From Deltaproteobacteria bacterium (GTDB lineage Bacteria; Desulfobacterota; Desulfomonilia; UBA1062), in the NCBI GenBank assembly GCA_018434685.1, contig JAHDOV010000014.1, positions 62,001-126,000 of the forward strand: a stretch of DNA of 64,000 bases, in the 5' to 3' direction. Each line of letters opens with the position of its first letter. The first letter of the stretch is position 1. Made by a program: the position numbers and the translations under genes. The notes under the pieces were generated by a model, which did no database searches, was not told where the DNA came from, and worked only from the letters and a program-made list of their open reading frames with translations. Positions 1-64,000 of this stretch are shown piece by piece.

Positions 1-777
1 CCAGATGCCGTCGCCGAGGTACGCCTCGGTGGCAGCCAGGGTGATGAGCGCGCTCTGGTCCGGTACCGGGGCGCCATAGTAGACCCACAGCTGGGAGACG
101 ACCGCCTTGATGTCTTCATGAGTAAAGCACTCGTCGAGCACGTCCTGGAGGCTCTTGTCCTTATACGTAAAGAACGTGCTCTGCCGCAGCGGGACCAGGG
201 CCTTGAGAGCGAACGCCTTCAGACCCCGGTAACGGAACAGGTCTTTCAGGGACATGAGATCGTCCATGGTGGCTGAACAGATGGCGTGGAACTTCTCGAT
301 ACCGGCTGACTCATCGGGCCATTCTTCCTTGAGCGCTTGTTTGTAGCCGTCCCAGTTGTTCGGCAGCCTGATATCCACCCCCGGAAAGATGGATCGATAG
401 AATTCTGGAAGCTCGTAGAGCTCCACGTTCCTGTCAACCCCGCAGGCCTTGAGCAGCTGATAGAGGCCGCGGTCCTTCTTGCCGGGGCCGCCGCCGGCCA
501 TTTCGTGGAGGCTGGCATCGAAGGTGAACCCTCCCCGCTCGAAACTGGTGGCACACCCGCCCACCCTTGAGTGCTGCTCCAGGACAAGCACCTTCAGGCT
601 GTTGGAGGCCAGGTGCGCAGCGGCCGAAAGCCCGCCGAGCCCGGCACCGACAATGATCACATCGTAGTCCGCTTCACCGGTTGCCGGTTTGGGCTCTGTG
701 CACCCGGCGAGCAGTGACAGGGAGAAGATGACCACCAGGCAGATACCTGCATACCGTGTTCCCGGGTTTCGTGCCAT
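1..777 (-). CDS. Exported FAD-dependent oxidoreductase, phytoene desaturase/retinol saturase-like lipoprotein (3' end outside window)
   Basis: The first 259 codons lie here and the gene continues past the left edge. The start at 777 follows AAGGAGGG. The protein begins with a lipoprotein signal whose lipobox LLAGC puts the acylated Cys near residue 26. A Rossmann FAD-binding fold follows, with GAGLGGLSAAAHL and the acidic/GG segment LVLEQHSRVGGCATSF, a pattern typical of phytoene desaturases, carotenoid isomerases and retinol saturases. The substrate cannot be read from the sequence. A lipoprotein signal on this flavoprotein family is unusual because members are mostly cytoplasmic or membrane-peripheral. 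It lies upstream-to-left of pldA on the same strand, with 125 bp between them. Confidence 0.8.
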   Translation of the reverse strand, partial: MARNPGTRYAGICLVVIFSLSLLAGCTEPKPATGEADYDVIIVGAGLGGLSAAAHLASNSLKVLVLEQHSRVGGCATSFERGGFTFDASLHEMAGGGPGKKDRGLYQLLKACGVDRNVELYELPEFYRSIFPGVDIRLPNNWDGYKQALKEEWPDESAGIEKFHAICSATMDDLMSLKDLFRYRGLKAFALKALVPLRQSTFFTYKDKSLQDVLDECFTHEDIKAVVSQLWVYYGAPVPDQSALITLAATEAYLGDGIW

Positions 778-902
778 TGGAACCCTCCTTATATCAGTGT
801 GCAGCAAAATATCAGAGTTGAACGACCCCTGAGGGATTATATGGGGGTAGAGCTTAGCTGATTCCCGGCAAAAGTGCAATCAAGGCCTTGGGCGAGAGGA
901 TT

Positions 903-1925
903 TCAGTTCCAGTCCTTGAGAATAAACCCGATGCTTATCCGGTTAACCCGGTGATCGTAGTCGATGAGGCTCTCGCCGAACCCGTTGAAGTACTGGATGT
1001 AGCCGGTGACCAAACTGATCAGGGGGAAACACCACTCGAGCTGCAGGGCGCCGCGGTTGTCGCTGAGGTTGAGGTTGTTGCGCACCATTACCCCGAACCG
1101 GTGCCCGTCCCGTGTATAGTAACCCCAGACCTCGCCATTGCCGAGATAATCATCGATATCCGGATTGTCATCGTCTGCCGAACTCTCGGGGATGCGGTAC
1201 CAGGTCTTCAAAAGCAGGGTGAGATCGCCCCGCTCGAAACCCACATTTCCCACGATGCGGTTCCAACTCCTGGAGAGCGGCTCCGGGCGACCGTTGGATT
1301 GATGGTTGAAGCCCACCTGTACGGTTCGTCCCTTCATCCCGAACAGGCCGAAATTCGTGCGGAAGTTCAGGAGCATCTCCGGCTCGTAATCGGTCTCGCG
1401 GAAGGGTGCCGAGTCTGCTAAGTTGTAGAGCTGCCAGAACGAGAGCTGGGTGTACCCGAACCACAGGTCCATATTTTGACCGAGGATGTCCTGCCAGAGC
1501 TTCACCTTCAGGCTTATCTGGAATTTCACCTCGTTGTGTTTGACGTCCTGGCCGGGGGATTCCTGGATGGGCTCTTTGTTCGGAGAGGTGTTGTAGGCCA
1601 CGGGCAGGATGTAGTTGGGTCGGTGGGCCATGATGGCGTATCTGCCCCGCGGCTTCTTCTCGTTGAGCTCCCACAGTCTGGTGAGGTAGGAATCACTCGT
1701 TGATTCGCGCTGTGCCGTATCAAAGGAGGGCTCTGCAGCCGAAGCTGCAATGCCGGCCTGCCGGGAGAAGTATTCATCGTAGCACTTGAGCCGCTGTTCA
1801 TCATCTTCAAGGCGGGAACAATCAGTCAGTTCTTGCGAGTCTTCTGCCAGAACGATGCTTCCCTGCATGAGGAGGAGCATGGCTGCAATGATAAAGATCA
1901 GGCAGTGCCTCAGACGGTTCTTCAT
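903..1925 (-). CDS. pldA: Outer-membrane phospholipase A (phospholipase A1)
   Basis: The product is a 340-residue calcium-dependent outer-membrane phospholipase that hydrolyses phospholipids misplaced in the outer leaflet. The active-site segment NHQSNGRPEPLSRSWNR matches the family catalytic His, Ser and Asn (E. coli H142, S144, N156 spacing), and DDNPDIDDYLG follows as in family members. I chose the Met at 1925 because it opens a good signal peptide ending near VLAEDS; the open frame extends 32 codons upstream to 2021 without such a signal. The Shine-Dalgarno sequence is weak. The mature N-terminus carries a short charged Cys-containing segment (DCSRLEDDEQRLKCYDEYF) before the barrel. Confidence 0.9.
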   Translation of the reverse strand: MKNRLRHCLIFIIAAMLLLMQGSIVLAEDSQELTDCSRLEDDEQRLKCYDEYFSRQAGIAASAAEPSFDTAQRESTSDSYLTRLWELNEKKPRGRYAIMAHRPNYILPVAYNTSPNKEPIQESPGQDVKHNEVKFQISLKVKLWQDILGQNMDLWFGYTQLSFWQLYNLADSAPFRETDYEPEMLLNFRTNFGLFGMKGRTVQVGFNHQSNGRPEPLSRSWNRIVGNVGFERGDLTLLLKTWYRIPESSADDDNPDIDDYLGNGEVWGYYTRDGHRFGVMVRNNLNLSDNRGALQLEWCFPLISLVTGYIQYFNGFGESLIDYDHRVNRISIGFILKDWN

Positions 1926-2084
1926 CTCTCGAGACACCTGCCTGTCCACAGTGTCAGCCGGCAAGGTGCAGGGGAGGTTCCAGCCGTTACAAGAAGCATG
2001 ATATGCCGTACCAGTCATCATCTCATGAGGCTCCCTGTTTCCAGATAGCAGGACAGCTCTGCCTGCCGCTTTAGCCCGCCGGCA

Positions 2085-2660
2085 TCAAGAGTGGATCTTG
2101 TCGAGAAGCCATGCCATGTTCTCACCCAGGGTCTTCATGGTCATAAGACCTTCTTCGTCCTTTTCCACATCACCCTTTTCCAGGCCGATACCCACGTTCC
2201 AGTAGTTCGAGCCGGGGACGATCATCTCGGAGATGAAGAAGAAATGGTTGAGGGTGTCGAAGGCGTGGATGCTGCCTGCGCGGCGCACGGCCACGACACC
2301 TGCTCCCGCCTTGCGCCTTAACAGGCCTCCATTGGCCTTGGAAACATAGCCCGCACGGTCGATCAGGGCCTTCATCTCGGTGCTCACGTCGGTGAAATAG
2401 GTGGGCGATCCCAGGATGATCCCGTCTGCGTCAAACATTTTCTCGATGCACTCGTTCAAGACGTCATCCTTAATCACACAGCTCTTGTCCATGTTCTCAA
2501 AGCACTTTCTGCAGGCCGTGCACCCCCGGATCTTCCTGCCGGCAAGCTGAAAGAGCTCGGTTTCAATCCCGTGTTTGTGCAGTTCGTCAAAGACATGCCG
2601 TATGAGCGCTGCAGTATTCCCGTCCTTGCGGGCACTCCCATTGAAGGCTACAACTTTCAT
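2085..2660 (-). CDS. Iron-sulfur flavoprotein / NADPH-dependent FMN reductase family
   Basis: This 191-residue flavodoxin-fold protein has the FMN phosphate-binding start [15 protein letters not shown] and the second FMN motif [10 protein letters not shown]. Between them lie compact cysteines, CTACRKC followed by another Cys seven residues on, the arrangement of archaeal and anaerobe iron-sulfur flavoproteins that bind a 4Fe-4S cluster. Such proteins carry electrons between ferredoxin-type donors and acceptors such as O2, peroxide or quinones; the partner here is unknown. A GAGGAG ribosome site precedes the start by 9 bp. The YwbE gene lies 36 bp upstream and is probably cotranscribed. Confidence 0.85.
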
Positions 2661-2696
2661 GGTTTGCGTCTCCTCGTTTTTTTTGCGTCTGCCGAC

Positions 2697-2903
2697 CTAC
2701 AGGGAATCCCCGGCGACGATCTCCTTGACCCGGCCGACGATGCCGCTGGTCAGACGTACCTTGATGCCATGGGGATGTGTGGCTGATCTGGTGAGGATGT
2801 CCCCGACGATCCCCTCGGTCAGTTTCCCGCTCTTCTGGTCCTGCTTCTGAACGATCTTCACCCGGGATCCCGGTTTGATATCAGCTCTGGTTGTTCCACT
2901 CAT
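2697..2903 (-). CDS. ywbE: YwbE family protein (DUF2196)
   Basis: This small basic protein of 68 residues has the family pattern RADIKPGSRVKIVQKQDQ, then GIVGDILT, ATHPHGIKVRL and a second GIVGRV. The function of the family is not established; it looks like a compact beta-barrel, and nucleic-acid binding is only a guess. A purine-rich GGGGAAGAGGAG run sits directly before the ATG. It is the first gene of a likely two-gene unit with the flavoprotein downstream. Confidence 0.8.
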   Translation of the reverse strand: MSGTTRADIKPGSRVKIVQKQDQKSGKLTEGIVGDILTRSATHPHGIKVRLTSGIVGRVKEIVAGDSL

Positions 2904-3056
2904 CTCCTCTTCCCCTGGACACCCTTGTTACCTCATGGTGCCTGTGCCCGGGAATGACGATTCCGTCTCCCTGATCTCATGAGGATCATGCCGGCTTTTT
3001 CAAGGGATGATTCTGAAGAGGGGCTGAACGTCGTACACCGGGCAGTATCTCTGCAA

Positions 3057-3142
3057 TGCCCGGAGCCGGAATCGAACCGGCACGGTATCAGATACCGAGG
3101 GATTTTAAGTCCCTTGCGTCTACCTATTCCGCCATCCGGGCA
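3057..3142 (-). tRNA. tRNA-Leu (anticodon TAA)
   Basis: The reverse complement folds as a class II tRNA of 86 nt with acceptor ends TGCCCGG/CCGGGCA, an anticodon arm AGGGA-CTTAAAA-TCCCT with anticodon TAA, a long variable arm CGGTATCTGATACCG, and a T arm GCCGG-TTCGATT-CCGGC. The CCA end is not separately encoded after the discriminator. Confidence 0.95.
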
Positions 3143-3380
3143 GCTTCATGAGATGTAATAGGAACTGGGTGGAGATGTCAAGTGTGAACGAGCGTGAGAC
3201 TTTGAGATCCCGGGCAGCCAGGTGTGGGTGGGCGGGGTATGGTGATGAGGAGACAAACAGGGGATGGTTTGTACTCTTCGGGTTTATCTGGTGGGAAGAT
3301 ATGTGGTATAGATCTGATAATACATATAAAACCAACCACGATACAAGTGAAGTGGCAGCACATCGAAAGAGGAGGGAGAC

Positions 3381-4988
3381 ATGATCAAGGTGACATGCCT
3401 GGGAGGGGCCGGGAGCGTGACCGGCTCGAACTATCTTATCGAAAATATGCTCGGGAAAAAGGTTTTGGTGGATTGCGGCATGTTCCAGGGCGGCAAGCAG
3501 ATGGAACTGCGCAACAGCAGGCCCTGGGACTTCAATCCCGCACAGATCAGCACCCTGTTTCTCACGCACGCCCATATCGACCATTCCGGCAGGATTCCCA
3601 AGCTGGTAAAAGACGGTTTCACCGGCAGCATCATCACGTCTCCGCCCACGGCAGAGCTCTGCGGGATCATGCTCCTGGACTCGGCCCATATCCAGGAGAT
3701 GGATGCCCAGTGGCAGACCCGCAAGAACCGGCGGAGGGCAAACAGGGACGTTCAGCCGCTCTACACCACCGATGATGCTCTCAGGAGCCTGCAGCTCCTG
3801 GCACCGGTGGAGCGGGACGAGATCATCACCGTTGAGGAGGGTATCAGAGCGCGCCTGAGAAATGCCGGCCATATCCTGGGATCTTCCATCCTCGAGCTGT
3901 GGGTGCAGGATGGAAGCGCAGAGATCAAGCTCGTCTTCTCCGGGGATATCGGCAAGGCAAACCAGCTCATCCTCAAGGACCCGCACGAGGTCTTCAACGC
4001 AGACTACCTCTTCGTGGAATCCACCTACGGCAACCGCCTGCACAAGTCGTACGAGGCCAGCAAGGACGAACTGCTCGAGGCCATCAACTATGCGGTGTCG
4101 AACAAGGAAAAGATCATCATCCCGGCCTTTGCCGTGGAGCGCACCCAGGAGATCATCTACCTGTTGAGCGAGTTTCAGCGCAACGGGCTGCTGCCCGACA
4201 TCCCCATCTACCTGGACAGTCCGCTCGCCATCAAGGCAACCGAGATCTTCAAGCGCAACCGAAAGTACTATGACGAGGAGGCTACCGAGATCGTGAACCA
4301 GGGGTTCGATCCCTTCGAGATGCCGAACCTTCACTACACGCCCGAGACGAAAGGGTCCATAGCCATCAACGAGACACCGGGCTCTGCCATCGTCATCGCA
4401 GGAAACGGCATGTGCACGGCAGGGAGGATCAAGCACCACCTCAAGCACAACCTCTGGCGGGAGGGGGCGAGCATCGTGATCGTGGGATTCCAGGCCCAGG
4501 GTACCACGGGAAGGCAGATCGTCGACGGCAAGAAGACCGTGAAGATATTCAGGGAGGACGTCTCGGTGCGGGCACGCGTGTTCACCATCGGCGGGTTTTC
4601 CTCCCATGCCGATCAGAACGATCTCCTCCACTGGGTGGGCAACTTTGCGGAATCGAAACCGCGGGTGTTCGTGGTCCACGGCGAGGCGTCAGCGAGCCAG
4701 GAGCTGTCCCGGCTCATCGGCGAGCGGTTCGGCCTCAACACCTATGTGCCGAGCTGGCGGGAGAGCCTGATCCTCAAACCCAGGGAGTTTCCCATCGAGG
4801 TCGCGGCTGCCGGGGAAGAAGTCGTGAACCTCGGCGAGGATATGCTCAGGGTCTATGCCGAGGTGGAAAAAGAACTCGGCAGGGTCAAGGCGCGCATTCA
4901 ACGCGCCGAGAGCCGGCAGAGGATCGTCGATGAGGACATCGACCGGCTCAGGTATATTCAGGAGGAGCTCCAGCAGATCCTGATGTAG
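3381..4988 (+). CDS. Beta-CASP metallo-beta-lactamase-fold RNA hydrolase (CPSF73-like)
   Basis: This 535-residue protein carries the metallo-beta-lactamase zinc signature HAHIDH at residues 63-68, further metal ligands in GHILGSS and SGDIG, and a beta-CASP insertion with the conserved VESTYGNR. The C-terminal zinc-dependent RNA-processing (RMBL) motif GGFSSHADQNDLL is present. Relatives are exo/endoribonucleases or RNA-maturation enzymes. The last ~60 residues are charged and probably helical. GAGGAGGGAGAC precedes the ATG. It stands alone, convergent with paaK, with stop codons only 4 bp apart. Confidence 0.9.
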   Translation: MIKVTCLGGAGSVTGSNYLIENMLGKKVLVDCGMFQGGKQMELRNSRPWDFNPAQISTLFLTHAHIDHSGRIPKLVKDGFTGSIITSPPTAELCGIMLLDSAHIQEMDAQWQTRKNRRRANRDVQPLYTTDDALRSLQLLAPVERDEIITVEEGIRARLRNAGHILGSSILELWVQDGSAEIKLVFSGDIGKANQLILKDPHEVFNADYLFVESTYGNRLHKSYEASKDELLEAINYAVSNKEKIIIPAFAVERTQEIIYLLSEFQRNGLLPDIPIYLDSPLAIKATEIFKRNRKYYDEEATEIVNQGFDPFEMPNLHYTPETKGSIAINETPGSAIVIAGNGMCTAGRIKHHLKHNLWREGASIVIVGFQAQGTTGRQIVDGKKTVKIFREDVSVRARVFTIGGFSSHADQNDLLHWVGNFAESKPRVFVVHGEASASQELSRLIGERFGLNTYVPSWRESLILKPREFPIEVAAAGEEVVNLGEDMLRVYAEVEKELGRVKARIQRAESRQRIVDEDIDRLRYIQEELQQILM

Positions 4989-4992
4989 GAAT

Positions 4993-6282
4993 TCAGTTTC
5001 TGTGGTCGAATACCCGCTGGGATTTCCTGCCGGACCTGGGCAGGCTGCCGTAGTCCACGACCTCGATGATTCCCCTGACCAGGAGCGACTTCCTGAGATC
5101 CACCCCGATCTTCTTGCCGATTTCCAGGTCGCCCTCAGGGCCTGCACCGGCGGCGCGCTCCACCCTGATGGTCATATAGTCCTTGCCGTCGTCTCCCCGG
5201 TCCAGGTGGATCTGGTACTCGCTGCCGATGCCCTGTTCCTTCGAGAGGATCTCATCGATATGGCTCGGATAGACATTGACCGCACGGATGATGAACATGT
5301 CGTCGGAACGGCCGCTGATCCTGTCGTGTCGTGGCAGGGGCGAGCCGCACGGGCACTGTCCCGGGATGAGCCGTGTGAGATCCCGCGAGCGGTACCGGAT
5401 GAGCGGTGCGCCCTCTTTCTTCAGCGTGGTGTAGACCATCTCGCCCACTTCGCCTTCCCTGACCGGCTCCAGGGTTTCGGGGTCGAGGATCTCGAGGATG
5501 TAGTAGTCTGCCCAGTAGTGGATGCCGGTATGATGTTCGCAGTCCAGGCCGGTGCCGGGCCCGTACAGCTCGGTCAGGCCGGGTATGTCGAATATGTGCT
5601 CCGCCCTGAAGAGATCCTTGACCTTGTTGCGCAGGGCGTCGCTCGCGCGCTCCGCCCCCATGATCACCTTCTTCACGTTGATCTTCTCGGTGAGACCGTG
5701 TTTTTCTACCTCTTCCGCGAGCAGGAGCGCCATGGAGGCGGTGCAGCAGATCACGGTGGGCTGGAAGTCCTCGAGGAACTGCAGGTGCATCTCGGTATTG
5801 CCGGGGCCCAGCGGCAGTGCCATGGCACCGAAGCGCTCGCACCCGTTCTGAAATCCGACACCGGCAGTCCACACGCCGTAGCCCACGCAGATCTGGACCC
5901 GGTCCTGCCTCGTGAGTCCTGCTGTTTCGTAGCACCGGGCGAACATGTCGGCCCAGTCGTCCACGTCCTTGGAGGTATACACGAGCACCTTGCGCTTGCC
6001 GGTTGTCCCCGTGGACGCATGGATGCGGACGATGTCTTCGAAGGGCACGGACCGCAGGGGGTAGGGATAGCCGTTCTGGAGGTCCTGGGCCGTCACAAAG
6101 GGAAGCCTGCGCAGATCGTCTAAGGTCTTTATGTCGTCGGGCTTCACCCCTGCCGCATCGAGGCGCTCACGGTAGAAGTCCGAGCCGTTGTAGGCATGGT
6201 CCACAGACCATTTCAGGCCTGCGAGCTGGAGGGCCTTGAGTTCATCCTGTGTTCTAAACGCCGGCATGAAGGATCGTGCCAT
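4993..6282 (-). CDS. paaK: Phenylacetate-CoA ligase (arylacetate-CoA ligase)
   Basis: This AMP-forming ligase activates phenylacetate or related arylacetates to CoA thioesters. The 429 residues match the usual PaaK length. The P-loop is HASTGTTGKRK; other adenylate-forming motifs are LTELYGPG and RYRSRDLTR with SGRSDDMFIIRAVNVYPS. The start at 6282 follows TAGGAGG with 6 bp spacing; the longer frame to 6357 would overlap iorB and lacks this site. It is the third gene of an iorA-iorB-paaK operon, 10 bp after iorB. Next to an indolepyruvate oxidoreductase it would interconvert arylacetate and arylacetyl-CoA, the product of aryl-pyruvate oxidation. Confidence 0.93.
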   Translation of the reverse strand: MARSFMPAFRTQDELKALQLAGLKWSVDHAYNGSDFYRERLDAAGVKPDDIKTLDDLRRLPFVTAQDLQNGYPYPLRSVPFEDIVRIHASTGTTGKRKVLVYTSKDVDDWADMFARCYETAGLTRQDRVQICVGYGVWTAGVGFQNGCERFGAMALPLGPGNTEMHLQFLEDFQPTVICCTASMALLLAEEVEKHGLTEKINVKKVIMGAERASDALRNKVKDLFRAEHIFDIPGLTELYGPGTGLDCEHHTGIHYWADYYILEILDPETLEPVREGEVGEMVYTTLKKEGAPLIRYRSRDLTRLIPGQCPCGSPLPRHDRISGRSDDMFIIRAVNVYPSHIDEILSKEQGIGSEYQIHLDRGDDGKDYMTIRVERAAGAGPEGDLEIGKKIGVDLRKSLLVRGIIEVVDYGSLPRSGRKSQRVFDHRN

Positions 6283-6292
6283 ATACCACCTC

Positions 6293-6826
6293 CTAATGTG
6301 ATTTGGATTCTCGGGAGTCAAAACCTGCTTCAACGCCCTCGATATTCTTCGATACAAATTTCTCAGGGGAAATCTCCTGGATCACGGTGCGGATCTCCGG
6401 CAGGGTGAACCCGAGGATCGAGGCGGCAAGGCCGAGCACGATCATGTTGACGGAACCAGGCGAGCCCATCTCCAGGGCGCGCCCCGTCGCATCGACGGTA
6501 AAGTCAAAGGGCCCCTGCTGCGGGGCATTCACCACCGATACGCCGCCCGGTCTGAGCATGTGCAGGTGGTCCTGTGCCTCTGATTCCTCCAGGCCTATGA
6601 GCATGTCCGCCGAGCCGGCAGGGATGAGCGGGCTCATATACGAGCCGATCTTGAGGCTAGCCGTTACCGTGCCTCCCCGCATGGCCATGCCGTGGGTTTC
6701 CGAGGTGATCACCTTCATCCCCTTTCTGGAGGCGAGTTCCGCAAGTGCTTTTGCCAGGAGCAGGATACCCTGGCCTCCTCTTCCCACCATGAAGACCTGT
6801 CTGCCTGTTCGATCCGGTTCCATCAT
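6293..6826 (-). CDS. iorB: Indolepyruvate:ferredoxin oxidoreductase, beta (gamma-domain) subunit
   Basis: The 177-residue subunit belongs to the pyruvate/ketoisovalerate oxidoreductase gamma family, with GRGGQGILLLAKALAELA at the N-terminus, ETHGMAMRGGTV, and GSADMLIGLEESEA. It pairs with IorA to interconvert aryl-pyruvate plus CoA and arylacetyl-CoA plus CO2 with ferredoxin. The start at 6826 overlaps the iorA stop as ATGA, indicating translational coupling; the open frame upstream to 6892 lies inside iorA. Transcription is expected from the Trp-controlled promoter in front of iorA. Confidence 0.92.
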   Translation of the reverse strand: MMEPDRTGRQVFMVGRGGQGILLLAKALAELASRKGMKVITSETHGMAMRGGTVTASLKIGSYMSPLIPAGSADMLIGLEESEAQDHLHMLRPGGVSVVNAPQQGPFDFTVDATGRALEMGSPGSVNMIVLGLAASILGFTLPEIRTVIQEISPEKFVSKNIEGVEAGFDSRESKSH

Positions 6827-8628
6827 AGTCTTCTCTCTGCTTTGATTGCATTGTGTGGACAGATATGCACGCACACCCCGCACCCGATACACAGGGACGG
6901 ATCTATGTGTGCCCTCTCGTCGCCCATCTCAAGGGCAGGGCACTCGAACTGCTCTACACAGTAGCCGCACGCAGTGCATTCTTCGGTGATGTCCATGGCA
7001 TAGACTGCCTGGTCTTTCAAGGCCTGGCGGTCCCTGATACAGGGATGCCTGGCGATGACGGCTACCACGCCCTGGTCTTCGCTCAGGGAGTAGGCCTTTT
7101 TCGTGATCTCGGTAAAGCCCTTGACGTCATAGGGGTCGTGGACAAAGACGGTCTGAACGCCGCAGCCCCTGAGGACCTCTTCGAGCTGCAGGGTGCGGCC
7201 GGCATAGTCGTTGGTCACGCATCCGGTGGCAGGCGTTGGCTGGTGGCCGGTCATGGCCGTGGTTGCATTGTCGAGGATGACGAGCACGAACCTCGCGCCG
7301 GTGACCAGTGCATTGATGGTGGGGGGGATGCCTGCGTGGAAATAGGTGGAGTCACCGATGATCGCCGCGATGGGTGGCGGGTTCACCGTGTTCTTGAATG
7401 CATGGTAGAAACCCGCTGCCTGGCTGACGGCAGCGCCCATGCACAGGCACGTGTCCACGCCGCCCAGGTTGAGCCCGAGGGTGTAGCACCCGATGTCCGA
7501 GGTGTAGATGCCCTTGGGCAGGGCCTTTTTTATGGCATAGAAGGCGCCGCGATGCCCGCACCCGGCGCACAGGGAAGGGCGCCGCTGTTTCCTGGCGGCC
7601 CCGTCTTCGGGCTCTCGGGGGACACCGGTTACCTCATCGAGCACCCTCATGACGATCTCCGGGGTGAGCTCCCCGGTATTCGGGACCGTACCGTCGATCC
7701 TGCCCGATACCCTCTCCCGGTTGGGAAACTGCATCTCGATCACCGGTTCGGTCTCTTCCACCACCAGGACCTTTTCATGTGCCTGCGCAATCCTGAGCAG
7801 GAGCGAGTGATCCATGGGATAGGGCATATCGACCTTGTAGACGCAGACGTCCGGCCATCGGTCAAAGGCCTTGAGCACGTCCATGATGTAGGCATAGGCC
7901 ACACCGGATGATACGATGGCGAGACGCGCACCGGGTTGCCCGAAGACCCTCTTCGGCCGCGCCCATTCGTGGAGAGCTATCCGGGCAAGCTTTTCGTTGA
8001 GCTCCTTGTGGAGTACGAGTCTCGGCCCTGGTGTCGCTGCCCAGCGGTACGGATCCTTGCGGAAATCCGGCTGTCTGGACGCTGGGTTGATAGCGGGCAG
8101 ATCCAGGAGCTGCCGGGCATGGCACACGCGTGTCGTGGGTCTGAGGATCACCGGGGTATGGTACTGTTCGGAGAATTCAAAGGCCTCGATAGTCATCTTC
8201 ATGGCCTCTTCCGGGCTGCTCGGGTCGAGAACCGGGATTTTCGCATGCATGGCAAAGAACCGTGTGTCCTGTTCGGTCTGGGAAGAGTGGGGGCCCGGGT
8301 CATCCGCCACCACGAGGAGAAACCCTCCTGCCGTTCCCATGTATGCGGCGCTCATGACCGGGTCTGAGGCGACATTGAGCCCCACCTGCTTCATGATGGC
8401 AGCCGAGCGCAGCGATGCGATGGCGTTTGCATAGGCGACTTCCACAGCGGTCTTCTCGTTGATGGACCACTCGACGTGGCACGGCAGATCGTGTTTTTTC
8501 ACCAGCTTCATGGCTGCCTCGCATACCTCTGATGCAGGGGTGCCGGGATACGACGCGACCATGTTTGCGCCGCCTGCAAGGATGCCGTATGCTATGGCCT
8601 CATTACCCAGGAGAATCTTTTTGCCCAT
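6823..8628 (-). CDS. iorA: Indolepyruvate:ferredoxin oxidoreductase, alpha subunit
   Basis: The 601-residue thiamin-diphosphate subunit has the N-terminal pyrimidine-binding half (residues ~1-200, EWSINEKTAVEVA), the central domain, and the C-terminal TPP half with GDSTYFHAGIPPTINAL and LDNATTAMTGHQPTP. A bacterial-type ferredoxin tail follows, with clusters CTACGYC...CP and CIGCGVCVHICP (about residues 545-595). It interconverts indolepyruvate, phenylpyruvate or hydroxyphenylpyruvate with the arylacetyl-CoA using ferredoxin. GAGAGGACTCC precedes the ATG. It heads the iorA-iorB-paaK operon, and the 150 bp upstream hold a Trp leader peptide, antiterminator and terminator. Confidence 0.95.
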   Translation of the reverse strand: MGKKILLGNEAIAYGILAGGANMVASYPGTPASEVCEAAMKLVKKHDLPCHVEWSINEKTAVEVAYANAIASLRSAAIMKQVGLNVASDPVMSAAYMGTAGGFLLVVADDPGPHSSQTEQDTRFFAMHAKIPVLDPSSPEEAMKMTIEAFEFSEQYHTPVILRPTTRVCHARQLLDLPAINPASRQPDFRKDPYRWAATPGPRLVLHKELNEKLARIALHEWARPKRVFGQPGARLAIVSSGVAYAYIMDVLKAFDRWPDVCVYKVDMPYPMDHSLLLRIAQAHEKVLVVEETEPVIEMQFPNRERVSGRIDGTVPNTGELTPEIVMRVLDEVTGVPREPEDGAARKQRRPSLCAGCGHRGAFYAIKKALPKGIYTSDIGCYTLGLNLGGVDTCLCMGAAVSQAAGFYHAFKNTVNPPPIAAIIGDSTYFHAGIPPTINALVTGARFVLVILDNATTAMTGHQPTPATGCVTNDYAGRTLQLEEVLRGCGVQTVFVHDPYDVKGFTEITKKAYSLSEDQGVVAVIARHPCIRDRQALKDQAVYAMDITEECTACGYCVEQFECPALEMGDERAHIDPSLCIGCGVCVHICPHNAIKAERRL

Positions 8629-8679
8629 CGTGGAGTCCTCTCAATGGTGGGGAGCAGGGCTTGTTGCGCCCGGTACATA

Positions 8680-8707
8680 ATAAAAAAGGCAGCCTGCAGG
8701 CCGCCTT
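8680..8707 (-). terminator. Attenuator (intrinsic terminator) in the iorA leader
   Basis: Read on the minus strand, 8707-8686 forms a nine-pair stem AAGGCGGCC / GGCTGCCTT, including one G-U pair, around a TGCA loop. A run of six to seven T follows directly (8687-8681). It lies between the Trp leader peptide and iorA, about 50 bp before the iorA start, and so would stop transcription before the structural genes. Confidence 0.85.
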
Positions 8708-8730
8708 CTATGCACTTCGCAGAAGTCGAG
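8701..8730 (-). promoter_or_regulatory. Candidate antiterminator helix competing with the attenuator
   Basis: On the minus-strand RNA, UCGACUUCU (8729-8721) can pair with AGAAGGCGG (8709-8701): eight pairs, one of them U-G, plus one mismatch. This sequesters the 5' arm of the terminator, so the two structures exclude each other. The upstream strand begins only 5-14 nt after the leader peptide stop codon. A ribosome at the stop would therefore mask it and favour termination, while one stalled on the Trp codons would leave it free. A smaller local hairpin (8714-8726) is an alternative. Confidence 0.65.
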
Positions 8731-8734
8731 CCCG

Positions 8735-8773
8735 TCAGCTGTCTTTGGTCCACCACCACTCATGTCTGATCAT
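8735..8773 (-). CDS. Tryptophan-rich leader peptide (MIRHEWWWTKDS)
   Basis: The 12-codon frame contains three consecutive TGG codons (8758-8750) and ends in TGA at 8735. In-frame GTG (8782) and ATG (8791) codons would give 15- or 18-residue forms; none has a strong Shine-Dalgarno sequence. Trp-leader peptides of other bacteria also carry two or three tandem Trp codons. Its spacing to the antiterminator and terminator matches ribosome-mediated attenuation. The peptide itself probably has no other function. Confidence 0.8.
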   Translation of the reverse strand: MIRHEWWWTKDS

Positions 8774-8789
8774 CGTTTTCACGGGTAGC

Positions 8790-8818
8790 ATACAACGATA
8801 AATCGATAGATTTGTCAA
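8790..8818 (-). promoter_or_regulatory. Candidate sigma-70 promoter of the ior leader
   Basis: On the minus strand a consensus -35 TTGACA (8818-8813) is followed after 17 bp by TTGTAT (8795-8790), a poor -10 element. With this arrangement the transcript would start near 8783, about 10 nt before the 12-residue leader frame. The -35 is convincing; the -10 is not. Confidence 0.45.
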
Positions 8819-8857
8819 ATGAAAAATAACAAGGATATCAAAGAGCTACTGGCGGCG

Positions 8858-8899
8858 GTTTCTTCTGGAAGAAACATATTAATTATTGGGATGTTTCTT
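8858..8899. repeat. Overlapping inverted repeats in the ior/pilZ divergent region
   Basis: GTTTCTT (8858-8864) is inverted-repeated as AAGAAAC (8869-8875) around CTGG. The second arm, as AAGAAACAT (8869-8877), is again inverted-repeated as ATGTTTCTT (8891-8899). The three half-sites sit 40-80 bp upstream of the ior promoter candidate. They could be an operator or two alternative hairpins. Nothing else is evident in the 325 bp between the leader frame and the PilZ gene except the promoter candidates. Confidence 0.5.
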
Positions 8900-8981
8900 T
8901 CAATAGTTGCACAAACATCGGTTTTGCAGGCGCCAGGGTGTGATCCGCAAAGCTCCCTGAGCTCATGACTCGACGCATCTA

Positions 8982-9010
8982 TTGACTTGTCGCCTCCGGC
9001 GCAATACTAT
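8982..9010 (+). promoter_or_regulatory. Candidate sigma-70 promoter for the PilZ gene
   Basis: TTGACT (8982-8987) and TACTAT (9005-9010) are separated by 17 bp, about 90 bp before the PilZ start. Confidence 0.5.
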
Positions 9011-9098
9011 TTTAATCAGTCAGGCTGGTATGAAATGAAATCGGGTCCAGGGTAGAGTGCCGCTGCTTCAGTCAGGCTATGCCGGAAGGGGGTATGGG

Positions 9099-9596
9099 AT
9101 GGCCGAATCTCCAGACCAGAGGAAGCACCCTCGGAAGAGCTGCCGGATCCCGCTCAAATTTGCCCGGGAACAATCGGATATCTATGGTGATGCCCTGGTT
9201 CGCAACATAAGTGAACACGGAATCTATGTGGAGGCCCATGAGGAACTTCGAGCCGGTGCAGGCATCCGGATCAGGCTGATGAGCACGCCTGCCCCGGGCC
9301 CTGCAAATCTGTCGGGGCGGGAGAACGTTGCCACCATAATCTGGTGTACCAGGATAGAAACCGACCACGGCCATTTCTATGGTGCGGGCATGAGACTCGG
9401 GGGAACGTCCCTGAACGATCGCGCCGGTGCAGCACCTGACGGCGAATACCACTGCGCCTTGTGCGGAAAGAAGATGACCGGGGCCGAGGTAAATAGTATC
9501 GAAGGGTGCCAGAGCCTGTGCAACATATGCCGTGATTACCTCAACGATTTCCCTCAATCTCTCAGGAAGTGGTTCATCGAGCGGTTCCTGTGCTGA
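9099..9596 (+). CDS. PilZ-domain protein with C-terminal cysteine zinc-ribbon-like tail
   Basis: The N-terminal ~110 residues form a PilZ domain, the family that binds cyclic di-GMP. It has the basic motif in QRKHPRKSCRIPLKF and the second motif NISEHGIYVEA (NxSxxG). The C-terminal ~45 residues carry CALCGKK and CNICRDY plus other Cys, a likely zinc site. The start at 9099 follows GGAAGGGGG with 7 bp spacing; an upstream GTG at 9057 has no such site. It stands alone, divergent from the ior operon and convergent with the DHH gene. The partner and process are unknown. Confidence 0.8.
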   Translation: MAESPDQRKHPRKSCRIPLKFAREQSDIYGDALVRNISEHGIYVEAHEELRAGAGIRIRLMSTPAPGPANLSGRENVATIIWCTRIETDHGHFYGAGMRLGGTSLNDRAGAAPDGEYHCALCGKKMTGAEVNSIEGCQSLCNICRDYLNDFPQSLRKWFIERFLC

Positions 9597-9668
9597 GGCC
9601 TCCGGCCTCTCTCTCGGAGAGTACAGCTGCAGGCCGGGGTGGCCCCTCAGGAAGGTCTTCCCCGGGGA

Positions 9669-10691
9669 TCAGGCGGACAGGCTGTTCAGCGGTTTGGGCT
9701 TTTCTGCCTCCACGCCGACGATCTTCAGGAAGCGTTCGATGATTTTCTGCGCCTTTGCCTGGCGTTCCTCCGGGGAAAGGCCCGTCAGATTGACCCTTCC
9801 GCCGGCAGCCTTCTCGTGGCCGCCCCCGGTTCCGAATCCCCGCATGATCTTCAGTGCGACCTTTCCGGCCCACCATCCGCGACGGGAGGTCCGCACCGAC
9901 ACGATGAGTTCGTCCTTGTATTCCCCCATGCAGAGCGTCCAGCGGATGTTCTCCATCCTGAGCAGAAAATCGGCCATTTCGGCGGCGATATCGGGGTTGT
10001 TGAGCCTGCCCATCTGGGATATGACCACGTCCTTGTACTGCACAGCCTTGCCGATGGCATCGGCAAATTTCAGGTAGTATGATTTGGGCACCTCTGGTTT
10101 TTCAATGGCGGCCAGGGTCTTGGGCGCGATCCTGGGGAAGAGATAGGTGAAGGCATCCAGGTCGGCATGGATGGAAGACCGCAGCAGTCCGTTCGTGTCG
10201 GTCTTGAGCCCGTAGAAGAGCGCTGTGGCTATGTTCTTGTCGATCTGGAGATCCAGTTCGCGGATATATTCCGTCATGATGGTGGAGGTGCTGCCGTACT
10301 CGGGCCGGACATCGTAGAACGGACACTTGAGGGTATTGTTCCTGAGCGGATGGTGGTCGATGACCACGTGAGGTGTGACCAACTCCGGCATGGAGTTGTT
10401 GCCCGTGCTTGGCTGGGTGTCTATCAGGCTGATCACGGAAAAGTCGCGAAAATCGATCTCCTTTACGTGGATCATCTCGATCTTGAGCCGCCTGGTGAGC
10501 TGTCTGTTTTCCGCCCGCCCGATCATGCCGCCGTAGCAGATGACCACCTTGCTCTTCAGGGTCTGGTGCAGGATGCTCTTGAAGGCAGCGGCCGATGCAA
10601 TGGTGTCGGGGTCCGGGTTGTTGTGGCACATCGCCAGGATGCGGCGTTTGTGACCAATGTAGGAAATCAGCTCATGTGCCGGATTATCCAT
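9669..10691 (-). CDS. DHH/DHHA1 phosphoesterase (NrnA/RecJ-like)
   Basis: This 340-residue protein has DHH-family motifs: HNNPDPDTIAS near the N-terminus, the IDTQPS segment, VIDHHPL, and the DHHA1 substrate loop GTGGGHEKAAGG near the C-terminus. Relatives are nano-RNases/pAp phosphatases (NrnA), cyclic-dinucleotide phosphodiesterases or RecJ-like nucleases. The start at 10691 follows CAGGAG with 6 bp spacing. The annotation cannot go beyond the family. Residual nanoRNA or c-di-nucleotide turnover would fit next to a PilZ gene, but that is only inference. Confidence 0.85.
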   Translation of the reverse strand: MDNPAHELISYIGHKRRILAMCHNNPDPDTIASAAAFKSILHQTLKSKVVICYGGMIGRAENRQLTRRLKIEMIHVKEIDFRDFSVISLIDTQPSTGNNSMPELVTPHVVIDHHPLRNNTLKCPFYDVRPEYGSTSTIMTEYIRELDLQIDKNIATALFYGLKTDTNGLLRSSIHADLDAFTYLFPRIAPKTLAAIEKPEVPKSYYLKFADAIGKAVQYKDVVISQMGRLNNPDIAAEMADFLLRMENIRWTLCMGEYKDELIVSVRTSRRGWWAGKVALKIMRGFGTGGGHEKAAGGRVNLTGLSPEERQAKAQKIIERFLKIVGVEAEKPKPLNSLSA

Positions 10692-11075
10692 GGAATGCTC
10701 CTGCCCGGAAAGAGGTTCCCCCACCCAGGGCCGCACACACCGGTTCACCGGGAGTGACTGAGAGTGGAATCTCATTTTTTATCAGGTAAAAGAATCGTAA
10801 CGTGGTATTCATCCTCGCCCCTGTACAACCCTTCGTGATGCAGGAGGTGTAAATTTCAGTGATGACCATACGTCAAATATCCAGTACTATAAGTAATAAT
10901 ATTTTTTCAGTAAATATGCAAATGTTCTGGAGGGACAGAGGTCCTGGCAATGGCTGCTCGAAAGGGACGATGTCCCTGATCGTGCGCCTGTATGAGGAGC
11001 CGATTGTAAACGGGGGGGGGTGGATATTGATACAGTTCTTCCGCCCGTTATCCTATGAAAGGAGGTTGAGCACAG
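10692..11075. other. Intergenic region between the DHH gene and corA
   Basis: No gene is supported in these 384 bp. It holds an AT-rich stretch (about 10870-10920), a hairpin GGAC-AGAG-GTCC (10933-10944), a hairpin GGGAC-GAT-GTCCC (10964-10976), and a run of nine G (11012-11020). A magnesium riboswitch ahead of corA was looked for and could not be recognised. Confidence 0.5.
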
Positions 11076-12140
11076 ATGAAGCGATTCGTGAAAAAGCTCT
11101 CGGTAAAGGCAGGAATGCCGCCCGGAGCCCTCGTGCATATCGGGGAGAAGAAGCTCGAAGAGGCGAAGATATCGGTTATTGATTTCGATGAGGCCAGTTT
11201 TCAGGAACTCCAGGTGGCAACTGTCGAAGAGTGCTTCCCGTTCAAGGACAAGCCCTCGATTACCTGGATAAACATAGATGGCCTCCATGACACCGGGATC
11301 ATCGCCAGGATCGGAAACCATTTCGGCTTCCATCCGCTCCTGGTGGAGGATATTCTCAACACCGGAGGCAGACCCAAGATCGAGGATTTCGGAGAGTATG
11401 TCTTTGTCGTCCTGAAGATGCTCTATCAGGAAGAAGATGGAGGCGAGATACTCTCCGAACAGATCAGCCTGATCTTCGGGGGAAACTATGTGATCTCGTT
11501 TCAGGAAAGCGAGGGGGATGTCTTCAATCCCATACGGAACAGGATCAGGAACGGCAAGGGCAAGGTCAGGAAAGAGACCGCCGACTACCTCGCCTACCTC
11601 ATGATCGATGCCATCGTCGACAATTACTTCAGCGTGCTCGAAAACGTCGGAGACTACATAGACGATACCGAAGAAGTCCTGCTGGCCAAGCCCGATGCCG
11701 AGACGCTCCAGACCATTCATTCCCTGAAAAACGACATGCTCTTTCTGCGCAAGTCCATATGGCCCCTGCGGGAGATCATCAATTTTCTCGAGCGGGGCGA
11801 ATCACCCCTCATCCGGGAGACCACCAGGATCTATTTCCGGGACATCTACGACCATACCATCCAGGTGATGGACACGCTGGACACCTTCAGGGATATCATC
11901 TCGGGCATGCTCGACACGTATCTGTCCAGCATGAGCAACCGCATGAACGAGGTGATGAAGGTGCTCACCATATTCGCCTCCATATTCATTCCGCTCACCT
12001 TCATGGCAGGGGTGTATGGAATGAACTTCGAATATATGCCGGAGCTCAAGTGGCACTGGGCATATCCTGCGCTCTGGGTGCTCATGCTGACCGTGGCTTT
12101 GAGCCTGGTGAGGGCCTTCAAGCGGAAGAAATGGTTCTGA
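11076..12140 (+). CDS. corA: Magnesium/cobalt transporter CorA
   Basis: This 354-residue divalent-cation channel has a large N-terminal cytoplasmic domain and two C-terminal membrane helices. The signature YGMNFEYMPE (GMN motif) lies between the helices, followed by a basic tail KRKKWF as usual for CorA. It forms an inner-membrane pentamer admitting Mg2+ or Co2+. AAAGGAGGTTG precedes the ATG by 8 bp. An mscS gene follows after ~170 bp with its own candidate promoter. Confidence 0.95.
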   Translation: MKRFVKKLSVKAGMPPGALVHIGEKKLEEAKISVIDFDEASFQELQVATVEECFPFKDKPSITWINIDGLHDTGIIARIGNHFGFHPLLVEDILNTGGRPKIEDFGEYVFVVLKMLYQEEDGGEILSEQISLIFGGNYVISFQESEGDVFNPIRNRIRNGKGKVRKETADYLAYLMIDAIVDNYFSVLENVGDYIDDTEEVLLAKPDAETLQTIHSLKNDMLFLRKSIWPLREIINFLERGESPLIRETTRIYFRDIYDHTIQVMDTLDTFRDIISGMLDTYLSSMSNRMNEVMKVLTIFASIFIPLTFMAGVYGMNFEYMPELKWHWAYPALWVLMLTVALSLVRAFKRKKWF

Positions 12141-12227
12141 GAGGTCTCCGGAAACAGGCTGGGCACGGCAGAAAACAGCTCAAGCCTTGGTCTGCCGGTG
12201 ATTTGTTCATGTGCAGGGTTGAGCGGA

Positions 12228-12256
12228 TTGACCAAGGTCAGTGACATAGTTATTGT
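12228..12256 (+). promoter_or_regulatory. Candidate sigma-70 promoter for mscS
   Basis: TTGACC (12228-12233) and TATTGT (12251-12256) are 17 bp apart, about 55 bp upstream of the mscS start. The sequence between the promoter and the gene also contains the palindrome ATCAATTGAT. Confidence 0.4.
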
Positions 12257-12312
12257 TTTAGGGGGGGTGATCAATTGATCTGTACATGCCCTGATCCGGA
12301 AAGGGGAGGTCT

Positions 12313-13206
12313 ATGACGATCGAGTCGATACTTGGCATGATTCACAAGATATTGAACATGCGGCTGTTCACCATTACCCAGACCGATATCACGCTGTCGG
12401 TGCTCATCGTATTCTTTGTCCTGTTCTTCGCGGTCCTCATCTTCTCACGGTTCATTGCGCGGCGGGCAGTCCAGAAAATCCTGTCCCGTGCCCATATCGA
12501 TGAGGGATTGCAGTATACCTTCCAGCGGATCACGGAGTATACCCTCATCCTCATTGGCGCCATCATTGTCTTTCAGTTCATCGGCATCAACCTGAGCGGG
12601 CTGGCGGTCATATTCGGCCTGTTGTCCGTGGGGATCGGCTTTGGCCTGCAGAATATCACGTCAAACTTTATCTCCGGGTTGATCCTGCTCCTGGAGCGTC
12701 CCATAAAGATCGGAGACCGCGTCCGTGTCGGCGGTATCGAAGGCGATGTGCTGGAAATAAATATCCGTTCCACCACGGTGAGGTCTCTGGACAACATCTC
12801 CATTATAGTCCCGAACTCGGAATTCATCATCTCCCAGGTAATCAATCTCTCCCACGGCGATCTGAAGCTGCGCATGGATATCGATGTGGGCGTCTCGTAC
12901 GATTCGGACCTGGATAGGGTGCTGCTCTCGCTCAGGGAGGTTGCACAGGAAAACCCCGAGATCCTGAAGGATCCTAAGCCTCTCGTGCATCTGACGGAGT
13001 TTGCGGATTCCGCGTGGAACATGAAACTGCGGGTCTGGATCGAGAATCCCAAGCGGCACCAGATAGTGCGGTCGGACATCAATTGTGCCATCGTGAGGAA
13101 ATTCCGCGAACAGGGTATCGTGATCGCCTATCCCCAGAGAGATCTGCACGTGTGTTCGTCTGTGCCGCTTCCCCTGATCGTGCAGGATGAACGTGCCCGG
13201 GACTAG
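12313..13206 (+). CDS. mscS: Small-conductance mechanosensitive channel (MscS family)
   Basis: The 297-residue protein has three hydrophobic segments (about residues 20-50, 65-85, 88-115). The third is the Gly/Ala-rich pore helix region VGIGFGLQNITSNFISGLILLLERP, followed by the beta domain GDRVRVGGIEGDVLEI and a C-terminal alpha/beta domain. It would open under hypo-osmotic membrane tension to release solutes. GGGGAGGTCT precedes the ATG. Confidence 0.93.
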   Translation: MTIESILGMIHKILNMRLFTITQTDITLSVLIVFFVLFFAVLIFSRFIARRAVQKILSRAHIDEGLQYTFQRITEYTLILIGAIIVFQFIGINLSGLAVIFGLLSVGIGFGLQNITSNFISGLILLLERPIKIGDRVRVGGIEGDVLEINIRSTTVRSLDNISIIVPNSEFIISQVINLSHGDLKLRMDIDVGVSYDSDLDRVLLSLREVAQENPEILKDPKPLVHLTEFADSAWNMKLRVWIENPKRHQIVRSDINCAIVRKFREQGIVIAYPQRDLHVCSSVPLPLIVQDERARD

Positions 13207-13434
13207 CGGCTCGTTGGCGGCACAGGCAGGGCCGATAGAATCTTCCCGGAACCGGTACGGGCCCGTAAGCAGGCGGGCGTTGTGACCGCGGAACAGTTGA
13301 TTTTTCCGGTCCCTGAGACTAGGGTTGAACACACAGGGCCCCACGGAGAAGACATGACGACCCGTGGGTGCTCCCCGGTGAACAGGCACTGCCGGAACAC
13401 CTTGCCGCACTGAAAAAGGGGGATCTCGCCGCTC

Positions 13435-14415
13435 ATGATGGATGTACTGCTGTTGATTCTCGGCTTGGCCATGCTGGTCGGTGGAGGAGACCTGCTCGTG
13501 CGCGGGGCCTCCGCCCTTGCACGGAACCTCGGGATATCGTCGCTCGTTATCGGCCTGACCGTGGTCGCATTCGGCACCAGCGCGCCGGAGCTCGCGGTCA
13601 ATACCGCTGCCGCCCTGAAGGGAAGCGGCGACATCTCATTCGGTAATATCATCGGGTCGAACATAGCCAATATCGGGCTCATCATCGGCTGCGCCGCCCT
13701 GCTGCGCCCCCTGGAGGTCCATGGTTCGGTTATCGCCCGGGAGATCCCCATGATGCTCCTGGCAACGGGAGCGGTCATCGTCATGGGCGTCGATTCGATC
13801 CTGCGGGGTTCTGCCGATCTGTTCGACAGGTCGGATGCATTGATCATGCTCCTGTTCTTCGGGGTGTTCCTCTACTACACGATCAGCTCTGTGCTCAGCA
13901 CGCGGGTTGCGGACACCTTTGTCGACCAGAGCCGGGAGGCCGGCGAGGCGGAACAGAGAAGATCCACCCTGATGAGCCTCATCATCACCGCTTGTGGCCT
14001 CGGACTGCTCGTCTTCGGCGGAAACATCACGGTTTCCGCTGCCGTGAACATAGCCCGAATGCTCCACGTTTCCGAGGCGGTGATCGGCCTCGTGCTCGTT
14101 GCCGTGGGTACCAGCCTTCCCGAACTGACTACCTCGGTCATGGCATCGCTCAAGGGGCAGAGCGACCTTGCCATCGGCAATGTGGTGGGTTCGAACATCT
14201 TCAACCTGCTCTTCATCATGGGTATCACGGCAGCCATCAGGCCCGTGGCCATTCCGAAAGGGGGCTGGCCGGATCTGACCATGATGCTGCTGCTCTCGGT
14301 CATCCTGCTCCCCTTCTCCATCAGCGGGAACCGGAAGATATCCCGGAGAGAGGGCGTGGTTCTCCTGGTGCTCTACTGCAGCTATCTGGCATGGCGTGCG
14401 TTTTCTATGAACTAG
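13435..14415 (+). CDS. Calcium/sodium antiporter (CaCA family, YrbG-like)
   Basis: The 326-residue membrane protein consists of two homologous halves carrying the alpha-repeat motifs GLTVVAFGTSAPEL (about residue 40) and GLVLVAVGTSLPEL (about residue 220), each followed by GNxxGSNI. These residues bind Ca2+/Na+ in the exchanger family. Ten membrane segments are expected. Two ATG codons start the frame with only a weak purine stretch before them. The 228 bp between mscS and this gene show no other gene. The MFS gene converges from the other side, 13 bp away. Confidence 0.92.
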   Translation: MMDVLLLILGLAMLVGGGDLLVRGASALARNLGISSLVIGLTVVAFGTSAPELAVNTAAALKGSGDISFGNIIGSNIANIGLIIGCAALLRPLEVHGSVIAREIPMMLLATGAVIVMGVDSILRGSADLFDRSDALIMLLFFGVFLYYTISSVLSTRVADTFVDQSREAGEAEQRRSTLMSLIITACGLGLLVFGGNITVSAAVNIARMLHVSEAVIGLVLVAVGTSLPELTTSVMASLKGQSDLAIGNVVGSNIFNLLFIMGITAAIRPVAIPKGGWPDLTMMLLLSVILLPFSISGNRKISRREGVVLLVLYCSYLAWRAFSMN

Positions 14416-14428
14416 ACCGCGAGGTCTT

Positions 14429-15712
14429 TTATGGGGTAGTTCTCATATACATTCCCTCGGAATCATTCTCATGTTTGATAGCAGGAGTCCCTCCATGTTC
14501 GCGAAAAGAGGAGATCGTGAGCATTTCAGGGCAGGTCCCGTCTTCCCTAGCCCCAGGTGTGCTCCGGAAAGCGAAGAAGGTTGCCCCGGCAATTCCCAGA
14601 AGCCCTGCTGCCCAGAAAACACTGTTCAGGCCGAAGGTATCCATGAGCATTCCTGCCAGCAGAGGTCCGATGAAGAACCCGATGTTCATGATGGTGTGAA
14701 AGATTCCCATAGTGAAACCGAGGCCATGATATCTGCCCTCTTCCACGAGGATCGCAGAGCTTGCCGGCAACGAAAGGGTGGTGAAGCTGGCGAGGAAGAT
14801 GCTCAGGAGAATCAGCTGCCCCATACTTTCTGCCAGGGGTAGCAGGAGAGTAAGAAGCCCGCTCATGATGCCGCCTGCGATCACAAGGGTGCGCCGGTTA
14901 GAGAGGTCCGCAAGTTTCCCGAACGGATGGAGCAGTAACGCGGTGGTAATGGAGCCAGAGGCGACGCCGATTCCGATTACGAGATATCCGCAGTGGAGAT
15001 TTGAGTCGATGAACAGAGGGAGGAAGATGGGCATGATGGCGATGCCGAATGACCGAGTAAAGATTAGGAACAAGAGACCCTGAAGGGTGTGGTTTGCAGA
15101 TATGTTTTCGCAGCGTTTATGAGGCCGTGCCTGGCTGGACGGAAGCCGGTCATTTCGATCAACGATAAACAGGGCGGCAAGGAGGGCACAGAAGCAGAGT
15201 AGCATCAGGAAAAGGAACATGCCGCGGTAGCCAAGCCGGTCAGCAATAAGGCCTCCGAGCAGGGGCCCAATGCCGAGGGCTGCGTAGAAAGAAACGTCAA
15301 AGCTACCCATAAAAGATCCGACATGGTTTTCAGTAGAGATGTCTCCAACAAATGCCTGGGCAATAGGGCGGACCATTGCGGTAGCGATTCCCTGGAGAAA
15401 GCGCAGGGCAATGATGATAGCGAGGTTCTGGGGAAGAAGGACAAAGAAGAATGCAATCAGACAATGCATGACCAAGCCTGCGAGGATGAATACCCTTCTG
15501 CTCCTGAAGTCAGACCATCTTCCCAGAAGCGGGGTGAAAAGCATCTTGGCCAGGGAGAAACCGGAGAAGACGAGCGCGATCATGAGCCCTTGCCCGGTCA
15601 GGCCCTTTACATAGACCGGAAAGAAGGGGTTTACCAGTGAAAACCCGAGCGTCACGGTGAATACGACCGTGAACAGGGCGATGAATGAATGTCTTTTCTG
15701 CTGTTCGGTCAT
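14429..15712 (-). CDS. Major facilitator superfamily transporter
   Basis: This 427-residue protein has about 12 hydrophobic segments in two halves, with the loop-2 signature LGRWSDFRSRRVFILAG and the matching second-half loop GKLADLSNRRTLVIAGG. Relatives are drug or small-solute effluxers; the substrate is unknown. The last ~40 residues are hydrophilic. Codon use and AT content look somewhat different from the neighbouring GC-rich genes, which may hint at later acquisition, but I have not measured it. The gene follows the FAD protein gene on the same strand, about 90 bp downstream, and may be cotranscribed. Confidence 0.88.
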   Translation of the reverse strand: MTEQQKRHSFIALFTVVFTVTLGFSLVNPFFPVYVKGLTGQGLMIALVFSGFSLAKMLFTPLLGRWSDFRSRRVFILAGLVMHCLIAFFFVLLPQNLAIIIALRFLQGIATAMVRPIAQAFVGDISTENHVGSFMGSFDVSFYAALGIGPLLGGLIADRLGYRGMFLFLMLLCFCALLAALFIVDRNDRLPSSQARPHKRCENISANHTLQGLLFLIFTRSFGIAIMPIFLPLFIDSNLHCGYLVIGIGVASGSITTALLLHPFGKLADLSNRRTLVIAGGIMSGLLTLLLPLAESMGQLILLSIFLASFTTLSLPASSAILVEEGRYHGLGFTMGIFHTIMNIGFFIGPLLAGMLMDTFGLNSVFWAAGLLGIAGATFFAFRSTPGAREDGTCPEMLTISSFREHGGTPAIKHENDSEGMYMRTTP

Positions 15713-15801
15713 TGTATAACCCCAGGAATGATTTCACGATTGAGGCATTCCGGAGAAGCGTCGGTAACCCGCTTCTCCGGTAGTACGGTGAATCCCTGCT
15801 G

Positions 15802-17307
15802 TTACTTTCCGATATACTTCAGTACATTCTTTCCAGCGATACGGCCCGAGTTGACAGCAAAGCCGAGTGTTCCGCCCGGGATCTTGAGGTCATAACTGTC
15901 GCCGTACATGCCTCCGGCGCAGTTACCCGTGGCATAGAGTCCCGGAATAGACTGATTGTCTTTGTTCACGGCCTCTGTCTTATAATTGATCTTGATCCCG
16001 CCGAGGGTTCCAAGTGTGGCAGGGAACAGTTTGATGGCATAGAATCTGGACTCCTTGACCGTCTGCAGGTACTTGGGGTCCTTTGCGAAGAGCTTGTCCC
16101 GGTATGTTGCGCACGAGGCATTATACTCGTCAATGGTTGCCTGCAGGTTTTTCGGGTTCACTTCTATTTTCTTTGCCAGATCTTCGATGGACTTACCGAT
16201 GAAGGCGTATCCCTTCTCTACTCCCCGAGCCAAGTCCTGGTCGATGTTGACAAGCTTCGTGGTTACCGGGACCATGACTCCGACACCCAGGTCGATTCCC
16301 TTTTCCATGAGGTATTTCTTGGTGTTCTCGTCAAAGATGCAGTACATGATCCGACCGCGCTGATTGGCAAGTGCATTGCCTGCCCAGGGCCACTGCAGTG
16401 CGAGAGCCTCGTCACAGAAACGTTCTCCGTCCTGATTGACCCATAGGTAGGGCTGCCGACCGGCTGCATTGAGATGCGAGGTTGTCGACTCTCCTGGTAC
16501 GCCAGGACGGTAGAGCTGCAAGACGTCTGCACCCTCGGCGGCGGCACCAACCTCCCAGGCCATCTTTATGCCCTCGCCAACCTTGTTGATGTTGCCTACT
16601 ATGACGAGCTCATCGCCGAACCCGCTGTATTCTTTCACCATCTCCTTGTTATTCGCAAATCCCCCGGTTGCTATGATGACTGCCTTGGACCGAATCTCCA
16701 AGGTGCCGCCTTCTTTGCTCTCGGCAATAATCCCGCGTACCGATCCTTTTTGGTCAGTGATAAGCTTCTTGCCGGAGGTGTTATACAAGAACACCACGCC
16801 CTTTTCCTTGGCATTTTTCTCGAGTGCGGCTACCATAGCCTTTCCTCTTCCATTGATAATATGCCATGCAGGAAGGCCGCCAGGATAGTTCGGAAGGAGT
16901 TCCTTGAATTCAACCCCCTGTTCCTTGAGCCACTCGATGGTCTCGGGCGATGTGTCCACAACATTTCTCACCAGTCGTGCATTTGCCCGCCAGTGGCTGT
17001 ATTCCATGATGGTTGTGAACATCTGATCCTTGGTTATCACGACATTTTTCTCCCTCTCCAGGGAACTTTCGGCAGCAAAGATACCTTCGGAAAAGGATGT
17101 TGTCCCCCCGGCAGAGGGCATTTTTTCCAACACCACAACCCTGGCTCCTCCCTGTGCTGCGGTCAATGCTGCAGCCAGTCCCGATCCGCCGGCACCGACA
17201 ACGACTACGTCGGTCTCAATGGTCTTTGCCGATGCCATGCCCGCTACCAGAACGAAGAGGCAAGCGACGGCCATAACGGTAACAATAGTTCTTCCAGTTC
17301 TTCTCAT
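15802..17307 (-). CDS. Exported fumarate-reductase-like FAD flavoprotein (flavocytochrome c / urocanate reductase flavin domain)
   Basis: A signal peptide (RRTGRTIVTVMAVACLFVLV, cleavage near ASA-KT) precedes a ~475-residue FAD_binding_2 domain with VVVGAGGSGLAAALTAA at its start and the capping domain. The catalytic-type segment GTLGGIKINYKT and the C-terminal GLYATGNCAGGMYGDSYDLKIPGGTLGFA are as in soluble fumarate reductases. The heme and FMN-attachment domains of flavocytochrome c or UrdA are absent, so the electron donor must be separate. The start at 17307 follows AAGGAGG by 6 bp. The adjacent divergent sigma-54 activator probably controls it. The acceptor (an enoate) is inferred. Confidence 0.85.
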   Translation of the reverse strand: MRRTGRTIVTVMAVACLFVLVAGMASAKTIETDVVVVGAGGSGLAAALTAAQGGARVVVLEKMPSAGGTTSFSEGIFAAESSLEREKNVVITKDQMFTTIMEYSHWRANARLVRNVVDTSPETIEWLKEQGVEFKELLPNYPGGLPAWHIINGRGKAMVAALEKNAKEKGVVFLYNTSGKKLITDQKGSVRGIIAESKEGGTLEIRSKAVIIATGGFANNKEMVKEYSGFGDELVIVGNINKVGEGIKMAWEVGAAAEGADVLQLYRPGVPGESTTSHLNAAGRQPYLWVNQDGERFCDEALALQWPWAGNALANQRGRIMYCIFDENTKKYLMEKGIDLGVGVMVPVTTKLVNIDQDLARGVEKGYAFIGKSIEDLAKKIEVNPKNLQATIDEYNASCATYRDKLFAKDPKYLQTVKESRFYAIKLFPATLGTLGGIKINYKTEAVNKDNQSIPGLYATGNCAGGMYGDSYDLKIPGGTLGFAVNSGRIAGKNVLKYIGK

Positions 17308-17343
17308 GTATTCCTCCTTTGGATGCATTATCTTGGTACCCTT

Positions 17344-17376
17344 GTCAGGCAAGCACGGAAAACCTGCATGCCTGAC
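17344..17376. repeat. Inverted repeat in the leader of the flavoprotein gene
   Basis: GTCAGGCA (17344-17351) and TGCCTGAC (17369-17376) are perfect inverted copies, with a further GCA/TGC pairing inside. The structure lies about 35 bp upstream of the start codon and would form a hairpin in its mRNA leader, or serve as an operator. Confidence 0.55.
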
Positions 17377-17404
17377 GAGATTCCTGATACGGTAATTCCT
17401 GCCG

Positions 17405-17422
17405 GGCACGAGTATTCGTGCC
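17405..17422. promoter_or_regulatory. Candidate operator palindrome between flavoprotein and sigma-54 activator genes
   Basis: GGCACGA (17405-17411) and TCGTGCC (17416-17422) form a perfect dyad around GTAT, centred about 105 bp upstream of the flavoprotein start. The size and position suit an upstream activator site for the divergently encoded Fis-type regulator. The left half resembles the -24 box of sigma-54 promoters, but the -12 element GC is not present. The AT-rich 17430-17630 stretch contains no other recognised gene. Confidence 0.5.
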
Positions 17423-17629
17423 TGTAGCCATAAACGCCCCGTGCGGGAACGATCATGCAGCGACTGTGTGTTCGAGATATGCTACAAATATGCCATGGAC
17501 TTAAAGACAGTAATAACAGTATGTTAGACAATAGATACGATAATAACTACCATATAGGGGAGATATAAAATGCTATATAATTCATTTTGACAGAAAACTA
17601 TCTAATATAGTATGTATTGGTGTATCGCT

Positions 17630-19183
17630 ATGAAGGATAAGGTGTTGCAGGATATGGATTTCTTTCACCAGGCAACGCTGAGGATCTGCAGCAGCCTGGA
17701 GATCGAGACGGTCTCGGCGCGATGTCTGGAATATCTCAAGAAGTTCATCCCCATAGACGGCCTGTTCATGAGCTTTATCGATTCCGGAACCAGTGCGATA
17801 CGTATCTCCGCCCTGGTGTCCGATATCCCGCTGAATCAGCCCAAATCGCCGATCCCCCTCACTCCGGAGGCGCTGGTGAGGGCACGGACGATAAAAGAAC
17901 GGGTAAATATCTACCGATGTCCCCTGGAGAGTCCGGTCACCACCTGTATCTGGCGCGTCCTCGGCACCATGGATGTGTCCTGCATGGTCATTCATCTGCG
18001 GTTCAACAAAGAACCAATAGGCTATGTGGAGCTCTTTGCGAAGGGGTATGACCGGTTCACCGAGGAGCATGCCCGTTTGCTCGGCCTTCTCCACGATCCC
18101 TTTGCCATTGCCATAGCAAATAATATTCAGTACCGGGAGGTCATCCGGCTCAAGGACCTGCTGGCCTATGACAACCGCTACCTTCGCCAGGAACTGCACC
18201 GGGTATCGACCGCCGAGATCATTGGTGCCACCGGGGGGCTTCAGAACGTCATGGAGGCCGTGGCCCAGGTAGCACCGCTGACGAGCCAGGTGCTCCTGCT
18301 TGGGGAGACAGGTGTAGGCAAGGAGATCATTGCCAATGCTATCCACCACTCATCGCCCCGCAGAGATGGACCCTTTGTGAAGATTAACTGCGGGGCCATC
18401 CCCGATGGGCTGATCGACAGTGAACTCTTCGGCCATGAAAAGGGGGCGTTTACCGGTGCTCTTGCACAGAAATACGGACGATTCGAACGGGCTCATGGGG
18501 GCACTATTTTTCTCGACGAGGTGGGTGATCTGCCGGCACCTGCACAGGTAAGGCTCTTGCGGGTACTCCAGGAAAAGGAGATCGAACGGGTGGGCGGGAC
18601 AAGGCCGGTCAAGGTGGATGTGCGTGTCATTGCCGCCACGAACAGAAACCTGGAGGCCCTGGTGCGGGAATGTCGTTTTCGTGAAGACCTCTGGTTCCGG
18701 CTCAATGTGTTCCCCATCCTGATCCCGCCACTGCGGGAGCGAAAAACCGACATCCCGGACCTGGTCCATCACTTTATCGTACGCAAAGCCCGGGAGTTGA
18801 ATCTCAGGGTCAGTCCGGTACTGGCACCGGGCGCCATGGAGCGTCTTATGGCCTATGACTGGCCCGGCAATGTACGCGAGCTGGAAAATATCCTGGAGCG
18901 TGCCCTTATCCGGATGCGCACCGCCGGCCCGAACGAGCCCCTGAAGTTCGATGAATTCCCTGCGGGCAAAGTGGGAGGGGAAACAGGAAGGCCTGCGCCG
19001 GAATCCGAAGGATCACAAGTTCTTCTCGACGAGGTCACGAGGCACCATATACTCGCTGTTCTGGAGGCTGCCGGTGGCAGGGTCCAGGGCAAGAATGGAG
19101 CGGCGGCGCGGCTCGGGATCAACCCGAATACACTGCGCAATCGCATGCGCAAGCTGGGGATCCCTTTCGGTAGAAGACGGTGA
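17630..19183 (+). CDS. Sigma-54-dependent transcriptional activator with GAF sensor domain
   Basis: Domains in order are an N-terminal GAF-like sensor (about residues 10-175), an AAA+ sigma-54 interaction domain (about 200-430), and a Fis-type HTH at the C-terminus ([24 protein letters not shown]). The AAA+ domain has Walker A GETGVGKE, the sigma-54 contact loop GAFTGA, Walker [13 protein letters not shown] and the arginine-finger region. The start is uncertain: 17612, 17630 and 17654 are all ATG in frame, and none has a convincing site except AAGGTG before 17654. A TTGACA at 17587-17592 may be its -35. The divergent flavoprotein gene is the likely target. Confidence 0.9.
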
Positions 19184-19380
19184 TATCTACTGAACCTCGG
19201 GCCGCAGACACCACTCCATAGGTCAGACCTGTTCTCCGCACACCAGAATCCTCTGTACGGGCTCCCTGTTATCTCGTAGAATGTACCATTATAATGAAAA
19301 AAGGGGTGGCTCATCCGGGCAGGAGCCATGATCCTGGTCATTGACGAAATTGTAGTGCAGGGAGAGAGGATCGACTGCAG

Positions 19381-22300
19381 GTGCACCGGGCTGCCTGCAG
19401 CCTACCCCATATGACAAAGACGTTGATGAAGGCTTTTCTTATCACATCAGGGGTCATCGCGGCCCTGGTGCTGGCCCTTGTCCTGGGGCTCGACGGCTAC
19501 GTGAAGACAGATCATGGCCAGAGGCTCGTTCTCGAGGCGATCAACAGGTCCATACCCGGTACGCTCATCTGCCGGCAACTGAACATCTCGCTGCTGAACG
19601 GGCAGGTGGAGCTCTTTGAGGGCGTCCTCACCGATCCGGAGGGAAAGCAGGTTGTCCGGGTTGCCGGTCTCACGGCCAACCTCTCCTGGTCCTCCCTCCT
19701 CAGGGGCGACGTGGTCATCGAGGAGGCGGATATCGTGACTCCCGTGGTCGATCTCGGCCTTGAGAGCGAAGGGAACCTCCGTATCGTGCGGGCGGTCTAT
19801 CGCCCCGGAACTGATGAAACCCCCGGACAGGGTGAAGGAGGCGGCTTTCCCTTAAACGTTGTCGTGGAAGACCTGTCGCTTACAGACGGGACTGTGCACT
19901 ACGAAAACATGGACGGTTCCGTTCATGCAGAGCTTTTAGGGGTGCAGATTGCAGGCGATGGGAATCTTGCCGCACAGACGGTGAACTTTGAGGGCCAGGT
20001 GGCCTGTGCACGCTATGCAGGGGCTGATATCCATGCCGAGCTGCAGAAGTTTCTTGCGAGGACATCCTTCCGGAAAGATGCCTTCGATCCTGTCGTTATC
20101 CAGGCAGAGACAGGGGTCTCCCGCGTGAGTCTGAAGGGATCCGTGAAAGCGGTGTCTGAAAAGCCGCAGTTCAACCTTGTGGCGGATGTTGTGCTGTCGC
20201 TCCCGGAGCTCAGGGAGTCCCTGGGGCTGGCCCCGGAGCTTACCGGTGAGGTAACTGCGAGCATCTCCGCGCAGGGCACGCTCGAGGACCCCACGATAGG
20301 GGTTCATCTGAACTACGGCGGAGGGATGCTCGCAGGGGGCCCGGTGGATGCTGCGGATCTGGATATGCGGCTCACGGACCAGATCCTGATACTCGACACT
20401 GCACACATCGCCCTTGCCTCGGGGGATATCTTTGCCCAGGGCAGCGCAGACCTTAAGGCAGCCTTTCCCGGCGGATTTTTCTCCGGAAAGAGAGACCTGG
20501 AAGCCCTTACCTACAGCCTCAGTGCAAACGGCCGCGGCATAGAGCTCGGGAAACTGGTGCCGGATGAGCTCTCTTTGGCGGGCAAGGTGGCCGGACTGAT
20601 CACGCTTTCCGGCAGGGGCGTATCGCCGGAACGGCTCTCGGCGGAGATCTCTGTCGATATCGGCTGCCAGGGATTGAAAAGCGGCGGCACGATCCTGCCG
20701 GCTGATACCAGGCTGCGGGCAGTGGCCGGAATCGAGGAGGGAACAGTCCGGGTTGAGACGCTCGAGGTCATCTCAGGGAAGAATACCCTGAAGGCATCGG
20801 GGAGCGTGAACATGATAGCTGAAGAACTGGCGGGCCTCGTCGAGGTGGATCTACCCGACCTGAAACGGGATCTGCAGCCTCTCGGCATCGATGGGACAGG
20901 GAACTTCGGCCTGAATGCCCGGGTGTCGGGAACCTTTGCCAGGCCTGCGCTTACTGCTACCTTCAAGGGAAAAGAGCTCGAGCTGGAAGACATCACCCTG
21001 GGTGACCTCACCGGCAGCGCAGAGCTTGACCGGGGCGGCACCCTGAAGATCACCGAGATTGTCCTCCAGAACCGGGGCTCCGGTATCCGGGGAACAGGAA
21101 CCGTCAAGCTCTACGAGAAGTTCCCGGAATTCCTCCCAGATGCGCCCCTGCGGATCGCTGCAACGCTCAGCAGCGTAAAAGTGAGCGATTTTATCACCGA
21201 GGTGGATACTGCGGGGACTCTCTCCGGAGAACTCTCTATCGGCGGCACGGTAAGAGCCCCGCATGCCCGGATGGCCCTCGTTGGGAAGAACCTGTCAGCG
21301 GGCGACGTGCGTATAGGGGATGTGCAGGTCTCGAGCAGGTATGAGAGGGGAACGATCCTGGTGGAACAGGCGCTCGTGCAAAACAGGAACTCGAGTCTTG
21401 CCATAACCGGTTCTGTACGGGTCTTTGACCACGAGGCAGGGCGCGTTGTCGAAGACCCGGATATCTCGATCAGGGTTGAAGGGGAGCCGGTCTTCCTTGA
21501 GGATGTAACCGGGATATTCAAGGGGAAGATCACCGTGGCTGCCAGTGTTGAGGGGAGCGTTCGAAAACCAGGCGGTTCTGTGATCATTGCCGCACAGGAT
21601 ATGGACCTCGGCTTCCAGAAGATCCGGGATCTCCGGTTTGCCGCCGGGATCGAGGGTAACAGGCTCCTGGTTAAGACGCTCAAGGTTGTCGTGGCCGGAG
21701 AAGAGACGATTACCGGCACCGGGTGGGTATCGCTCGAGGGAGCGTATGAATTCTCCCTCGCAAGTGAGGGCATCGCCCTTGCGGGCATCGATGCATTGAG
21801 AGTCCACCAGATCACCCGGGGCAGTGCCCGTTTCACGCTCTCCGGTCACGGGACATTTACTCGGCCTGTCCTTATTGGCGAACTGCTTCTGGCCGACGTG
21901 TCCGTGAACGAAGAGGACCTGGGCGATGTCCGCATCACCCTCGAGCTCAAAGACAACCTTGCCACGATATCGGGGAGGCAGGGGTTCGATTTTTCTGCCG
22001 CGTACCACCTCGACAGCAGGGATTTCACGGCTTCGGTCACCTTCGACGACACGGACCTCGTCCCGTACTTCCAGATTGCCCGCTATCCCGACCTTACCGG
22101 CACTGTGACCGGGAAGCTCGAAGCCAGGGGGAATGCACGGGACAGCGGGGGGCTGCAGGCATCGCTGGATCTCGCCCGCCTCGCGGTATTCTTCAAGGGC
22201 GGCGAGATTATCAGGGGCAAAGGGCTCAGGGCTACCCTTGCCGGGGGTCAATTTTCCGTTGAGGGCCTTCATCTGGTCCTCGCCGAGCAGGGATGGGTGA

Positions 22301-23619
22301 ATATCGACGGGACGGGGATGCTTGACGGCGCCGTCTCCCTCGAGGCAGACGGCAGGATCCCGCTGCAGGTGCTGGAGCCGTTTATGGAAGACCTGTCGGA
22401 TTTCGCCGGCGCAGTGGCACTGTCTGCCCGCCTGAAAGGCACATATGCCAGACCGTCGCTGAGTGCGGCTGTAGACCTGCAGGGGGTTGGTTTCATGACG
22501 CCGTACAACGAGCAGAAGATCCACGACGTGACCGGCCGGATCACGATCACCCAGGATACCCTCAGGATCGAGACCATAACGGGGATGATCGGGACGGGAA
22601 GGTTCGATCTCGCCGGCAGCATGGAACTCAAGCAGTTCTCGCCGGAACAGCTCGACCTGGTGCTCAAGGCAAAATCGCTGCCCGTGAGCGTTCCCGACAC
22701 CCTTGATCTCGTCGCCGACCTGGAGTTGCGCGCCCGGGGAACCAGGGACAAGTCCTCGATCCAGGGACAGGTGGTGCTTCTCGAGGGGACCTACTACCGG
22801 GATGTCAAGCTGAATCTCTTCAAGGAAATTGTCGAGAGGAAACCGCCCTCACGTGCCCCTCGGGAGCAGATAACCATGCCCTTTCTCAGGAACATGAGCC
22901 TCGATATCTCCATCAAGCGGAGGAACCCCCTGTTCGTGGACAACAACCTGGCCCAGCTGGATATCAATCCGGATCTCCTCATCAGAGGCAGCGTCAACAA
23001 CCCCATCGTGAGCGGCAGGGCAAGCATTGAATCCGGCACCGTGGAGTTCAGGAACAGGGTCTTCACCGTCACCAGGGGCGTGATAGACTTTTTGAATCCC
23101 TACGAGACCGAGGCTACCCTCGATATAGAAAGCGAGGTGAAGGTGAGGGACTGGATGATCTACCTGGGGATCTCCGGTACGCCCGAGAACCTGAATCTCA
23201 AGCTGCGATCCGATCCCCCGGAAGAGGATAACGATATCCTCTCACTCCTGGTGATCGGGAAGACCTCCCGGGGACTCATGGCGGGAGAGGGAGGCCAGAC
23301 GCAGTCGACGTCGTCCATGATCGCCGCTCTGGCTGCATCACGATACGGAGAAGATATCAGGGAGGCTACGGGCCTCGACATCTTCGAAGTGGAAAGCGGG
23401 GCCGTGGAGGAGGATTCCGCTGACGCCGTGAAGATAACGATCGGAAAGGAACTTTCCCGGAGGATGACCTTGAAATATGCCATGGAATCCAAAAAGAGCG
23501 AACTCTCGCAGCGCGCTATCGCCGAATATAAGCTGCTGGAGAACTTCGTCCTGAACGGCTTCCAGGACACGCGGGGGATCTTTGGTGCTGAGATGCAGTT
23601 CACGCTGGAATTCCGCTAG
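19381..23619 (+). CDS. tamB: TamB/DUF490 translocation and assembly module protein
   Basis: This 1412-residue protein has one N-terminal membrane anchor (TSGVIAALVLALVLGLDGYV), a very long repetitive beta-rich body of AsmA/TamB type, and a C-terminal DUF490/TamB domain (about residues 1090-1412) ending in the barrel-like motif MQFTLEFR. Such proteins span the periplasm as a hydrophobic groove for lipid transport or for assembly of outer-membrane proteins, together with an Omp85 partner. The GTG at 19381 has GAGAGGA upstream; ATG at 19411 is an alternative start without a site. The Omp85 gene follows 12 bp later in the same operon. Confidence 0.9.
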   Translation: MHRAACSLPHMTKTLMKAFLITSGVIAALVLALVLGLDGYVKTDHGQRLVLEAINRSIPGTLICRQLNISLLNGQVELFEGVLTDPEGKQVVRVAGLTANLSWSSLLRGDVVIEEADIVTPVVDLGLESEGNLRIVRAVYRPGTDETPGQGEGGGFPLNVVVEDLSLTDGTVHYENMDGSVHAELLGVQIAGDGNLAAQTVNFEGQVACARYAGADIHAELQKFLARTSFRKDAFDPVVIQAETGVSRVSLKGSVKAVSEKPQFNLVADVVLSLPELRESLGLAPELTGEVTASISAQGTLEDPTIGVHLNYGGGMLAGGPVDAADLDMRLTDQILILDTAHIALASGDIFAQGSADLKAAFPGGFFSGKRDLEALTYSLSANGRGIELGKLVPDELSLAGKVAGLITLSGRGVSPERLSAEISVDIGCQGLKSGGTILPADTRLRAVAGIEEGTVRVETLEVISGKNTLKASGSVNMIAEELAGLVEVDLPDLKRDLQPLGIDGTGNFGLNARVSGTFARPALTATFKGKELELEDITLGDLTGSAELDRGGTLKITEIVLQNRGSGIRGTGTVKLYEKFPEFLPDAPLRIAATLSSVKVSDFITEVDTAGTLSGELSIGGTVRAPHARMALVGKNLSAGDVRIGDVQVSSRYERGTILVEQALVQNRNSSLAITGSVRVFDHEAGRVVEDPDISIRVEGEPVFLEDVTGIFKGKITVAASVEGSVRKPGGSVIIAAQDMDLGFQKIRDLRFAAGIEGNRLLVKTLKVVVAGEETITGTGWVSLEGAYEFSLASEGIALAGIDALRVHQITRGSARFTLSGHGTFTRPVLIGELLLADVSVNEEDLGDVRITLELKDNLATISGRQGFDFSAAYHLDSRDFTASVTFDDTDLVPYFQIARYPDLTGTVTGKLEARGNARDSGGLQASLDLARLAVFFKGGEIIRGKGLRATLAGGQFSVEGLHLVLAEQGWVNIDGTGMLDGAVSLEADGRIPLQVLEPFMEDLSDFAGAVALSARLKGTYARPSLSAAVDLQGVGFMTPYNEQKIHDVTGRITITQDTLRIETITGMIGTGRFDLAGSMELKQFSPEQLDLVLKAKSLPVSVPDTLDLVADLELRARGTRDKSSIQGQVVLLEGTYYRDVKLNLFKEIVERKPPSRAPREQITMPFLRNMSLDISIKRRNPLFVDNNLAQLDINPDLLIRGSVNNPIVSGRASIESGTVEFRNRVFTVTRGVIDFLNPYETEATLDIESEVKVRDWMIYLGISGTPENLNLKLRSDPPEEDNDILSLLVIGKTSRGLMAGEGGQTQSTSSMIAALAASRYGEDIREATGLDIFEVESGAVEEDSADAVKITIGKELSRRMTLKYAMESKKSELSQRAIAEYKLLENFVLNGFQDTRGIFGAEMQFTLEFR

Positions 23620-23631
23620 GGTGGAACAGGG

Positions 23632-26430
23632 ATGATGCACAAGGCATGGTACATGCTCTTGTGGGCCTGTTTCCTGGTCCCGGCAAGCCCTGCTGCCGTG
23701 CAGGGCAATGCCGGGGAAGCGTTCGTCCGCGGTGATCCGAAGCCCCCGGTAATCACTGCCGTACACATCGAGGTCCGCGATGCCGGGGCACAAGAGAGCG
23801 AGCTGCTCAGCCTCGCCGGAGACCTGGTATGGCTGAAGCAGGAACAGCCCCTGAGTGATGAAGCCCTGAAACAGTCCCTGGAGGCGTTAAGGGCGTCGGG
23901 GAGATTCGAACAGATCGATGTAGACAGCAGTGAAGAAGAAGGCGGGGTGGCCCTGACCCTTGTGCTCAGGCCGTTCAGGCTCATCAGGGATATCAGGATC
24001 CATGGTGGGGCTCCGCTCTTTGAAAAGGAGATCCTGGGCGCCATGACCCTGTATACGGGCGGGGTTTTCACGAGGGATGCCCTTTCCGACCAGGAGCGCC
24101 AGATCATTGATCTCTACCTGCGGGAGGGGTTCATCGATCCGGAGGTCAGGGTCGATGTTCGTAAGGACAAGGCGGACAACTCGATAACGCTCGATGTGTA
24201 CATCGAAAAGGGCGACCACTACATACTCGAGGGTCTCTCCATCGCAGGGAACCGCGCCTTTTCGGATCTTTACCTCAAATACAGGATGAAGAGCTGGTTT
24301 TCCTCCCTGCTCCCGGGCAGGGCAGGCCGGTTCATCGAAGCAGATCTCAAGAACGACGTGAAATTCCTGACGGGTTTCTACCGGAAAAAGGGATTTGCCC
24401 AGTGCCGGGTCAGCTATACGATGGAAAGGCATCCGGCTAGAGAGGATGTCTCGGTCGTGATAAAACTCGAGGAGGGACCACGCTATGTCATTTCGTTCTC
24501 GGGCAATGAAGAGTTCTGGGATTATACGCTCAGGAAGGATCTGGTGCTGTTCCAGGAGGGTGATATCAACGGCCGGGGCCTGAAAAAGAGCATGAAGAAC
24601 ATTGAGCGGCGCTACCTGGATGCCGGGTATGGGGACGTGCGTACCGAGATCCGGGAGGAAGCCGTGCAGGAAGGACCGGCAGCCGTTCGCCGGCTCCAGG
24701 TCATTATCCATGAGGGGCCTCGCATGGAGATAGCCGCGCTTTCCTTCGAAGGGAACCGGGCATTTGACAGCGAGACCCTGATCTCCCAGGTGTACCTGCA
24801 GCAGGGAGGTTTTTTTGTGCGGCAGACGCTGGAGGAGGATCTGCTGGCCCTGAATACCTTTTATCTCCAGAACGGGTTTCTCGAAGCGGCTGTGGATTGC
24901 CGGGAAACCTGGAGCGAGGACAGAAAGGCCGTCTCCCTGGTCTACCGGATAACAGAAGGGATCCGCACGATCATCTCTTCGACCCGGATAAGCGGCGTGC
25001 AGGCCGTAGAGGAGGACGAGGCCTATGAGGCCGTCAAGCTCAAGGCAGGTGATCCCCTGCGAAGATACCTGCTCAAGAGTGACGAGAATGCCCTCTCGGC
25101 ACTCCTCGCAGAGAAGGGGCATCCCTATGTGAAGGTGCATACCGAGGTCGCCTACAGCACCGACCGATCAGACGCGGACGTGGTCTATGCCGTTGAAGAG
25201 GGGCCGCCGATAACGATGGGGCGGATCTATTACCAGGGAAACTTCAAGACAAAGGACGGGATCCTGGCAGACGAGATCGGGATGGAACAGGGGGATCCCT
25301 TTTCGCTGGAAAAGATGCTCGAGGGCCAAAGGAACATCAGGGACATGGCAATCTTCAATTCCGTTCAGTTCCGGACCATGGGCCTGAAGGAACACAAGGA
25401 CGAGATCACCCTGCTCGTGGATATGGAGGAGAAGAAGCCGTATTTCTTCCAGCTCGGGGGCGGCTACGAGAGCGAACGTGGATTCTTCGCCCAGACCCGG
25501 GGGGGAGACCACAATCTGCTGGGACTGAACAAGGACGTCTGGGCATCAGGCGAGGTAAGCCAGGTCGGATACCGGCTGGAAACAGGGATCAGGGAGCCGA
25601 GGGTCTTTGCAACGAGAACTTCGGCAACCCTCGGGGTGTTTACCGAGAAACGCCAGGAATTCAATCAGAACTTCGGCACCTATACATGGGGCGCCAACCT
25701 GGTCTTCAGCAGGAAGCTCTCCGGAAGCATAACAGCGGCTCTGGGTCTCAGTTATGAGCGGAGGAAGGAGTTTCTGCAGGATGCGGCTCAAGGGTCTGAG
25801 GAGGATTTTGACGAGGATGAGCTCAAGCCGAGAAGCATCCTGGTAACAACGCCGGCGGTCATCTTTGACACGAGGGATTCCTTTGTCAGGCCCACCAAAG
25901 GGATCTACTCGTCCCTGAGTGTCGATATCTCGAAAGGGATCCAGAATTCACTGGATAATTTCCTGAAATACCGGTTCGATGCCCGGTACTACATCACCCC
26001 CTTAAGCCGGATCACCCTGGCATGGCTCGCGCGGGCGGGGTATATCGACCCCTTCGGCCCGAGCGAACAGATCCCCGATGACCAGCTGTTCTACCTGGGC
26101 GGGACGCTGGATGTGCGGGGTTTTGACGAGAACAAGCTCCGCTTCGATTCGAATGGGGATCCGGTGGGAGGCCGTTTCTCGCTCGCAGGGAGCATGGAGG
26201 TGCGTATCGATCTGTGGCGGAATCTGGAGATGGCATGCTTCTATGATATCGGGACGGTACGGGATACGTATACGGATATCGGCTCCGACGATTTCCGCTC
26301 TTCGGTGGGCGCGGGGCTCAGGTATATCACCCCGATCGGGCCCATCGGGATACTCTACGGGCACAAGCTCAACCGGAGGCAGGGGGAAAGTGCGGGCAGA
26401 TTTCATTTTTCCGTGGGGTATACCTTCTAG
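23632..26430 (+). CDS. Omp85-superfamily outer-membrane assembly protein with seven POTRA repeats (BamA/TamA-like)
   Basis: The signal peptide (about residues 1-25) precedes seven successive POTRA-like repeats at roughly 40-113, 114-193, 194-281, 282-361, 362-442, 443-523 and 524-600. Most of them end in the typical V.....EG or EKG turn. A 16-stranded Omp85 barrel follows (about 600-932), with GGTLDVRGFDENKL (the conserved (V/I)RG(F/Y) loop motif) and a C-terminal aromatic residue in HFSVGYTF. Proteobacterial BamA has five POTRA domains and TamA three, so this is an extended form. Its position directly after tamB argues for a TamA-type role. Confidence 0.9.
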   Translation: MMHKAWYMLLWACFLVPASPAAVQGNAGEAFVRGDPKPPVITAVHIEVRDAGAQESELLSLAGDLVWLKQEQPLSDEALKQSLEALRASGRFEQIDVDSSEEEGGVALTLVLRPFRLIRDIRIHGGAPLFEKEILGAMTLYTGGVFTRDALSDQERQIIDLYLREGFIDPEVRVDVRKDKADNSITLDVYIEKGDHYILEGLSIAGNRAFSDLYLKYRMKSWFSSLLPGRAGRFIEADLKNDVKFLTGFYRKKGFAQCRVSYTMERHPAREDVSVVIKLEEGPRYVISFSGNEEFWDYTLRKDLVLFQEGDINGRGLKKSMKNIERRYLDAGYGDVRTEIREEAVQEGPAAVRRLQVIIHEGPRMEIAALSFEGNRAFDSETLISQVYLQQGGFFVRQTLEEDLLALNTFYLQNGFLEAAVDCRETWSEDRKAVSLVYRITEGIRTIISSTRISGVQAVEEDEAYEAVKLKAGDPLRRYLLKSDENALSALLAEKGHPYVKVHTEVAYSTDRSDADVVYAVEEGPPITMGRIYYQGNFKTKDGILADEIGMEQGDPFSLEKMLEGQRNIRDMAIFNSVQFRTMGLKEHKDEITLLVDMEEKKPYFFQLGGGYESERGFFAQTRGGDHNLLGLNKDVWASGEVSQVGYRLETGIREPRVFATRTSATLGVFTEKRQEFNQNFGTYTWGANLVFSRKLSGSITAALGLSYERRKEFLQDAAQGSEEDFDEDELKPRSILVTTPAVIFDTRDSFVRPTKGIYSSLSVDISKGIQNSLDNFLKYRFDARYYITPLSRITLAWLARAGYIDPFGPSEQIPDDQLFYLGGTLDVRGFDENKLRFDSNGDPVGGRFSLAGSMEVRIDLWRNLEMACFYDIGTVRDTYTDIGSDDFRSSVGAGLRYITPIGPIGILYGHKLNRRQGESAGRFHFSVGYTF

Positions 26431-26529
26431 CAGGCAGGGGCACTGGGATGCAGCCTGTTCATAATCCCTGCAAATTTTTGAAAATTCCTTGAATGTCCCC
26501 GCTGTCGGTGGTAGTTTGGTCAACTAATA

Positions 26530-28548
26530 ATGGATACGGCAATAATTGGCGATCTGCTCATAGTCTTCGGACTGTCCATCACGGTTATATTTCTGTTTCT
26601 CCGCATACGCGTTCCCTCCATCATCGGGTTTATCCTCACGGGAATTCTAGCAGGGCCCCAGGGGCTCGGTCTCATCGGAGCAGGAGGCAACGTCGAATTC
26701 CTCTCCGAACTCGGCGTGGTGCTGCTGCTCTTTACCATCGGCATCGAGTTCTCCCTCAAGAACCTCCTGCAGATCAAGAGGCCCGTCCTCTTAGGCGGCT
26801 CTCTCCAGGTGGGAATAACCCTCGGAGTGACCTATGTTCTTGCCGGTATCTGCGGACTCGGCTGGAACAAGGCACTCTTCATCGGATTCCTCGTGTCTCT
26901 GAGTTCGACTGCCATCGTGCTCAAGCTCCTGGATGAACGGGCCGAGATAACGAGCCCGCATGGGAGGATAACGCTGGCGGTCCTGATCTTTCAGGATCTT
27001 GTGGTCGTGCCCATGATGATCCTCACCCCGTTTCTCTCCGGCGTCCATGGTGGGGGCAACGCCGAGATCCTGGCCATCCTCGGCAAGGGGATGGGCCTCA
27101 TCGTGTTCGTGTTTCTCTGCTACCGGTGGATCGTACCCGCGATTCTCTACCAGATCGCAAAGACCCGCAGCCGGGAACTGTTTCTGCTCAGTATCGTCAT
27201 GATCTGTCTCGGCGTGGCATGGTTGACATCCGAAATGGGTCTTTCGCTGGCACTGGGTGCATTCCTGGCCGGGCTCATCATCTCGGAGTCGGAATACAGC
27301 CACGAGGCCCTGGGGAGAATCCTGCCGTTTCGCGACATCTTTGTGAGTTTCTTCTTCATTTCCATTGGGATGCTCCTGAATGTTACCTTTCTGCTCGATA
27401 ACATCAGCATGATACTCATGCTTGCCGCCGGTATCGTTATCTTGAAGGCGATGACCGGGGGACTGGCAACCCTTGTGCTCGGGTATCCCCTGCGCATAGC
27501 AATACTGACCGGCCTTGCCCTGGCACAGATCGGAGAGTTCTCGTTCATCCTGAGCAGGACCGGTCTTGAGTACGGACTCATCGACCGGACAACCTACCAG
27601 ATCATTCTCAACATATCTCTCCTCACCATGGCAGTAACCCCGTTCATCCTGAGTTTTTCCTCGTCTGTGGCAGACCTTTTCATGAGGGTCCCGATGCCGG
27701 CCCTGATCAGGAACGGCTTTCAGCAACCGGTCTCGGTTCCGCATACCTCCGAGACAGAGGCACTCAAAGATCACCTTATCATTATCGGATACGGGGTCAA
27801 CGGCAGGAATGTATCCAGGGCTGCGAAAATGGCGGCAATCCCCTATGTGATCATCGAGATCAACCCCGAGACGGTCCGCGTGGAGAGGGGCAGGGGAGAA
27901 CCGATCTATTATGGCGATGCGACCCAGGAGGCTGTCCTGAGCTATGTCAACGTGAAAGATGCACGCGTCGCCGTCATTGCCATACCCGATGCCGCAGCAA
28001 CCAGGAGAATCACTGCCGTGCTCCGAGGCCTGAATACCAGGGTGCACATCATTGCCCGGACGCGCTTTGTCAAGGAGGTCTCACCCCTGTACGACCTGGG
28101 GGCCGATGAGGTGATCCCGGAGGAATTCGAGACCTCCATAGAGATCTTCTCCCGGGCACTCTCGGAGTATCTCATCCCCCGCGACGAGATCGAGCGGTGT
28201 ATTGCGGAGCTGCGTGCAGACGGCTATAAGATGTTCCGGGGTCTCTCTGGCGAGGCAACAAATATGTATCGGCTTGAAAAGGAACTGCCCGATTTCAAGG
28301 TGGTTACCCTCTCTGTCAATGAAGGCTCGGCCGTAGCCGGCAAATCCCTGACCGAGATAGAGATGAGAAAGCTCTACCATGTTACCATCCTGGCCATACG
28401 GCGGGAAGGGAAAACAGTTTTCAATCCGGGCGGGGACGATGTGCTCTTCCCCGGCGATGCCATCGTGGTCACCGGACGGATCGGCAATATCTTCGACATC
28501 ATCCCCTTGCTGCGTATGAGACAGGAGCAGGAGCCGGGAGCGAAGTAG
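26530..28548 (+). CDS. Monovalent cation:proton antiporter-2 (CPA2, KefB-like) with RCK domains
   Basis: The 672-residue protein has ~12 membrane helices (residues ~1-390, including SLSSTAIVLKLLDE and FQDLVVVPMMIL, the family transport core). A TrkA-N/RCK domain follows, beginning DHLIIIGYGVNGRNVSRAA and containing EINPETV and YGDATQEAVL, and then a TrkA-C domain (about 580-665). It exchanges K+ or Na+ for H+ under nucleotide or thiol-adduct control. There is no strong ribosome site (AACTAATAATG). The gene lies 99 bp after the Omp85 gene. A run of ten C follows the stop. Confidence 0.9.
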   Translation: MDTAIIGDLLIVFGLSITVIFLFLRIRVPSIIGFILTGILAGPQGLGLIGAGGNVEFLSELGVVLLLFTIGIEFSLKNLLQIKRPVLLGGSLQVGITLGVTYVLAGICGLGWNKALFIGFLVSLSSTAIVLKLLDERAEITSPHGRITLAVLIFQDLVVVPMMILTPFLSGVHGGGNAEILAILGKGMGLIVFVFLCYRWIVPAILYQIAKTRSRELFLLSIVMICLGVAWLTSEMGLSLALGAFLAGLIISESEYSHEALGRILPFRDIFVSFFFISIGMLLNVTFLLDNISMILMLAAGIVILKAMTGGLATLVLGYPLRIAILTGLALAQIGEFSFILSRTGLEYGLIDRTTYQIILNISLLTMAVTPFILSFSSSVADLFMRVPMPALIRNGFQQPVSVPHTSETEALKDHLIIIGYGVNGRNVSRAAKMAAIPYVIIEINPETVRVERGRGEPIYYGDATQEAVLSYVNVKDARVAVIAIPDAAATRRITAVLRGLNTRVHIIARTRFVKEVSPLYDLGADEVIPEEFETSIEIFSRALSEYLIPRDEIERCIAELRADGYKMFRGLSGEATNMYRLEKELPDFKVVTLSVNEGSAVAGKSLTEIEMRKLYHVTILAIRREGKTVFNPGGDDVLFPGDAIVVTGRIGNIFDIIPLLRMRQEQEPGAK

Positions 28549-28731
28549 CGGCCCCCCCCCAGAGCTCTTTTGCAAACAATTTTCGCGATTGCCCCAAAGA
28601 AAGTGAAACATTCGCTTGAGTCATTCTGCAAAAAATTGGTATGACGATAAGTTAACTCGTCAGGAAAACGGGCTGAAACAGGGCAACACCCTGAAATGAA
28701 GTAATGGAAGCACAAGACTGGAGAAGAGAAT

Positions 28732-30087
28732 ATGGAAGAAATACTTATCAAGATCGACGAGCTTGCACATTATCACGACCAGGTTTCTCCTGATCTGATA
28801 AGGGAAAAAGACGTCAAGCTGGGTTTGAGGAATGCGGATGGTACAGGTGTTGTCGTGGGAATTACCTCGAAAGGGACAGTCCTAGGCTACGAGAAGGTGC
28901 CGGGCGGGGACGGAAAGGCCCCTAGCGTCAAACAGATCGAGGGAAGGCTGCTGTACTGTGGGCATGATGTTCCAACCCTGATAGAGAATATTCACCGGGA
29001 AGGACGGTTCGGATTTGATGAGGTGGCGTATCTCCTGCTCACCGGCGAACTGCCTACTGTCACCGATCTTGACCGGTTCTCGAAGATGCTCGCGAAGAGA
29101 AGGTCGCTGACAAAGCTCGAGAGGAGCATCCTCATGCAGGAGGCGGAGAACGAGAACCAGATGTTTGCCCTGCATTCGGTCATATCACACCTGAACCGTT
29201 GTGACAAAAACCCTGAATCCACTCACCTGGCGGATGAAACAAACCGGTGCATCAACCTCATCGCCAAGTTTCCGGCCATTGTTGCCTATAACAACAGTGT
29301 CATGAAATACCGGCAGGGATCGAACCTCAACATCATCAAGCCTGAACCGGAACTGTCGACCGCGGAAAACTTCCTGTACATGCTCAAGGGAAAACGGCCG
29401 ACAAGAGACGAGGCGTTTCTCTTTGACCTCGCGCTGGTGCTCCATATGGAACATGGCGGTGGTAATAACTCCACCTTTACGGTGCGGTCGGTTTCTTCAA
29501 GCGGCGCCAACACCTATATGGCAATCTGCTCGGGAATAGCTTCGCTCAGCGGCCACCTTCACGGCGGGGCAAACGAAGCGGTCAAGGGCATGATGAAGAC
29601 GATAAAGAAAAATGTCAGAGACTGGAGCAACAGAGACGAGATCAAGCTGTTCCTGGAAAAGATCCTCGACGGACATGCCCACGACCGGAAGGGAAAGATC
29701 TATGGGATCGGCCATGCGGTCTATACCCTGTCCGACCCGCGTGCAGTGATGCTCAAGGCAAGAGCCGAGGAGTATGCGAAGATAAAGGGCGCGCAGCCCG
29801 AATACAGGCTGTACGCCCTGGTGGCAGATGTGGCCAGGGAGATCTTCCTTGAACGCAAAGGGATGCGTGTCTCTGCCAATGTGGATTTCTATTCCGGGTT
29901 CATCTACCGGCTGATGGGGATTCCCGAGGAGCTCTTTACCCCCATTTTTGCCATGGCGAGGGTGGTGGGCTGGTCGGCGCACCGGATTGAACAGATCATA
30001 CAGAACAAGATCATCAGGCCGGCATACGTCACCTCTCTTTCCCAGGAGAACGAATACATTCCGTTGCTCGAGCGGGGAAAACAGTAA
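28732..30087 (+). CDS. Citrate synthase / 2-methylcitrate synthase family
   Basis: This 451-residue enzyme condenses acetyl-CoA or propionyl-CoA with oxaloacetate. Catalytic residues are visible: the His of SLSGHLHGGAN, the His of YGIGHAVYTL and the Asp of SANVDFYSGF, plus an Arg-containing C-terminal RVVGWSAHRIEQI. The ~70 residue N-terminal extension is longer than in minimal citrate synthases. The gene is monocistronic, preceded by GGAGAAGAGAAT. Citrate versus methylcitrate specificity cannot be decided here, and an energy-metabolism or glutamate-biosynthesis role fits either way. Confidence 0.9.
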   Translation: MEEILIKIDELAHYHDQVSPDLIREKDVKLGLRNADGTGVVVGITSKGTVLGYEKVPGGDGKAPSVKQIEGRLLYCGHDVPTLIENIHREGRFGFDEVAYLLLTGELPTVTDLDRFSKMLAKRRSLTKLERSILMQEAENENQMFALHSVISHLNRCDKNPESTHLADETNRCINLIAKFPAIVAYNNSVMKYRQGSNLNIIKPEPELSTAENFLYMLKGKRPTRDEAFLFDLALVLHMEHGGGNNSTFTVRSVSSSGANTYMAICSGIASLSGHLHGGANEAVKGMMKTIKKNVRDWSNRDEIKLFLEKILDGHAHDRKGKIYGIGHAVYTLSDPRAVMLKARAEEYAKIKGAQPEYRLYALVADVAREIFLERKGMRVSANVDFYSGFIYRLMGIPEELFTPIFAMARVVGWSAHRIEQIIQNKIIRPAYVTSLSQENEYIPLLERGKQ

Positions 30088-30390
30088 TCAGGGGATTTGT
30101 CAGCTGCGTCAGGAATTGATTCCCGGCAGCCCGATGTGAACCGCGGTGATACGCTCGATGCCTCTTTGTGCCCTGCTGCACGGTTACATGCCCCGTGCCG
30201 CAGGGATCATTCCTGTTCAATGTGCCGCAGACCGGCTGCTGTCGGTTTTCCCCCTGCTCCTTCGTTAATATTCAGGACATATCCCTTCCCCGGAAGTTGA
30301 TCATGCCGGGTGCGCCATTATATTTGTTATAGGCCTTCATGATGAGAGAATTCATTGTGCAGAACGAATATGGTGCCCCCGGAGGGTTTC
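30088..30390. other. Intergenic region before the split ADP-forming acyl-CoA synthetase
   Basis: No gene is evident in these ~300 bp. A promoter candidate at 30297-30324 is listed separately. No clear terminator with a T tract follows the citrate synthase gene. Confidence 0.5.
30297..30324 (+). promoter_or_regulatory. Candidate sigma-70 promoter for the acyl-CoA synthetase operon
   Basis: TTGATC (30297-30302) and TATATT (30319-30324) are 16 bp apart, about 65 bp upstream of the start codon. Confidence 0.4.
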
Positions 30391-31758
30391 ATGAATCTTG
30401 ATCCGCTGTTCAAACCAAAGGCTATCGCGGTAATCGGGTTGTCGTCGAGCAATGAGAGGCATCCGGCCAATGTCATATTCAGCAAGAACCGTCACCGCTA
30501 CCCCGTGGATGTGTTCGGTATCAATCCCAAGGGAGGCTTTTTCCAGGGTGAGAAGATCTATCCGAATATCTCCGAGGTCCCGGGAACGCTCGATCTGGCA
30601 ATAATCGCAGCCCGCGCAGAACTCGTGCCGGACATCCTCGCCGATTGCATCCGATCCGGCGTGAGGGCCGGGATCGTTATATCAGGGGGGTTTGCAGAGG
30701 TTGGCAACACGGATCTCCAGGGGCGAATGGCGGCCATGGCACAGGAGGCATCCTTCCCGTTTCTCGGTCCGAACTGCCTCGGCATCTATGCACCCGGACG
30801 GGTGGATACCCTCTTTCTTCCCATTGAACGGATGGTGAAGCCTGAACCCGGCAATGTCACCCTGATCAGCCAGAGCGGGGGCATCCTCGTGGACCAGATG
30901 ATCAAGTTCGCTCAAGAGAGGATCGGCCTTGCCACGGCGGTGAGCATCGGGAACAAGGCCCTCATGAGGGAGCTCGATCTGCTCCGTTATTTTTCAAAGG
31001 ACCCCTCGACACAGGTCATAACCTTTTATATCGAGGGGTTCGGCAGGGATGAAGGACGGGAGTTTGTCCTCGAGGCTCAGCGATGTCCGAAACCGGTCAT
31101 CGTCCTGAAATCGGGCAAGAGTCCCGGCGGGCAGAAGGCTGTTTCCAGCCACACCGCATCGCTTGCCGGTGACTATGCGAGCTTCTCGGCGGCGCTTGCA
31201 CAGCATGGTGTGGTGGAGGCGGAGAACGAGCTCGAACTGGTCTCGTTCTGCGAATCGCTCAGCGCCTGCCAGCAACCCATAGACGGCGGTATCGGCATCG
31301 TTACCGGCAGCGGAGGTCATGGGGCTATAGCCGTGGATGCCTGCTGGAAGTACGGCCTGAGCGTGCCGGTCATCCCCGGGCCTTTTCAGGAGGAAATCCG
31401 GCAGAACCTCTCTGCGAGCGTGCAGTCGATCGCCTCGACAGGCAACCCTGTCGATCTCACCGGCAGCGGGGTCGACGAGGATTTTGTCGGGGCGGTGCGG
31501 ATGCTCTTCTCCCGGGAGGAGATCGAGTGTGTCATTGTTCTGCTTCTGCCGTACCTGCCCGGAATAACCTCGGACCTGGGTTCGAAACTGAGCACCCTGT
31601 CCAGGCAGCTGAACAAACCGCTCATCGCCTATGTGCCCCATGTGGAGAAGTATGACATGCTCATCGAGGGATTTGAACTCAACGGCACCCCGGTGTCTCC
31701 ATCCATCGAAGGGGCTGTTCTCATGGCAACCGCGCTGAGGAGGAACAAACCATGGTGA
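30391..31758 (+). CDS. Acyl-CoA synthetase (NDP-forming), alpha subunit
   Basis: This 455-residue subunit has an N-terminal CoA-binding Rossmann domain (KPKAIAVIGLSSSNERHPANVI) and two succinyl-CoA-ligase-like domains. The conserved phosphohistidine segment is SSHTASLAGDYASF. With the ATP-grasp beta subunit it converts acyl-CoA + ADP + Pi to acid + CoA + ATP, conserving energy in anaerobes. The start at 30391 follows GGAGGG by 5 bp. Its stop overlaps the next gene by 7 bp, so translational coupling is likely. The acyl substrate cannot be predicted. Confidence 0.9.
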   Translation: MNLDPLFKPKAIAVIGLSSSNERHPANVIFSKNRHRYPVDVFGINPKGGFFQGEKIYPNISEVPGTLDLAIIAARAELVPDILADCIRSGVRAGIVISGGFAEVGNTDLQGRMAAMAQEASFPFLGPNCLGIYAPGRVDTLFLPIERMVKPEPGNVTLISQSGGILVDQMIKFAQERIGLATAVSIGNKALMRELDLLRYFSKDPSTQVITFYIEGFGRDEGREFVLEAQRCPKPVIVLKSGKSPGGQKAVSSHTASLAGDYASFSAALAQHGVVEAENELELVSFCESLSACQQPIDGGIGIVTGSGGHGAIAVDACWKYGLSVPVIPGPFQEEIRQNLSASVQSIASTGNPVDLTGSGVDEDFVGAVRMLFSREEIECVIVLLLPYLPGITSDLGSKLSTLSRQLNKPLIAYVPHVEKYDMLIEGFELNGTPVSPSIEGAVLMATALRRNKPW

Positions 31759-32429
31759 AGAGAGAGATTCGAGATATACTGGAGGCATCGAGGCAATGGG
31801 GCTGGGTATTGGAGCCCGATGCAAAACGGGCATTTTCTCTTTTCGGGTTCGATACTCCCCGGTATGTCGTGGCGAAAACCCCGGATGCTGCTGCATCCTT
31901 TGCCGCGAAGATCGGCTACCCGGTGGTGGCCAAGGTCGTCTCCCCGAAAGTGATCCACAAATCCGAGGTGAAGGGGGTCATCGTCGGGATTGCCTCAGAA
32001 GACGAACTGGCAAAGGCCTTCGATCGGCTCAGACGCATAGAAGGCTTTTCCGGCATGCTTGTGGAAGAGATGGTCTCAGGCGTCGAACTGATCATCGGTG
32101 CAAAGATAGATCATCAGTTCGGACCCATGATCCTGCTTGGTATCGGGGGAGTCGGTGTGGAGATTTACCGGGATACGAGCCTCAGGATGGCGCCGCTGGA
32201 TGAAAAGGATGCGCGGTCAATGGTCAAAGGGCTCAAGGCCCATAGATTGCTGGAGGGATACCGGGGTTCCGATCCCATCAGCATGGATGCCCTGTTCGAC
32301 ACCCTACTTCGATTTTCCCGGTTCGTGATGAAGGTTGAAGGGCTCATCGCCTCCATTGACCTGAACCCGGCCATCTGCACTTCGAAACGCTGCGTGATTG
32401 CCGATGCCCGGATTATCCTCGCATCGTAG
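31752..32429 (+). CDS. Acyl-CoA synthetase (NDP-forming), beta subunit (ATP-grasp)
   Basis: The 225-residue ATP-grasp subunit shows GYPVVAKVVSPKVIHKSEVKGV (nucleotide-binding lysine and the HKSE motif), VEEMVSGVELIIGA, FGPMILLGIGGVGVEIY and the metal-site DLNPAIC. This is the usual length for detached beta subunits. It completes the enzyme with the preceding alpha subunit. A fused version of the same enzyme lies at 41281-43422, so the window encodes two paralogous ADP-forming synthetases. Confidence 0.92.
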   Translation: MVKREIRDILEASRQWGWVLEPDAKRAFSLFGFDTPRYVVAKTPDAAASFAAKIGYPVVAKVVSPKVIHKSEVKGVIVGIASEDELAKAFDRLRRIEGFSGMLVEEMVSGVELIIGAKIDHQFGPMILLGIGGVGVEIYRDTSLRMAPLDEKDARSMVKGLKAHRLLEGYRGSDPISMDALFDTLLRFSRFVMKVEGLIASIDLNPAICTSKRCVIADARIILAS

Positions 32430-32437
32430 CACACCTG

Positions 32438-32782
32438 CTACCGGGAGGGCTTCGAGATGAGGGCGCGCAGGATGAGGAGCATCGAGAAAAGGGCTGTCAG
32501 CGAGGCCGCATAATACCCGATAGCGGTAATGATATGCTGCCGCCTCGAGGATTTATTGAACCTGTCTATGTACGCATTCATCTCACCAATCAGCCTGTTC
32601 AGCTCCTCCTGTGCCGAGGCGGAGATCTTTCGTCCCGTCGAATCGCTGAGGCTGAACCTGATGGGCTCTATGGCCTTCATGGCAGCCCGGATGTGGATGA
32701 ACCCCAGGACAGACCGGATCACGGAAAAGATCAGCCAGATGAGTGCGAGAGCCTTCTTGCTCTCCAACAGCATGGTCTTCAT
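32438..32782 (-). CDS. Hypothetical small membrane protein
   Basis: The 114-residue product has two hydrophobic segments, near the N-terminus (ALALIWLIFSVIRSVLGFI) and C-terminus (ITAIGYYAASLTALFSMLLI), separated by a charged, probably helical stretch. I recognise no family. The Met at 32782 follows a GGGGGCG purine run; the frame extends to 32824. It converges with the synthetase beta gene (8 bp apart). Confidence 0.6.
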   Translation of the reverse strand: MKTMLLESKKALALIWLIFSVIRSVLGFIHIRAAMKAIEPIRFSLSDSTGRKISASAQEELNRLIGEMNAYIDRFNKSSRRQHIITAIGYYAASLTALFSMLLILRALISKPSR

Positions 32783-33093
32783 GTTTCGCCCCCATAAACA
32801 TTTTCCACGTATGGGTACCACCAAGGGTTGTGTACTCTTACTGAAAGATTACCGAGTTATTGAACATTGTCAAGGATTCTTGAATTTTATGTGCATGTAC
32901 GTATCGTAGATACTGTCACGGTAGAACATGAAATCGCTGCGGGAGGACAGGGGACGCACCCCCTGTGGCAGCATTCCCATTGTAATACCAGTGGAAAAAA
33001 CAGGTATGGTGCGTATAATGAACAGCGAACCGGCGGACAGGGAAATATCATGACGCGTCCGAAGGACAGTTGAGATTATCCAGGGGGTACTGC
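32783..33093. other. Intergenic region before the cation-chloride cotransporter gene
   Basis: No gene is supported in these ~310 bp. A hairpin CAGGGG-ACGCA-CCCCCTG (about 32949-32966) is visible. The stretch presumably holds the divergent promoters of the small membrane protein and the cotransporter, but no clear -35/-10 pair stood out. Confidence 0.45.
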
Positions 33094-35739
33094 ATGCAGA
33101 GTCAGGCTTCAGGGCAGAGATCCTCCCAGGGCGCTCCAGGAGGAACCCTGGGGACCTTCGCCGGGGTGTTCACCCCGAGCATCCTCACCATACTCGGCAT
33201 CATCCTCTTCATGCGTCTCGGGTATGTGGTCGGCAGCGCTGGATTGACCCGGGCGCTGTTCATTATCGCCCTGGCCAACACGATCTCCGTGCTCACGACC
33301 TTTTCCCTCTCGGCCATCGCCACGAACTTCCGGGTCAAGGGCGGTGGAGACTACTATCTCATATCACGCACCCTCGGTGTGGAGTTCGGCGGAGCAATCG
33401 GCATTGTGCTCTTCCTCGCCCAGTCGGTCTCCATAGCCTTCTACTCGATCGGTTTCGGCGAGGTGATCACCGGGATGTTCCCGGGCGCCAGCCCCTATCT
33501 CACCCAGATCATCGCAGCCCTTGCCGTGGCTGTACTGTTTGTTTTAGCATGGCTCGGCACCGATTATGCGACCCGGTTTCAGTACGTGGTCATGGCGATA
33601 CTGGCCCTTGCCCTGGCCTCGTTTTTTGCCGGGGGCTACCTGAAGTGGGACAGCGCCATCCTGGCGGCGAATCTCGGGTCGGTTCATTCATCAGGAGGGT
33701 TCTGGATCCTCTTTGCCATCTTCTTCCCTGCAGTCACCGGTTTTACCCAGGGGGTGAGCATGTCCGGAGACCTGAAGGACCCGGGGAAGAGCCTTCCCCT
33801 GGGCACCTTCCTGGCCGTCGGCCTGTCCATGGCCGTCTATTTCGGCGTTGCCGTGGTCATGGGGGCCGCAGCCCCGAGGGACGTCCTGGCCGGTGATTAC
33901 GGGGCCATGAGAAGGGTGGCCTTCTCCGGCTTTCTCATAGACGCGGGGGTCATTGCGGCTACGCTGTCATCCGCCATGGCCTCGTTCATGGGGGCCCCCC
34001 GTATCCTCCAGTCCATGGCCGGAGACAAGATCTTTCCCTTCCTGGTGCCGTTTGCGAAAGGACACGGCCCTACCGGAAACCCGAGGCGCGGGGTTGTGCT
34101 CTCCGCGGGCATCGCATTTGCCGCCATCAGTCTCGGAAGACTCAATATCATAGCGCCGGTGGTTTCGATGTTCTTTCTCCTTTCCTACGGGCTGCTCAAT
34201 TATGCCACGTATTTTGAGGCCCGTGCGGCGAGCCCGTCTTTCCGTCCCCGGTTCCGCTGGTACAACCTCAAGCTCTCCCTGCTGGGTTCCCTTGCCTGTC
34301 TTGCCGCCATGTTTGCCATCGATGCGGCCGCAGGTGCGGTGGCCCTGGCCGTGCTGTTTGCGATCTATCAGTATCTCAAGCGCGCAGAGGGAATCGACCG
34401 GTGGGTCGACAGCAGGCGGTCGTATCACCTGCAGCAGGTGAGGGAGCACCTGATCGCAGCAGCCCATGAACCCGAACACCCCCGGGACTGGCGGCCGCAG
34501 CTCCTGGCCTTTTCCAACGACACTCACAGGAGGCAGCATCTCCTGCAGTTCTCCTCCTGGCTCGAGGGGGGAAGCGGCATGACAACTGCCGTGCGCATCC
34601 TCGAGGGTCAGGGGGTGAAGATGCTGAAACTCAAGGAAGAGGCCGAGACCGAACTCAAAAAGAGCATCGAGGAGCATAAATCCAGTGCATTCCCGCTCGT
34701 GGTCGTGGCTGCCAATGCCCAGGATGCGATCCAGGCCCTCGTGCAGGGATTCGGCATCGGCCCTGTCCGGGTAAACACAGTCGTTCTCAACTGGTTCGAG
34801 CAACTCTCCAGGGGATTCCTGGGTGCCAGGGAGATGCGGTATGGCCTCTACCTGAGAACGGCCTTCCGGCTTGGGTGCAATCTCATCGTACTCGATTCCA
34901 AGGAAGACGAATGGGCTGCGCTCGAAGCGGTCCATAACGGCAAACGGCGTATCGACGTGTGGTGGTGGGGTGATGCCACGAGCAGGCTCATGCTCCTGCT
35001 CGCCTATCTCATGACCCGGAGCAGGGAGTGGGGAGAGGCGACCATCAGGATGCTTGCCGTTGCCCGGGAGGCAGCCGAGGGACCACGCACCTCGCTGTGC
35101 AGGGACGCTGAAGGGATGACGGCGGACACCGGCACGGATGAGGATGCTGTTTCCTGCCTGAACCGGATGCTCGAAGAGGTGAGGATAGAAGCAAAGGTTC
35201 AGGTGTTAACCGCTGTGGATGCAGAAACCGTGGTGAAGGAGTCGGCCGATGCCGGCATGGTCTTCCTGCCGTTCAGGCTCCGGGAAAACCAGCTGCTCGA
35301 TCCCTTCGGGAGGAGGGTGGAGGATATCCTCGAGAGGCTGCCCATTGTAGCGCTGGTTCAGGCTGCAGAGGATATCGACCTGGAATCAGGCCCTGAAGAG
35401 GGCCGGGTGCCTGAACTTGCCGCTGCCCTCGATGAGCTCGAGGCCTCCCATAAGAGACTGGACCAGGCCAGAAAGGAAGCAGACAGGGCCGCTGAAGACG
35501 CGGAAGACAAGGGCAGACTGCTCCGGGAGATGATCGCCTCGGACGCGGATAAGGACGCGATCGAAAAGGCCCGGGCCGAAAAGGACGTGGCAGACGCTCA
35601 GGCATCTGCAGCGTCGCGGAAGGTGGCAAAGGCCACGGCAAAGCTCGAAGATGCCCGGGGGCTGGTTCACCAGCTCGGTGCAGAACCTCCCCCGGCTGAA
35701 GCGGAAACAACACCCGGAGAACAGAAAACCCAGGACTGA
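33094..35739 (+). CDS. Bacterial cation-chloride cotransporter (SLC12-like) with long cytoplasmic tail
   Basis: This 881-residue protein has an APC-fold core of ~12 membrane segments (about residues 20-420) with the SLC12 signatures TLGTFAGVFTPSILTILGIILF and FFPAVTGFTQGVSMSGDLKDP. A ~450-residue cytoplasmic domain of the SLC12 C-terminal type follows. The last ~110 residues are an Ala/Lys/Glu-rich probable coiled coil ending in a Pro/Glu-rich tail. It would carry K+/Na+ with Cl- or amino acids. The start at 33094 follows AGGGGG by 8 bp; a TTG at 33070 is an alternative. Confidence 0.88.
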   Translation: MQSQASGQRSSQGAPGGTLGTFAGVFTPSILTILGIILFMRLGYVVGSAGLTRALFIIALANTISVLTTFSLSAIATNFRVKGGGDYYLISRTLGVEFGGAIGIVLFLAQSVSIAFYSIGFGEVITGMFPGASPYLTQIIAALAVAVLFVLAWLGTDYATRFQYVVMAILALALASFFAGGYLKWDSAILAANLGSVHSSGGFWILFAIFFPAVTGFTQGVSMSGDLKDPGKSLPLGTFLAVGLSMAVYFGVAVVMGAAAPRDVLAGDYGAMRRVAFSGFLIDAGVIAATLSSAMASFMGAPRILQSMAGDKIFPFLVPFAKGHGPTGNPRRGVVLSAGIAFAAISLGRLNIIAPVVSMFFLLSYGLLNYATYFEARAASPSFRPRFRWYNLKLSLLGSLACLAAMFAIDAAAGAVALAVLFAIYQYLKRAEGIDRWVDSRRSYHLQQVREHLIAAAHEPEHPRDWRPQLLAFSNDTHRRQHLLQFSSWLEGGSGMTTAVRILEGQGVKMLKLKEEAETELKKSIEEHKSSAFPLVVVAANAQDAIQALVQGFGIGPVRVNTVVLNWFEQLSRGFLGAREMRYGLYLRTAFRLGCNLIVLDSKEDEWAALEAVHNGKRRIDVWWWGDATSRLMLLLAYLMTRSREWGEATIRMLAVAREAAEGPRTSLCRDAEGMTADTGTDEDAVSCLNRMLEEVRIEAKVQVLTAVDAETVVKESADAGMVFLPFRLRENQLLDPFGRRVEDILERLPIVALVQAAEDIDLESGPEEGRVPELAAALDELEASHKRLDQARKEADRAAEDAEDKGRLLREMIASDADKDAIEKARAEKDVADAQASAASRKVAKATAKLEDARGLVHQLGAEPPPAEAETTPGEQKTQD

Positions 35740-35856
35740 ATGCATGCTTGACGACCGGCTGTTCTTCGCTCGCTGATACTGTGATTCACTTTGGGATTGG
35801 CAGGGATCAGGCAGAGAGAGTAACGTGCCGTGCGGAGCCTGAAAGGTGAAGCATGG

Positions 35857-35874
35857 TGGAGCCGAAGGGAATCG
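35857..35874. repeat. 18-bp direct copy of the tRNA-Ala 3' end (att-like)
   Basis: TGGAGCCGAAGGGAATCG is identical to 36041-36058, the 3' end of tRNA-Ala from the discriminator base into the T loop. It lies 184 bp further downstream of the tRNA. Such copies are the usual scar of site-specific integration into a tRNA 3' end. No integrase gene lies between the copies. Eight of its bases (GGGAATCG) are also inverted-repeated as CGATTCCC at 35981-35988. Confidence 0.65.
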
Positions 35875-35885
35875 CCTCCTTCGTC

Positions 35886-35966
35886 GCGCTCGTCCTGAGC
35901 GCTCCTGCGTAGGCTCCCCTGCGTTCGCTGTCGCGGACGTCCTGTCCGCTCATCCGCCACTGGCGG
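35886..35966. other. Array of three compact hairpins between the tRNA-Ala 3' end and its copy
   Basis: Three perfect six-pair hairpins follow one another: GCGCTC-GTCCT-GAGCGC (35886-35902), GCGGAC-GTCCT-GTCCGC (35933-35949) and CCGCCA-C-TGGCGG (35954-35966). The first two have the identical loop GTCCT. The array is enclosed by the inverted pair GGGAATCG/CGATTCCC (35867-35874, 35981-35988). No coding gene explains it. It could be an excised-element scar, a small mobile element, or a structured RNA. Confidence 0.6.
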
Positions 35967-35997
35967 CGCTCACTCTGCTTCGATTCCCCGTAAAAGC

Positions 35998-36035
35998 AAA
36001 AAAGAGATGACCGCGATGCGATCACCTCTTTTTTT
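35998..36035. terminator. Bidirectional intrinsic terminator between tRNA-Ala and the cotransporter gene
   Basis: AAAAAAGAG pairs with CTCTTTTTTT at the ends, with inner TGA/TCA and CGC/GCG pairs around GAT. There is a poly-A/poly-T tract on either side, so the structure can terminate transcription in both directions. It directly follows the tRNA-Ala 3' end on the minus strand. Confidence 0.85.
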
Positions 36036-36040
36036 ATCAA

Positions 36041-36113
<73 letters not shown>

Positions 36114-36193
36114 ATGCAACGTAGATCTGCTATCATAAGAGATTCGGTGAGTCAAGATTATTGGACAGGGTACACAGATTTCTCTGAGGGAAT

Positions 36194-36299
36194 CCGACCT
36201 GTTACTGCCGGCAGGGCCGATTATCCGGCGAGCACTGGGGATCTCCGCTGCGGGATATCCGGCTCCCCCTGCGGCAAGATCGCGGCAGTAACGGATCGG
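36194..36299 (+). other. Candidate structured RNA closed by a long helix
   Basis: CCGACCTGTTACTGCC (36194-36209) pairs with GGCAGTAACGGATCGG (36284-36299) over 15 pairs with one mismatch. One of the pairs is a U-G that is stable only in plus-strand RNA. Smaller hairpins such as GCCG-ATTAT-CCGGC lie inside. It sits between moaE and tRNA-Ala, both on the other strand. No known riboswitch class was recognised, and the strand assignment rests on a single wobble pair. Confidence 0.4.
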
Positions 36300-36332
36300 G
36301 AAAAGACCCTGTCCTGGCTTCGAAAGCCCTTG

Positions 36333-36686
36333 CTACCGGTATTCCTTCTTCTTCGTGCCGCCGGCCTTGACTGCGTTGAGCGTATCGGTGAGAACCGGGA
36401 TGACATTGTCCCTGATATCGCCTGCAACCACGATGGTGAGGAGATCATCTCCCACACTGAGCTCTCCCTCGTTGACCTCGACGAGGATCTCGATGATGCC
36501 GGGACGCTTCTTCTGCTCGGCGACAATGGCGTTGATGACATCCAGGTCCGCCTTGACATCCACCCGTGAAACCGGCGAGCCGTCGCGTGAACTGCCCCTG
36601 ACGACGCCGTTGTGGCACAGAATCATGCCGACTTTGCTGTAATCCTCTCGTGACTTTATCTTATCGATCAGCGCGTTGATGTCCAT
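36333..36686 (-). CDS. moaE: MoaE-like molybdopterin synthase catalytic subunit family protein
   Basis: The 117-residue protein follows the MoaE pattern: the early CHNGVVRGSSRDG segment, the central VEVNEGELSVGDDLLTIVVAGDIRDNVIPVL and the C-terminal KKKEYR, which supplies the conserved lysines. MoaE inserts sulfur from MoaD thiocarboxylate to make molybdopterin. It is shorter than typical MoaE (~150 residues) and stands alone, so it may be a divergent family member. GGAGG lies 8 bp before the ATG. Confidence 0.7.
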   Translation of the reverse strand: MDINALIDKIKSREDYSKVGMILCHNGVVRGSSRDGSPVSRVDVKADLDVINAIVAEQKKRPGIIEILVEVNEGELSVGDDLLTIVVAGDIRDNVIPVLTDTLNAVKAGGTKKKEYR

Positions 36687-36860
36687 TTATGGCCTCCATG
36701 ATGTTGTACTATGCTTGATAATCAATAATGGCAGGGGAAGTCAACCACGGAAAAAATTCCGTGTGGCGGATATCGCTCGGCGCCGGCCCATGGTAGGGAT
36801 TGCAATCGAAAACGTTCCGGTATACATAATGACACTGTTCCTTGAGATCGTTGGTTAATT

Positions 36861-36879
36861 CTGATTCAGGGAGAATCAG
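36861..36879. repeat. Inverted repeat upstream of the macro-domain gene
   Basis: CTGATTC (36861-36867) and GAATCAG (36873-36879) form a perfect dyad around AGGGA, 17 bp before the start codon. It may be an operator or a hairpin over the ribosome-binding region. Confidence 0.45.
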
Positions 36880-36896
36880 GATCAAAGGATGGTGGC

Positions 36897-37445
36897 ATGA
36901 AAGAGATACAGGTAGGAAAAACAAAACTCCAGTTCGTGGTCGGGGATATTACGGCGCAGGACACCGAGGCAGTGGTGAATGCCGCAAACACGAGACTCTC
37001 CCCCGGCGGCGGGGTTGCCGGGGCCATCCATGCAGCAGCGGGTCCCGGCCTGTGGGAAGAGTGCTCGAAACTCGGCGGGTGTGCCACCGGAGAGGCAAAG
37101 ATCTCGAAGGGATACGATCTGCCCAACACCTATGTGATCCATACCGTGGGCCCGGTATACCGCGGGTCTCCCGATGAACCCAGGCTCCTGAGGTCGTGCT
37201 ACCTCAACTCGCTCACGGTTGCAGACGCCCATGGCGTGAAGTCCGTCGCGTTTCCGGCGCTTAGCACCGGGATCTTCGGCTATCCCGTGGATGCGGCCGC
37301 GCAGGTCGCGATACAGGCCATCAGGGAATATCTCCAGGGCGATACGCGACTGGAGACGGTCAGGATGGTCCTCTATGACCAGGCGGCATACGATGCCCAT
37401 CTGAAGGCACTCGATGCCTTGGATGCCGGTGTGGGGGCGCGGTGA
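36897..37445 (+). CDS. Macro-domain protein, probable O-acetyl-ADP-ribose deacetylase
   Basis: This 182-residue macro domain has the ADP-ribose-binding signatures VVGDITAQDTEAVVNAANT, LSPGGGVAGAIH, and FPALSTGIFGYPVDAAA. These match bacterial YmdB/MacroD-type enzymes that hydrolyse O-acetyl-ADP-ribose or mono-ADP-ribosyl groups. It is followed immediately by kdsB (1 bp gap) and waaA, so it is probably cotranscribed with Kdo genes, an uncommon partner. Confidence 0.9.
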   Translation: MKEIQVGKTKLQFVVGDITAQDTEAVVNAANTRLSPGGGVAGAIHAAAGPGLWEECSKLGGCATGEAKISKGYDLPNTYVIHTVGPVYRGSPDEPRLLRSCYLNSLTVADAHGVKSVAFPALSTGIFGYPVDAAAQVAIQAIREYLQGDTRLETVRMVLYDQAAYDAHLKALDALDAGVGAR

Positions 37446-37446
37446 T

Positions 37447-38160
37447 ATGAAGGTCGTCGCTGTCATACCCGCACGGTACGGTTCTTCCCGGTTCCCGGGC
37501 AAACCCCTGGCCGATATCGCAGGCAAGCCCATGATCGCCCGAATCTACGAGCAGGTGGCTGCCTGTCCTGAGATCGATACGGTCCTTGTGGCAACCGATA
37601 ACCCCGAGATCTTCGATGTGGCCTCGTCGTATGGTGCCCAGGCAATCATGACGAGTCCGGACTGTCCTTCCGGCACCGACCGGGTCGCCCAGGCCGTCGA
37701 AGACATGGCCGTGGATGCCGTGGTCAATATCCAGGGAGACCAGGTGGTCCTCGATATACCGGCGCTCTCGTCGCTGGTGACCGAACTCCGGCAGGGATGC
37801 CCCATGGCCACCATTGCGACCGAGCTGTCCGATGACGAGCGCGATGACCCGAACTGTGTCAAGGTCGTGCAGGGTATTGGCGGCTTTGCCCTGTACTTTT
37901 CCCGCAGTCCGATACCATACGTTCGCAACCCCGGGCACGTAGCGATGCTCAAGCACATCGGCATCTACGGGTTCAGCGCCGAGACGCTCAGGAGGTATAC
38001 GGCCCTGGCGCCGTCGCCGCTGGAGTTGACGGAGTCCCTCGAGCAGCTCAGGGCGCTCGAAAACGGCATACCCATCAAGGTCATCGTGGCCCGCGGCGAG
38101 TTCCACGAGATCAACACCCCCGAAGACAGGGAAAGGGTGCTGCGCCGATGGCCTCGCTGA
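37447..38160 (+). CDS. kdsB: 3-deoxy-manno-octulosonate cytidylyltransferase
   Basis: The 237-residue enzyme activates Kdo with CTP to CMP-Kdo for LPS core synthesis. It has the nucleotide-binding start VVAVIPARYGSSRFPGKPLADI, VATDNPEIFD, SGTDRVAQAV, NIQGDQ and the C-terminal HEINTPEDRERV. The ATG at 37447 starts one base after the macro-domain stop codon; upstream in-frame Met codons lie within that gene. The 3' end overlaps waaA by 13 bp. Confidence 0.95.
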   Translation: MKVVAVIPARYGSSRFPGKPLADIAGKPMIARIYEQVAACPEIDTVLVATDNPEIFDVASSYGAQAIMTSPDCPSGTDRVAQAVEDMAVDAVVNIQGDQVVLDIPALSSLVTELRQGCPMATIATELSDDERDDPNCVKVVQGIGGFALYFSRSPIPYVRNPGHVAMLKHIGIYGFSAETLRRYTALAPSPLELTESLEQLRALENGIPIKVIVARGEFHEINTPEDRERVLRRWPR

Positions 38161-39386
38161 TCATCGTTCTCTATCGCATCCTCGGTGCGGTCCTCATCTG
38201 GCCTGCAAGCCTGCTTTTGTTCAGGCACCCGAATTTCCGGGGGACCCTGCTCGGACGCCTTGGGCTGAGGCTGCCTGAAATTCCCTCTAACCGGGGGATC
38301 ATCTGGGTGCATGCGGCCTCGGTGGGAGAGGTCAAGGCCGTAGCCGGCCTCATCCGGGAGCTCAAGCAGGACCGGCCGGATCTCTTCGTGTGCCTGAGCT
38401 CGGTGACCGTAACCGGGAGGGATGTCGCATCGAGGCTCGCGGAGATCGACCTGGTAATCCCCTTTCCCTTTGACCTGGCCTGGGTGATGAAGCGCTATAT
38501 GCTGCGGCTCTATCCCCAGGTGATCCTGGTGGTTGAAACAGAGCTCTGGCCGAACATGCTCCTCGGCGCTGAAAGCATAGGGATCCCCGTGGTGTTCGTG
38601 AATGCCCGCATGACCCCGCGGTCGTATGCCGGGTTTGAGAAGATCCGGTCTGTCATGAGGAAGGTGCTGAGAGCTGTGTCTGTTCTGGCCATGGCCGAGG
38701 GCGATGCTCAACGATTTTCCAGGCTCGGCGCCGGTCAGGTCGAGGTGCTGGGAAACCTGAAGCTCGATATGGTGGGCGAGGTTGACCTGGCGAGGAAACC
38801 GGAGCTGAGACAGCGGCTCGGGGTCGGGAAGCGGCCGGTCTTTATCGCGGGGAGCATCCGCGAGGGAGAGGAGGCGGCCGTGATCGATGCCATTGCTTAT
38901 GCAAAGGCCCGCATCCCGGACCTCTACAGTATCGTGGCTCCCCGGCATCCGGACATGCTCGCCTCACTCAAGGCACATGCCGGACGCACTGGGCTTGGAT
39001 GGGGGCTCAGGAGCACGATGCACGAGGCCGCAGATCTCCTGTTTGTCGACACCTTCGGCGAGCTCTTCGATCTCTATGGTGCCTCGGACGTGGCCTTTGT
39101 CGGGGGATCGCTCAAGGATCTCGGGGGGCAGAATATCCTGGAGCCCATTGCCTGGGAGGTTCCCACCATCCACGGCCCGCACATGGACAACTTCACCTGG
39201 GCCATGGAGGCGGTAGAGGGACACACACTCCGGGTTCAGGACGTGGCCGAACTGGGGACCGCCGTGGTGGAGGCGATACAGGATCCCGAGAAATACCGCA
39301 CCATGGCGCATGATGCCCGGGAAGCCCTCAATACCAGGCGTGGTGTGGGCAGGCGCTATGTTCGGGCACTGGAAGGATTCCTTTAA
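38148..39386 (+). CDS. waaA: 3-deoxy-D-manno-octulosonic acid transferase
   Basis: This 412-residue inner-membrane glycosyltransferase (GT30) adds Kdo to lipid A precursor. It has an N-terminal membrane anchor (LIIVLYRILGAVLIWPASLLL), the base-containing WVHAASVGEVKA, VETELWPNM and the C-terminal FVGGSLKDLGGQNILEPIAW donor-binding segment. It overlaps kdsB. The stop lies 8 bp from that of the convergent CoA-transferase gene. Confidence 0.95.
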   Translation: MASLIIVLYRILGAVLIWPASLLLFRHPNFRGTLLGRLGLRLPEIPSNRGIIWVHAASVGEVKAVAGLIRELKQDRPDLFVCLSSVTVTGRDVASRLAEIDLVIPFPFDLAWVMKRYMLRLYPQVILVVETELWPNMLLGAESIGIPVVFVNARMTPRSYAGFEKIRSVMRKVLRAVSVLAMAEGDAQRFSRLGAGQVEVLGNLKLDMVGEVDLARKPELRQRLGVGKRPVFIAGSIREGEEAAVIDAIAYAKARIPDLYSIVAPRHPDMLASLKAHAGRTGLGWGLRSTMHEAADLLFVDTFGELFDLYGASDVAFVGGSLKDLGGQNILEPIAWEVPTIHGPHMDNFTWAMEAVEGHTLRVQDVAELGTAVVEAIQDPEKYRTMAHDAREALNTRRGVGRRYVRALEGFL

Positions 39387-39394
39387 GTGACGGC

Positions 39395-41266
39395 TCACTC
39401 CTCCCGTTCGAAGGGGATCTCGACCTCGTAGGCCCCGGAGAAATCGAACGATGCCTTGACCGGATACCCGCACTGGCGGAAGGTCTTCATCATGGCATCG
39501 TTTTCCTTGAGGACCTCTGCGGTGAACCCTGAGATCCCCTGTTCCCGGGCGTAGCGGATCATATACCAGAGCAGGAAGCTTCCGATGCCGAGATGCTGCA
39601 TGTTGCCGCGGACCGTGAACCCGACTTCCGAGAAGTTGGTGGAGACGTCCCGATAGAGCTCGCCCAAGGCAATGATCTCTTCGTTGTCTCCGGATTTGTT
39701 CCTGCCGAGTATCCCGACGAAGGCCATGGAGTTTCTGTAATCGACATTCACGAATTTCTGCGCAGCCTCATGGGGGAAGATCTTGACCTTCTGGAGGAAG
39801 CGCTTGTAGAAGTCGGGCTCAGAAAGGGAATAGATGAGCTCCTGGACCTTCTTCTCGTCGGTGGGCTTGACCGGCCTGAAAAAGATCTGTTGGCCGGCCT
39901 TGTTCTGCCAGTAGGTCTCGTAGCGCTCCGGATAGATACAGTCCTGCCGGAGAAGCTGATCCTGGTAGATGTAGAACTTTTTCTTCGCTGCCTTCAGGAG
40001 GTCTTCCCGGAACTTGGGGTGCGATATGTTGATGAGTTCCATGGCCCTCTCCCGGATGGATTTTCCGTGAAGGTGGGCGATGCCGTATTCGGTCACCACG
40101 TAGTGGACATCGCCTCGCGTGAGGACGACCCCGCTGCCCTCATCCAGAAAAGGCGCAATCCGGGATTTTGTCCCGCGTTCGGCAGTGGAGGGCATGGCGA
40201 TGATGGATTTTCCACCCCGCGACCTGGCTGCCCCGCGAACAAAATCGAGCTGTCCCCCGATGCCGCTGTAGAGGAGCGAGCCAAGGGAGTCGGAGCAGAC
40301 CTGGCCGGTAAGGTCGACACTGAGTGCCGTGTTGATGGAGATCATCCTGTTGTTCTGCGCAATGATGAACGGATCGTTTACATGTTCGACCGGGTGAAAC
40401 TCGAACAGGGGGTTCTTGTCGATAAACCGGTAGAGTTTCCTCGTCCCCATGCAGAAGCTGGCTATGATCTTACCAGGGTGAAGATTCTTGTTCCTGCAGG
40501 TGATCACGCCCTGCTTGACGAGGTCGATGAGGCTGTCCGTGAAGACCTCGGTATGGATCCCGAGGTCCTTCTTCCCCCTGAGATATTTCATGACCGCACT
40601 GGGGATCGTTCCGTATCCCAGCTGGAGCGTGGAACCGTCTTCGATGAGTTCCGCCACATATTTCCCGATCTTCTTTGCAACCACGCCGGGGTCTTTCATG
40701 GGGAATTCAGGCAGAGGCTCGCTGTTGTGCACGAACGCGTCAATCTGGGACACGTGCAGGAAGCTGTCTCCGAGGGTGCGGGGCATATTCGGGTTTACCT
40801 CGGCCACCACGTAATCCGCGCACTCGGCAGCAGACTTGGTCACATCCACCGAGACCCCGAGGCTGACGTAACCGTACTTGTCCGGGGGCGACACGGTGAT
40901 GAGTGCCGTGTCCACATGGATCCGGCCCGTCTTGAACATCATGGGTATCTCGGAGAGGAATATCGGGGTATAGTCAGCCCTGCCATCCCAGATAGCCTTT
41001 CTCGTGTTCGCGCCGATGAAAAAGGCATTGTGCCGGAACGAATGGACAAAGTTCTCCTCGGTGTACGGCGCATTCCCCGCGGTGATGATGTGCATGATCT
41101 CCGTGTCCGCCAGGGACGGGGCCATGCCCATGAGGGTGTCCACGAGCAGCTGGGGTTTGCCGCATCCCGAGCCTATGAACACCCGGGAGCCCCTCCTGAT
41201 GGGCTTCAGCGCTTCCTCTGCCTCGGTATGGCTGTATGCGAACTCTTTCCTAAGGGCATTTCTCAT
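39395..41266 (-). CDS. Acetyl-CoA hydrolase/CoA-transferase fused to a GNAT acetyltransferase domain
   Basis: The first ~430 residues form an acetyl-CoA hydrolase/4-hydroxybutyrate CoA-transferase-type domain. Its conserved segments include GSGCGKPQLLVDTL, TEVFTDSLIDL, the DLTGQVCSDSLG region and LTRGDVHYVVTEYGIA. The last ~170 residues form a GNAT N-acetyltransferase domain with the acetyl-CoA loop RGNMQHLGIGSFLLWYMI and AEVLKENDAMMKTF. The start at 41266 follows AAGGA; the frame to 41443 lies inside the upstream gene. It lies 14 bp after the ADP-forming synthetase. The fusion may couple acyl-CoA turnover with lysine acetylation, but this is inference. Confidence 0.88.
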   Translation of the reverse strand: MRNALRKEFAYSHTEAEEALKPIRRGSRVFIGSGCGKPQLLVDTLMGMAPSLADTEIMHIITAGNAPYTEENFVHSFRHNAFFIGANTRKAIWDGRADYTPIFLSEIPMMFKTGRIHVDTALITVSPPDKYGYVSLGVSVDVTKSAAECADYVVAEVNPNMPRTLGDSFLHVSQIDAFVHNSEPLPEFPMKDPGVVAKKIGKYVAELIEDGSTLQLGYGTIPSAVMKYLRGKKDLGIHTEVFTDSLIDLVKQGVITCRNKNLHPGKIIASFCMGTRKLYRFIDKNPLFEFHPVEHVNDPFIIAQNNRMISINTALSVDLTGQVCSDSLGSLLYSGIGGQLDFVRGAARSRGGKSIIAMPSTAERGTKSRIAPFLDEGSGVVLTRGDVHYVVTEYGIAHLHGKSIRERAMELINISHPKFREDLLKAAKKKFYIYQDQLLRQDCIYPERYETYWQNKAGQQIFFRPVKPTDEKKVQELIYSLSEPDFYKRFLQKVKIFPHEAAQKFVNVDYRNSMAFVGILGRNKSGDNEEIIALGELYRDVSTNFSEVGFTVRGNMQHLGIGSFLLWYMIRYAREQGISGFTAEVLKENDAMMKTFRQCGYPVKASFDFSGAYEVEIPFEREE

Positions 41267-41280
41267 GTATCGGTATCCTT

Positions 41281-43422
41281 CTAGCCGGCCTTCTTCTGCT
41301 GTACCGCCGAAAACTGGGCCTCCTTCGTTGTGCCGTACCGGTACATCACGCTGAGTGCCTCGGCTGCCATCTCGGGGTTCGAATACACCGGGAAGCCAAG
41401 CTTTTCGAGACGAACGACGGCATCCATGGCGAACTCCTTGCACGGTACGCAGGTCATGATGGGTTTGCCCTTGTAGTCGATCTGCTGCAGTTCACTGGTG
41501 AAGGTGTCCAGGATCTCTGTCTGGCACACCACGATAAAGCTCCCGATATCTGCGCTGTCCACGCCGATCTCGATGGTCTTTCTCAGCTCCGCGGCATTCA
41601 TGGTGAAGGAATAATCGACCGGGTTGAGGCTCTGTACATAGCCGGGAAGGATTTCCCTGAGCCTGGTTTTCAATTCAGGCTCCAGTTCGCCGAGCCTCAT
41701 GCCGTTCAGGTAGAGGGTGTCTGTGGCGGCAACCCCCAGGGAGCCGGTATAGGTTATTACGAGCACCCCGTTATTGGCCGGGATCGGCTGCTTGGCAAAG
41801 GCGCGTGCCAGATCGAACATGTGGTCGTTGTTCCGTGCCCTGATGATGCCGGACTGCCTGAATGCGATATCGTTTATCGTGTCGTCTCCCGCGAGCGAGG
41901 CCGTGTGGGACATGACCGCCTTTTTGCCTGCATCGGTACGGCCGGATTTCAGGATAATGGTGGGCTTCTTCCTGGTCACCTCTTTTGCGACCTCGACGAA
42001 TCTCCTTCCGCTCGAGATATCCTCGAGGTACATGCAGATCACGTCTATGTTGTCGTCGTTACCGAGGTGATGGAGGATGTCGGTTTCGTTGATATCCAGC
42101 TTATTGCCGATAGTGGCGACAATGCCGAAATCCATGATGTGGCGGAGGCCCCAGAGGATGCCGGCCGCATATACGCCGGCCTGGGCAATCAATCCGATGT
42201 TGCCCTTGCCCAGTTCTTTCACGATCCCGATCGACTGAACCATATTGTGGTGTGTGTTGATGACACCTGCGCAGTTGGGTCCCAGGGCCCGGCAGCCATA
42301 TTTCTTCAGCACGCCCTTGATCTGTTCCTGGGCGCGTCTGCCCTCTTCGCCCAGTTCGGCGAACCCTGCACTCTCAATAACGATATGCTTTGCCCCCTTC
42401 CTGCAGCACTCCTCCACAGCGGCAGGGGTAGCCGAGGCAGGAACGAGCACGATGGCGACATCAATGGAATCCTCGATCTCGGTCAGGCTCTTGTAGGCCT
42501 TGACCCCCTGGATCACGTCGCATTTCGGATTGATAGGGTACAGCCTGGCCTTGCAGTGGTGGTTGACCAGGTTGTTGAAGACATTGTATCCGAGTTTTCC
42601 TTTGGTGTCCGATGCACCGATCAGGGCGATACTTTTGGGGTAGAAGAAATCATGGAAGTCAGTTCTCTTCTGGGCGGCGGGCAAGGAAGAAACCTTGCTG
42701 TCCACGAAGATCCGTGCATCGACAACGACATAGCCGTCCGGATAGCAGATCACCGGGTTCAGGTCGAGTTCCCTGATCTGGGGATGCTCCATGACCAGCC
42801 GTGAGATCTTGTGCAGGAGTGTCTTGAGCGAGTCGAGATCGACGCTGTGTCCCCGGTAGCCCCTGAGGAGGGGATAGCCCTTTATTTCCTGTATCATGGT
42901 GTCGATCTCCTGCTCGTCGATGGGCAGGATCCGGAACGTCACGTCTTTCATGACCTCCACAAAAATGCCGCCGAGGCCGAACATGAGCACGGGGCCGAAG
43001 ATGGGGTCCCGGGTGACGCCGATAATGACCTCGGTGCCTGGTTTGGCCATAGTCTGGACCGAGATGCCCTTGATGTTGACATCCTTGAATGCCTCGAGCA
43101 TGTCGATGCTTGCCGAGCGCACCGAGGCTGCATCGGGAAGATTCAGCCTGACCCCGCCGGAATCCGATTTGTGCACGACTTCTTCCGAGACGATTTTCAG
43201 GACCACGGGATACCCGATGTTCTCACTGATGGCCACCGCCTCCTGCGCTGTGCGGGCGACCTCATAACCGGTTGTCTGGATGTTGAGCTCTTCGAGCAGT
43301 CTCTTGCATTCGGGCTCGAGCAGATAGGTTCTCTTCTCTGCGCGGGCTTCGCCTACGATCTCATCCCAGAGATTGTATGATGGTTCGGATGATGTATGAA
43401 GTGCATGTGTTGCTGTTTCCAT
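41281..43422 (-). CDS. Acyl-CoA synthetase (ADP-forming), fused beta-alpha form
   Basis: In this 713-residue protein the ATP-grasp domain comes first (about residues 15-235; GYPVVLKIVSEEVVHKSDSG, FGPVLMFGLGGIFVEVM, LDLNPVICY). The CoA-binding domain (PKSIALIGASDTKGKLGYN) and ligase domains with the phosphohistidine motif MSHTASLAGDD follow. It makes ATP from acyl-CoA, ADP and phosphate, or activates acids in reverse. AGGAG lies 9 bp before the ATG at 43422. It forms an operon with the CoA-transferase/GNAT gene. Confidence 0.92.
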   Translation of the reverse strand: METATHALHTSSEPSYNLWDEIVGEARAEKRTYLLEPECKRLLEELNIQTTGYEVARTAQEAVAISENIGYPVVLKIVSEEVVHKSDSGGVRLNLPDAASVRSASIDMLEAFKDVNIKGISVQTMAKPGTEVIIGVTRDPIFGPVLMFGLGGIFVEVMKDVTFRILPIDEQEIDTMIQEIKGYPLLRGYRGHSVDLDSLKTLLHKISRLVMEHPQIRELDLNPVICYPDGYVVVDARIFVDSKVSSLPAAQKRTDFHDFFYPKSIALIGASDTKGKLGYNVFNNLVNHHCKARLYPINPKCDVIQGVKAYKSLTEIEDSIDVAIVLVPASATPAAVEECCRKGAKHIVIESAGFAELGEEGRRAQEQIKGVLKKYGCRALGPNCAGVINTHHNMVQSIGIVKELGKGNIGLIAQAGVYAAGILWGLRHIMDFGIVATIGNKLDINETDILHHLGNDDNIDVICMYLEDISSGRRFVEVAKEVTRKKPTIILKSGRTDAGKKAVMSHTASLAGDDTINDIAFRQSGIIRARNNDHMFDLARAFAKQPIPANNGVLVITYTGSLGVAATDTLYLNGMRLGELEPELKTRLREILPGYVQSLNPVDYSFTMNAAELRKTIEIGVDSADIGSFIVVCQTEILDTFTSELQQIDYKGKPIMTCVPCKEFAMDAVVRLEKLGFPVYSNPEMAAEALSVMYRYGTTKEAQFSAVQQKKAG

Positions 43423-43907
43423 AATAAATTCTCCTCTCTTGACGATCCTCTCCAATTCTATCAGGTTCAGCGGCGGTTATCCTCGTGATGAACATGTCGC
43501 AAACCCACCTGTGTATTGTTGCATGATGACGATGCGGGTCTGGAAAATCACACTGCAACCCGCTCATCGATCTTATTGTAATACTATCTGACCACACCTC
43601 ACGGTGCGAAAATTATGCCATGGGGGGTGGTCGTTGTATAACTGCTCGATTGGTAAGACAAAAGCATCCCCGGTCTCGTGCGAGCCCCCGTGGATATTAT
43701 GGCCTGTCTACCATAAACATGAGCTGTTTATGGTGTTTGAACCATAACCTGCCTTCGTGCAGGCCCCGGTTTTTCCCCGGGGTTCGTGCGGCGTCCCGAT
43801 GAACCGGTCTCTGCGGTTGTCCCTGGAGCCCTGCATGGCCAGGGCCCTGTGGCTGCAGCTCATTTATCATTGACATTGTCTTAAAATTCAGGCTAATACA
43901 GCTTACT
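43423..43907. other. Divergent intergenic region with a cluster of hairpins
   Basis: No gene is supported in these 485 bp. Four successive hairpins lie at 43710-43734 (ACCATAAACA/TGTTTATGGT), 43748-43763 (CCTGC/GCAGG), 43764-43782 (CCCCGG/CCGGGG) and 43828-43845 (GCCCTG/CAGGGC). None has the T tract of a terminator. They may be an unknown structured RNA or clustered operators. TTGACA at 43870-43875 is a possible -35 for the small gene to the right. Confidence 0.5.
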
Positions 43908-44111
43908 ATGACAACAGATAGATCTTTATGCCCGCTATGTGCTTGGAGAGGCGACTGTAAGAAGAAGTTCAACAAAGGGTCCGGTATTCACTGCCCGGAT
44001 TTCAGCAGAGACCTGAGCGTGAAAGACAAGGAGCTCGAAGGGGAGCTCGATAAGCAGTCCGCGTCAAAAGACACGGAGAAAAAGTCCAAAAAGGGTCTCT
44101 GGCCTATGTAG
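43908..44111 (+). CDS. Small cysteine-rich conserved-type protein
   Basis: The 67-residue product has four Cys in LCPLCAWRGDCKKKF and GIHCPDFSRDL, suggesting a zinc or Fe-S site, and a highly charged Lys/Glu/Asp-rich C-terminal half. I recall similar small proteins in anaerobic Desulfobacterota genomes but cannot name a function. It has no clear Shine-Dalgarno sequence, and a promoter -35 TTGACA lies only 33 bp upstream. It converges with the secreted propeller-like gene (6 bp apart). Confidence 0.6.
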   Translation: MTTDRSLCPLCAWRGDCKKKFNKGSGIHCPDFSRDLSVKDKELEGELDKQSASKDTEKKSKKGLWPM

Positions 44112-44117
44112 GCCTGA

Positions 44118-45362
44118 TTACAGATCGATAAACTGCACGAGGCTGTTCTTGTCCCGTATGAGCAGCACGATGAGTGTCGTGTCACTCAGGGCTATATCCA
44201 TGCAGTAGTACTTCCGGATATGGTAGAGTGTCTTCTCGTCGAGATCGGGTCTGTCCGGTGAGAAGGCAACGATATCAGACCCGTAAAACTTCAAGATGTT
44301 CCCGAAGATCTTCGACATGCCGCGATCGTTGTTGATGGCGATGATATCTCCGTCCCTCGTGAGTATTCTCGGCATCATGTAGTACCGATCAGGCCGGATA
44401 TCACCCTCTTTTTCCTGTTCCACATACAGGGGCAGCGGGCTCGTGTTCCTGTCGGAAGCCCACAGGGGCTTGCCGCTGCCTTGAGTCTCGAGTTGGGTAA
44501 ACCTGTTGTAGGTTATCACCTCAGGTCCGTCATGTGAGGACAGCACCTCACCAATAATCATGGTGGGGAAGTCCCTGTCGCCGGGAAGTTGAAGCGGTTC
44601 GCCCTCGAGGGTGGTGGGGGTGGTCCATCTGTTGATCCAGTCGGGTATGCTCAGGTCTGTCTTGATCTGGGAAGAAACCAGGGAATTGCCCACTGGTATG
44701 ACGGCGTTGTTCCACTGCCTGGAGATCTTGCCCTGGACTATCTGATAACTGGTGAATGTCGAGCCGTATCTGGTAAGGGCGAGGATGGAATCCTTATAGG
44801 GGTAGATACGGAAAATCTCATACATGCCCGGGGCGGCCCACAGCGGTTGAGCCTGTGCATCCTTTAATATATAGAGGGTCTTCCGGTCGCTCACGAAGAG
44901 TGAATCGCCCTGAAGAGCGAGCGAGGTCGCGATAAAGGGCAGTTCGATGTCTGCGCCGGCCTTAGCGGGGGTGCCCGGCCCGGGGGCAGGTGCCGTAGTC
45001 GTCTCCGGGATCTCCACGGGACCGGTGAAGAGCTCGGCGATCATCTCGTCGATGGCCCGGGTAATCTCTGAGGTGCTCCTGAGATCCGAATGAAAGGCCC
45101 TGGGTGGCTTGCTGCTGAGGATCGCATCAAAGGAGAGAACATCGCCCATCTGGAGGATCGTGACGGAGAGCCCGGGATAATCATCCAAGGTTACCCCTTT
45201 CGCGATGCACCGTGCGGCAATGCTCTGTTCGATGCCTGATCCCAGGGCAGTGAGGTCGTCCGGGCCGATGATCCTCACCTGAATCTCGGAGGCACGGGCA
45301 GGAGAGGAGAAAAAGGCAAACACCATCAGGGCTAATGTCAGGCAGAAAGCTGCTCTCTTCAT
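44118..45362 (-). CDS. Secreted protein with predicted beta-propeller (VCBS/FG-GAP-like), function unknown
   Basis: A signal peptide (FCLTLALMVFAFFSSPARAS) leads into a ~90-residue domain resembling periplasmic lipoprotein or curli-type nucleotide-like folds. A Pro/Ala/Thr linker (about residues 118-137) and a ~270-residue region of repeated short beta-strand units (SLALQGDSLFVSDRKTLYIL, MYEIFRIYPYKDSILALTRY and similar) follow, suggesting a propeller. No catalytic motif is recognised. AAAGGAG precedes the ATG. It is divergent from acs. Confidence 0.65.
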   Translation of the reverse strand: MKRAAFCLTLALMVFAFFSSPARASEIQVRIIGPDDLTALGSGIEQSIAARCIAKGVTLDDYPGLSVTILQMGDVLSFDAILSSKPPRAFHSDLRSTSEITRAIDEMIAELFTGPVEIPETTTAPAPGPGTPAKAGADIELPFIATSLALQGDSLFVSDRKTLYILKDAQAQPLWAAPGMYEIFRIYPYKDSILALTRYGSTFTSYQIVQGKISRQWNNAVIPVGNSLVSSQIKTDLSIPDWINRWTTPTTLEGEPLQLPGDRDFPTMIIGEVLSSHDGPEVITYNRFTQLETQGSGKPLWASDRNTSPLPLYVEQEKEGDIRPDRYYMMPRILTRDGDIIAINNDRGMSKIFGNILKFYGSDIVAFSPDRPDLDEKTLYHIRKYYCMDIALSDTTLIVLLIRDKNSLVQFIDL

Positions 45363-45461
45363 CGTAACTCCTTTAGGGGCATTAAATAGTAAACGATTAT
45401 AGTATATTAATCTTTTTCAGTAATCATAACAAGCTAAACTTGGGGGACGACAGCGATGGTT

Positions 45462-45477
45462 ATGAATGATCATTCAT
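45462..45477. promoter_or_regulatory. Palindromic operator upstream of acs, FadR/TetR-like
   Basis: ATGAATGATCATTCAT is a perfect 16-bp palindrome with the TGAATG...CATTCA half-sites known for TetR-type fatty-acid regulators such as Bacillus FadR. It ends 6 bp before the -35 element of the acs promoter. A TetR-family gene lies immediately downstream of acs (47635-48219) and is the obvious candidate ligand. No second copy was noticed in front of the other beta-oxidation genes in the window. Confidence 0.6.
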
Positions 45478-45483
45478 TTTTCC

Positions 45484-45512
45484 TTGACCGTTAATTATTA
45501 TTTGGCTATATA
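45484..45512 (+). promoter_or_regulatory. Candidate sigma-70 promoter of acs
   Basis: TTGACC (45484-45489) and TATATA (45507-45512) are separated by 17 bp, about 45 bp upstream of the acs start and next to the palindrome at 45462-45477. Confidence 0.55.
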
Positions 45513-45557
45513 GGGTGAGTTATTGTGTCAATCAAACGTTAAAGGAGGAATCGTTAC

Positions 45558-47525
45558 ATGGCAGATGCAGTAGACTTTTATGACAAGGTTTTCCCTGTCC
45601 CTGACCGGGTAAGAGAAAAATCCTACATCCCCAGCAGGGAACTGTACGAGAAGATGTACAAGGAGTCTATCGAAGACCCCAAGGGTTTCTGGGCAAAAGA
45701 AGCACGCAAGAGACTTTCTTGGTTCAAGGACTTCGATGACGACAAGGTGATGGACTGGTCATTCGGAGATGACCTGCACGTCAAGTTCTTCGAGGGCGGA
45801 AAGCTCAATGTAAGCTACAACTGTCTGGACCGGCATCTCGAAACAAAGAAGAACAAGGCAGCTATTATTTTTGAGGGCAATGATCCCAACGACTGGAAGG
45901 TGTACACGTACTACGACATGTACCGCGAAGTGAACAAGTTCGCCAATGTCCTCAAGAAGCTCGGAATCAAGAAGGGCGACCGTGTATCCATTTACCTGCC
46001 CATGATTCCCGAACTCGCCATCACCATGCTGGCCTGCACCCGGATCGGTGCAATCCACTCCATCGTCTTCGGCGGGTTCTCATCGGATGCTCTGAAAGAC
46101 CGTATTCAGGACTGCGGCGCAAAAGTAGTCATCACCTGCGATGGCACCTACCGCGGTGCGAAGGCCGTTCCCCAGAAGGCCAATGCCGACAAGGCAGTCG
46201 AGGTGTGCCCGACCGTCGAGAAGCAGATCGTGGTCAACAGGACAGGGCTCGATGTCCCCATGAAAGAGGGCAGGGATCTCTGGTATGAGGCACTCATGGA
46301 AGAAGCCCCCCTGTACTGCGAGCCGGAGCCGATGGATGCCGAGGATATCCTCTTCATTCTCTATACCTCTGGTTCTACCGGAAAACCAAAAGGCGTATAC
46401 CACACCACTGGAGGATATCTGCTGTTTGCCTCCATGACCCAGCAGCTCGCCTTTGACGTGAGAGATGAAGATAACTATTGGTGCACCGCTGATATCGGGT
46501 GGGTTACCGGTCACAGCTATGTCGTGTACGGCCCGCTGACCAACGGGCATAGCAGCATCCTGTTCGAGGGCGTGCCGAGCTATCCCGGTTACGACCGGTT
46601 CTGGGCAGTTATCGAGAAGTACGGCGTAAACAACTTCTACACCGCACCCACAGCCATTCGTGCCATTGCCAAAGAAGGCGACTCATGGGTCGACAAGCAT
46701 GACCTGTCATCCCTGCGGGTGCTGGGTTCCGTGGGCGAACCGCTGAATCCTGAGGCCTGGTGGTGGTATTACAACAAGATCGGCGGCGGCCGCTGTACGA
46801 TCGCCGACACCTGGTGGCAGACCGAGACTGGCGGACACATGATTCTTCCGCTGCCCGGCGCTATAGACATCAAACCTGCCAAGGCCATGGTGCCGTTCTT
46901 TGGCGTGGTCCCGGCGCTCCTGGAAGAAGACCAGAAGGTGGTCGAGGGTGCGGGCAGAGGCGCTCTGTGCATCAAGGTGGCATGGCCCGGCATGCTCAGG
47001 GGCATATGGGGCGACGAGAAGCTCTTCAGCAAGAACTACTTCTCCCAGTTCCCCGGATACTATTTCTCGGGCGACGGCGCCGAGCGTGATGCGGACGGCG
47101 ACTATCGGATCACCGGACGCGTGGACGACGTCATCAACGTGAGCGGCCACAGAATGAGTACTGCCGAGGTCGAGGCTGCGCTGACAGCGCATCCGGATGT
47201 CGCCGAGGCAGCTGTTGTTGGATTCCCCCACGAGATCAAGGGACAGGGCATATTTGCCTATGTCACCCTGAACACCGGTGTGGAGCCGTCAGAGGATATT
47301 CGCAAGGCCCTGGTGGCACACGTGAGAAAGGAAATCGGCCCGATCGCATCACCTGATGTCATTCAGTGGGCGGATGGGCTTCCAAAGACCAGAAGCGGAA
47401 AGATAATGAGGCGTGTATTGAGAAAGGTTGCTGCAAGAGACTTCACGGATTTCGGCGACACCTCTACGCTGGCAGACCCGTCAGTTGTGGATGAACTCGT
47501 TGAAAACAGGAAGAAGCTCGGATAG
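45558..47525 (+). CDS. acs: Acetyl-CoA synthetase (AMP-forming)
   Basis: The 655-residue enzyme activates acetate (or a short acid) with ATP and CoA. Signatures include the P-loop [20 protein letters not shown], the acetyl-pocket tryptophan in [36 protein letters not shown], and the acetylation-site motif [11 protein letters not shown] near the C-terminus. AAAGGAGG precedes the ATG. It is the only AMP-forming acetyl-CoA synthetase among several CoA-activating enzymes here. Control by the neighbouring TetR regulator through the upstream palindrome is inferred. Confidence 0.95.
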
Positions 47526-47537
47526 CTAAAGAAATAA

Positions 47538-47566
47538 GGGGCTTCGGGGTGTCCCCCCGAAGCCCC
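47538..47566 (+). terminator. Strong hairpin after acs
   Basis: GGGGCTTCGGGG and CCCCGAAGCCCC form a perfect 12-pair stem with a five-base loop 13 bp after the acs stop. No T tract follows, so it may terminate inefficiently or mainly protect the mRNA 3' end. Confidence 0.6.
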
Positions 47567-47634
47567 GCCTTATCTCATATATTGGATTAATTACTTCATT
47601 ATCATATGGCTAAAAATTGTAAGAAAGGATCCGT

Positions 47635-48219
47635 ATGAGAGGCGAAGAGAAATACAGGATGATATTGAATGCCGCCAAGCATGTATTTGCTATGGAAGGC
47701 TTCTACAATTCAAAGGTTTCAGAAATAGCACGAGAGGCCCATGTTGCAGATGGCACTATTTATCTCTATTTTAAGAATAAAGACGATATCTTAATCTCCC
47801 TTTTTGAAGAGGAACTCAACGGAATCATCACATCCGTCAAGGAAAAAATCAAAGATATCACCGACCCGCGTGAGAAGATCATTAAATTCTGCGACAACCA
47901 TCTTACGATAGTCGAATCTGACAGGGATCTTGCCGAGGTTATTCAGGTAGAGCTCAGGCAGTCGAATAAATTTATGCGCGAGTATAAGAACAAACATTTT
48001 CTGGCCTATCTCAACATTATTGCAGACATTATAAGTCAGGGCCAGGAGGAGGGAATTTTCCGGGATCATCTCAAGCCTGATATCTGCGCACGTGTGATCT
48101 TCGGTTCTTTGGACGAGCTTTCCACGTATCTCGTTACCTCCCGAAGGAAGCGGTTCGACGTTCATGAGGTGGCTGTTCTGGTGGGAAACTCTTTTCTTGA
48201 CGGACTCGTTAAGAAATAG
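47635..48219 (+). CDS. TetR/AcrR-family transcriptional regulator, FadR-like
   Basis: This 194-residue repressor has an N-terminal helix-turn-helix (about residues 7-50: ILNAAKHVFAMEGFYNSKVS, DGTIYLYFKNKDDIL) and an all-helical ligand domain like fatty-acyl-CoA-responsive regulators. AAAGGATCC precedes the ATG. The gene is visibly more AT-rich than its neighbours. It is followed after 23 bp by the hydroxyacyl-CoA dehydrogenase/enoyl-CoA hydratase gene. Binding acyl-CoA and repressing acs and beta-oxidation genes is inferred. Confidence 0.88.
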   Translation: MRGEEKYRMILNAAKHVFAMEGFYNSKVSEIAREAHVADGTIYLYFKNKDDILISLFEEELNGIITSVKEKIKDITDPREKIIKFCDNHLTIVESDRDLAEVIQVELRQSNKFMREYKNKHFLAYLNIIADIISQGQEEGIFRDHLKPDICARVIFGSLDELSTYLVTSRRKRFDVHEVAVLVGNSFLDGLVKK

Positions 48220-48242
48220 ACAGAGGGCAGGAGGGTAGGAAA

Positions 48243-50216
48243 ATGCAGATTAAGAGGGCCGCTGTCATCGGTGGTGGTGCCATGGGAGGTTCGATTGCTC
48301 ACCTCCTTTCTTCCGTCGGGATAGAGTGCTTTATCAAAGACATCGAACAACGGTTTGTCGACAAGGCCATTGATATTTCAGGCACTATTTATGACAAACT
48401 CGTGAAGAAGGGGAAGATTGATGAGAACAGGGCAGCCGAACTGCAGGGGCTGCTGCGCGGTTCTGTCGCCTATGACACGGAATTCTTTTCCGGGGTGGAC
48501 CTCGTCATCGAAGCGGTTCCCGAGATCATAAGACTCAAGCAGAACGTCTTTGGCGAGCTCGAGAAGATCTGTCCGGCCCATGCGATACTGGCATCGAACA
48601 CCTCGACGCTGTCCCTGAGCTCGATAGCCGAGAAGGTGGAGAAGAAAGACCGCTTCGTCGGTCTGCACTTCTTCAATCCGGCTCACGTGATGAAGCTCGT
48701 GGAGGTCATCTACGACGAGAACACCGCGAGCGAAACCATAGATGCAATGATGGAATTCTCCCAGCTCATCGGCAAGGTTCCCATCCGGGTCAAGAATGGT
48801 CCCGGGTTCGTCGTGAACCGGGTGCTCATCCCCTATATGAACGAGGCGGTTCTTGCCCTGATGGATGGCGAGGCCTCCATGGAAGAAATCGACGAGGCCA
48901 TGGTGGAATTCGGCATGCCCATGGGGCCCTTTGCGCTGTGGGATCTCGTTGGTCTCGATGTGGGGCTGCATGCCTCTGCAACCCTTGAGCAGGCCTATGG
49001 TTCAAGGACCCCGATCCCGGAGATGCTCAAGGTCCTCGATAAGAAGGGGTGCCTCGGTCAGAAGAGCGGCAAGGGATTCTACGACTATTCCTCCGGCAAG
49101 AAGCCGTCAAAGGAGGTGCTGGCCTTCCTCAAGAGCTGGTGGAAGAAGAACCCCGTCAGCGATGAGCTGTTCAGCCCGGAGAGGCTCCTGGCCGTCCAGA
49201 TCAGGGAATCCCTGTGTATCCTGGCCGATGGTATCGCCTCGGCACATGATATCGACACCGGCATGGTATACGGGACAAACTTCCCCTCGAAGGTTTCCTG
49301 GGGACCGCTGCACTATGCCGAAGAGAACCTGGGCTGGGCGGATGTGGATGATCTCATGGGCTCGCTCGCATGCCTCTATGGTGCCGATCGCTTCAGCATG
49401 CCCGCGATCATGACGACGCTTCTCAAGGGAGACAGTGCCTTTGCGAACTGCACCTACGAGGTGGACACCGACGGGATTGCCCTCATGTACATTGACAACC
49501 CGCCGATGAATACCCTGGGATACAAGACCAAGGCGGATATCACCAGGTGCGTTCTCCAGGCAGTTGCCGATCCCAGGGTCCGGGTGATTCTGATGACCGG
49601 GAAGGGCAAGGCCTTTATTGCCGGTGCGGACATCGAAGAGATCCGGAGCATGAAGACCGTGGGCGAGGGGATCGAACTGGCTCACCGAGGGTACCGCATG
49701 ACAGACGCCATTGAAAATGCGGACAAACCGATCATCGCCGTGATCAACGGGTTCTGTCTGGGCGGAGGACTGGAACTGGCCATGTCATGCCACATGAGAC
49801 TCGCCTCGGACAAGGCACGGCTTGGCCTGCCGGAGATAACCCTGGGGCTCATTCCCGGTTTTGCCGGCACCCAGCGGCTCGGGAGGATTGTCGGCAAGGC
49901 AAAGGCCCTGGAGATGATCCTGACCGGGGCGCACTACAGCGCAAAGGATGCCTGCGAGATGGGGCTCGTCAACCGGGTCATTCCCCATACCTCGCTCATG
50001 GATGAGGCAAGGCAGTTTGCCCGTACGATCGCTTCGAAGAGCCGGATCGCGGTGAGTGCAGCCATGGACGCCGTATCTTCCGGGCTGGGGACATCATTCG
50101 AGGAGGGGCTTGCAATCGAGTCCGAAAATTTCGGGCGCGTTGTCGTTTCGCAGGATGCCAGGGAAGGCCTCGACGCCTTCCTGGGAAAACGGAAACCATC
50201 GTTTAAGGATATGTAA
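48243..50216 (+). CDS. 3-hydroxyacyl-CoA dehydrogenase / enoyl-CoA hydratase fusion
   Basis: This 657-residue bifunctional beta-oxidation enzyme starts with an NAD-binding dehydrogenase domain (AAVIGGGAMGGSIAHLL, catalytic His in HFFNPAHVMKLVEV) and the 3HCDH C-terminal domain. An enoyl-CoA hydratase domain occupies the last ~260 residues, with the catalytic glutamates in GGGLELAMSCH and LGLPEITLGLIPG and the oxyanion loop GKAFIAGADI. The dehydrogenase-first order is the reverse of E. coli FadB and is the form seen in many anaerobes and archaea. AGGAGGG precedes the ATG. The TetR gene is just upstream and etfBA downstream. Confidence 0.93.
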   Translation: MQIKRAAVIGGGAMGGSIAHLLSSVGIECFIKDIEQRFVDKAIDISGTIYDKLVKKGKIDENRAAELQGLLRGSVAYDTEFFSGVDLVIEAVPEIIRLKQNVFGELEKICPAHAILASNTSTLSLSSIAEKVEKKDRFVGLHFFNPAHVMKLVEVIYDENTASETIDAMMEFSQLIGKVPIRVKNGPGFVVNRVLIPYMNEAVLALMDGEASMEEIDEAMVEFGMPMGPFALWDLVGLDVGLHASATLEQAYGSRTPIPEMLKVLDKKGCLGQKSGKGFYDYSSGKKPSKEVLAFLKSWWKKNPVSDELFSPERLLAVQIRESLCILADGIASAHDIDTGMVYGTNFPSKVSWGPLHYAEENLGWADVDDLMGSLACLYGADRFSMPAIMTTLLKGDSAFANCTYEVDTDGIALMYIDNPPMNTLGYKTKADITRCVLQAVADPRVRVILMTGKGKAFIAGADIEEIRSMKTVGEGIELAHRGYRMTDAIENADKPIIAVINGFCLGGGLELAMSCHMRLASDKARLGLPEITLGLIPGFAGTQRLGRIVGKAKALEMILTGAHYSAKDACEMGLVNRVIPHTSLMDEARQFARTIASKSRIAVSAAMDAVSSGLGTSFEEGLAIESENFGRVVVSQDAREGLDAFLGKRKPSFKDM

Positions 50217-50317
50217 GTGTTGTCTTTTGGAAGCGGTTTGTATTTCAACTCTTGGGGAGAAATACAGAGGTTATATGCGGCCTGAAGGCCAAAACAATAA
50301 GTAGGAAGGAGGGTAAT

Positions 50318-51094
50318 GTGAATACAGTAGTATGCATGAAGCAGGTACCTGATACAGAGACTCTGATAAAGGTTCAAGGTACGGGTATTGCGACAGACGG
50401 CATTAAGTGGGTTATGTCTCCTTATGATGAGTTTGCCGTTGAAGAGGCACTGCAGCAGAAGGAGAAGATGAAGGCTGGGGCAGTTACGATCGTTTCTCTC
50501 GGGCCTGACAGGGCGATTGAGGCCATCAGAACCGGCCTGGCAATGGGTGCTGATAATGCAGTCCATATCAACGACAGCGCCTATTACAACGCGGCAGACC
50601 CGTTCGCAACCGCTGCAGTGCTGGCAGCCGCCATCAAAAACCTGCAGTATGATTGTGTTTTCCTCGGCAAACAGGCCATCGACGATGACTCGGGCCAGGT
50701 CCCCGCAATGGTGGGCGAACTGCTTGGCATCCCGGTCATCACCCAGGTGCTCAAGCTTGAAGTTGCCGCCGACAAGAGCAAGGCAACCGTAACCAGAGAG
50801 GTCGAGGGCGGGCAGGCGGTTATCGAGGTTTCCCTTCCGGTTGTTTTATCTGCGCAGAAGGGGCTCAATGAGCCGAGGTATGCATCACTGCCCGGCATCA
50901 TGAAGGCAAAGAAGAAGCCGGTTGATGTGAAGACCGCAGCGGATCTCGGTGTCACGGCAGGTCCTGCCACAGCGATCAAAGAAATGACCTTGCCGCCCGC
51001 ACGCCAGGCTGGAAAGATCATCGGCGGTGATGATGCAGCAGCGAAGGCAGCAGCTCTTGCCAAGGCCCTGCAAGAAGAAGTGAAGATCATCTAA
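50318..51094 (+). CDS. etfB: Electron transfer flavoprotein, beta subunit
   Basis: The 258-residue subunit begins MNTVVCMKQVPDTETLIKV and shows DEFAVEEALQ, LGPDRAIEAIRTGLAMGAD and FLGKQAIDDDSGQVPAMVGELLG, the ETF-beta signature. The start is a GTG at 50318 with AAGGAGGG 4-5 bp upstream; ATG at 50336 is a weaker alternative. With EtfA it takes electrons from acyl-CoA dehydrogenases. No acyl-CoA dehydrogenase gene lies in this window. Confidence 0.94.
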   Translation: MNTVVCMKQVPDTETLIKVQGTGIATDGIKWVMSPYDEFAVEEALQQKEKMKAGAVTIVSLGPDRAIEAIRTGLAMGADNAVHINDSAYYNAADPFATAAVLAAAIKNLQYDCVFLGKQAIDDDSGQVPAMVGELLGIPVITQVLKLEVAADKSKATVTREVEGGQAVIEVSLPVVLSAQKGLNEPRYASLPGIMKAKKKPVDVKTAADLGVTAGPATAIKEMTLPPARQAGKIIGGDDAAAKAAALAKALQEEVKII

Positions 51095-51112
51095 TTGAAG
51101 GAGGTGACGAAA

Positions 51113-52081
51113 ATGCCAGGAACACTTATTTACGCCGAGGTTCAGAAGGGCGAGATCAAAAAAGGTTCTTTTGAGGTGACAAGCAAGGCAAAGGAGTTCG
51201 GCGGTGATGTCGCTGTGTGTATCATCGGCAATGGCGTCGATGCCCTTGCTCCCCTGCTTGCAAAATATGGTGCAGACAAGATCTATGTGGTCGACGGCCC
51301 CGAGTTTGAAAACTACGTGCCAGAGGCATTCGTACAGGCTTTTGCCCAGGTGGCTAACCAGGTGAAACCGTCGGTCATCCTCGCAAGTGCAACCGCTCAG
51401 GGCAAGGATTTCACCCCTGCTGTCGCTGCACGGCTGGGTGTCGGTGCAATCTCCGACTGTGTCGATCTGGCAAAGGAAGGCGACAAGGTCGTTGCAAAGA
51501 GGCCTATCTATGCCGGGAAGGCCTATGTGAAGGTCGAAGCTCTCAACGATCCTCAGGTCATTTCCGTAAGGCCCAACTCCTTCACAGCCAAAGAGATTGC
51601 CGGCGCCGGTGCGGTGGAAAAGGTAGCCGTCAGCCTTGATGCCTCAAAAATCAAGGCAGTAGTCAAGTCGCTTGAACTGGCCGAGTCGGATGAGCCGGAT
51701 CAGACCGAGGCCGAAATCATCGTTTCCGGTGGCCGTGGCATGAAAGGCCCCGAGAACTTCAAGATGCTCGAAGAACTCGCAAAACTCTTTGGTCCCACAG
51801 CTACGACCGGCGCCTCGAGGGCAGCGGTTGACGCAGGCTGGAGAGAGCATTCCTACCAGGTCGGCCAGACCGGAAAGACCGTCAGCCCGAATCTCTACAT
51901 CGCGGCTGGTATCTCCGGGGCTATTCAGCATATGGCCGGTATGGGAACAGCCAAGGTGATCGTTGCCATCAACAAGGATGCAGAGGCACCGATATTCACC
52001 AAGGCCGACTACGGCATCGTGGATGACCTGTTCAACGTAATCCCTGCATTGACTGCAGAAATCAAAAAGATCAAAGGGTAA
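51113..52081 (+). CDS. etfA: Electron transfer flavoprotein, alpha subunit
   Basis: This 322-residue subunit has the C-terminal FAD-binding domain: SGGRGMKGPENFKMLEEL, GASRAAVDAGW, QVGQTGKTVSPNLYIAAGIS, GAIQHMAGM and AINKDAEAPIF. GGAGGTGA lies 7 bp before the ATG. It follows etfB by 18 bp and is separated from the Fe-S oxidoreductase gene by a strong hairpin, so the three genes form one operon. Confidence 0.95.
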   Translation: MPGTLIYAEVQKGEIKKGSFEVTSKAKEFGGDVAVCIIGNGVDALAPLLAKYGADKIYVVDGPEFENYVPEAFVQAFAQVANQVKPSVILASATAQGKDFTPAVAARLGVGAISDCVDLAKEGDKVVAKRPIYAGKAYVKVEALNDPQVISVRPNSFTAKEIAGAGAVEKVAVSLDASKIKAVVKSLELAESDEPDQTEAEIIVSGGRGMKGPENFKMLEELAKLFGPTATTGASRAAVDAGWREHSYQVGQTGKTVSPNLYIAAGISGAIQHMAGMGTAKVIVAINKDAEAPIFTKADYGIVDDLFNVIPALTAEIKKIKG

Positions 52082-52090
52082 GAAGTGAAG

Positions 52091-52117
52091 GTGGGGTGGG
52101 AGTTTCTCCCATCCCAC
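52091..52117 (+). other. Intercistronic hairpin between etfA and the Fe-S oxidoreductase gene
   Basis: GTGGGGTGGGAG (52091-52102) pairs with CTCCCATCCCAC (52106-52117): 12 pairs including one G-U, with a TTT loop. No T run follows. It probably stabilises the etfBA part of the mRNA or tunes expression of the downstream membrane protein. Confidence 0.6.
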
Positions 52118-52142
52118 GAAAATCAAGATTCAGGGGGGGGCT

Positions 52143-54314
52143 ATGCACGGATCAGGAGCTGAAATTTCAAGAGAAGTTTTCTGGAACATTCTGGGACCTG
52201 GATTTCCGACGGAACAGGTTCTGCTATACGTGCTTGTTTTCGGCACATTCTTGCTATTTTTTCGAGGGCTTGCAAAAAGCGGTTTCTTTACCCGCTTGAA
52301 GGCTGCAGCCAATGCAAAGGGACCGGAGGTGGACAGGCTCGGTAATCCATGGGACAGGTTCTGGTACATGGTCACCGATGTGTTCGGCCACCGGAAGATC
52401 CTCAGGGAGCCATACCAGGGCATTTTCCATTTCTTCATTTTCTGGGGATTCATTGCACTGCTCATTACCACCGCAATCGTGTTCCTGCAGGCCGATGTAA
52501 TCTATCCCATCTGGCATGTGTGGTTCATGAAGAACGGATTCTATCTGGGACTCTCCCTCTTTGCCGACGTATTCGGAGGTCTTGCCATTGTCGGTATTCT
52601 CATGGCGCTGGCCAGGAGATACGTGATCAAACCCCAATGGCTGGATGAAAAGGGCGAAGACGGGGTCGTTCTCTGGTTCATCCTGGCGATCCTGGTCACG
52701 GGATTCACCGTAGAGGCACTGCGCATTCAGGCGACCGAGGTTGATCCCTCAAGCCCGATGTTTCACTACGTATGGTTCTCCCCGGTGGGCAGATCGATTG
52801 CGTTCCTGTTCTCCGGAATGAGCGATGTCGCGCTCAGGGACACCCATGTGGTCCTGTGGTGGACCCATGTTCTCGGTGCCCTGGCATTCATCATCTTTAT
52901 CGCGTACTCAAAGCTGATTCACATCTTCATGACCCCGGTGAATATCTTCCTGCGGCCCGACGTTCCTCAGCCTCCTCTCAAGGCAATGCCTCCGGAGATG
53001 TTCGAGAACGCCGAGACCTTCGGAATCCACAATGTCGAGGAGTACTCATGGAAGGACATCGTCGACGGCGAGGCGTGCATGCGCTGTGGCCGGTGCGTAG
53101 AGGTCTGCCCGGCATTCAACACCGACAAGCCCCTCAAGCCGAGAGATGTCATCCAGGATATGCGCACCTATGTGGGTGAGAAGGCCAAACTCGCCATCGA
53201 CGCCGATGGCACGTACCACGTCATCCCTGATGAGGAATACACGGGTCCCGGCTTCATCGGCGATACAATCTCAAGGGACACCATCTGGGCATGTACCACC
53301 TGTATGGCGTGCGTAGAGGCCTGCCCTGCCTATATCCTCCAGTTCCCGAAGCTCATCGAGCTCAGGCGCTATATGGTCATGATGGAATCCGACTTCCCGG
53401 CCGAGGTCATGGATGTCTTCAAGGGGATGGAGAACAACTCGAACCCGTGGAGCATCGGTGCCCATGTGAGGGCAGACTGGGCCAAAGGGCTCGATGTACC
53501 GCTCATGTCTGAAAAGGGAGGGGCCGAGTATCTCTTCTATGTCGGCTGCGCCGGTGCTTTCGACGACCTGAACAAGAAGGTGGCTGTCTCGCTTGCAAAG
53601 ATCTTCAAGGCAGCCGGGCTCGATTTCGCCATCCTCGGAACAGAGGAAGGCTGCTGCGGAGATTCGGCCAAGAAGATCGGGAACGAATACGTCTACCAGG
53701 CCCTGGCCATGGCAAACATCGAGACGTTCAACGCATACAATGTCTCCAAGATCATCACCATGTGTCCCCACGGGTACAACACCCTGAAATATGACTACAA
53801 AGAGCTCGGTGGAAACTACAATGTAGTTCACTACACTGAGATCCTCGACAAGCTCATCAAGCAGGGGAAGATCACCTTGAAACAACCCATCGAGGGGCTG
53901 GGCGCCATTACCTACCACGATTCGTGCTACCTGGGCAGGTACAACAAGGTGTACGATGAACCCAGAGACATCATCAAGGCGCTGAACTCAGGCAGTCTCG
54001 TGGAAATGTCCAGCCACCATGCAAAGAGCTTCTGCTGCGGCGCGGGTGGGGGCAGGATGTGGATGGAGGAAGACCTCGGCACCCGCATCAACCAGAAGAG
54101 AACCAGAGAGGTCATGGCCTCGGGTGCCAAGACCGTATGCACCGCATGTCCGTTCTGCTACACCATGCTCTCGGACGGTATCAAGGAACTGGAAATGGAA
54201 GAGAAGCTTCAGGCCATGGATATCGCGGTGCTCGTCGCCAAGGCGGCAGGCCTGGATGGAAAAGGCCAGGAGGCTGATGCCGAGCCGGCCAAGGCGGAGG
54301 CGGATTCGGAATAA
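52143..54314 (+). CDS. Membrane Fe-S oxidoreductase, probable ETF:menaquinone oxidoreductase (EMO-type, CCG domains)
   Basis: Domains in order are an N-terminal NarI/cytochrome-b-like membrane part (about residues 1-270, five to six helices), two 4Fe-4S motifs CMRCGRCVEVCP and CTTCMACVEACP, and two CCG (HdrD-type) domains with EGCCGDSAKKIG and FCCGAGGGRMW. This is the DUF224-type protein regularly encoded beside etfBA in syntrophic and aromatic-degrading anaerobes, where it passes ETF electrons to menaquinone. The start at 52143 follows a G-rich run. A strong terminator ends the operon. Confidence 0.88.
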   Translation: MHGSGAEISREVFWNILGPGFPTEQVLLYVLVFGTFLLFFRGLAKSGFFTRLKAAANAKGPEVDRLGNPWDRFWYMVTDVFGHRKILREPYQGIFHFFIFWGFIALLITTAIVFLQADVIYPIWHVWFMKNGFYLGLSLFADVFGGLAIVGILMALARRYVIKPQWLDEKGEDGVVLWFILAILVTGFTVEALRIQATEVDPSSPMFHYVWFSPVGRSIAFLFSGMSDVALRDTHVVLWWTHVLGALAFIIFIAYSKLIHIFMTPVNIFLRPDVPQPPLKAMPPEMFENAETFGIHNVEEYSWKDIVDGEACMRCGRCVEVCPAFNTDKPLKPRDVIQDMRTYVGEKAKLAIDADGTYHVIPDEEYTGPGFIGDTISRDTIWACTTCMACVEACPAYILQFPKLIELRRYMVMMESDFPAEVMDVFKGMENNSNPWSIGAHVRADWAKGLDVPLMSEKGGAEYLFYVGCAGAFDDLNKKVAVSLAKIFKAAGLDFAILGTEEGCCGDSAKKIGNEYVYQALAMANIETFNAYNVSKIITMCPHGYNTLKYDYKELGGNYNVVHYTEILDKLIKQGKITLKQPIEGLGAITYHDSCYLGRYNKVYDEPRDIIKALNSGSLVEMSSHHAKSFCCGAGGGRMWMEEDLGTRINQKRTREVMASGAKTVCTACPFCYTMLSDGIKELEMEEKLQAMDIAVLVAKAAGLDGKGQEADAEPAKAEADSE

Positions 54315-54355
54315 CCCCCTTTGACCACGTGTAAGATATACCCTGAATCTTTCAC

Positions 54356-54386
54356 AAGAGGAGACGCCAGCCGTCTCCTCTTTTTT
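54356..54386 (+). terminator. Intrinsic terminator of the etf operon
   Basis: AAGAGGAGACG and CGTCTCCTCTT form an 11-pair stem around CCAGC, followed by TTTTTT, 42 bp after the stop of the Fe-S oxidoreductase gene. Confidence 0.93.
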
Positions 54387-54441
54387 CTTGCCAGGAGATC
54401 CTTCGAGAAGATATCATCCTGAACAGGGGAGAGGATAGTCC

Positions 54442-55203
54442 ATGAAAGTAGGCATAATTTTCCTGGATTCATTTCATGACATGGTTGGAGAGCTCTGTGC
54501 CCAGGCCATTGATGCCGACCTGCTCCCGATACGGCGGGAATCATCGCCGGGGCAGTTCTGGGCCGTTGCCGCTTTTCTTAGTGGTGCACGGGGATATGAT
54601 CTCGTTCACACCATCGGGAGCATTGTCCCGCTGTCGTTTGCCCGGTTCATGGAAACCCCCATCCTCGCAACCATCCATCAGGCGCCTTCAGACCACGAGA
54701 TCGATATCTTCCGGTCGGCGCCGCAGAACTGTTTTTTTGTCACAGCAGGGAAACTTGAGGAGATCCCGGGGTTGCATACGGCACCGTGTGCGGATGAAAC
54801 GCAGCAGGATATCGGCAGGTTTTACTACAAGTTATACGAACAGATCATCCGGGCCCACGCACGTGAGGATCACAGGCCATGGGGGTTCTATGAGATTCTC
54901 TCCGATGAGACAGCAGACCACAAGGTGAAACGCATAACGGTCTGGCCGGAGAAACGGCTGAGCCTGCAACAGCATAGACAGCGCAGAGAGCACTGGATCG
55001 TTGTATCCGGACGGGCACGGGTAACCCTCGATCAGGAAGAGATCATCCTGGGACCGTCCGAGACGGTGGATATCCCGCTGGGCGCGGCCCACCGGGTGGA
55101 GAATATCGGAGAGGGTCCCCTCGTGTTCATCGAGGTGCAGCAGGGCGATTATTTTGGTGAGGATGATATCATCCGCCTGCAGGATGATTTCGGAAGAACA
55201 TGA
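54442..55203 (+). CDS. Fusion of a glycosyltransferase-4-like N-terminal segment with a mannose-6-phosphate isomerase type II cupin
   Basis: Residues ~1-115 look like a truncated GT-B N-terminal domain (GYDLVHTIGSIVPLSFARFM, TPILATIHQAPSDHEIDIF) without the donor-binding half. Residues ~140-250 form a type II mannose-6-phosphate isomerase-like cupin: RPWGFYEILSD, KRLSLQQHRQRREHWIVVSG, GAAHRVENIGEGPLVFIEVQ, which includes the metal-binding His residues. The guanylyltransferase part usually fused to this cupin is absent. Catalysis is uncertain. It overlaps the next small gene as ATGA and starts a new unit after the etf terminator. Confidence 0.7.
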   Translation: MKVGIIFLDSFHDMVGELCAQAIDADLLPIRRESSPGQFWAVAAFLSGARGYDLVHTIGSIVPLSFARFMETPILATIHQAPSDHEIDIFRSAPQNCFFVTAGKLEEIPGLHTAPCADETQQDIGRFYYKLYEQIIRAHAREDHRPWGFYEILSDETADHKVKRITVWPEKRLSLQQHRQRREHWIVVSGRARVTLDQEEIILGPSETVDIPLGAAHRVENIGEGPLVFIEVQQGDYFGEDDIIRLQDDFGRT

Positions 55204-55472
55204 TTGCTGAGAAGAAGAGACAGAGACAGCACAAGGAGCTCTTTGCCCTGCTCTATGAGACAGCCTGTAATGCCGGCATCGAGATCATCGAAGACAGGAT
55301 AAACCGCAAGGGTGGGATCTGCAGGCTGGAAAACCGGCTCGTGGTGGTCTATGACGCGAACGCCCCGGTGCAGGAACGCAACAGGCTCATTCTCGACGCA
55401 ATCTCCCAGATGAACCCGGAGTATGTGTATCTGCCGCCCAGGGTCAGGGAGATACTGGAAAAAGGCGAGTAA
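55200..55472 (+). CDS. Conserved-type small protein of unknown function
   Basis: The 90-residue product has a basic N-terminal helix (EKKRQRQHKELFALLYETAC) followed by an alternating beta/alpha region (GGICRLENRLVVVYDANAPV, ERNRLILDAISQMN, YVYLPPRVREIL). No family is recognised. Its ATG overlaps the stop of the cupin-fusion gene by 4 bp, so the two are translationally coupled and probably functionally linked. Confidence 0.7.
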   Translation: MIAEKKRQRQHKELFALLYETACNAGIEIIEDRINRKGGICRLENRLVVVYDANAPVQERNRLILDAISQMNPEYVYLPPRVREILEKGE

Positions 55473-55502
55473 TATCAAAACGGGTAGGAGGGGTGCCGGT
55501 CG

Positions 55503-56840
55503 TTATCTTTTCGCCCTCATGTGCAGGAGCCTGAGCTCCCGCTGGGCATCCACATTGTTCCTGTTGATCTCGAGGGCTTTCATGAAGGCCTCTTCGGCAC
55601 GCCGTGAGCCCTCTTTCTTCAGTACCCAGCCCAGGACGACATAGAGGAAATCCGAGGCCGGGAATTTCTTGGCGCCCTCCCGGATGGCCGATTTGATCTC
55701 GAGGGGGTTTCCCCTGCCGGTGTTCTGCCAGCTGAGATACATGGTATTGACGTATGATTCGACGAATACCCGCTCATTCGGATTCAACTTGACGCAGAGC
55801 TTGAACATATCGAGCGCCCTGCGGTAGTCTTTTTCCCGTAGCGCCTCGGTCGCCTGGCTGTAGATTAGTTCTGCCTGGAGATTGTCATCGATGCCCTTGG
55901 GTTCTTCAGGGGGTTTGCCTTCCCGTATTCTCAGGACAGTCGTATATGCCTTCTGGATTCCCATGAAGATATCCGTGGCGAGCCGTCTCACCTCAGGATC
56001 GTCCGCATAGGAGTAGGTGTCGGGGTGATTTGACTTCACGATCTTGATATATGCCCGTTTCAGGCCGCCGTCCGAGATGGTCCTGTCAACTCCCAGGGTG
56101 TCAAACGGATCCTGATCCTTCATGTTTCTCAATATCTGGCGCAGCTTGTCGATGAGCGCCTTGTGCTTGCTCTCCTCAAAGGAAACGACACCCGTGCAGT
56201 ACAGACAGAGCAGGGCTCGGGGCGGGTCCTGGCCGAGGAGTAGGAGCTCTGATACCTTGTACTGGTCGACATTTTCAATGATCACACCCATATCCTTGGG
56301 CATGTTCTCCACCAGTTTCTTCGGCACTGCATCCGCATAGGGCGATAACGCGTCGATAACGATGGAGAACGGTGTCAGTTCCATCACCGCTTTTCTCACG
56401 AGCGAGGTGAATTCACTCCTGGTTATATCCGGGACCTTGTCGATCTTCTCCTTTGAGACCTTCCGTACAATACCGCTCTCCCACGAGAAGATATCCCCAA
56501 ATCGATCTTCAAACTGCTTTTTGATGGCATGGGTGATCTCTTTTGGTTGAACAATGCCCATCTCGAGCAGGATTATACCCTGCTTTCTCCTCTCGAGCCG
56601 GGACCGCTCGAGGGACCGGGTGTTTTCTTCTTCGGTTATGGTACCCATGCTCACGAGGATATGACCGAGCAGTTCATCGGTCCTGTTGGACTGGATGGCA
56701 CAGAGAACGCCGTCTCGGAAGATGAGGCCTTTTTTCCATTGATGCGTGGATACGAAGATGATGCCCGTAAATCGTGACTCGATCGTATCCTTCATGAGGA
56801 GCGGGAAGGTCATGTCTTCCAGTTTAAAAACATTTTCCAT
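55503..56840 (-). CDS. DUF4388 / J-domain / TPR protein
   Basis: The 445-residue protein has an N-terminal DUF4388 (PatA-type) region in which FTGIIFVSTHQWKKGLIFRD is typical, and a helical middle part. A J-domain (about residues 245-310: DPFDTLGVDRTISDGGLKRA, with the HPD motif in SNHPDTYS) and C-terminal TPR-like helices follow (about 330-440: LIYSQATEALREKDYRRALD, AEEAFMKALEINRNNVDAQR). DUF4388 proteins occur in gliding, signalling and cell-polarity contexts in Desulfobacterota and Myxococcota. The J-domain implies a DnaK partner. The start at 56840 follows GAGGG by 6 bp. Confidence 0.8.
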   Translation of the reverse strand: MENVFKLEDMTFPLLMKDTIESRFTGIIFVSTHQWKKGLIFRDGVLCAIQSNRTDELLGHILVSMGTITEEENTRSLERSRLERRKQGIILLEMGIVQPKEITHAIKKQFEDRFGDIFSWESGIVRKVSKEKIDKVPDITRSEFTSLVRKAVMELTPFSIVIDALSPYADAVPKKLVENMPKDMGVIIENVDQYKVSELLLLGQDPPRALLCLYCTGVVSFEESKHKALIDKLRQILRNMKDQDPFDTLGVDRTISDGGLKRAYIKIVKSNHPDTYSYADDPEVRRLATDIFMGIQKAYTTVLRIREGKPPEEPKGIDDNLQAELIYSQATEALREKDYRRALDMFKLCVKLNPNERVFVESYVNTMYLSWQNTGRGNPLEIKSAIREGAKKFPASDFLYVVLGWVLKKEGSRRAEEAFMKALEINRNNVDAQRELRLLHMRAKR

Positions 56841-57389
56841 AGTAGCCCTCGTTATCGGCAGGTCGGTACACAAATGATAAATATTTATAGATGTTTTCCC
56901 GACCCTGAGCTGGCCTGCGGATCGTGCTTGTGCGAGCAGTCACTCTGTTGTGCCTGTCCACGGCGATACCCGCCTGCTCTCTTCGAGAAAGAGGAGATAC
57001 CCGCAGGTGGCGCATTCTCAAGGCCTTCTTTATCATAAGATAAATCTTCATGGTAGAGAAAGATCACATCCCGGAATGGCCCGTGTCACCAGCAGGGTCT
57101 CGTTGGACACTGTAGGGCACGATACCGGGAAAGCGAAGATTGAACATGAGGAATAACGTACTAGGTCGTGTTCATCGAACTCAATAAGTGTGGACAGTCC
57201 CTTGGGTAAAGGGACATGTTGCCACACCAATAAAACGCCCTGGTAAGACGTTTTGCCGGTGTTTAAACACCTTGTTGCCCCGGTTGTCAACAGGGAAATA
57301 GGAGTCAGCCGCTGATACCTGAAAACGACCACGGCCGATGGCGTATGGAGGTGACCGGGGGCGAGACAGGAGAGGTGAATAATAAAGAA
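56841..57389. other. Intergenic region with several palindromes
   Basis: About 550 bp show no gene with recognisable coding character. It contains hairpins GTCCCTT-GGGTA-AAGGGAC (about 57197-57215) and AAAACG...CGTTTT (about 57232-57254), and the perfect 14-bp palindrome GGTGTTTAAACACC (57258-57271). It borders the rearranged tRNA-Asn locus and may be part of the same inserted material. Confidence 0.45.
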
Positions 57390-57481
57390 TGGCTCCCCGG
57401 GAGGGACATGCCTGTCCGCCGAAGGAGGAAACCCCCAATCTGCTGCGGTTGGCATGTCAGCCGCAGGTTGAATTAACAGCC
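57390..57481 (-). pseudogene. Broken tRNA-Asn copy: 3' half with two insertions
   Basis: On the minus strand, GGCTGTTAA (tRNA-Asn anticodon loop) is followed by a 34-nt insertion containing the hairpin CTGCGG...CCGCAG. TTGGGGGTT (5' T arm), a second ~22-nt insertion (TCCTCCTTCGGCGGACAGGC and 2 nt more), and GTCCCTCCCGGGGAGCCA (3' end, 57407-57390) follow. The last 18 nt are identical to the intact tRNA-Asn 3' end including CCA. No 5' half is attached; instead the GIY-YIG gene runs into it and uses the TAA of GTTAA as its stop. Confidence 0.75.
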
Positions 57482-57733
57482 CCCCAGGGCTTTCTTGATA
57501 TGTTCTCTGCCGGCTCCTGTTTTCAGCAACCTCTCACGCTTCATTGCTTCGGATCTGGTTTCACAGATCTCATGGTATACTAATTTCCAGGGACCTTTGT
57601 TTCTTTTGGTATAAAGGGACAGGGTATTATCCGGATCATTATGTTGGAATACACGCTTCTCGAGGTTGTCTGTCTGACCGATGTATATTTTGCCCGTGGA
57701 TTCCGATCTGAGTACATATACATAATATAGCAT
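57473..57733 (-). CDS. GIY-YIG endonuclease domain protein linked to tRNA-Asn
   Basis: The 86-residue single-domain GIY-YIG nuclease has YYVYVLRSESTGKIYIGQT (GIY and YIG strands), the Arg in NLEKRVFQHN, and a Glu-bearing helix (ETRSEAMKRERLLKT). Size and sequence fit the small UvrC-like stand-alone family. It begins 10 bp after the CCA end of the intact tRNA-Asn, in the same direction and without a ribosome site. Its last codons and stop (GGCTGTTAA) coincide with the anticodon loop of a broken tRNA-Asn. This suggests a tRNA-targeting or homing element; the substrate is unknown. Confidence 0.85.
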   Translation of the reverse strand: MLYYVYVLRSESTGKIYIGQTDNLEKRVFQHNDPDNTLSLYTKRNKGPWKLVYHEICETRSEAMKRERLLKTGAGREHIKKALGGC

Positions 57734-57743
57734 TATAAAAAAT

Positions 57744-57819
57744 TGGCTCCCCGGGAGGGACTTGAACCCCCAACCTAGTGGTTAACAGCCACCCGCTCTG
57801 CCGATTGAGCTACCGAGGA
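57744..57819 (-). tRNA. tRNA-Asn (anticodon GTT)
   Basis: The reverse complement gives acceptor TCCTCGG/CCGGGGA, D arm with TAGCTCAATCGGCAGAGC, anticodon loop CTGTTAA, variable loop, T arm and an encoded CCA, 76 nt in all. It is the only intact copy at this locus. A T-rich stretch (TTTTTT) follows directly before the GIY-YIG start codon. Confidence 0.95.
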
Positions 57820-58137
57820 ACGTGAGGACGTATTTATGATGATTGAGAACGCTTGTCAAGAGTTAATAGCATTGGAGGCATGAACAAGTGCAGCTAATAA
57901 TCAAGGGGTTAGCCCGTGATTATGAGTCATGAATAAAAGGACAGGAATTTGATTTTCTGACATGAGTTCTCTCAGCAGGCTAATAAACCCCCAATCCGCC
58001 GCGGCGGATTAACAGCCACCCGCTCTGCCGATTGAGCTACCGAGGAACGTGAGGACGTATTTATGATGATTGACCGCGCTTGTCAGGAGCTAAAAGGTGG
58101 TGGAGGCAGGGACAAGTGCAGCTGATTATCAACGAAT
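57782..58137. repeat. Direct duplication (offset 227-228 bp) of tRNA-Asn 5' half plus upstream flank
   Basis: 57782-57904 recurs at 58009-58131. The tRNA 5' half and the following 30 bp (through TTTATGATGATTGA) are identical, while the outer ~60 bp are diverged but alignable (GCTTGTCA...GCTAATAATCAA against GCTTGTCA...GCTGATTATCAA). The repeat contains the presumed tRNA promoter region, so both copies may be transcribed. Confidence 0.8.
57985..58046 (-). pseudogene. Broken tRNA-Asn copy: intact 5' half with palindromic insertion
   Basis: On the minus strand the tRNA-Asn sequence runs intact from its 5' end TCCTCGG through the anticodon loop GGCTGTTAA. The 14-nt palindrome TCCGCCGCGGCGGA then replaces CCACTAGG. 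TTGGGGGTT follows, and homology ends inside the T arm. No acceptor 3' strand is present, so this cannot make a normal tRNA. Confidence 0.75.
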
Positions 58138-58206
58138 TAGATTTAGATAAAGTTTCGTCCTGCTCGTGCGGAATGGAACGATCCTTTGCTGGCGGATATG
58201 ATCTTC

Positions 58207-59112
58207 CTAACCCACATAGGTGAGGAACTTCTCGTATTGGGGGAGTTCTCCGGTGAGGACCTCGTGCATCCTGTTTTTGAGCTCGGTGGTGATGGGTCCC
58301 GGGAATTTGAAGACCTTGTCCTCGATATTGCTGATGGGCTGAACCGGATTGAGCGTGCCTGAGAAGAACGCCTCGTCGTACCTTTTCATGTCTTCCGGCA
58401 GGATGCGGGTCTCCTTCTCCGGATAGCCCATCTCCCCGAGGACCTCCATGATGATCCTCCTGGTAATGCCGGGAAGGACGTTTTCCTTGGTCGGGGTATG
58501 CACATTCGACCCGGTTACGAAGAAGATGTTCGAGGTCGGTCCTTCGGCCACATGCCCGGTCGTGTCAAGCATGAGCACCTCGTCGAATCCCTTGCGCCTG
58601 ATCTCTGCCTTGGCCAGAAAGCCGTTGACGTAGTTGCCGACGATCTTGGCATGCACCTCTGCTGTGTCCGGATGGAGTTTCCGGTACTGGGAAATTCCCA
58701 CGGACACCGGTTTGCAGGAACGCTCAGGGTTCAAACCCAGGTGTGCGTAGTCGAGGCAGAAGATCGCCACCGATATATGGTCCGAGGCATTGGTTCCGAG
58801 CTCGATATCCGGATAGTAGGCATAGAATTTTGCCAGGCCGTTCTGTACCGAGTTGAGGCGGGCGCAAGCCATGAGTGCCTGCTTGAGCTGTTCCTTGTCC
58901 AGGGGCAGCGGCATGTAGGTCCGCTCGGCGCTGTAGAAGAACCGGTCCACGTGCTCATCGAGGCAGAAGAAAGCAGGCCCCTTTTTTGCAGGGGTGATGG
59001 CCATGACCTCGAAAATAGCTGAAGCGCGGCTGAAGCTGTGGGAGAGGATGGGTACCTTGGCATCGGTACACTTGATAAAGTCTCCGTCAATCCATGCCAT
59101 AATGGTCTTCAT
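58207..59112 (-). CDS. ilvE: Class IV aminotransferase, branched-chain amino acid aminotransferase-like
   Basis: This 301-residue PLP enzyme has the lysine segment HAKIVGNYVNGFLAKAE, EVLMLDTTGHVAEGPTSNIF and the phosphate-binding LPGITRRIIMEVLGE. It transaminates branched-chain 2-oxo acids with glutamate; D-amino-acid or ADC lyase relatives share the fold, but the motifs favour IlvE. It is monocistronic, in front of the divergent DUF177-rpmF operon. In principle such enzymes can also accept aryl-pyruvates. Confidence 0.88.
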   Translation of the reverse strand: MKTIMAWIDGDFIKCTDAKVPILSHSFSRASAIFEVMAITPAKKGPAFFCLDEHVDRFFYSAERTYMPLPLDKEQLKQALMACARLNSVQNGLAKFYAYYPDIELGTNASDHISVAIFCLDYAHLGLNPERSCKPVSVGISQYRKLHPDTAEVHAKIVGNYVNGFLAKAEIRRKGFDEVLMLDTTGHVAEGPTSNIFFVTGSNVHTPTKENVLPGITRRIIMEVLGEMGYPEKETRILPEDMKRYDEAFFSGTLNPVQPISNIEDKVFKFPGPITTELKNRMHEVLTGELPQYEKFLTYVG

Positions 59113-59192
59113 GCAGACTATCCCTATACGGGTGCTTGGCCTGTGTCAATACTTGACAAACGAACAACTATGAAATAGTAGCATGTGCTATT

Positions 59193-59750
59193 GTGGAGAA
59201 GGTGTCGAAAATTGAAGACATAAAACTGATCCCCGACATGATAGGGGAGGCGGGTTTGGAGAGAGAGGTCTCTGTAGATCCCGATGTGATCGGGGCTATC
59301 TTCAGCAACGAGGATCTCAGGATTTCCAGGCCGTTTTGCCTTCATTACGTTGTGGACAGGGAGAAAGACTCGGAAAAGATCCGCGCCAGGATCGACATCA
59401 AAGGAGAGTTCGAAACCTTCTGCTCGAGGTGCCTGATCCCCATGGTATACAAGGTCGATCTCGAGCTCGTCACCAATTATCTCCCTGCAGAGCCGGAGAT
59501 GTCGGACAACCTCGAGGAGGAACGGATCAGCAGCGAGACGGGATACTACCGGAAGACGATCTCGCTGGGGGAATATATTGTTTCCGAACTGGTGTTATCA
59601 CTGCCGTTGCGGTATATATGTTCTCCGGAGTGTAAAGGGCTTTGTCCGCACTGCGGTGCGAATCTGAATAAAAAAATCTGCACATGTGAAAAGCCGGTTG
59701 ATCCCAGAATGCAGAAACTGGCCGTGCTAAAGGAAAAAATCAGGAGGTAA
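59193..59750 (+). CDS. YceD/DUF177 family protein
   Basis: The 185-residue protein has the DUF177 core (FETFCSRCLIPMVYKVDLEL) and a C-terminal cysteine cluster CSPECKGLCPHCGANLNKKI. In many bacteria, including this window, this gene directly precedes rpmF and is thought to help 23S rRNA maturation or ribosome assembly. The start is uncertain: GTG at 59193 is used here, and GTG at 59202 is also in frame. rpmF begins 7 bp after its stop. Confidence 0.85.
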   Translation: MEKVSKIEDIKLIPDMIGEAGLEREVSVDPDVIGAIFSNEDLRISRPFCLHYVVDREKDSEKIRARIDIKGEFETFCSRCLIPMVYKVDLELVTNYLPAEPEMSDNLEEERISSETGYYRKTISLGEYIVSELVLSLPLRYICSPECKGLCPHCGANLNKKICTCEKPVDPRMQKLAVLKEKIRR

Positions 59751-59757
59751 CAGAAAG

Positions 59758-59940
59758 ATGCCTGTACCGAAGAGAAGACACTCCAGTACCAGGAGAGACA
59801 AGAGAAGGGCTCACGATGCCATCGATGAGCCGGCGGTATCCTATTGTTCCAATTGCCAGGAACCCAAATTGCCCCACAGGATTTGCCCGAAGTGCGGGTA
59901 TTACAAGGGCAGAGAGGTGATCAAAGTCGCCGAATCGTAA
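59758..59940 (+). CDS. rpmF: 50S ribosomal protein L32
   Basis: The 60-residue basic protein begins PVPKRRHSSTRRDKRRAHDA and carries the zinc-ribbon cysteines CSNC and CPKC of the Zn-containing L32 type. It lies between the DUF177 gene and fabD in the usual DUF177-rpmF-fab arrangement. AGGAGG precedes the start by about 10 bp. Confidence 0.98.
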   Translation: MPVPKRRHSSTRRDKRRAHDAIDEPAVSYCSNCQEPKLPHRICPKCGYYKGREVIKVAES

Positions 59941-60795
59941 ATGATGCCGTACTGCCTCATATTTCCCGGCCAGGGAACCCAGTTTGTCGGCATGGCGAGA
60001 ACCTTGGAAGTAACTGATTCCGTGGGGAGGGAACTGCTTGACCTCATGGAGACAGGACCGGAGGAAGTGCTGGGGCAGACCCTGTATGCGCAGCAGGCCA
60101 TATTTGCGGTCACCGCTGCCCTGTGGGCCCGAAGCGGCCTCGATCAGCCGGAGATGGTGATGGGGCACAGCCTCGGTGAATACATGGCGCTCGTTGCCGC
60201 GGGGGCACTGTCCTTGAGCGATGCCTTGCCCTTGGTCCAGCACAGGGCAGCCTTCATGGAGGGTGCCGGTCGGGAAGGGGAAGGTGGCATGGCCGCGGTT
60301 CTCGGGCTGAGCGTTGAGGATGTCTCCGAGGTAGTCGATGCGTTTGACGATGTGTGGGTTGCCAATATCAATCAGGCACGCCAGGTGGTTATTGCCGGCA
60401 GCGCACGTTCCCTTCGTGATGCCCAGCCCATGCTCAGGGAAAAGGGGGCAAAAAGGGTTGTCCCGCTGAAGATATCGGTCGCCTCCCACTGCCCGTACAT
60501 GGAGTCGGCGAAGGAAGCCCTTCGAGAATACCTCCATGGGGTTACGGTGAGAAAACCCCGGGCCCGGGTGGTGTTCAATGCCACGGCACGGGAAGAGTCG
60601 GAACCTGACAGGATCAAGACCCTGCTCGCCGATCAGCTCGTATCACCGGTGAGGTGGGAAGAATCGGTCAGGTATGCAGCCGGCGTTGGAATACGCCGTT
60701 TCGTCGAGATCGGGCCAAAATCCGTACTGGCTCCCCTGGTCAGGAAGATCATACCTGATGCCGAGGTGGAGGTGGTGGCAGCACATGAACATTGA
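59941..60795 (+). CDS. fabD: Malonyl-CoA:ACP transacylase
   Basis: The 284-residue enzyme loads malonyl groups on ACP. The nucleophile elbow is GHSLGEY, the N-terminal motif CLIFPGQGTQF, and the catalytic His lies in SVASHCPYM. The start directly follows the rpmF stop codon (ATGATG, either Met possible). plsX and fabH, which usually sit between rpmF and fabD, are missing here. It overlaps fabG by 11 bp. Confidence 0.95.
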   Translation: MMPYCLIFPGQGTQFVGMARTLEVTDSVGRELLDLMETGPEEVLGQTLYAQQAIFAVTAALWARSGLDQPEMVMGHSLGEYMALVAAGALSLSDALPLVQHRAAFMEGAGREGEGGMAAVLGLSVEDVSEVVDAFDDVWVANINQARQVVIAGSARSLRDAQPMLREKGAKRVVPLKISVASHCPYMESAKEALREYLHGVTVRKPRARVVFNATAREESEPDRIKTLLADQLVSPVRWEESVRYAAGVGIRRFVEIGPKSVLAPLVRKIIPDAEVEVVAAHEH

Positions 60796-61525
60796 TCTGC
60801 ATTCCCGCATTGCCGTGGTAACCGGGGCAAGCCGGGGTATCGGTGCATCGATTGCAGCACTGCTCGGGCAGTGCGGAGCCCATGTGGTGGTAAACTACAG
60901 GGAGAACGAAGGCAAGGCCTTAGCCGTTGTAGACGGCATTACGGCTGCCGGCGGCAGCGCTGAGGCACTCTGTTTCGATGTGGCCGATGAAACCCTCGTG
61001 GGAGAAGCCCTGCGGGATGTCGCCGCCCGCCACGGGCGTATCGATATCCTCATAAATAATGCCGGAGTTTCCCGGGACAGCCTCCTGCTTAGGGCGAAGC
61101 CCTCGGACTTTGAGACAATGGTGAATACGAATCTTAAGGGCCCGTTCTTCTGTTCTTTTCACGCTGCACGTTATATGTTAAAACAGAAATACGGAAGAAT
61201 TTTAAATGTTTCTTCCGTGGTTGGCTTGGGGGGGAATGCAGGACAGAGCGGTTATGCAACGACCAAGGCAGGTCTCGTTGGCATGACCAAGAGCATTGCA
61301 AAGGAACTGGGCCCAAAGGGAATACTGGTAAACGCAATAGCGCCGGGTCTTGTGGAAACAGACATGGTTCGGGGTGTGGATCTTGAACAGATCGTGAAGA
61401 ACATCCCGCTTCGCAGGATCGGCCGGCCGGAGGATATTGCAGGGTTGGCGGCTTTTCTCTGCTCTGATCTCAATACGTACATAACAGGTCAGGTAGTCGT
61501 TATAGATGGTGGGCTCTATGTTTGA
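60785..61525 (+). CDS. fabG: 3-oxoacyl-ACP reductase
   Basis: This 246-residue short-chain dehydrogenase has the NADP motif VVTGASRGIGASIA, NNAG at about residue 90, the catalytic Ser in NVSSVVGLGG, the YATTK motif (Tyr/Lys) and the C-terminal TGQVVVIDGG. The ATG at 60785 follows GGAGGTGG; the longer frame lies within fabD. It acts in fatty acid elongation with the neighbouring fabD, acpP and fabF. Confidence 0.95.
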   Translation: MNIDLHSRIAVVTGASRGIGASIAALLGQCGAHVVVNYRENEGKALAVVDGITAAGGSAEALCFDVADETLVGEALRDVAARHGRIDILINNAGVSRDSLLLRAKPSDFETMVNTNLKGPFFCSFHAARYMLKQKYGRILNVSSVVGLGGNAGQSGYATTKAGLVGMTKSIAKELGPKGILVNAIAPGLVETDMVRGVDLEQIVKNIPLRRIGRPEDIAGLAAFLCSDLNTYITGQVVVIDGGLYV

Positions 61526-61565
61526 TTTCTTAAGATGTACAGAACGATAAAGGAGGACTATTTTC

Positions 61566-61799
61566 ATGGTAGATGTTCAACAGCGCGTAATCGAACTAAT
61601 AGCTGAGCAGCTGGAGAAGGATATCTCCGAGATATCACCCGAGATGTCATTTGCTGATGATCTTGGTGCTGATTCCCTGGACTTGGTTGAACTGATCATG
61701 ACTGTCGAAGAGGAGTTTAACATCGAAATACCGGACGAAGAGGCTGAAAACATTAAACTGGTAAAGGACGCTATCAATTACGTCAAGTCACGGATATGA
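61566..61799 (+). CDS. acpP: Acyl carrier protein
   Basis: The 77-residue acidic carrier has the phosphopantetheine serine in [20 protein letters not shown] precedes the ATG. It lies between fabG and fabF. Confidence 0.98.
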
Positions 61800-61806
61800 A
61801 CTCTGC

Positions 61807-63039
61807 ATGAAGAAAGTTGCTATCACCGGGATAGGAGTAGTATCCCCCCTCGGAAGCGATGTCGAGACGCTCTGGGGAAATCTTATTCAAGCAAGGTCAG
61901 GGATAGAACCCATCGAGGCATTTGCAGACATGCCTGTGACCTTCGGCGGTCCTGTCAGGGGGTTTGATCCGGCCCGGTACCTGGGGCAGAAGGAACAGCG
62001 CCACATGGATCGATACTCCCAGATGGCCGTCGTTGCCGGCCTCGATGCGTATCATCAGGCCGCTCTCAAAGACGATTCATACCCCGTTTACCGAACCGGT
62101 GTGCTCATCGGTACCGGCGCAGGCGGGGTAAATACCCTGGAAAGCCAGATCGCTGCATTCAACAGCCGCGGTCCCAGGAGGGTCTCCCCGCTGACGGCAC
62201 CCATGTTCATCGGGAATTCCGCCTCTGCCGAGCTCGCGATGAGAATCCAGGCTAAAGGGCCGGGCATGGGCATCAGTTCTGCGTGCGCGACCGGCGGCCA
62301 TGCCCTTGCCATTTCTCTGAGGCTCATCCAGTCGGGAGATGCAGACTGCATGATCGCCGGGGGTGTGGAGGCCTGTCTCACGCCGTTTGCCATCTCCGCC
62401 TTTGCCGCCATGAAGGCGCTCTCGACGAGAAACGATGATCCAACTGGGGCATGCAGACCTTTCAGTATTGACCGGGACGGGTTTGTCATGTCAGAGGGCG
62501 GTGCTGTGCTGGTCCTGGAAGACTACCTCAAGGCCAGGGGACGGGGTGCCCGGATACTTGCCGAGTTCTGCGGCGCGGGGATGAGCCAGGATGCCTTCCA
62601 CATTGTGGCCCCGGACCCCGAGGGAGAGGCTGTCGCCTATGCCATACGAAAGGCCCTGAAGGATGCGGGGATCTCGCCGGATGATATCGGGTACATCAAT
62701 GCGCACGGCACCTCGACCGTCCTGAACGACAAGGCCGAGACCGGGGTCATAAAGAAGGTCTTCGGCGCTCGGGCATATAAGGTCCCCGTCAGCTCCACAA
62801 AATCCATGACCGGTCATCTTATCGGGGGTGCGGCGAGTCTTGAGACCGCCATCTGTGTGATGGTCCTGAACAACGGCATGATCCCTCCCACGATAAATCT
62901 TGACAATAAGGACCCTGAGTGCGATCTGCACTACGTGCCGAATGAGGCCATCGATGCCGAGGTGTCGTACTGTCTGAACAACGCCTTTGGTTTCGGCGGC
63001 CAGAACGTGGCTCTGGTTGTCGGGAAGGACAGGGGATGA
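61807..63039 (+). CDS. fabF: 3-oxoacyl-ACP synthase II
   Basis: The 410-residue condensing enzyme has the catalytic Cys in SSACATGGHAL, His in NAHGTST and Lys/His in STKSMTGHLIGG, and the C-terminal NNAFGFGGQN. It extends acyl-ACP with malonyl-ACP. It follows acpP by 7 bp, and its stop overlaps rpiB as ATGA. Confidence 0.96.
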   Translation: MKKVAITGIGVVSPLGSDVETLWGNLIQARSGIEPIEAFADMPVTFGGPVRGFDPARYLGQKEQRHMDRYSQMAVVAGLDAYHQAALKDDSYPVYRTGVLIGTGAGGVNTLESQIAAFNSRGPRRVSPLTAPMFIGNSASAELAMRIQAKGPGMGISSACATGGHALAISLRLIQSGDADCMIAGGVEACLTPFAISAFAAMKALSTRNDDPTGACRPFSIDRDGFVMSEGGAVLVLEDYLKARGRGARILAEFCGAGMSQDAFHIVAPDPEGEAVAYAIRKALKDAGISPDDIGYINAHGTSTVLNDKAETGVIKKVFGARAYKVPVSSTKSMTGHLIGGAASLETAICVMVLNNGMIPPTINLDNKDPECDLHYVPNEAIDAEVSYCLNNAFGFGGQNVALVVGKDRG

Positions 63040-63491
63040 AGATCGGCGTCGCATGCGACCATGGCGGATACATATTAAAGGATCTCGTGCTGGAAGCAAT
63101 CAAGGACTGCGGCTGCGAGGCGATTGATCTCGGCACGCACGGCACGGCTTCGGTCGATTATCCGGACTATGCCGCCAGGGCGCTTTCCCTGCTCCAGAAT
63201 GGCGGGTGTGAACGGATCGTCCTCATCTGCGGCACCGGTATCGGTATGTCCCTGTGTGCAAACCGGGTCAGGGGGGTGCGGGGTGCCCTGTGCTTCGACC
63301 TGTATACCGCGCGCATGTCCCGGCAGCACAACGATTCCAACTGCCTTGTCCTGGGCGGCAGGGTCACCGGGCCTGCCGTGGCCAGAGAGATTGTCGAGGT
63401 ATGGCTCAAGACCGCCTTCGAAGGGGGGCGGCACCAGGCACGGCTGGACAAGATCGATACGCTCGCCGACATGGTATCCACAGACAAATGA
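63036..63491 (+). CDS. rpiB: Ribose-5-phosphate isomerase B
   Basis: The 151-residue LacAB/RpiB enzyme interconverts ribose-5-P and ribulose-5-P. It shows VACDHGGYILKD, DLGTHGTASVDYPDYA, the active-site Cys loop LICGTGIGMSLCANRV and the phosphate-binding RQHNDSNCLVLGGR. It is coupled by 4-bp overlap to fabF and precedes glyA, an order common in this group. Confidence 0.95.
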   Translation: MKIGVACDHGGYILKDLVLEAIKDCGCEAIDLGTHGTASVDYPDYAARALSLLQNGGCERIVLICGTGIGMSLCANRVRGVRGALCFDLYTARMSRQHNDSNCLVLGGRVTGPAVAREIVEVWLKTAFEGGRHQARLDKIDTLADMVSTDK

Positions 63492-63520
63492 TAAATGAGC
63501 TTGAGAGATAGGAGATTTCT

Positions 63521-64000
63521 ATGAGTATGGAGAACGTTAAGAGGACGGACCCGCAACTGTACGACGCCATCATGGGCGAACTGAAGAGACAGCAGGACAA
63601 GCTGGAGCTCATCGCTTCGGAGAACATCGTTTCCGAGGCAGTGCTCGAGGCACAGGGTTCTGTCATGACGAACAAGTACGCCGAGGGGTATCCTTCCAAG
63701 AGATACTACGGAGGCTGCGAGTATGTCGATGTCGCAGAAGACCTGGCGATTGCCAGGGCAAAGGAGCTCTTCGGGGCCGATCATGCCAATGTCCAGCCCC
63801 ATTCCGGTTCTCAGGCGAATATGGCCGTGTATTTCACCATCCTGGAGCCGGGGGATACGTACCTCGGGATGAGCCTTCCGCATGGCGGGCACCTGTCCAT
63901 GGGATCTCCGGTGAACTTCTCGGGAAAGATCTATAACGTGGTTCCCTACGGGGTTCGTGAAGACACGCACCGGATAGATTACGATCAGCTGCGCGACCTT
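63521..64000 (+). CDS. glyA: Serine hydroxymethyltransferase (5' part; continues beyond window)
   Basis: The first 160 codons are present. They show [40 protein letters not shown] and [16 protein letters not shown], the conserved N-terminal SHMT segments that bind PLP and substrate. It interconverts serine and glycine with tetrahydrofolate. AGGAG lies 7 bp before the ATG, 29 bp after rpiB. Confidence 0.95.

Follow-up and report, generated by a model that had tools for sequence, protein, structure and literature searches.

Indolepyruvate oxidoreductases (IOR) tend to be named by similarity, an annotation that mostly leaves open whether the enzyme degrades or makes aromatic amino acids, and which one. 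In the window, the whole 64,000-nucleotide stretch of deltaproteobacterial DNA analysed here, genes for such an enzyme and for an arylacetate-CoA ligase lie behind a short leader that holds three tandem tryptophan (Trp) codons. The locus raises the question of whether these genes are controlled by Trp and, if so, what this control says about the pathway that they serve. The mechanism at issue is that of the classical trp attenuator.

The leader upstream of iorA

The operon lies on the minus strand and begins with iorA (6823–8628), which encodes an indolepyruvate ferredoxin oxidoreductase alpha subunit of 601 residues with matches to TIGR03336, POR_N, TPP_enzyme_C and Fer4. It continues with iorB (6293–6892; beta subunit, Pfam POR), whose called frame overlaps iorA and whose true start probably lies further in, and with a gene for a PaaK-like AMP-forming arylacetate-CoA ligase (4993–6357; AMP-binding, AMP-binding_C_2, TIGR02155), which overlaps the end of iorB. 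The substrates of both enzymes were assigned via family models that score below their curated cut-offs. IorA matches TIGR03336 over its full length at 635.5 bits (cut-off 650.9) and is called IOR-like with a presumed substrate, and the ligase, at 392.8 bits against TIGR02155 (cut-off 646.3), is called a PaaK-like arylacetate-CoA ligase. Convergent with this operon, a plus-strand gene (3381–4988) encodes a beta-CASP metallo-beta-lactamase RNase-like protein, with below-cut-off matches to the CRISPR-associated Cas14 (type VII) model and to aCPSF1. The leader itself sits between divergent genes, iorA (minus strand, from 8628) and a PilZ-domain gene (plus strand, from 9057). Thus, no upstream gene ends at its terminator, which is needed by no other transcript.

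Read along the minus strand, the leader region opens with a putative promoter (8818–8790) comprised of TTGACA (8818–8813), a 17-nt spacer and a weak −10 box, TTGTAT (8795–8790). An automatic promoter scan did not list it owing to the weak −10; by eye, TTGACA, ~17 nt and a TTNTAT-like box are common to most of the compared leaders from the genome's own family (f1). The leader peptide ORF (8782–8735) starts at GTG 8782 (MKTMIRHEWWWTKDS) or ATG 8773 (MIRHEWWWTKDS) and extends for 12–15 codons to the stop codon TGA (8737–8735). The three tandem TGG codons, assigned as the regulatory codons, occupy 8758–8750, and orthologous leaders have 2–5 clustered Trp codons. GTG 8782 aligns with the ATG of two relatives (L050 and L051), ~8 nt past the −10 box. 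Several f1 leaders, judged by eye, have a start codon ~7–9 nt past the −10 (8782–8795 in the window, and in relatives), and the leader mRNAs of the window and of several family relatives may be nearly leaderless.

Three segments follow the Trp codons. Segment 2, the 5′ arm of the antiterminator (GGGCTCGACTTCT, 8733–8721), lies directly 3′ of the stop codon and 16 nt past the last Trp codon. Segment 3 (GAAGGCGGCC, 8708–8699) is a shared arm that pairs either with segment 2, as antiterminator, or with segment 4, as terminator. Segment 4 (GGCTGCCTTT) together with the T run forms the 3′ half of an intrinsic terminator (8694–8682). The complete terminator, GAAGGCGGCC-TGCA-GGCTGCCTTT, has a stem of 10 pairs (8708–8685), a 4-nt loop and a T run at 8687–8682, and is strongly structured (−16.1 to −16.8 kcal/mol, z of −3.8). 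The antiterminator pairs 8733–8721 with 8708–8699 in competition with the terminator (duplex energy of −10.6 kcal/mol). As a single sequence it is unremarkable against chance (p 0.12), and the fold of the entire leader is no more stable than that of its shuffles (z of −0.79). The case for regulation therefore rests on conservation. The classical 1:2 hairpin has a p of 0.5 in the window and no support in the window's family, with only a few distant leaders being suggestive; the antiterminator is thus more probably blocked by the terminating ribosome, which would mask it.

The preliminary description of this DNA had reported three tandem TGG codons in a short frame, a terminator with a T run before iorA, a mutually exclusive antiterminator and the downstream order iorA-iorB-paaK. 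All four are present in the window, the antiterminator as a pairing that gains its weight from conservation across families.

Conservation among iorA orthologues

We collected IorA orthologues from three sources (119 relatives, 395 genomes within the phylum, and a named genome collection) and compared their upstream DNA. A loose scan for Trp leaders was dropped, since 9% of shuffles were positive, and was replaced by a strict scan, which required a short ORF encoding WW or WxW to be followed within 150 nt by a hairpin of ≤ −10 kcal/mol with a T run. The strict scan was positive for 30 of 137 iorA upstream regions, compared to 14 of 4110 shuffles (0.34%) and 1 of 137 regions on the reverse strand, a rate ~60 times that of the shuffles. 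One of the 30 (L140) was judged to be a chance match, with scattered Trp residues and a C-run as its terminator. Another four loci (L065, L121, L123 and L134) have the layout and fall narrowly outside the strict criteria.

The Trp leader precedes iorA in 12 of 12 clade-1 orthologues of family f1. It is also found in families f12, f21, f28, f38, f71 and f90, making at least seven families with f1, and the distant families show the same leader plan with other stem sequences. The nearest named loci that carry it (L009–L012) belong to Desulfobacterales or to unplaced proteobacterial MAGs, which points to Desulfobacterota as the probable phylum. Most iorA orthologues of the phylum are without the leader, including those of f2, a family of the same class, and of many other families, and it is absent from several paaK-linked orthologues (f29, f48 and f104). 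From sequence only, iorA of f29 lies directly 3′ of an apparent transporter gene. In an IorA tree (FastTree) the leader-bearing rows are clustered, yet 8–12 gains or losses are needed to explain their distribution.

An antiterminator between the leader end and the 5′ arm of the terminator is predicted in 29 of 29 leaders. Its arm starts 16–23 nt past the last Trp codon in most of these leaders and lies at most ~15 nt from the stop codon in most, with L120 as an exception. Family f1 pairs GGTCGACTT with AAGGCGGCC, and pair counts show the GGTCGACTT-type arm of segment 2 to be conserved in relatives; the distant families pair TCTGCCCAC with GTGGGCAG or GTGGGCGG on the same plan. The combined p for the antiterminator is 4e-14 over related sequences and 2e-5 over nine representatives. 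In the alignments, 95–99% of terminator cells and 88% of antiterminator cells are paired, with two-sided changes present, compared to 26–66% in a control with slid partners, except for one value of 85% for the f1 terminator. The shuffle control for the distant-family antiterminator is weak (28 of 500 for the percentage paired), a consequence of its many invariant pairs. The predicted alternative pairing is thus retained through sequence change across families. Its geometry fits a ribosome model, in which a ribosome stalled on the Trp codons would free the arm and one at the stop codon would cover it.

Relatives were also where the preliminary description had placed its own refutation, in a loss of the Trp codons or of the alternative pairing. 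Both were found to be conserved, and its reading of trp-type attenuation is now supported by Trp-rich leaders, terminators and antiterminators upstream of iorA throughout the leader-bearing families.

Leaders on the trp operon and on a second ior operon

A pattern search of the window's genome returned 20 matches and, on reading, Trp leaders stand out only before iorA and trpE. The trp operon carries a leader that begins MMCRRSKANEQNWWWQ (WWW), with a strong terminator, before trpE (G000:C47, 469001–469165; L109, 6002–6165), and a WWW leader plus terminator precedes trpE in 7 of 7 family relatives with a trpE locus. Since the trp operon bears the same leader type, the two operons appear to share one mode of regulation.

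Four genomes that carry the ior leader gave no match for trpE, trpD, trpC or trpA; two of them, G016 and G051, are 98% complete, and the other two, G003 and G152, are less so. Chorismate synthase is present in G016, G003 and G051. From their draft sequences, a loss of the trp genes is probable in these four genomes, and a dependence on arylacetate salvage is possible. The window's genome has a full trp operon, to which the ior operon would add a further source of Trp.

The same genome contains a second set of genes, iorA2-iorB2-paaK2, with an IorA identity of 38–40%. The region upstream of iorA2 (G000:C36; L107, 902–1042) has no Trp leader and instead holds a Phe/Tyr-rich leader that ends in PAYYFFIYFRGYHLCP at its stop codon, followed by a terminator and an antiterminator. 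This leader was an incidental discovery, and the evidence for it is of the same kind as that for the Trp leader. Phe/Tyr leaders of the same plan occur in 16 of 17 family members, with motifs such as YYFFIYF, YYYRFYF, YYFYFYY and FYFFIF; they are seen in 8 of 1700 shuffles and in none of 10 paralogues outside the family. The antiterminator arm of iorA2 overlaps the leader stop (GCCCATAGGCC with GGCCATGGGC) and shows a two-sided change in L267 and L268 (GTCC with GGAC). Judged by their leader codons, the two ior paralogues seem to respond to different amino acids, and this is the strongest hint to their substrates.

Mechanism, pathway direction and known systems

We propose that iorA-iorB-paaK is very probably controlled by trp-type attenuation, in which a ribosome mediates the control of transcription. 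RNA polymerase would start at ~8783 (minus strand), followed by a ribosome that translates the leader of 12–15 codons. When Trp-tRNA is charged, the ribosome would reach the stop codon (8737–8735) and cover 8733–8721, and the terminator (8708–8685) would form. When Trp-tRNA is scarce, the ribosome would stall on the three TGG codons and 8733–8721 would pair with 8708–8699, such that no terminator forms and iorA-iorB-paaK is transcribed. This predicted read-through upon uncharged Trp-tRNA follows from the leader anatomy, and is strengthened by the Trp leader of the trp operon, by the Phe/Tyr leader of the paralogue and by the persistence of the ior leader in genomes without detected trp genes.

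A short ORF with a TGG repeat could lie by chance beside an ordinary terminator and regulate nothing. This would be in keeping with the insignificant single-sequence fold and with the frequent positives of the loose scan among shuffles, but it is exceedingly improbable given the excess of the strict scan over its shuffles, the Trp cluster and alternative pairing that are kept across families despite diverged sequence, and the divergent flanking genes, between which no other transcript needs a terminator. Other Trp-sensing leaders, namely a TnaC-like Trp-induced arrest peptide or a T-box, likewise place a Trp-related element before a Trp-related gene, and the leader shares this placement. TnaC arrest relies on one key Trp with conserved spacing, whereas these leaders have several clustered Trp codons in otherwise unlike sequences, and a terminator that competes with an antiterminator. 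An Rfam search of the leader found no T-box and no other cis-regulatory family, and we regard either type of element as very improbable here.

Under trp-type attenuation, the ior operon would be a Trp-supply operon. The PaaK-like ligase would make indoleacetyl-CoA, IorAB would carboxylate it reductively to indolepyruvate, and an aminotransferase would convert this to Trp. The paralogue with the Phe/Tyr leader would provide the same route for phenylacetate and 4-hydroxyphenylacetate. Genes behind such an attenuator are expressed in response to a shortage of the amino acid, as suits its synthesis and not its breakdown, and we consider it likely that IorAB-PaaK runs in the biosynthetic direction. 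Trp-leader operons of several families often hold one or two paaK-like genes, and in family f12 the leader stands before iorAB with no paaK detected nearby. Some Trp-leader operons (L051, L059, L192–L194, L196–L198 and L201) include livHMGF and livK, a branched-chain-type ABC transporter that would suit as a candidate aryl-acid uptake system.

The same transporter, frequent in these operons, could import amino acids, as would be expected if the attenuator were genuine and the operon catabolic, with IorAB-PaaK oxidising Trp-derived arylpyruvates and the switch serving another purpose. IOR is indeed known for oxidative amino-acid fermentation in Pyrococcus, as cited in PMC13285125. However, a trp-type attenuator, being off when Trp is plentiful, would work the wrong way for Trp catabolism, the trp operon in the same genomes has the same kind of leader, and the leader persists where trp genes were not detected. 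The AMP-forming ligase also spends ATP in making a CoA ester, an argument put forward for Bacteroides in PMC13285125. A catabolic operon is therefore unlikely, and the biosynthetic direction is preferred. The Trp and Phe/Tyr leaders suggest that “degradation” enzymes here make aromatic amino acids. We lean, by a little, towards a wider proposal in which the family makes aromatic amino acids from arylacetates via two specialised IorAB-PaaK operons, a Trp operon and a Phe/Tyr operon, with attenuator codons that name the product of each, and in which the de novo Trp branch has been lost from some lineages that now depend on this route.

The leader peptide would thereby read out the substrate and direction of an IOR, through Trp codons in one case and Phe/Tyr codons in the other, both with an “on when short” logic, and a question left by annotation becomes readable from sequence and testable. 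It would also extend ribosome-mediated attenuation to an unusual pathway in bacteria that are probably anaerobic, and suggests that arylacetates such as indoleacetate are taken up and reused.

The leader is similar to the trp attenuator of E. coli and other proteobacteria (trpL; Rfam Trp_leader) in its ORF with tandem Trp codons, its intrinsic terminator, its competing antiterminator and their placement relative to a stalled or terminating ribosome. Unlike trpL, it controls iorA-iorB-paaK and not trpE and the genes beyond, the 1:2 hairpin is unsupported in the window's family, and the leader mRNA is possibly nearly leaderless. Rfam Trp_leader gave no match at the gathering threshold nor at E-values up to 5, and the leader is not filed in that family. 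Attenuators of the Rfam amino-acid type have been suggested to have a gamma-proteobacterial origin (PMC3766115). We found no description of a Trp attenuator on ior genes in the open-access literature that was searched, with the subscription literature, including comparative-genomics surveys of attenuation, outside its scope. Thus, the mechanism is of a known kind, while the ior target and the paired regulation of the paralogues appear to be undescribed.

To our knowledge, no amino-acid-specific attenuators have been described for the aryl-acid pathway of Methanococcus maripaludis. This archaeal pathway is similar to the proposed one in that aromatic amino acids are made from aryl acids, with IOR as the enzyme implicated (Porat et al. 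2004, as cited in PMC4162585). Closer to the window, a 2009 Geobacter genome paper (PMC2700814) gives in its Table 2 a conserved 5′ sequence of a “tryptophan (iorAB-paaK)” operon (Gmet_P1827 / GSU1739.1), classed among “possible promoters and riboswitches”; its main text is without mention of a leader peptide, Trp codons or an attenuation mechanism. This element, probably from the same broad bacterial group as the window genome, shares with the window leader its genes, a tryptophan-biosynthesis grouping made by the authors and the presence of a conserved sequence upstream, a likeness by description only. In Bacteroides, a biosynthetic role has been argued for an IOR that is encoded together with an AMP-forming arylacetate-CoA ligase, as in the window (PMC13285125, 2026). 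The relevant passages of that paper hold no regulatory evidence, whereas here the leader codons would indicate the amino acid of each paralogue.
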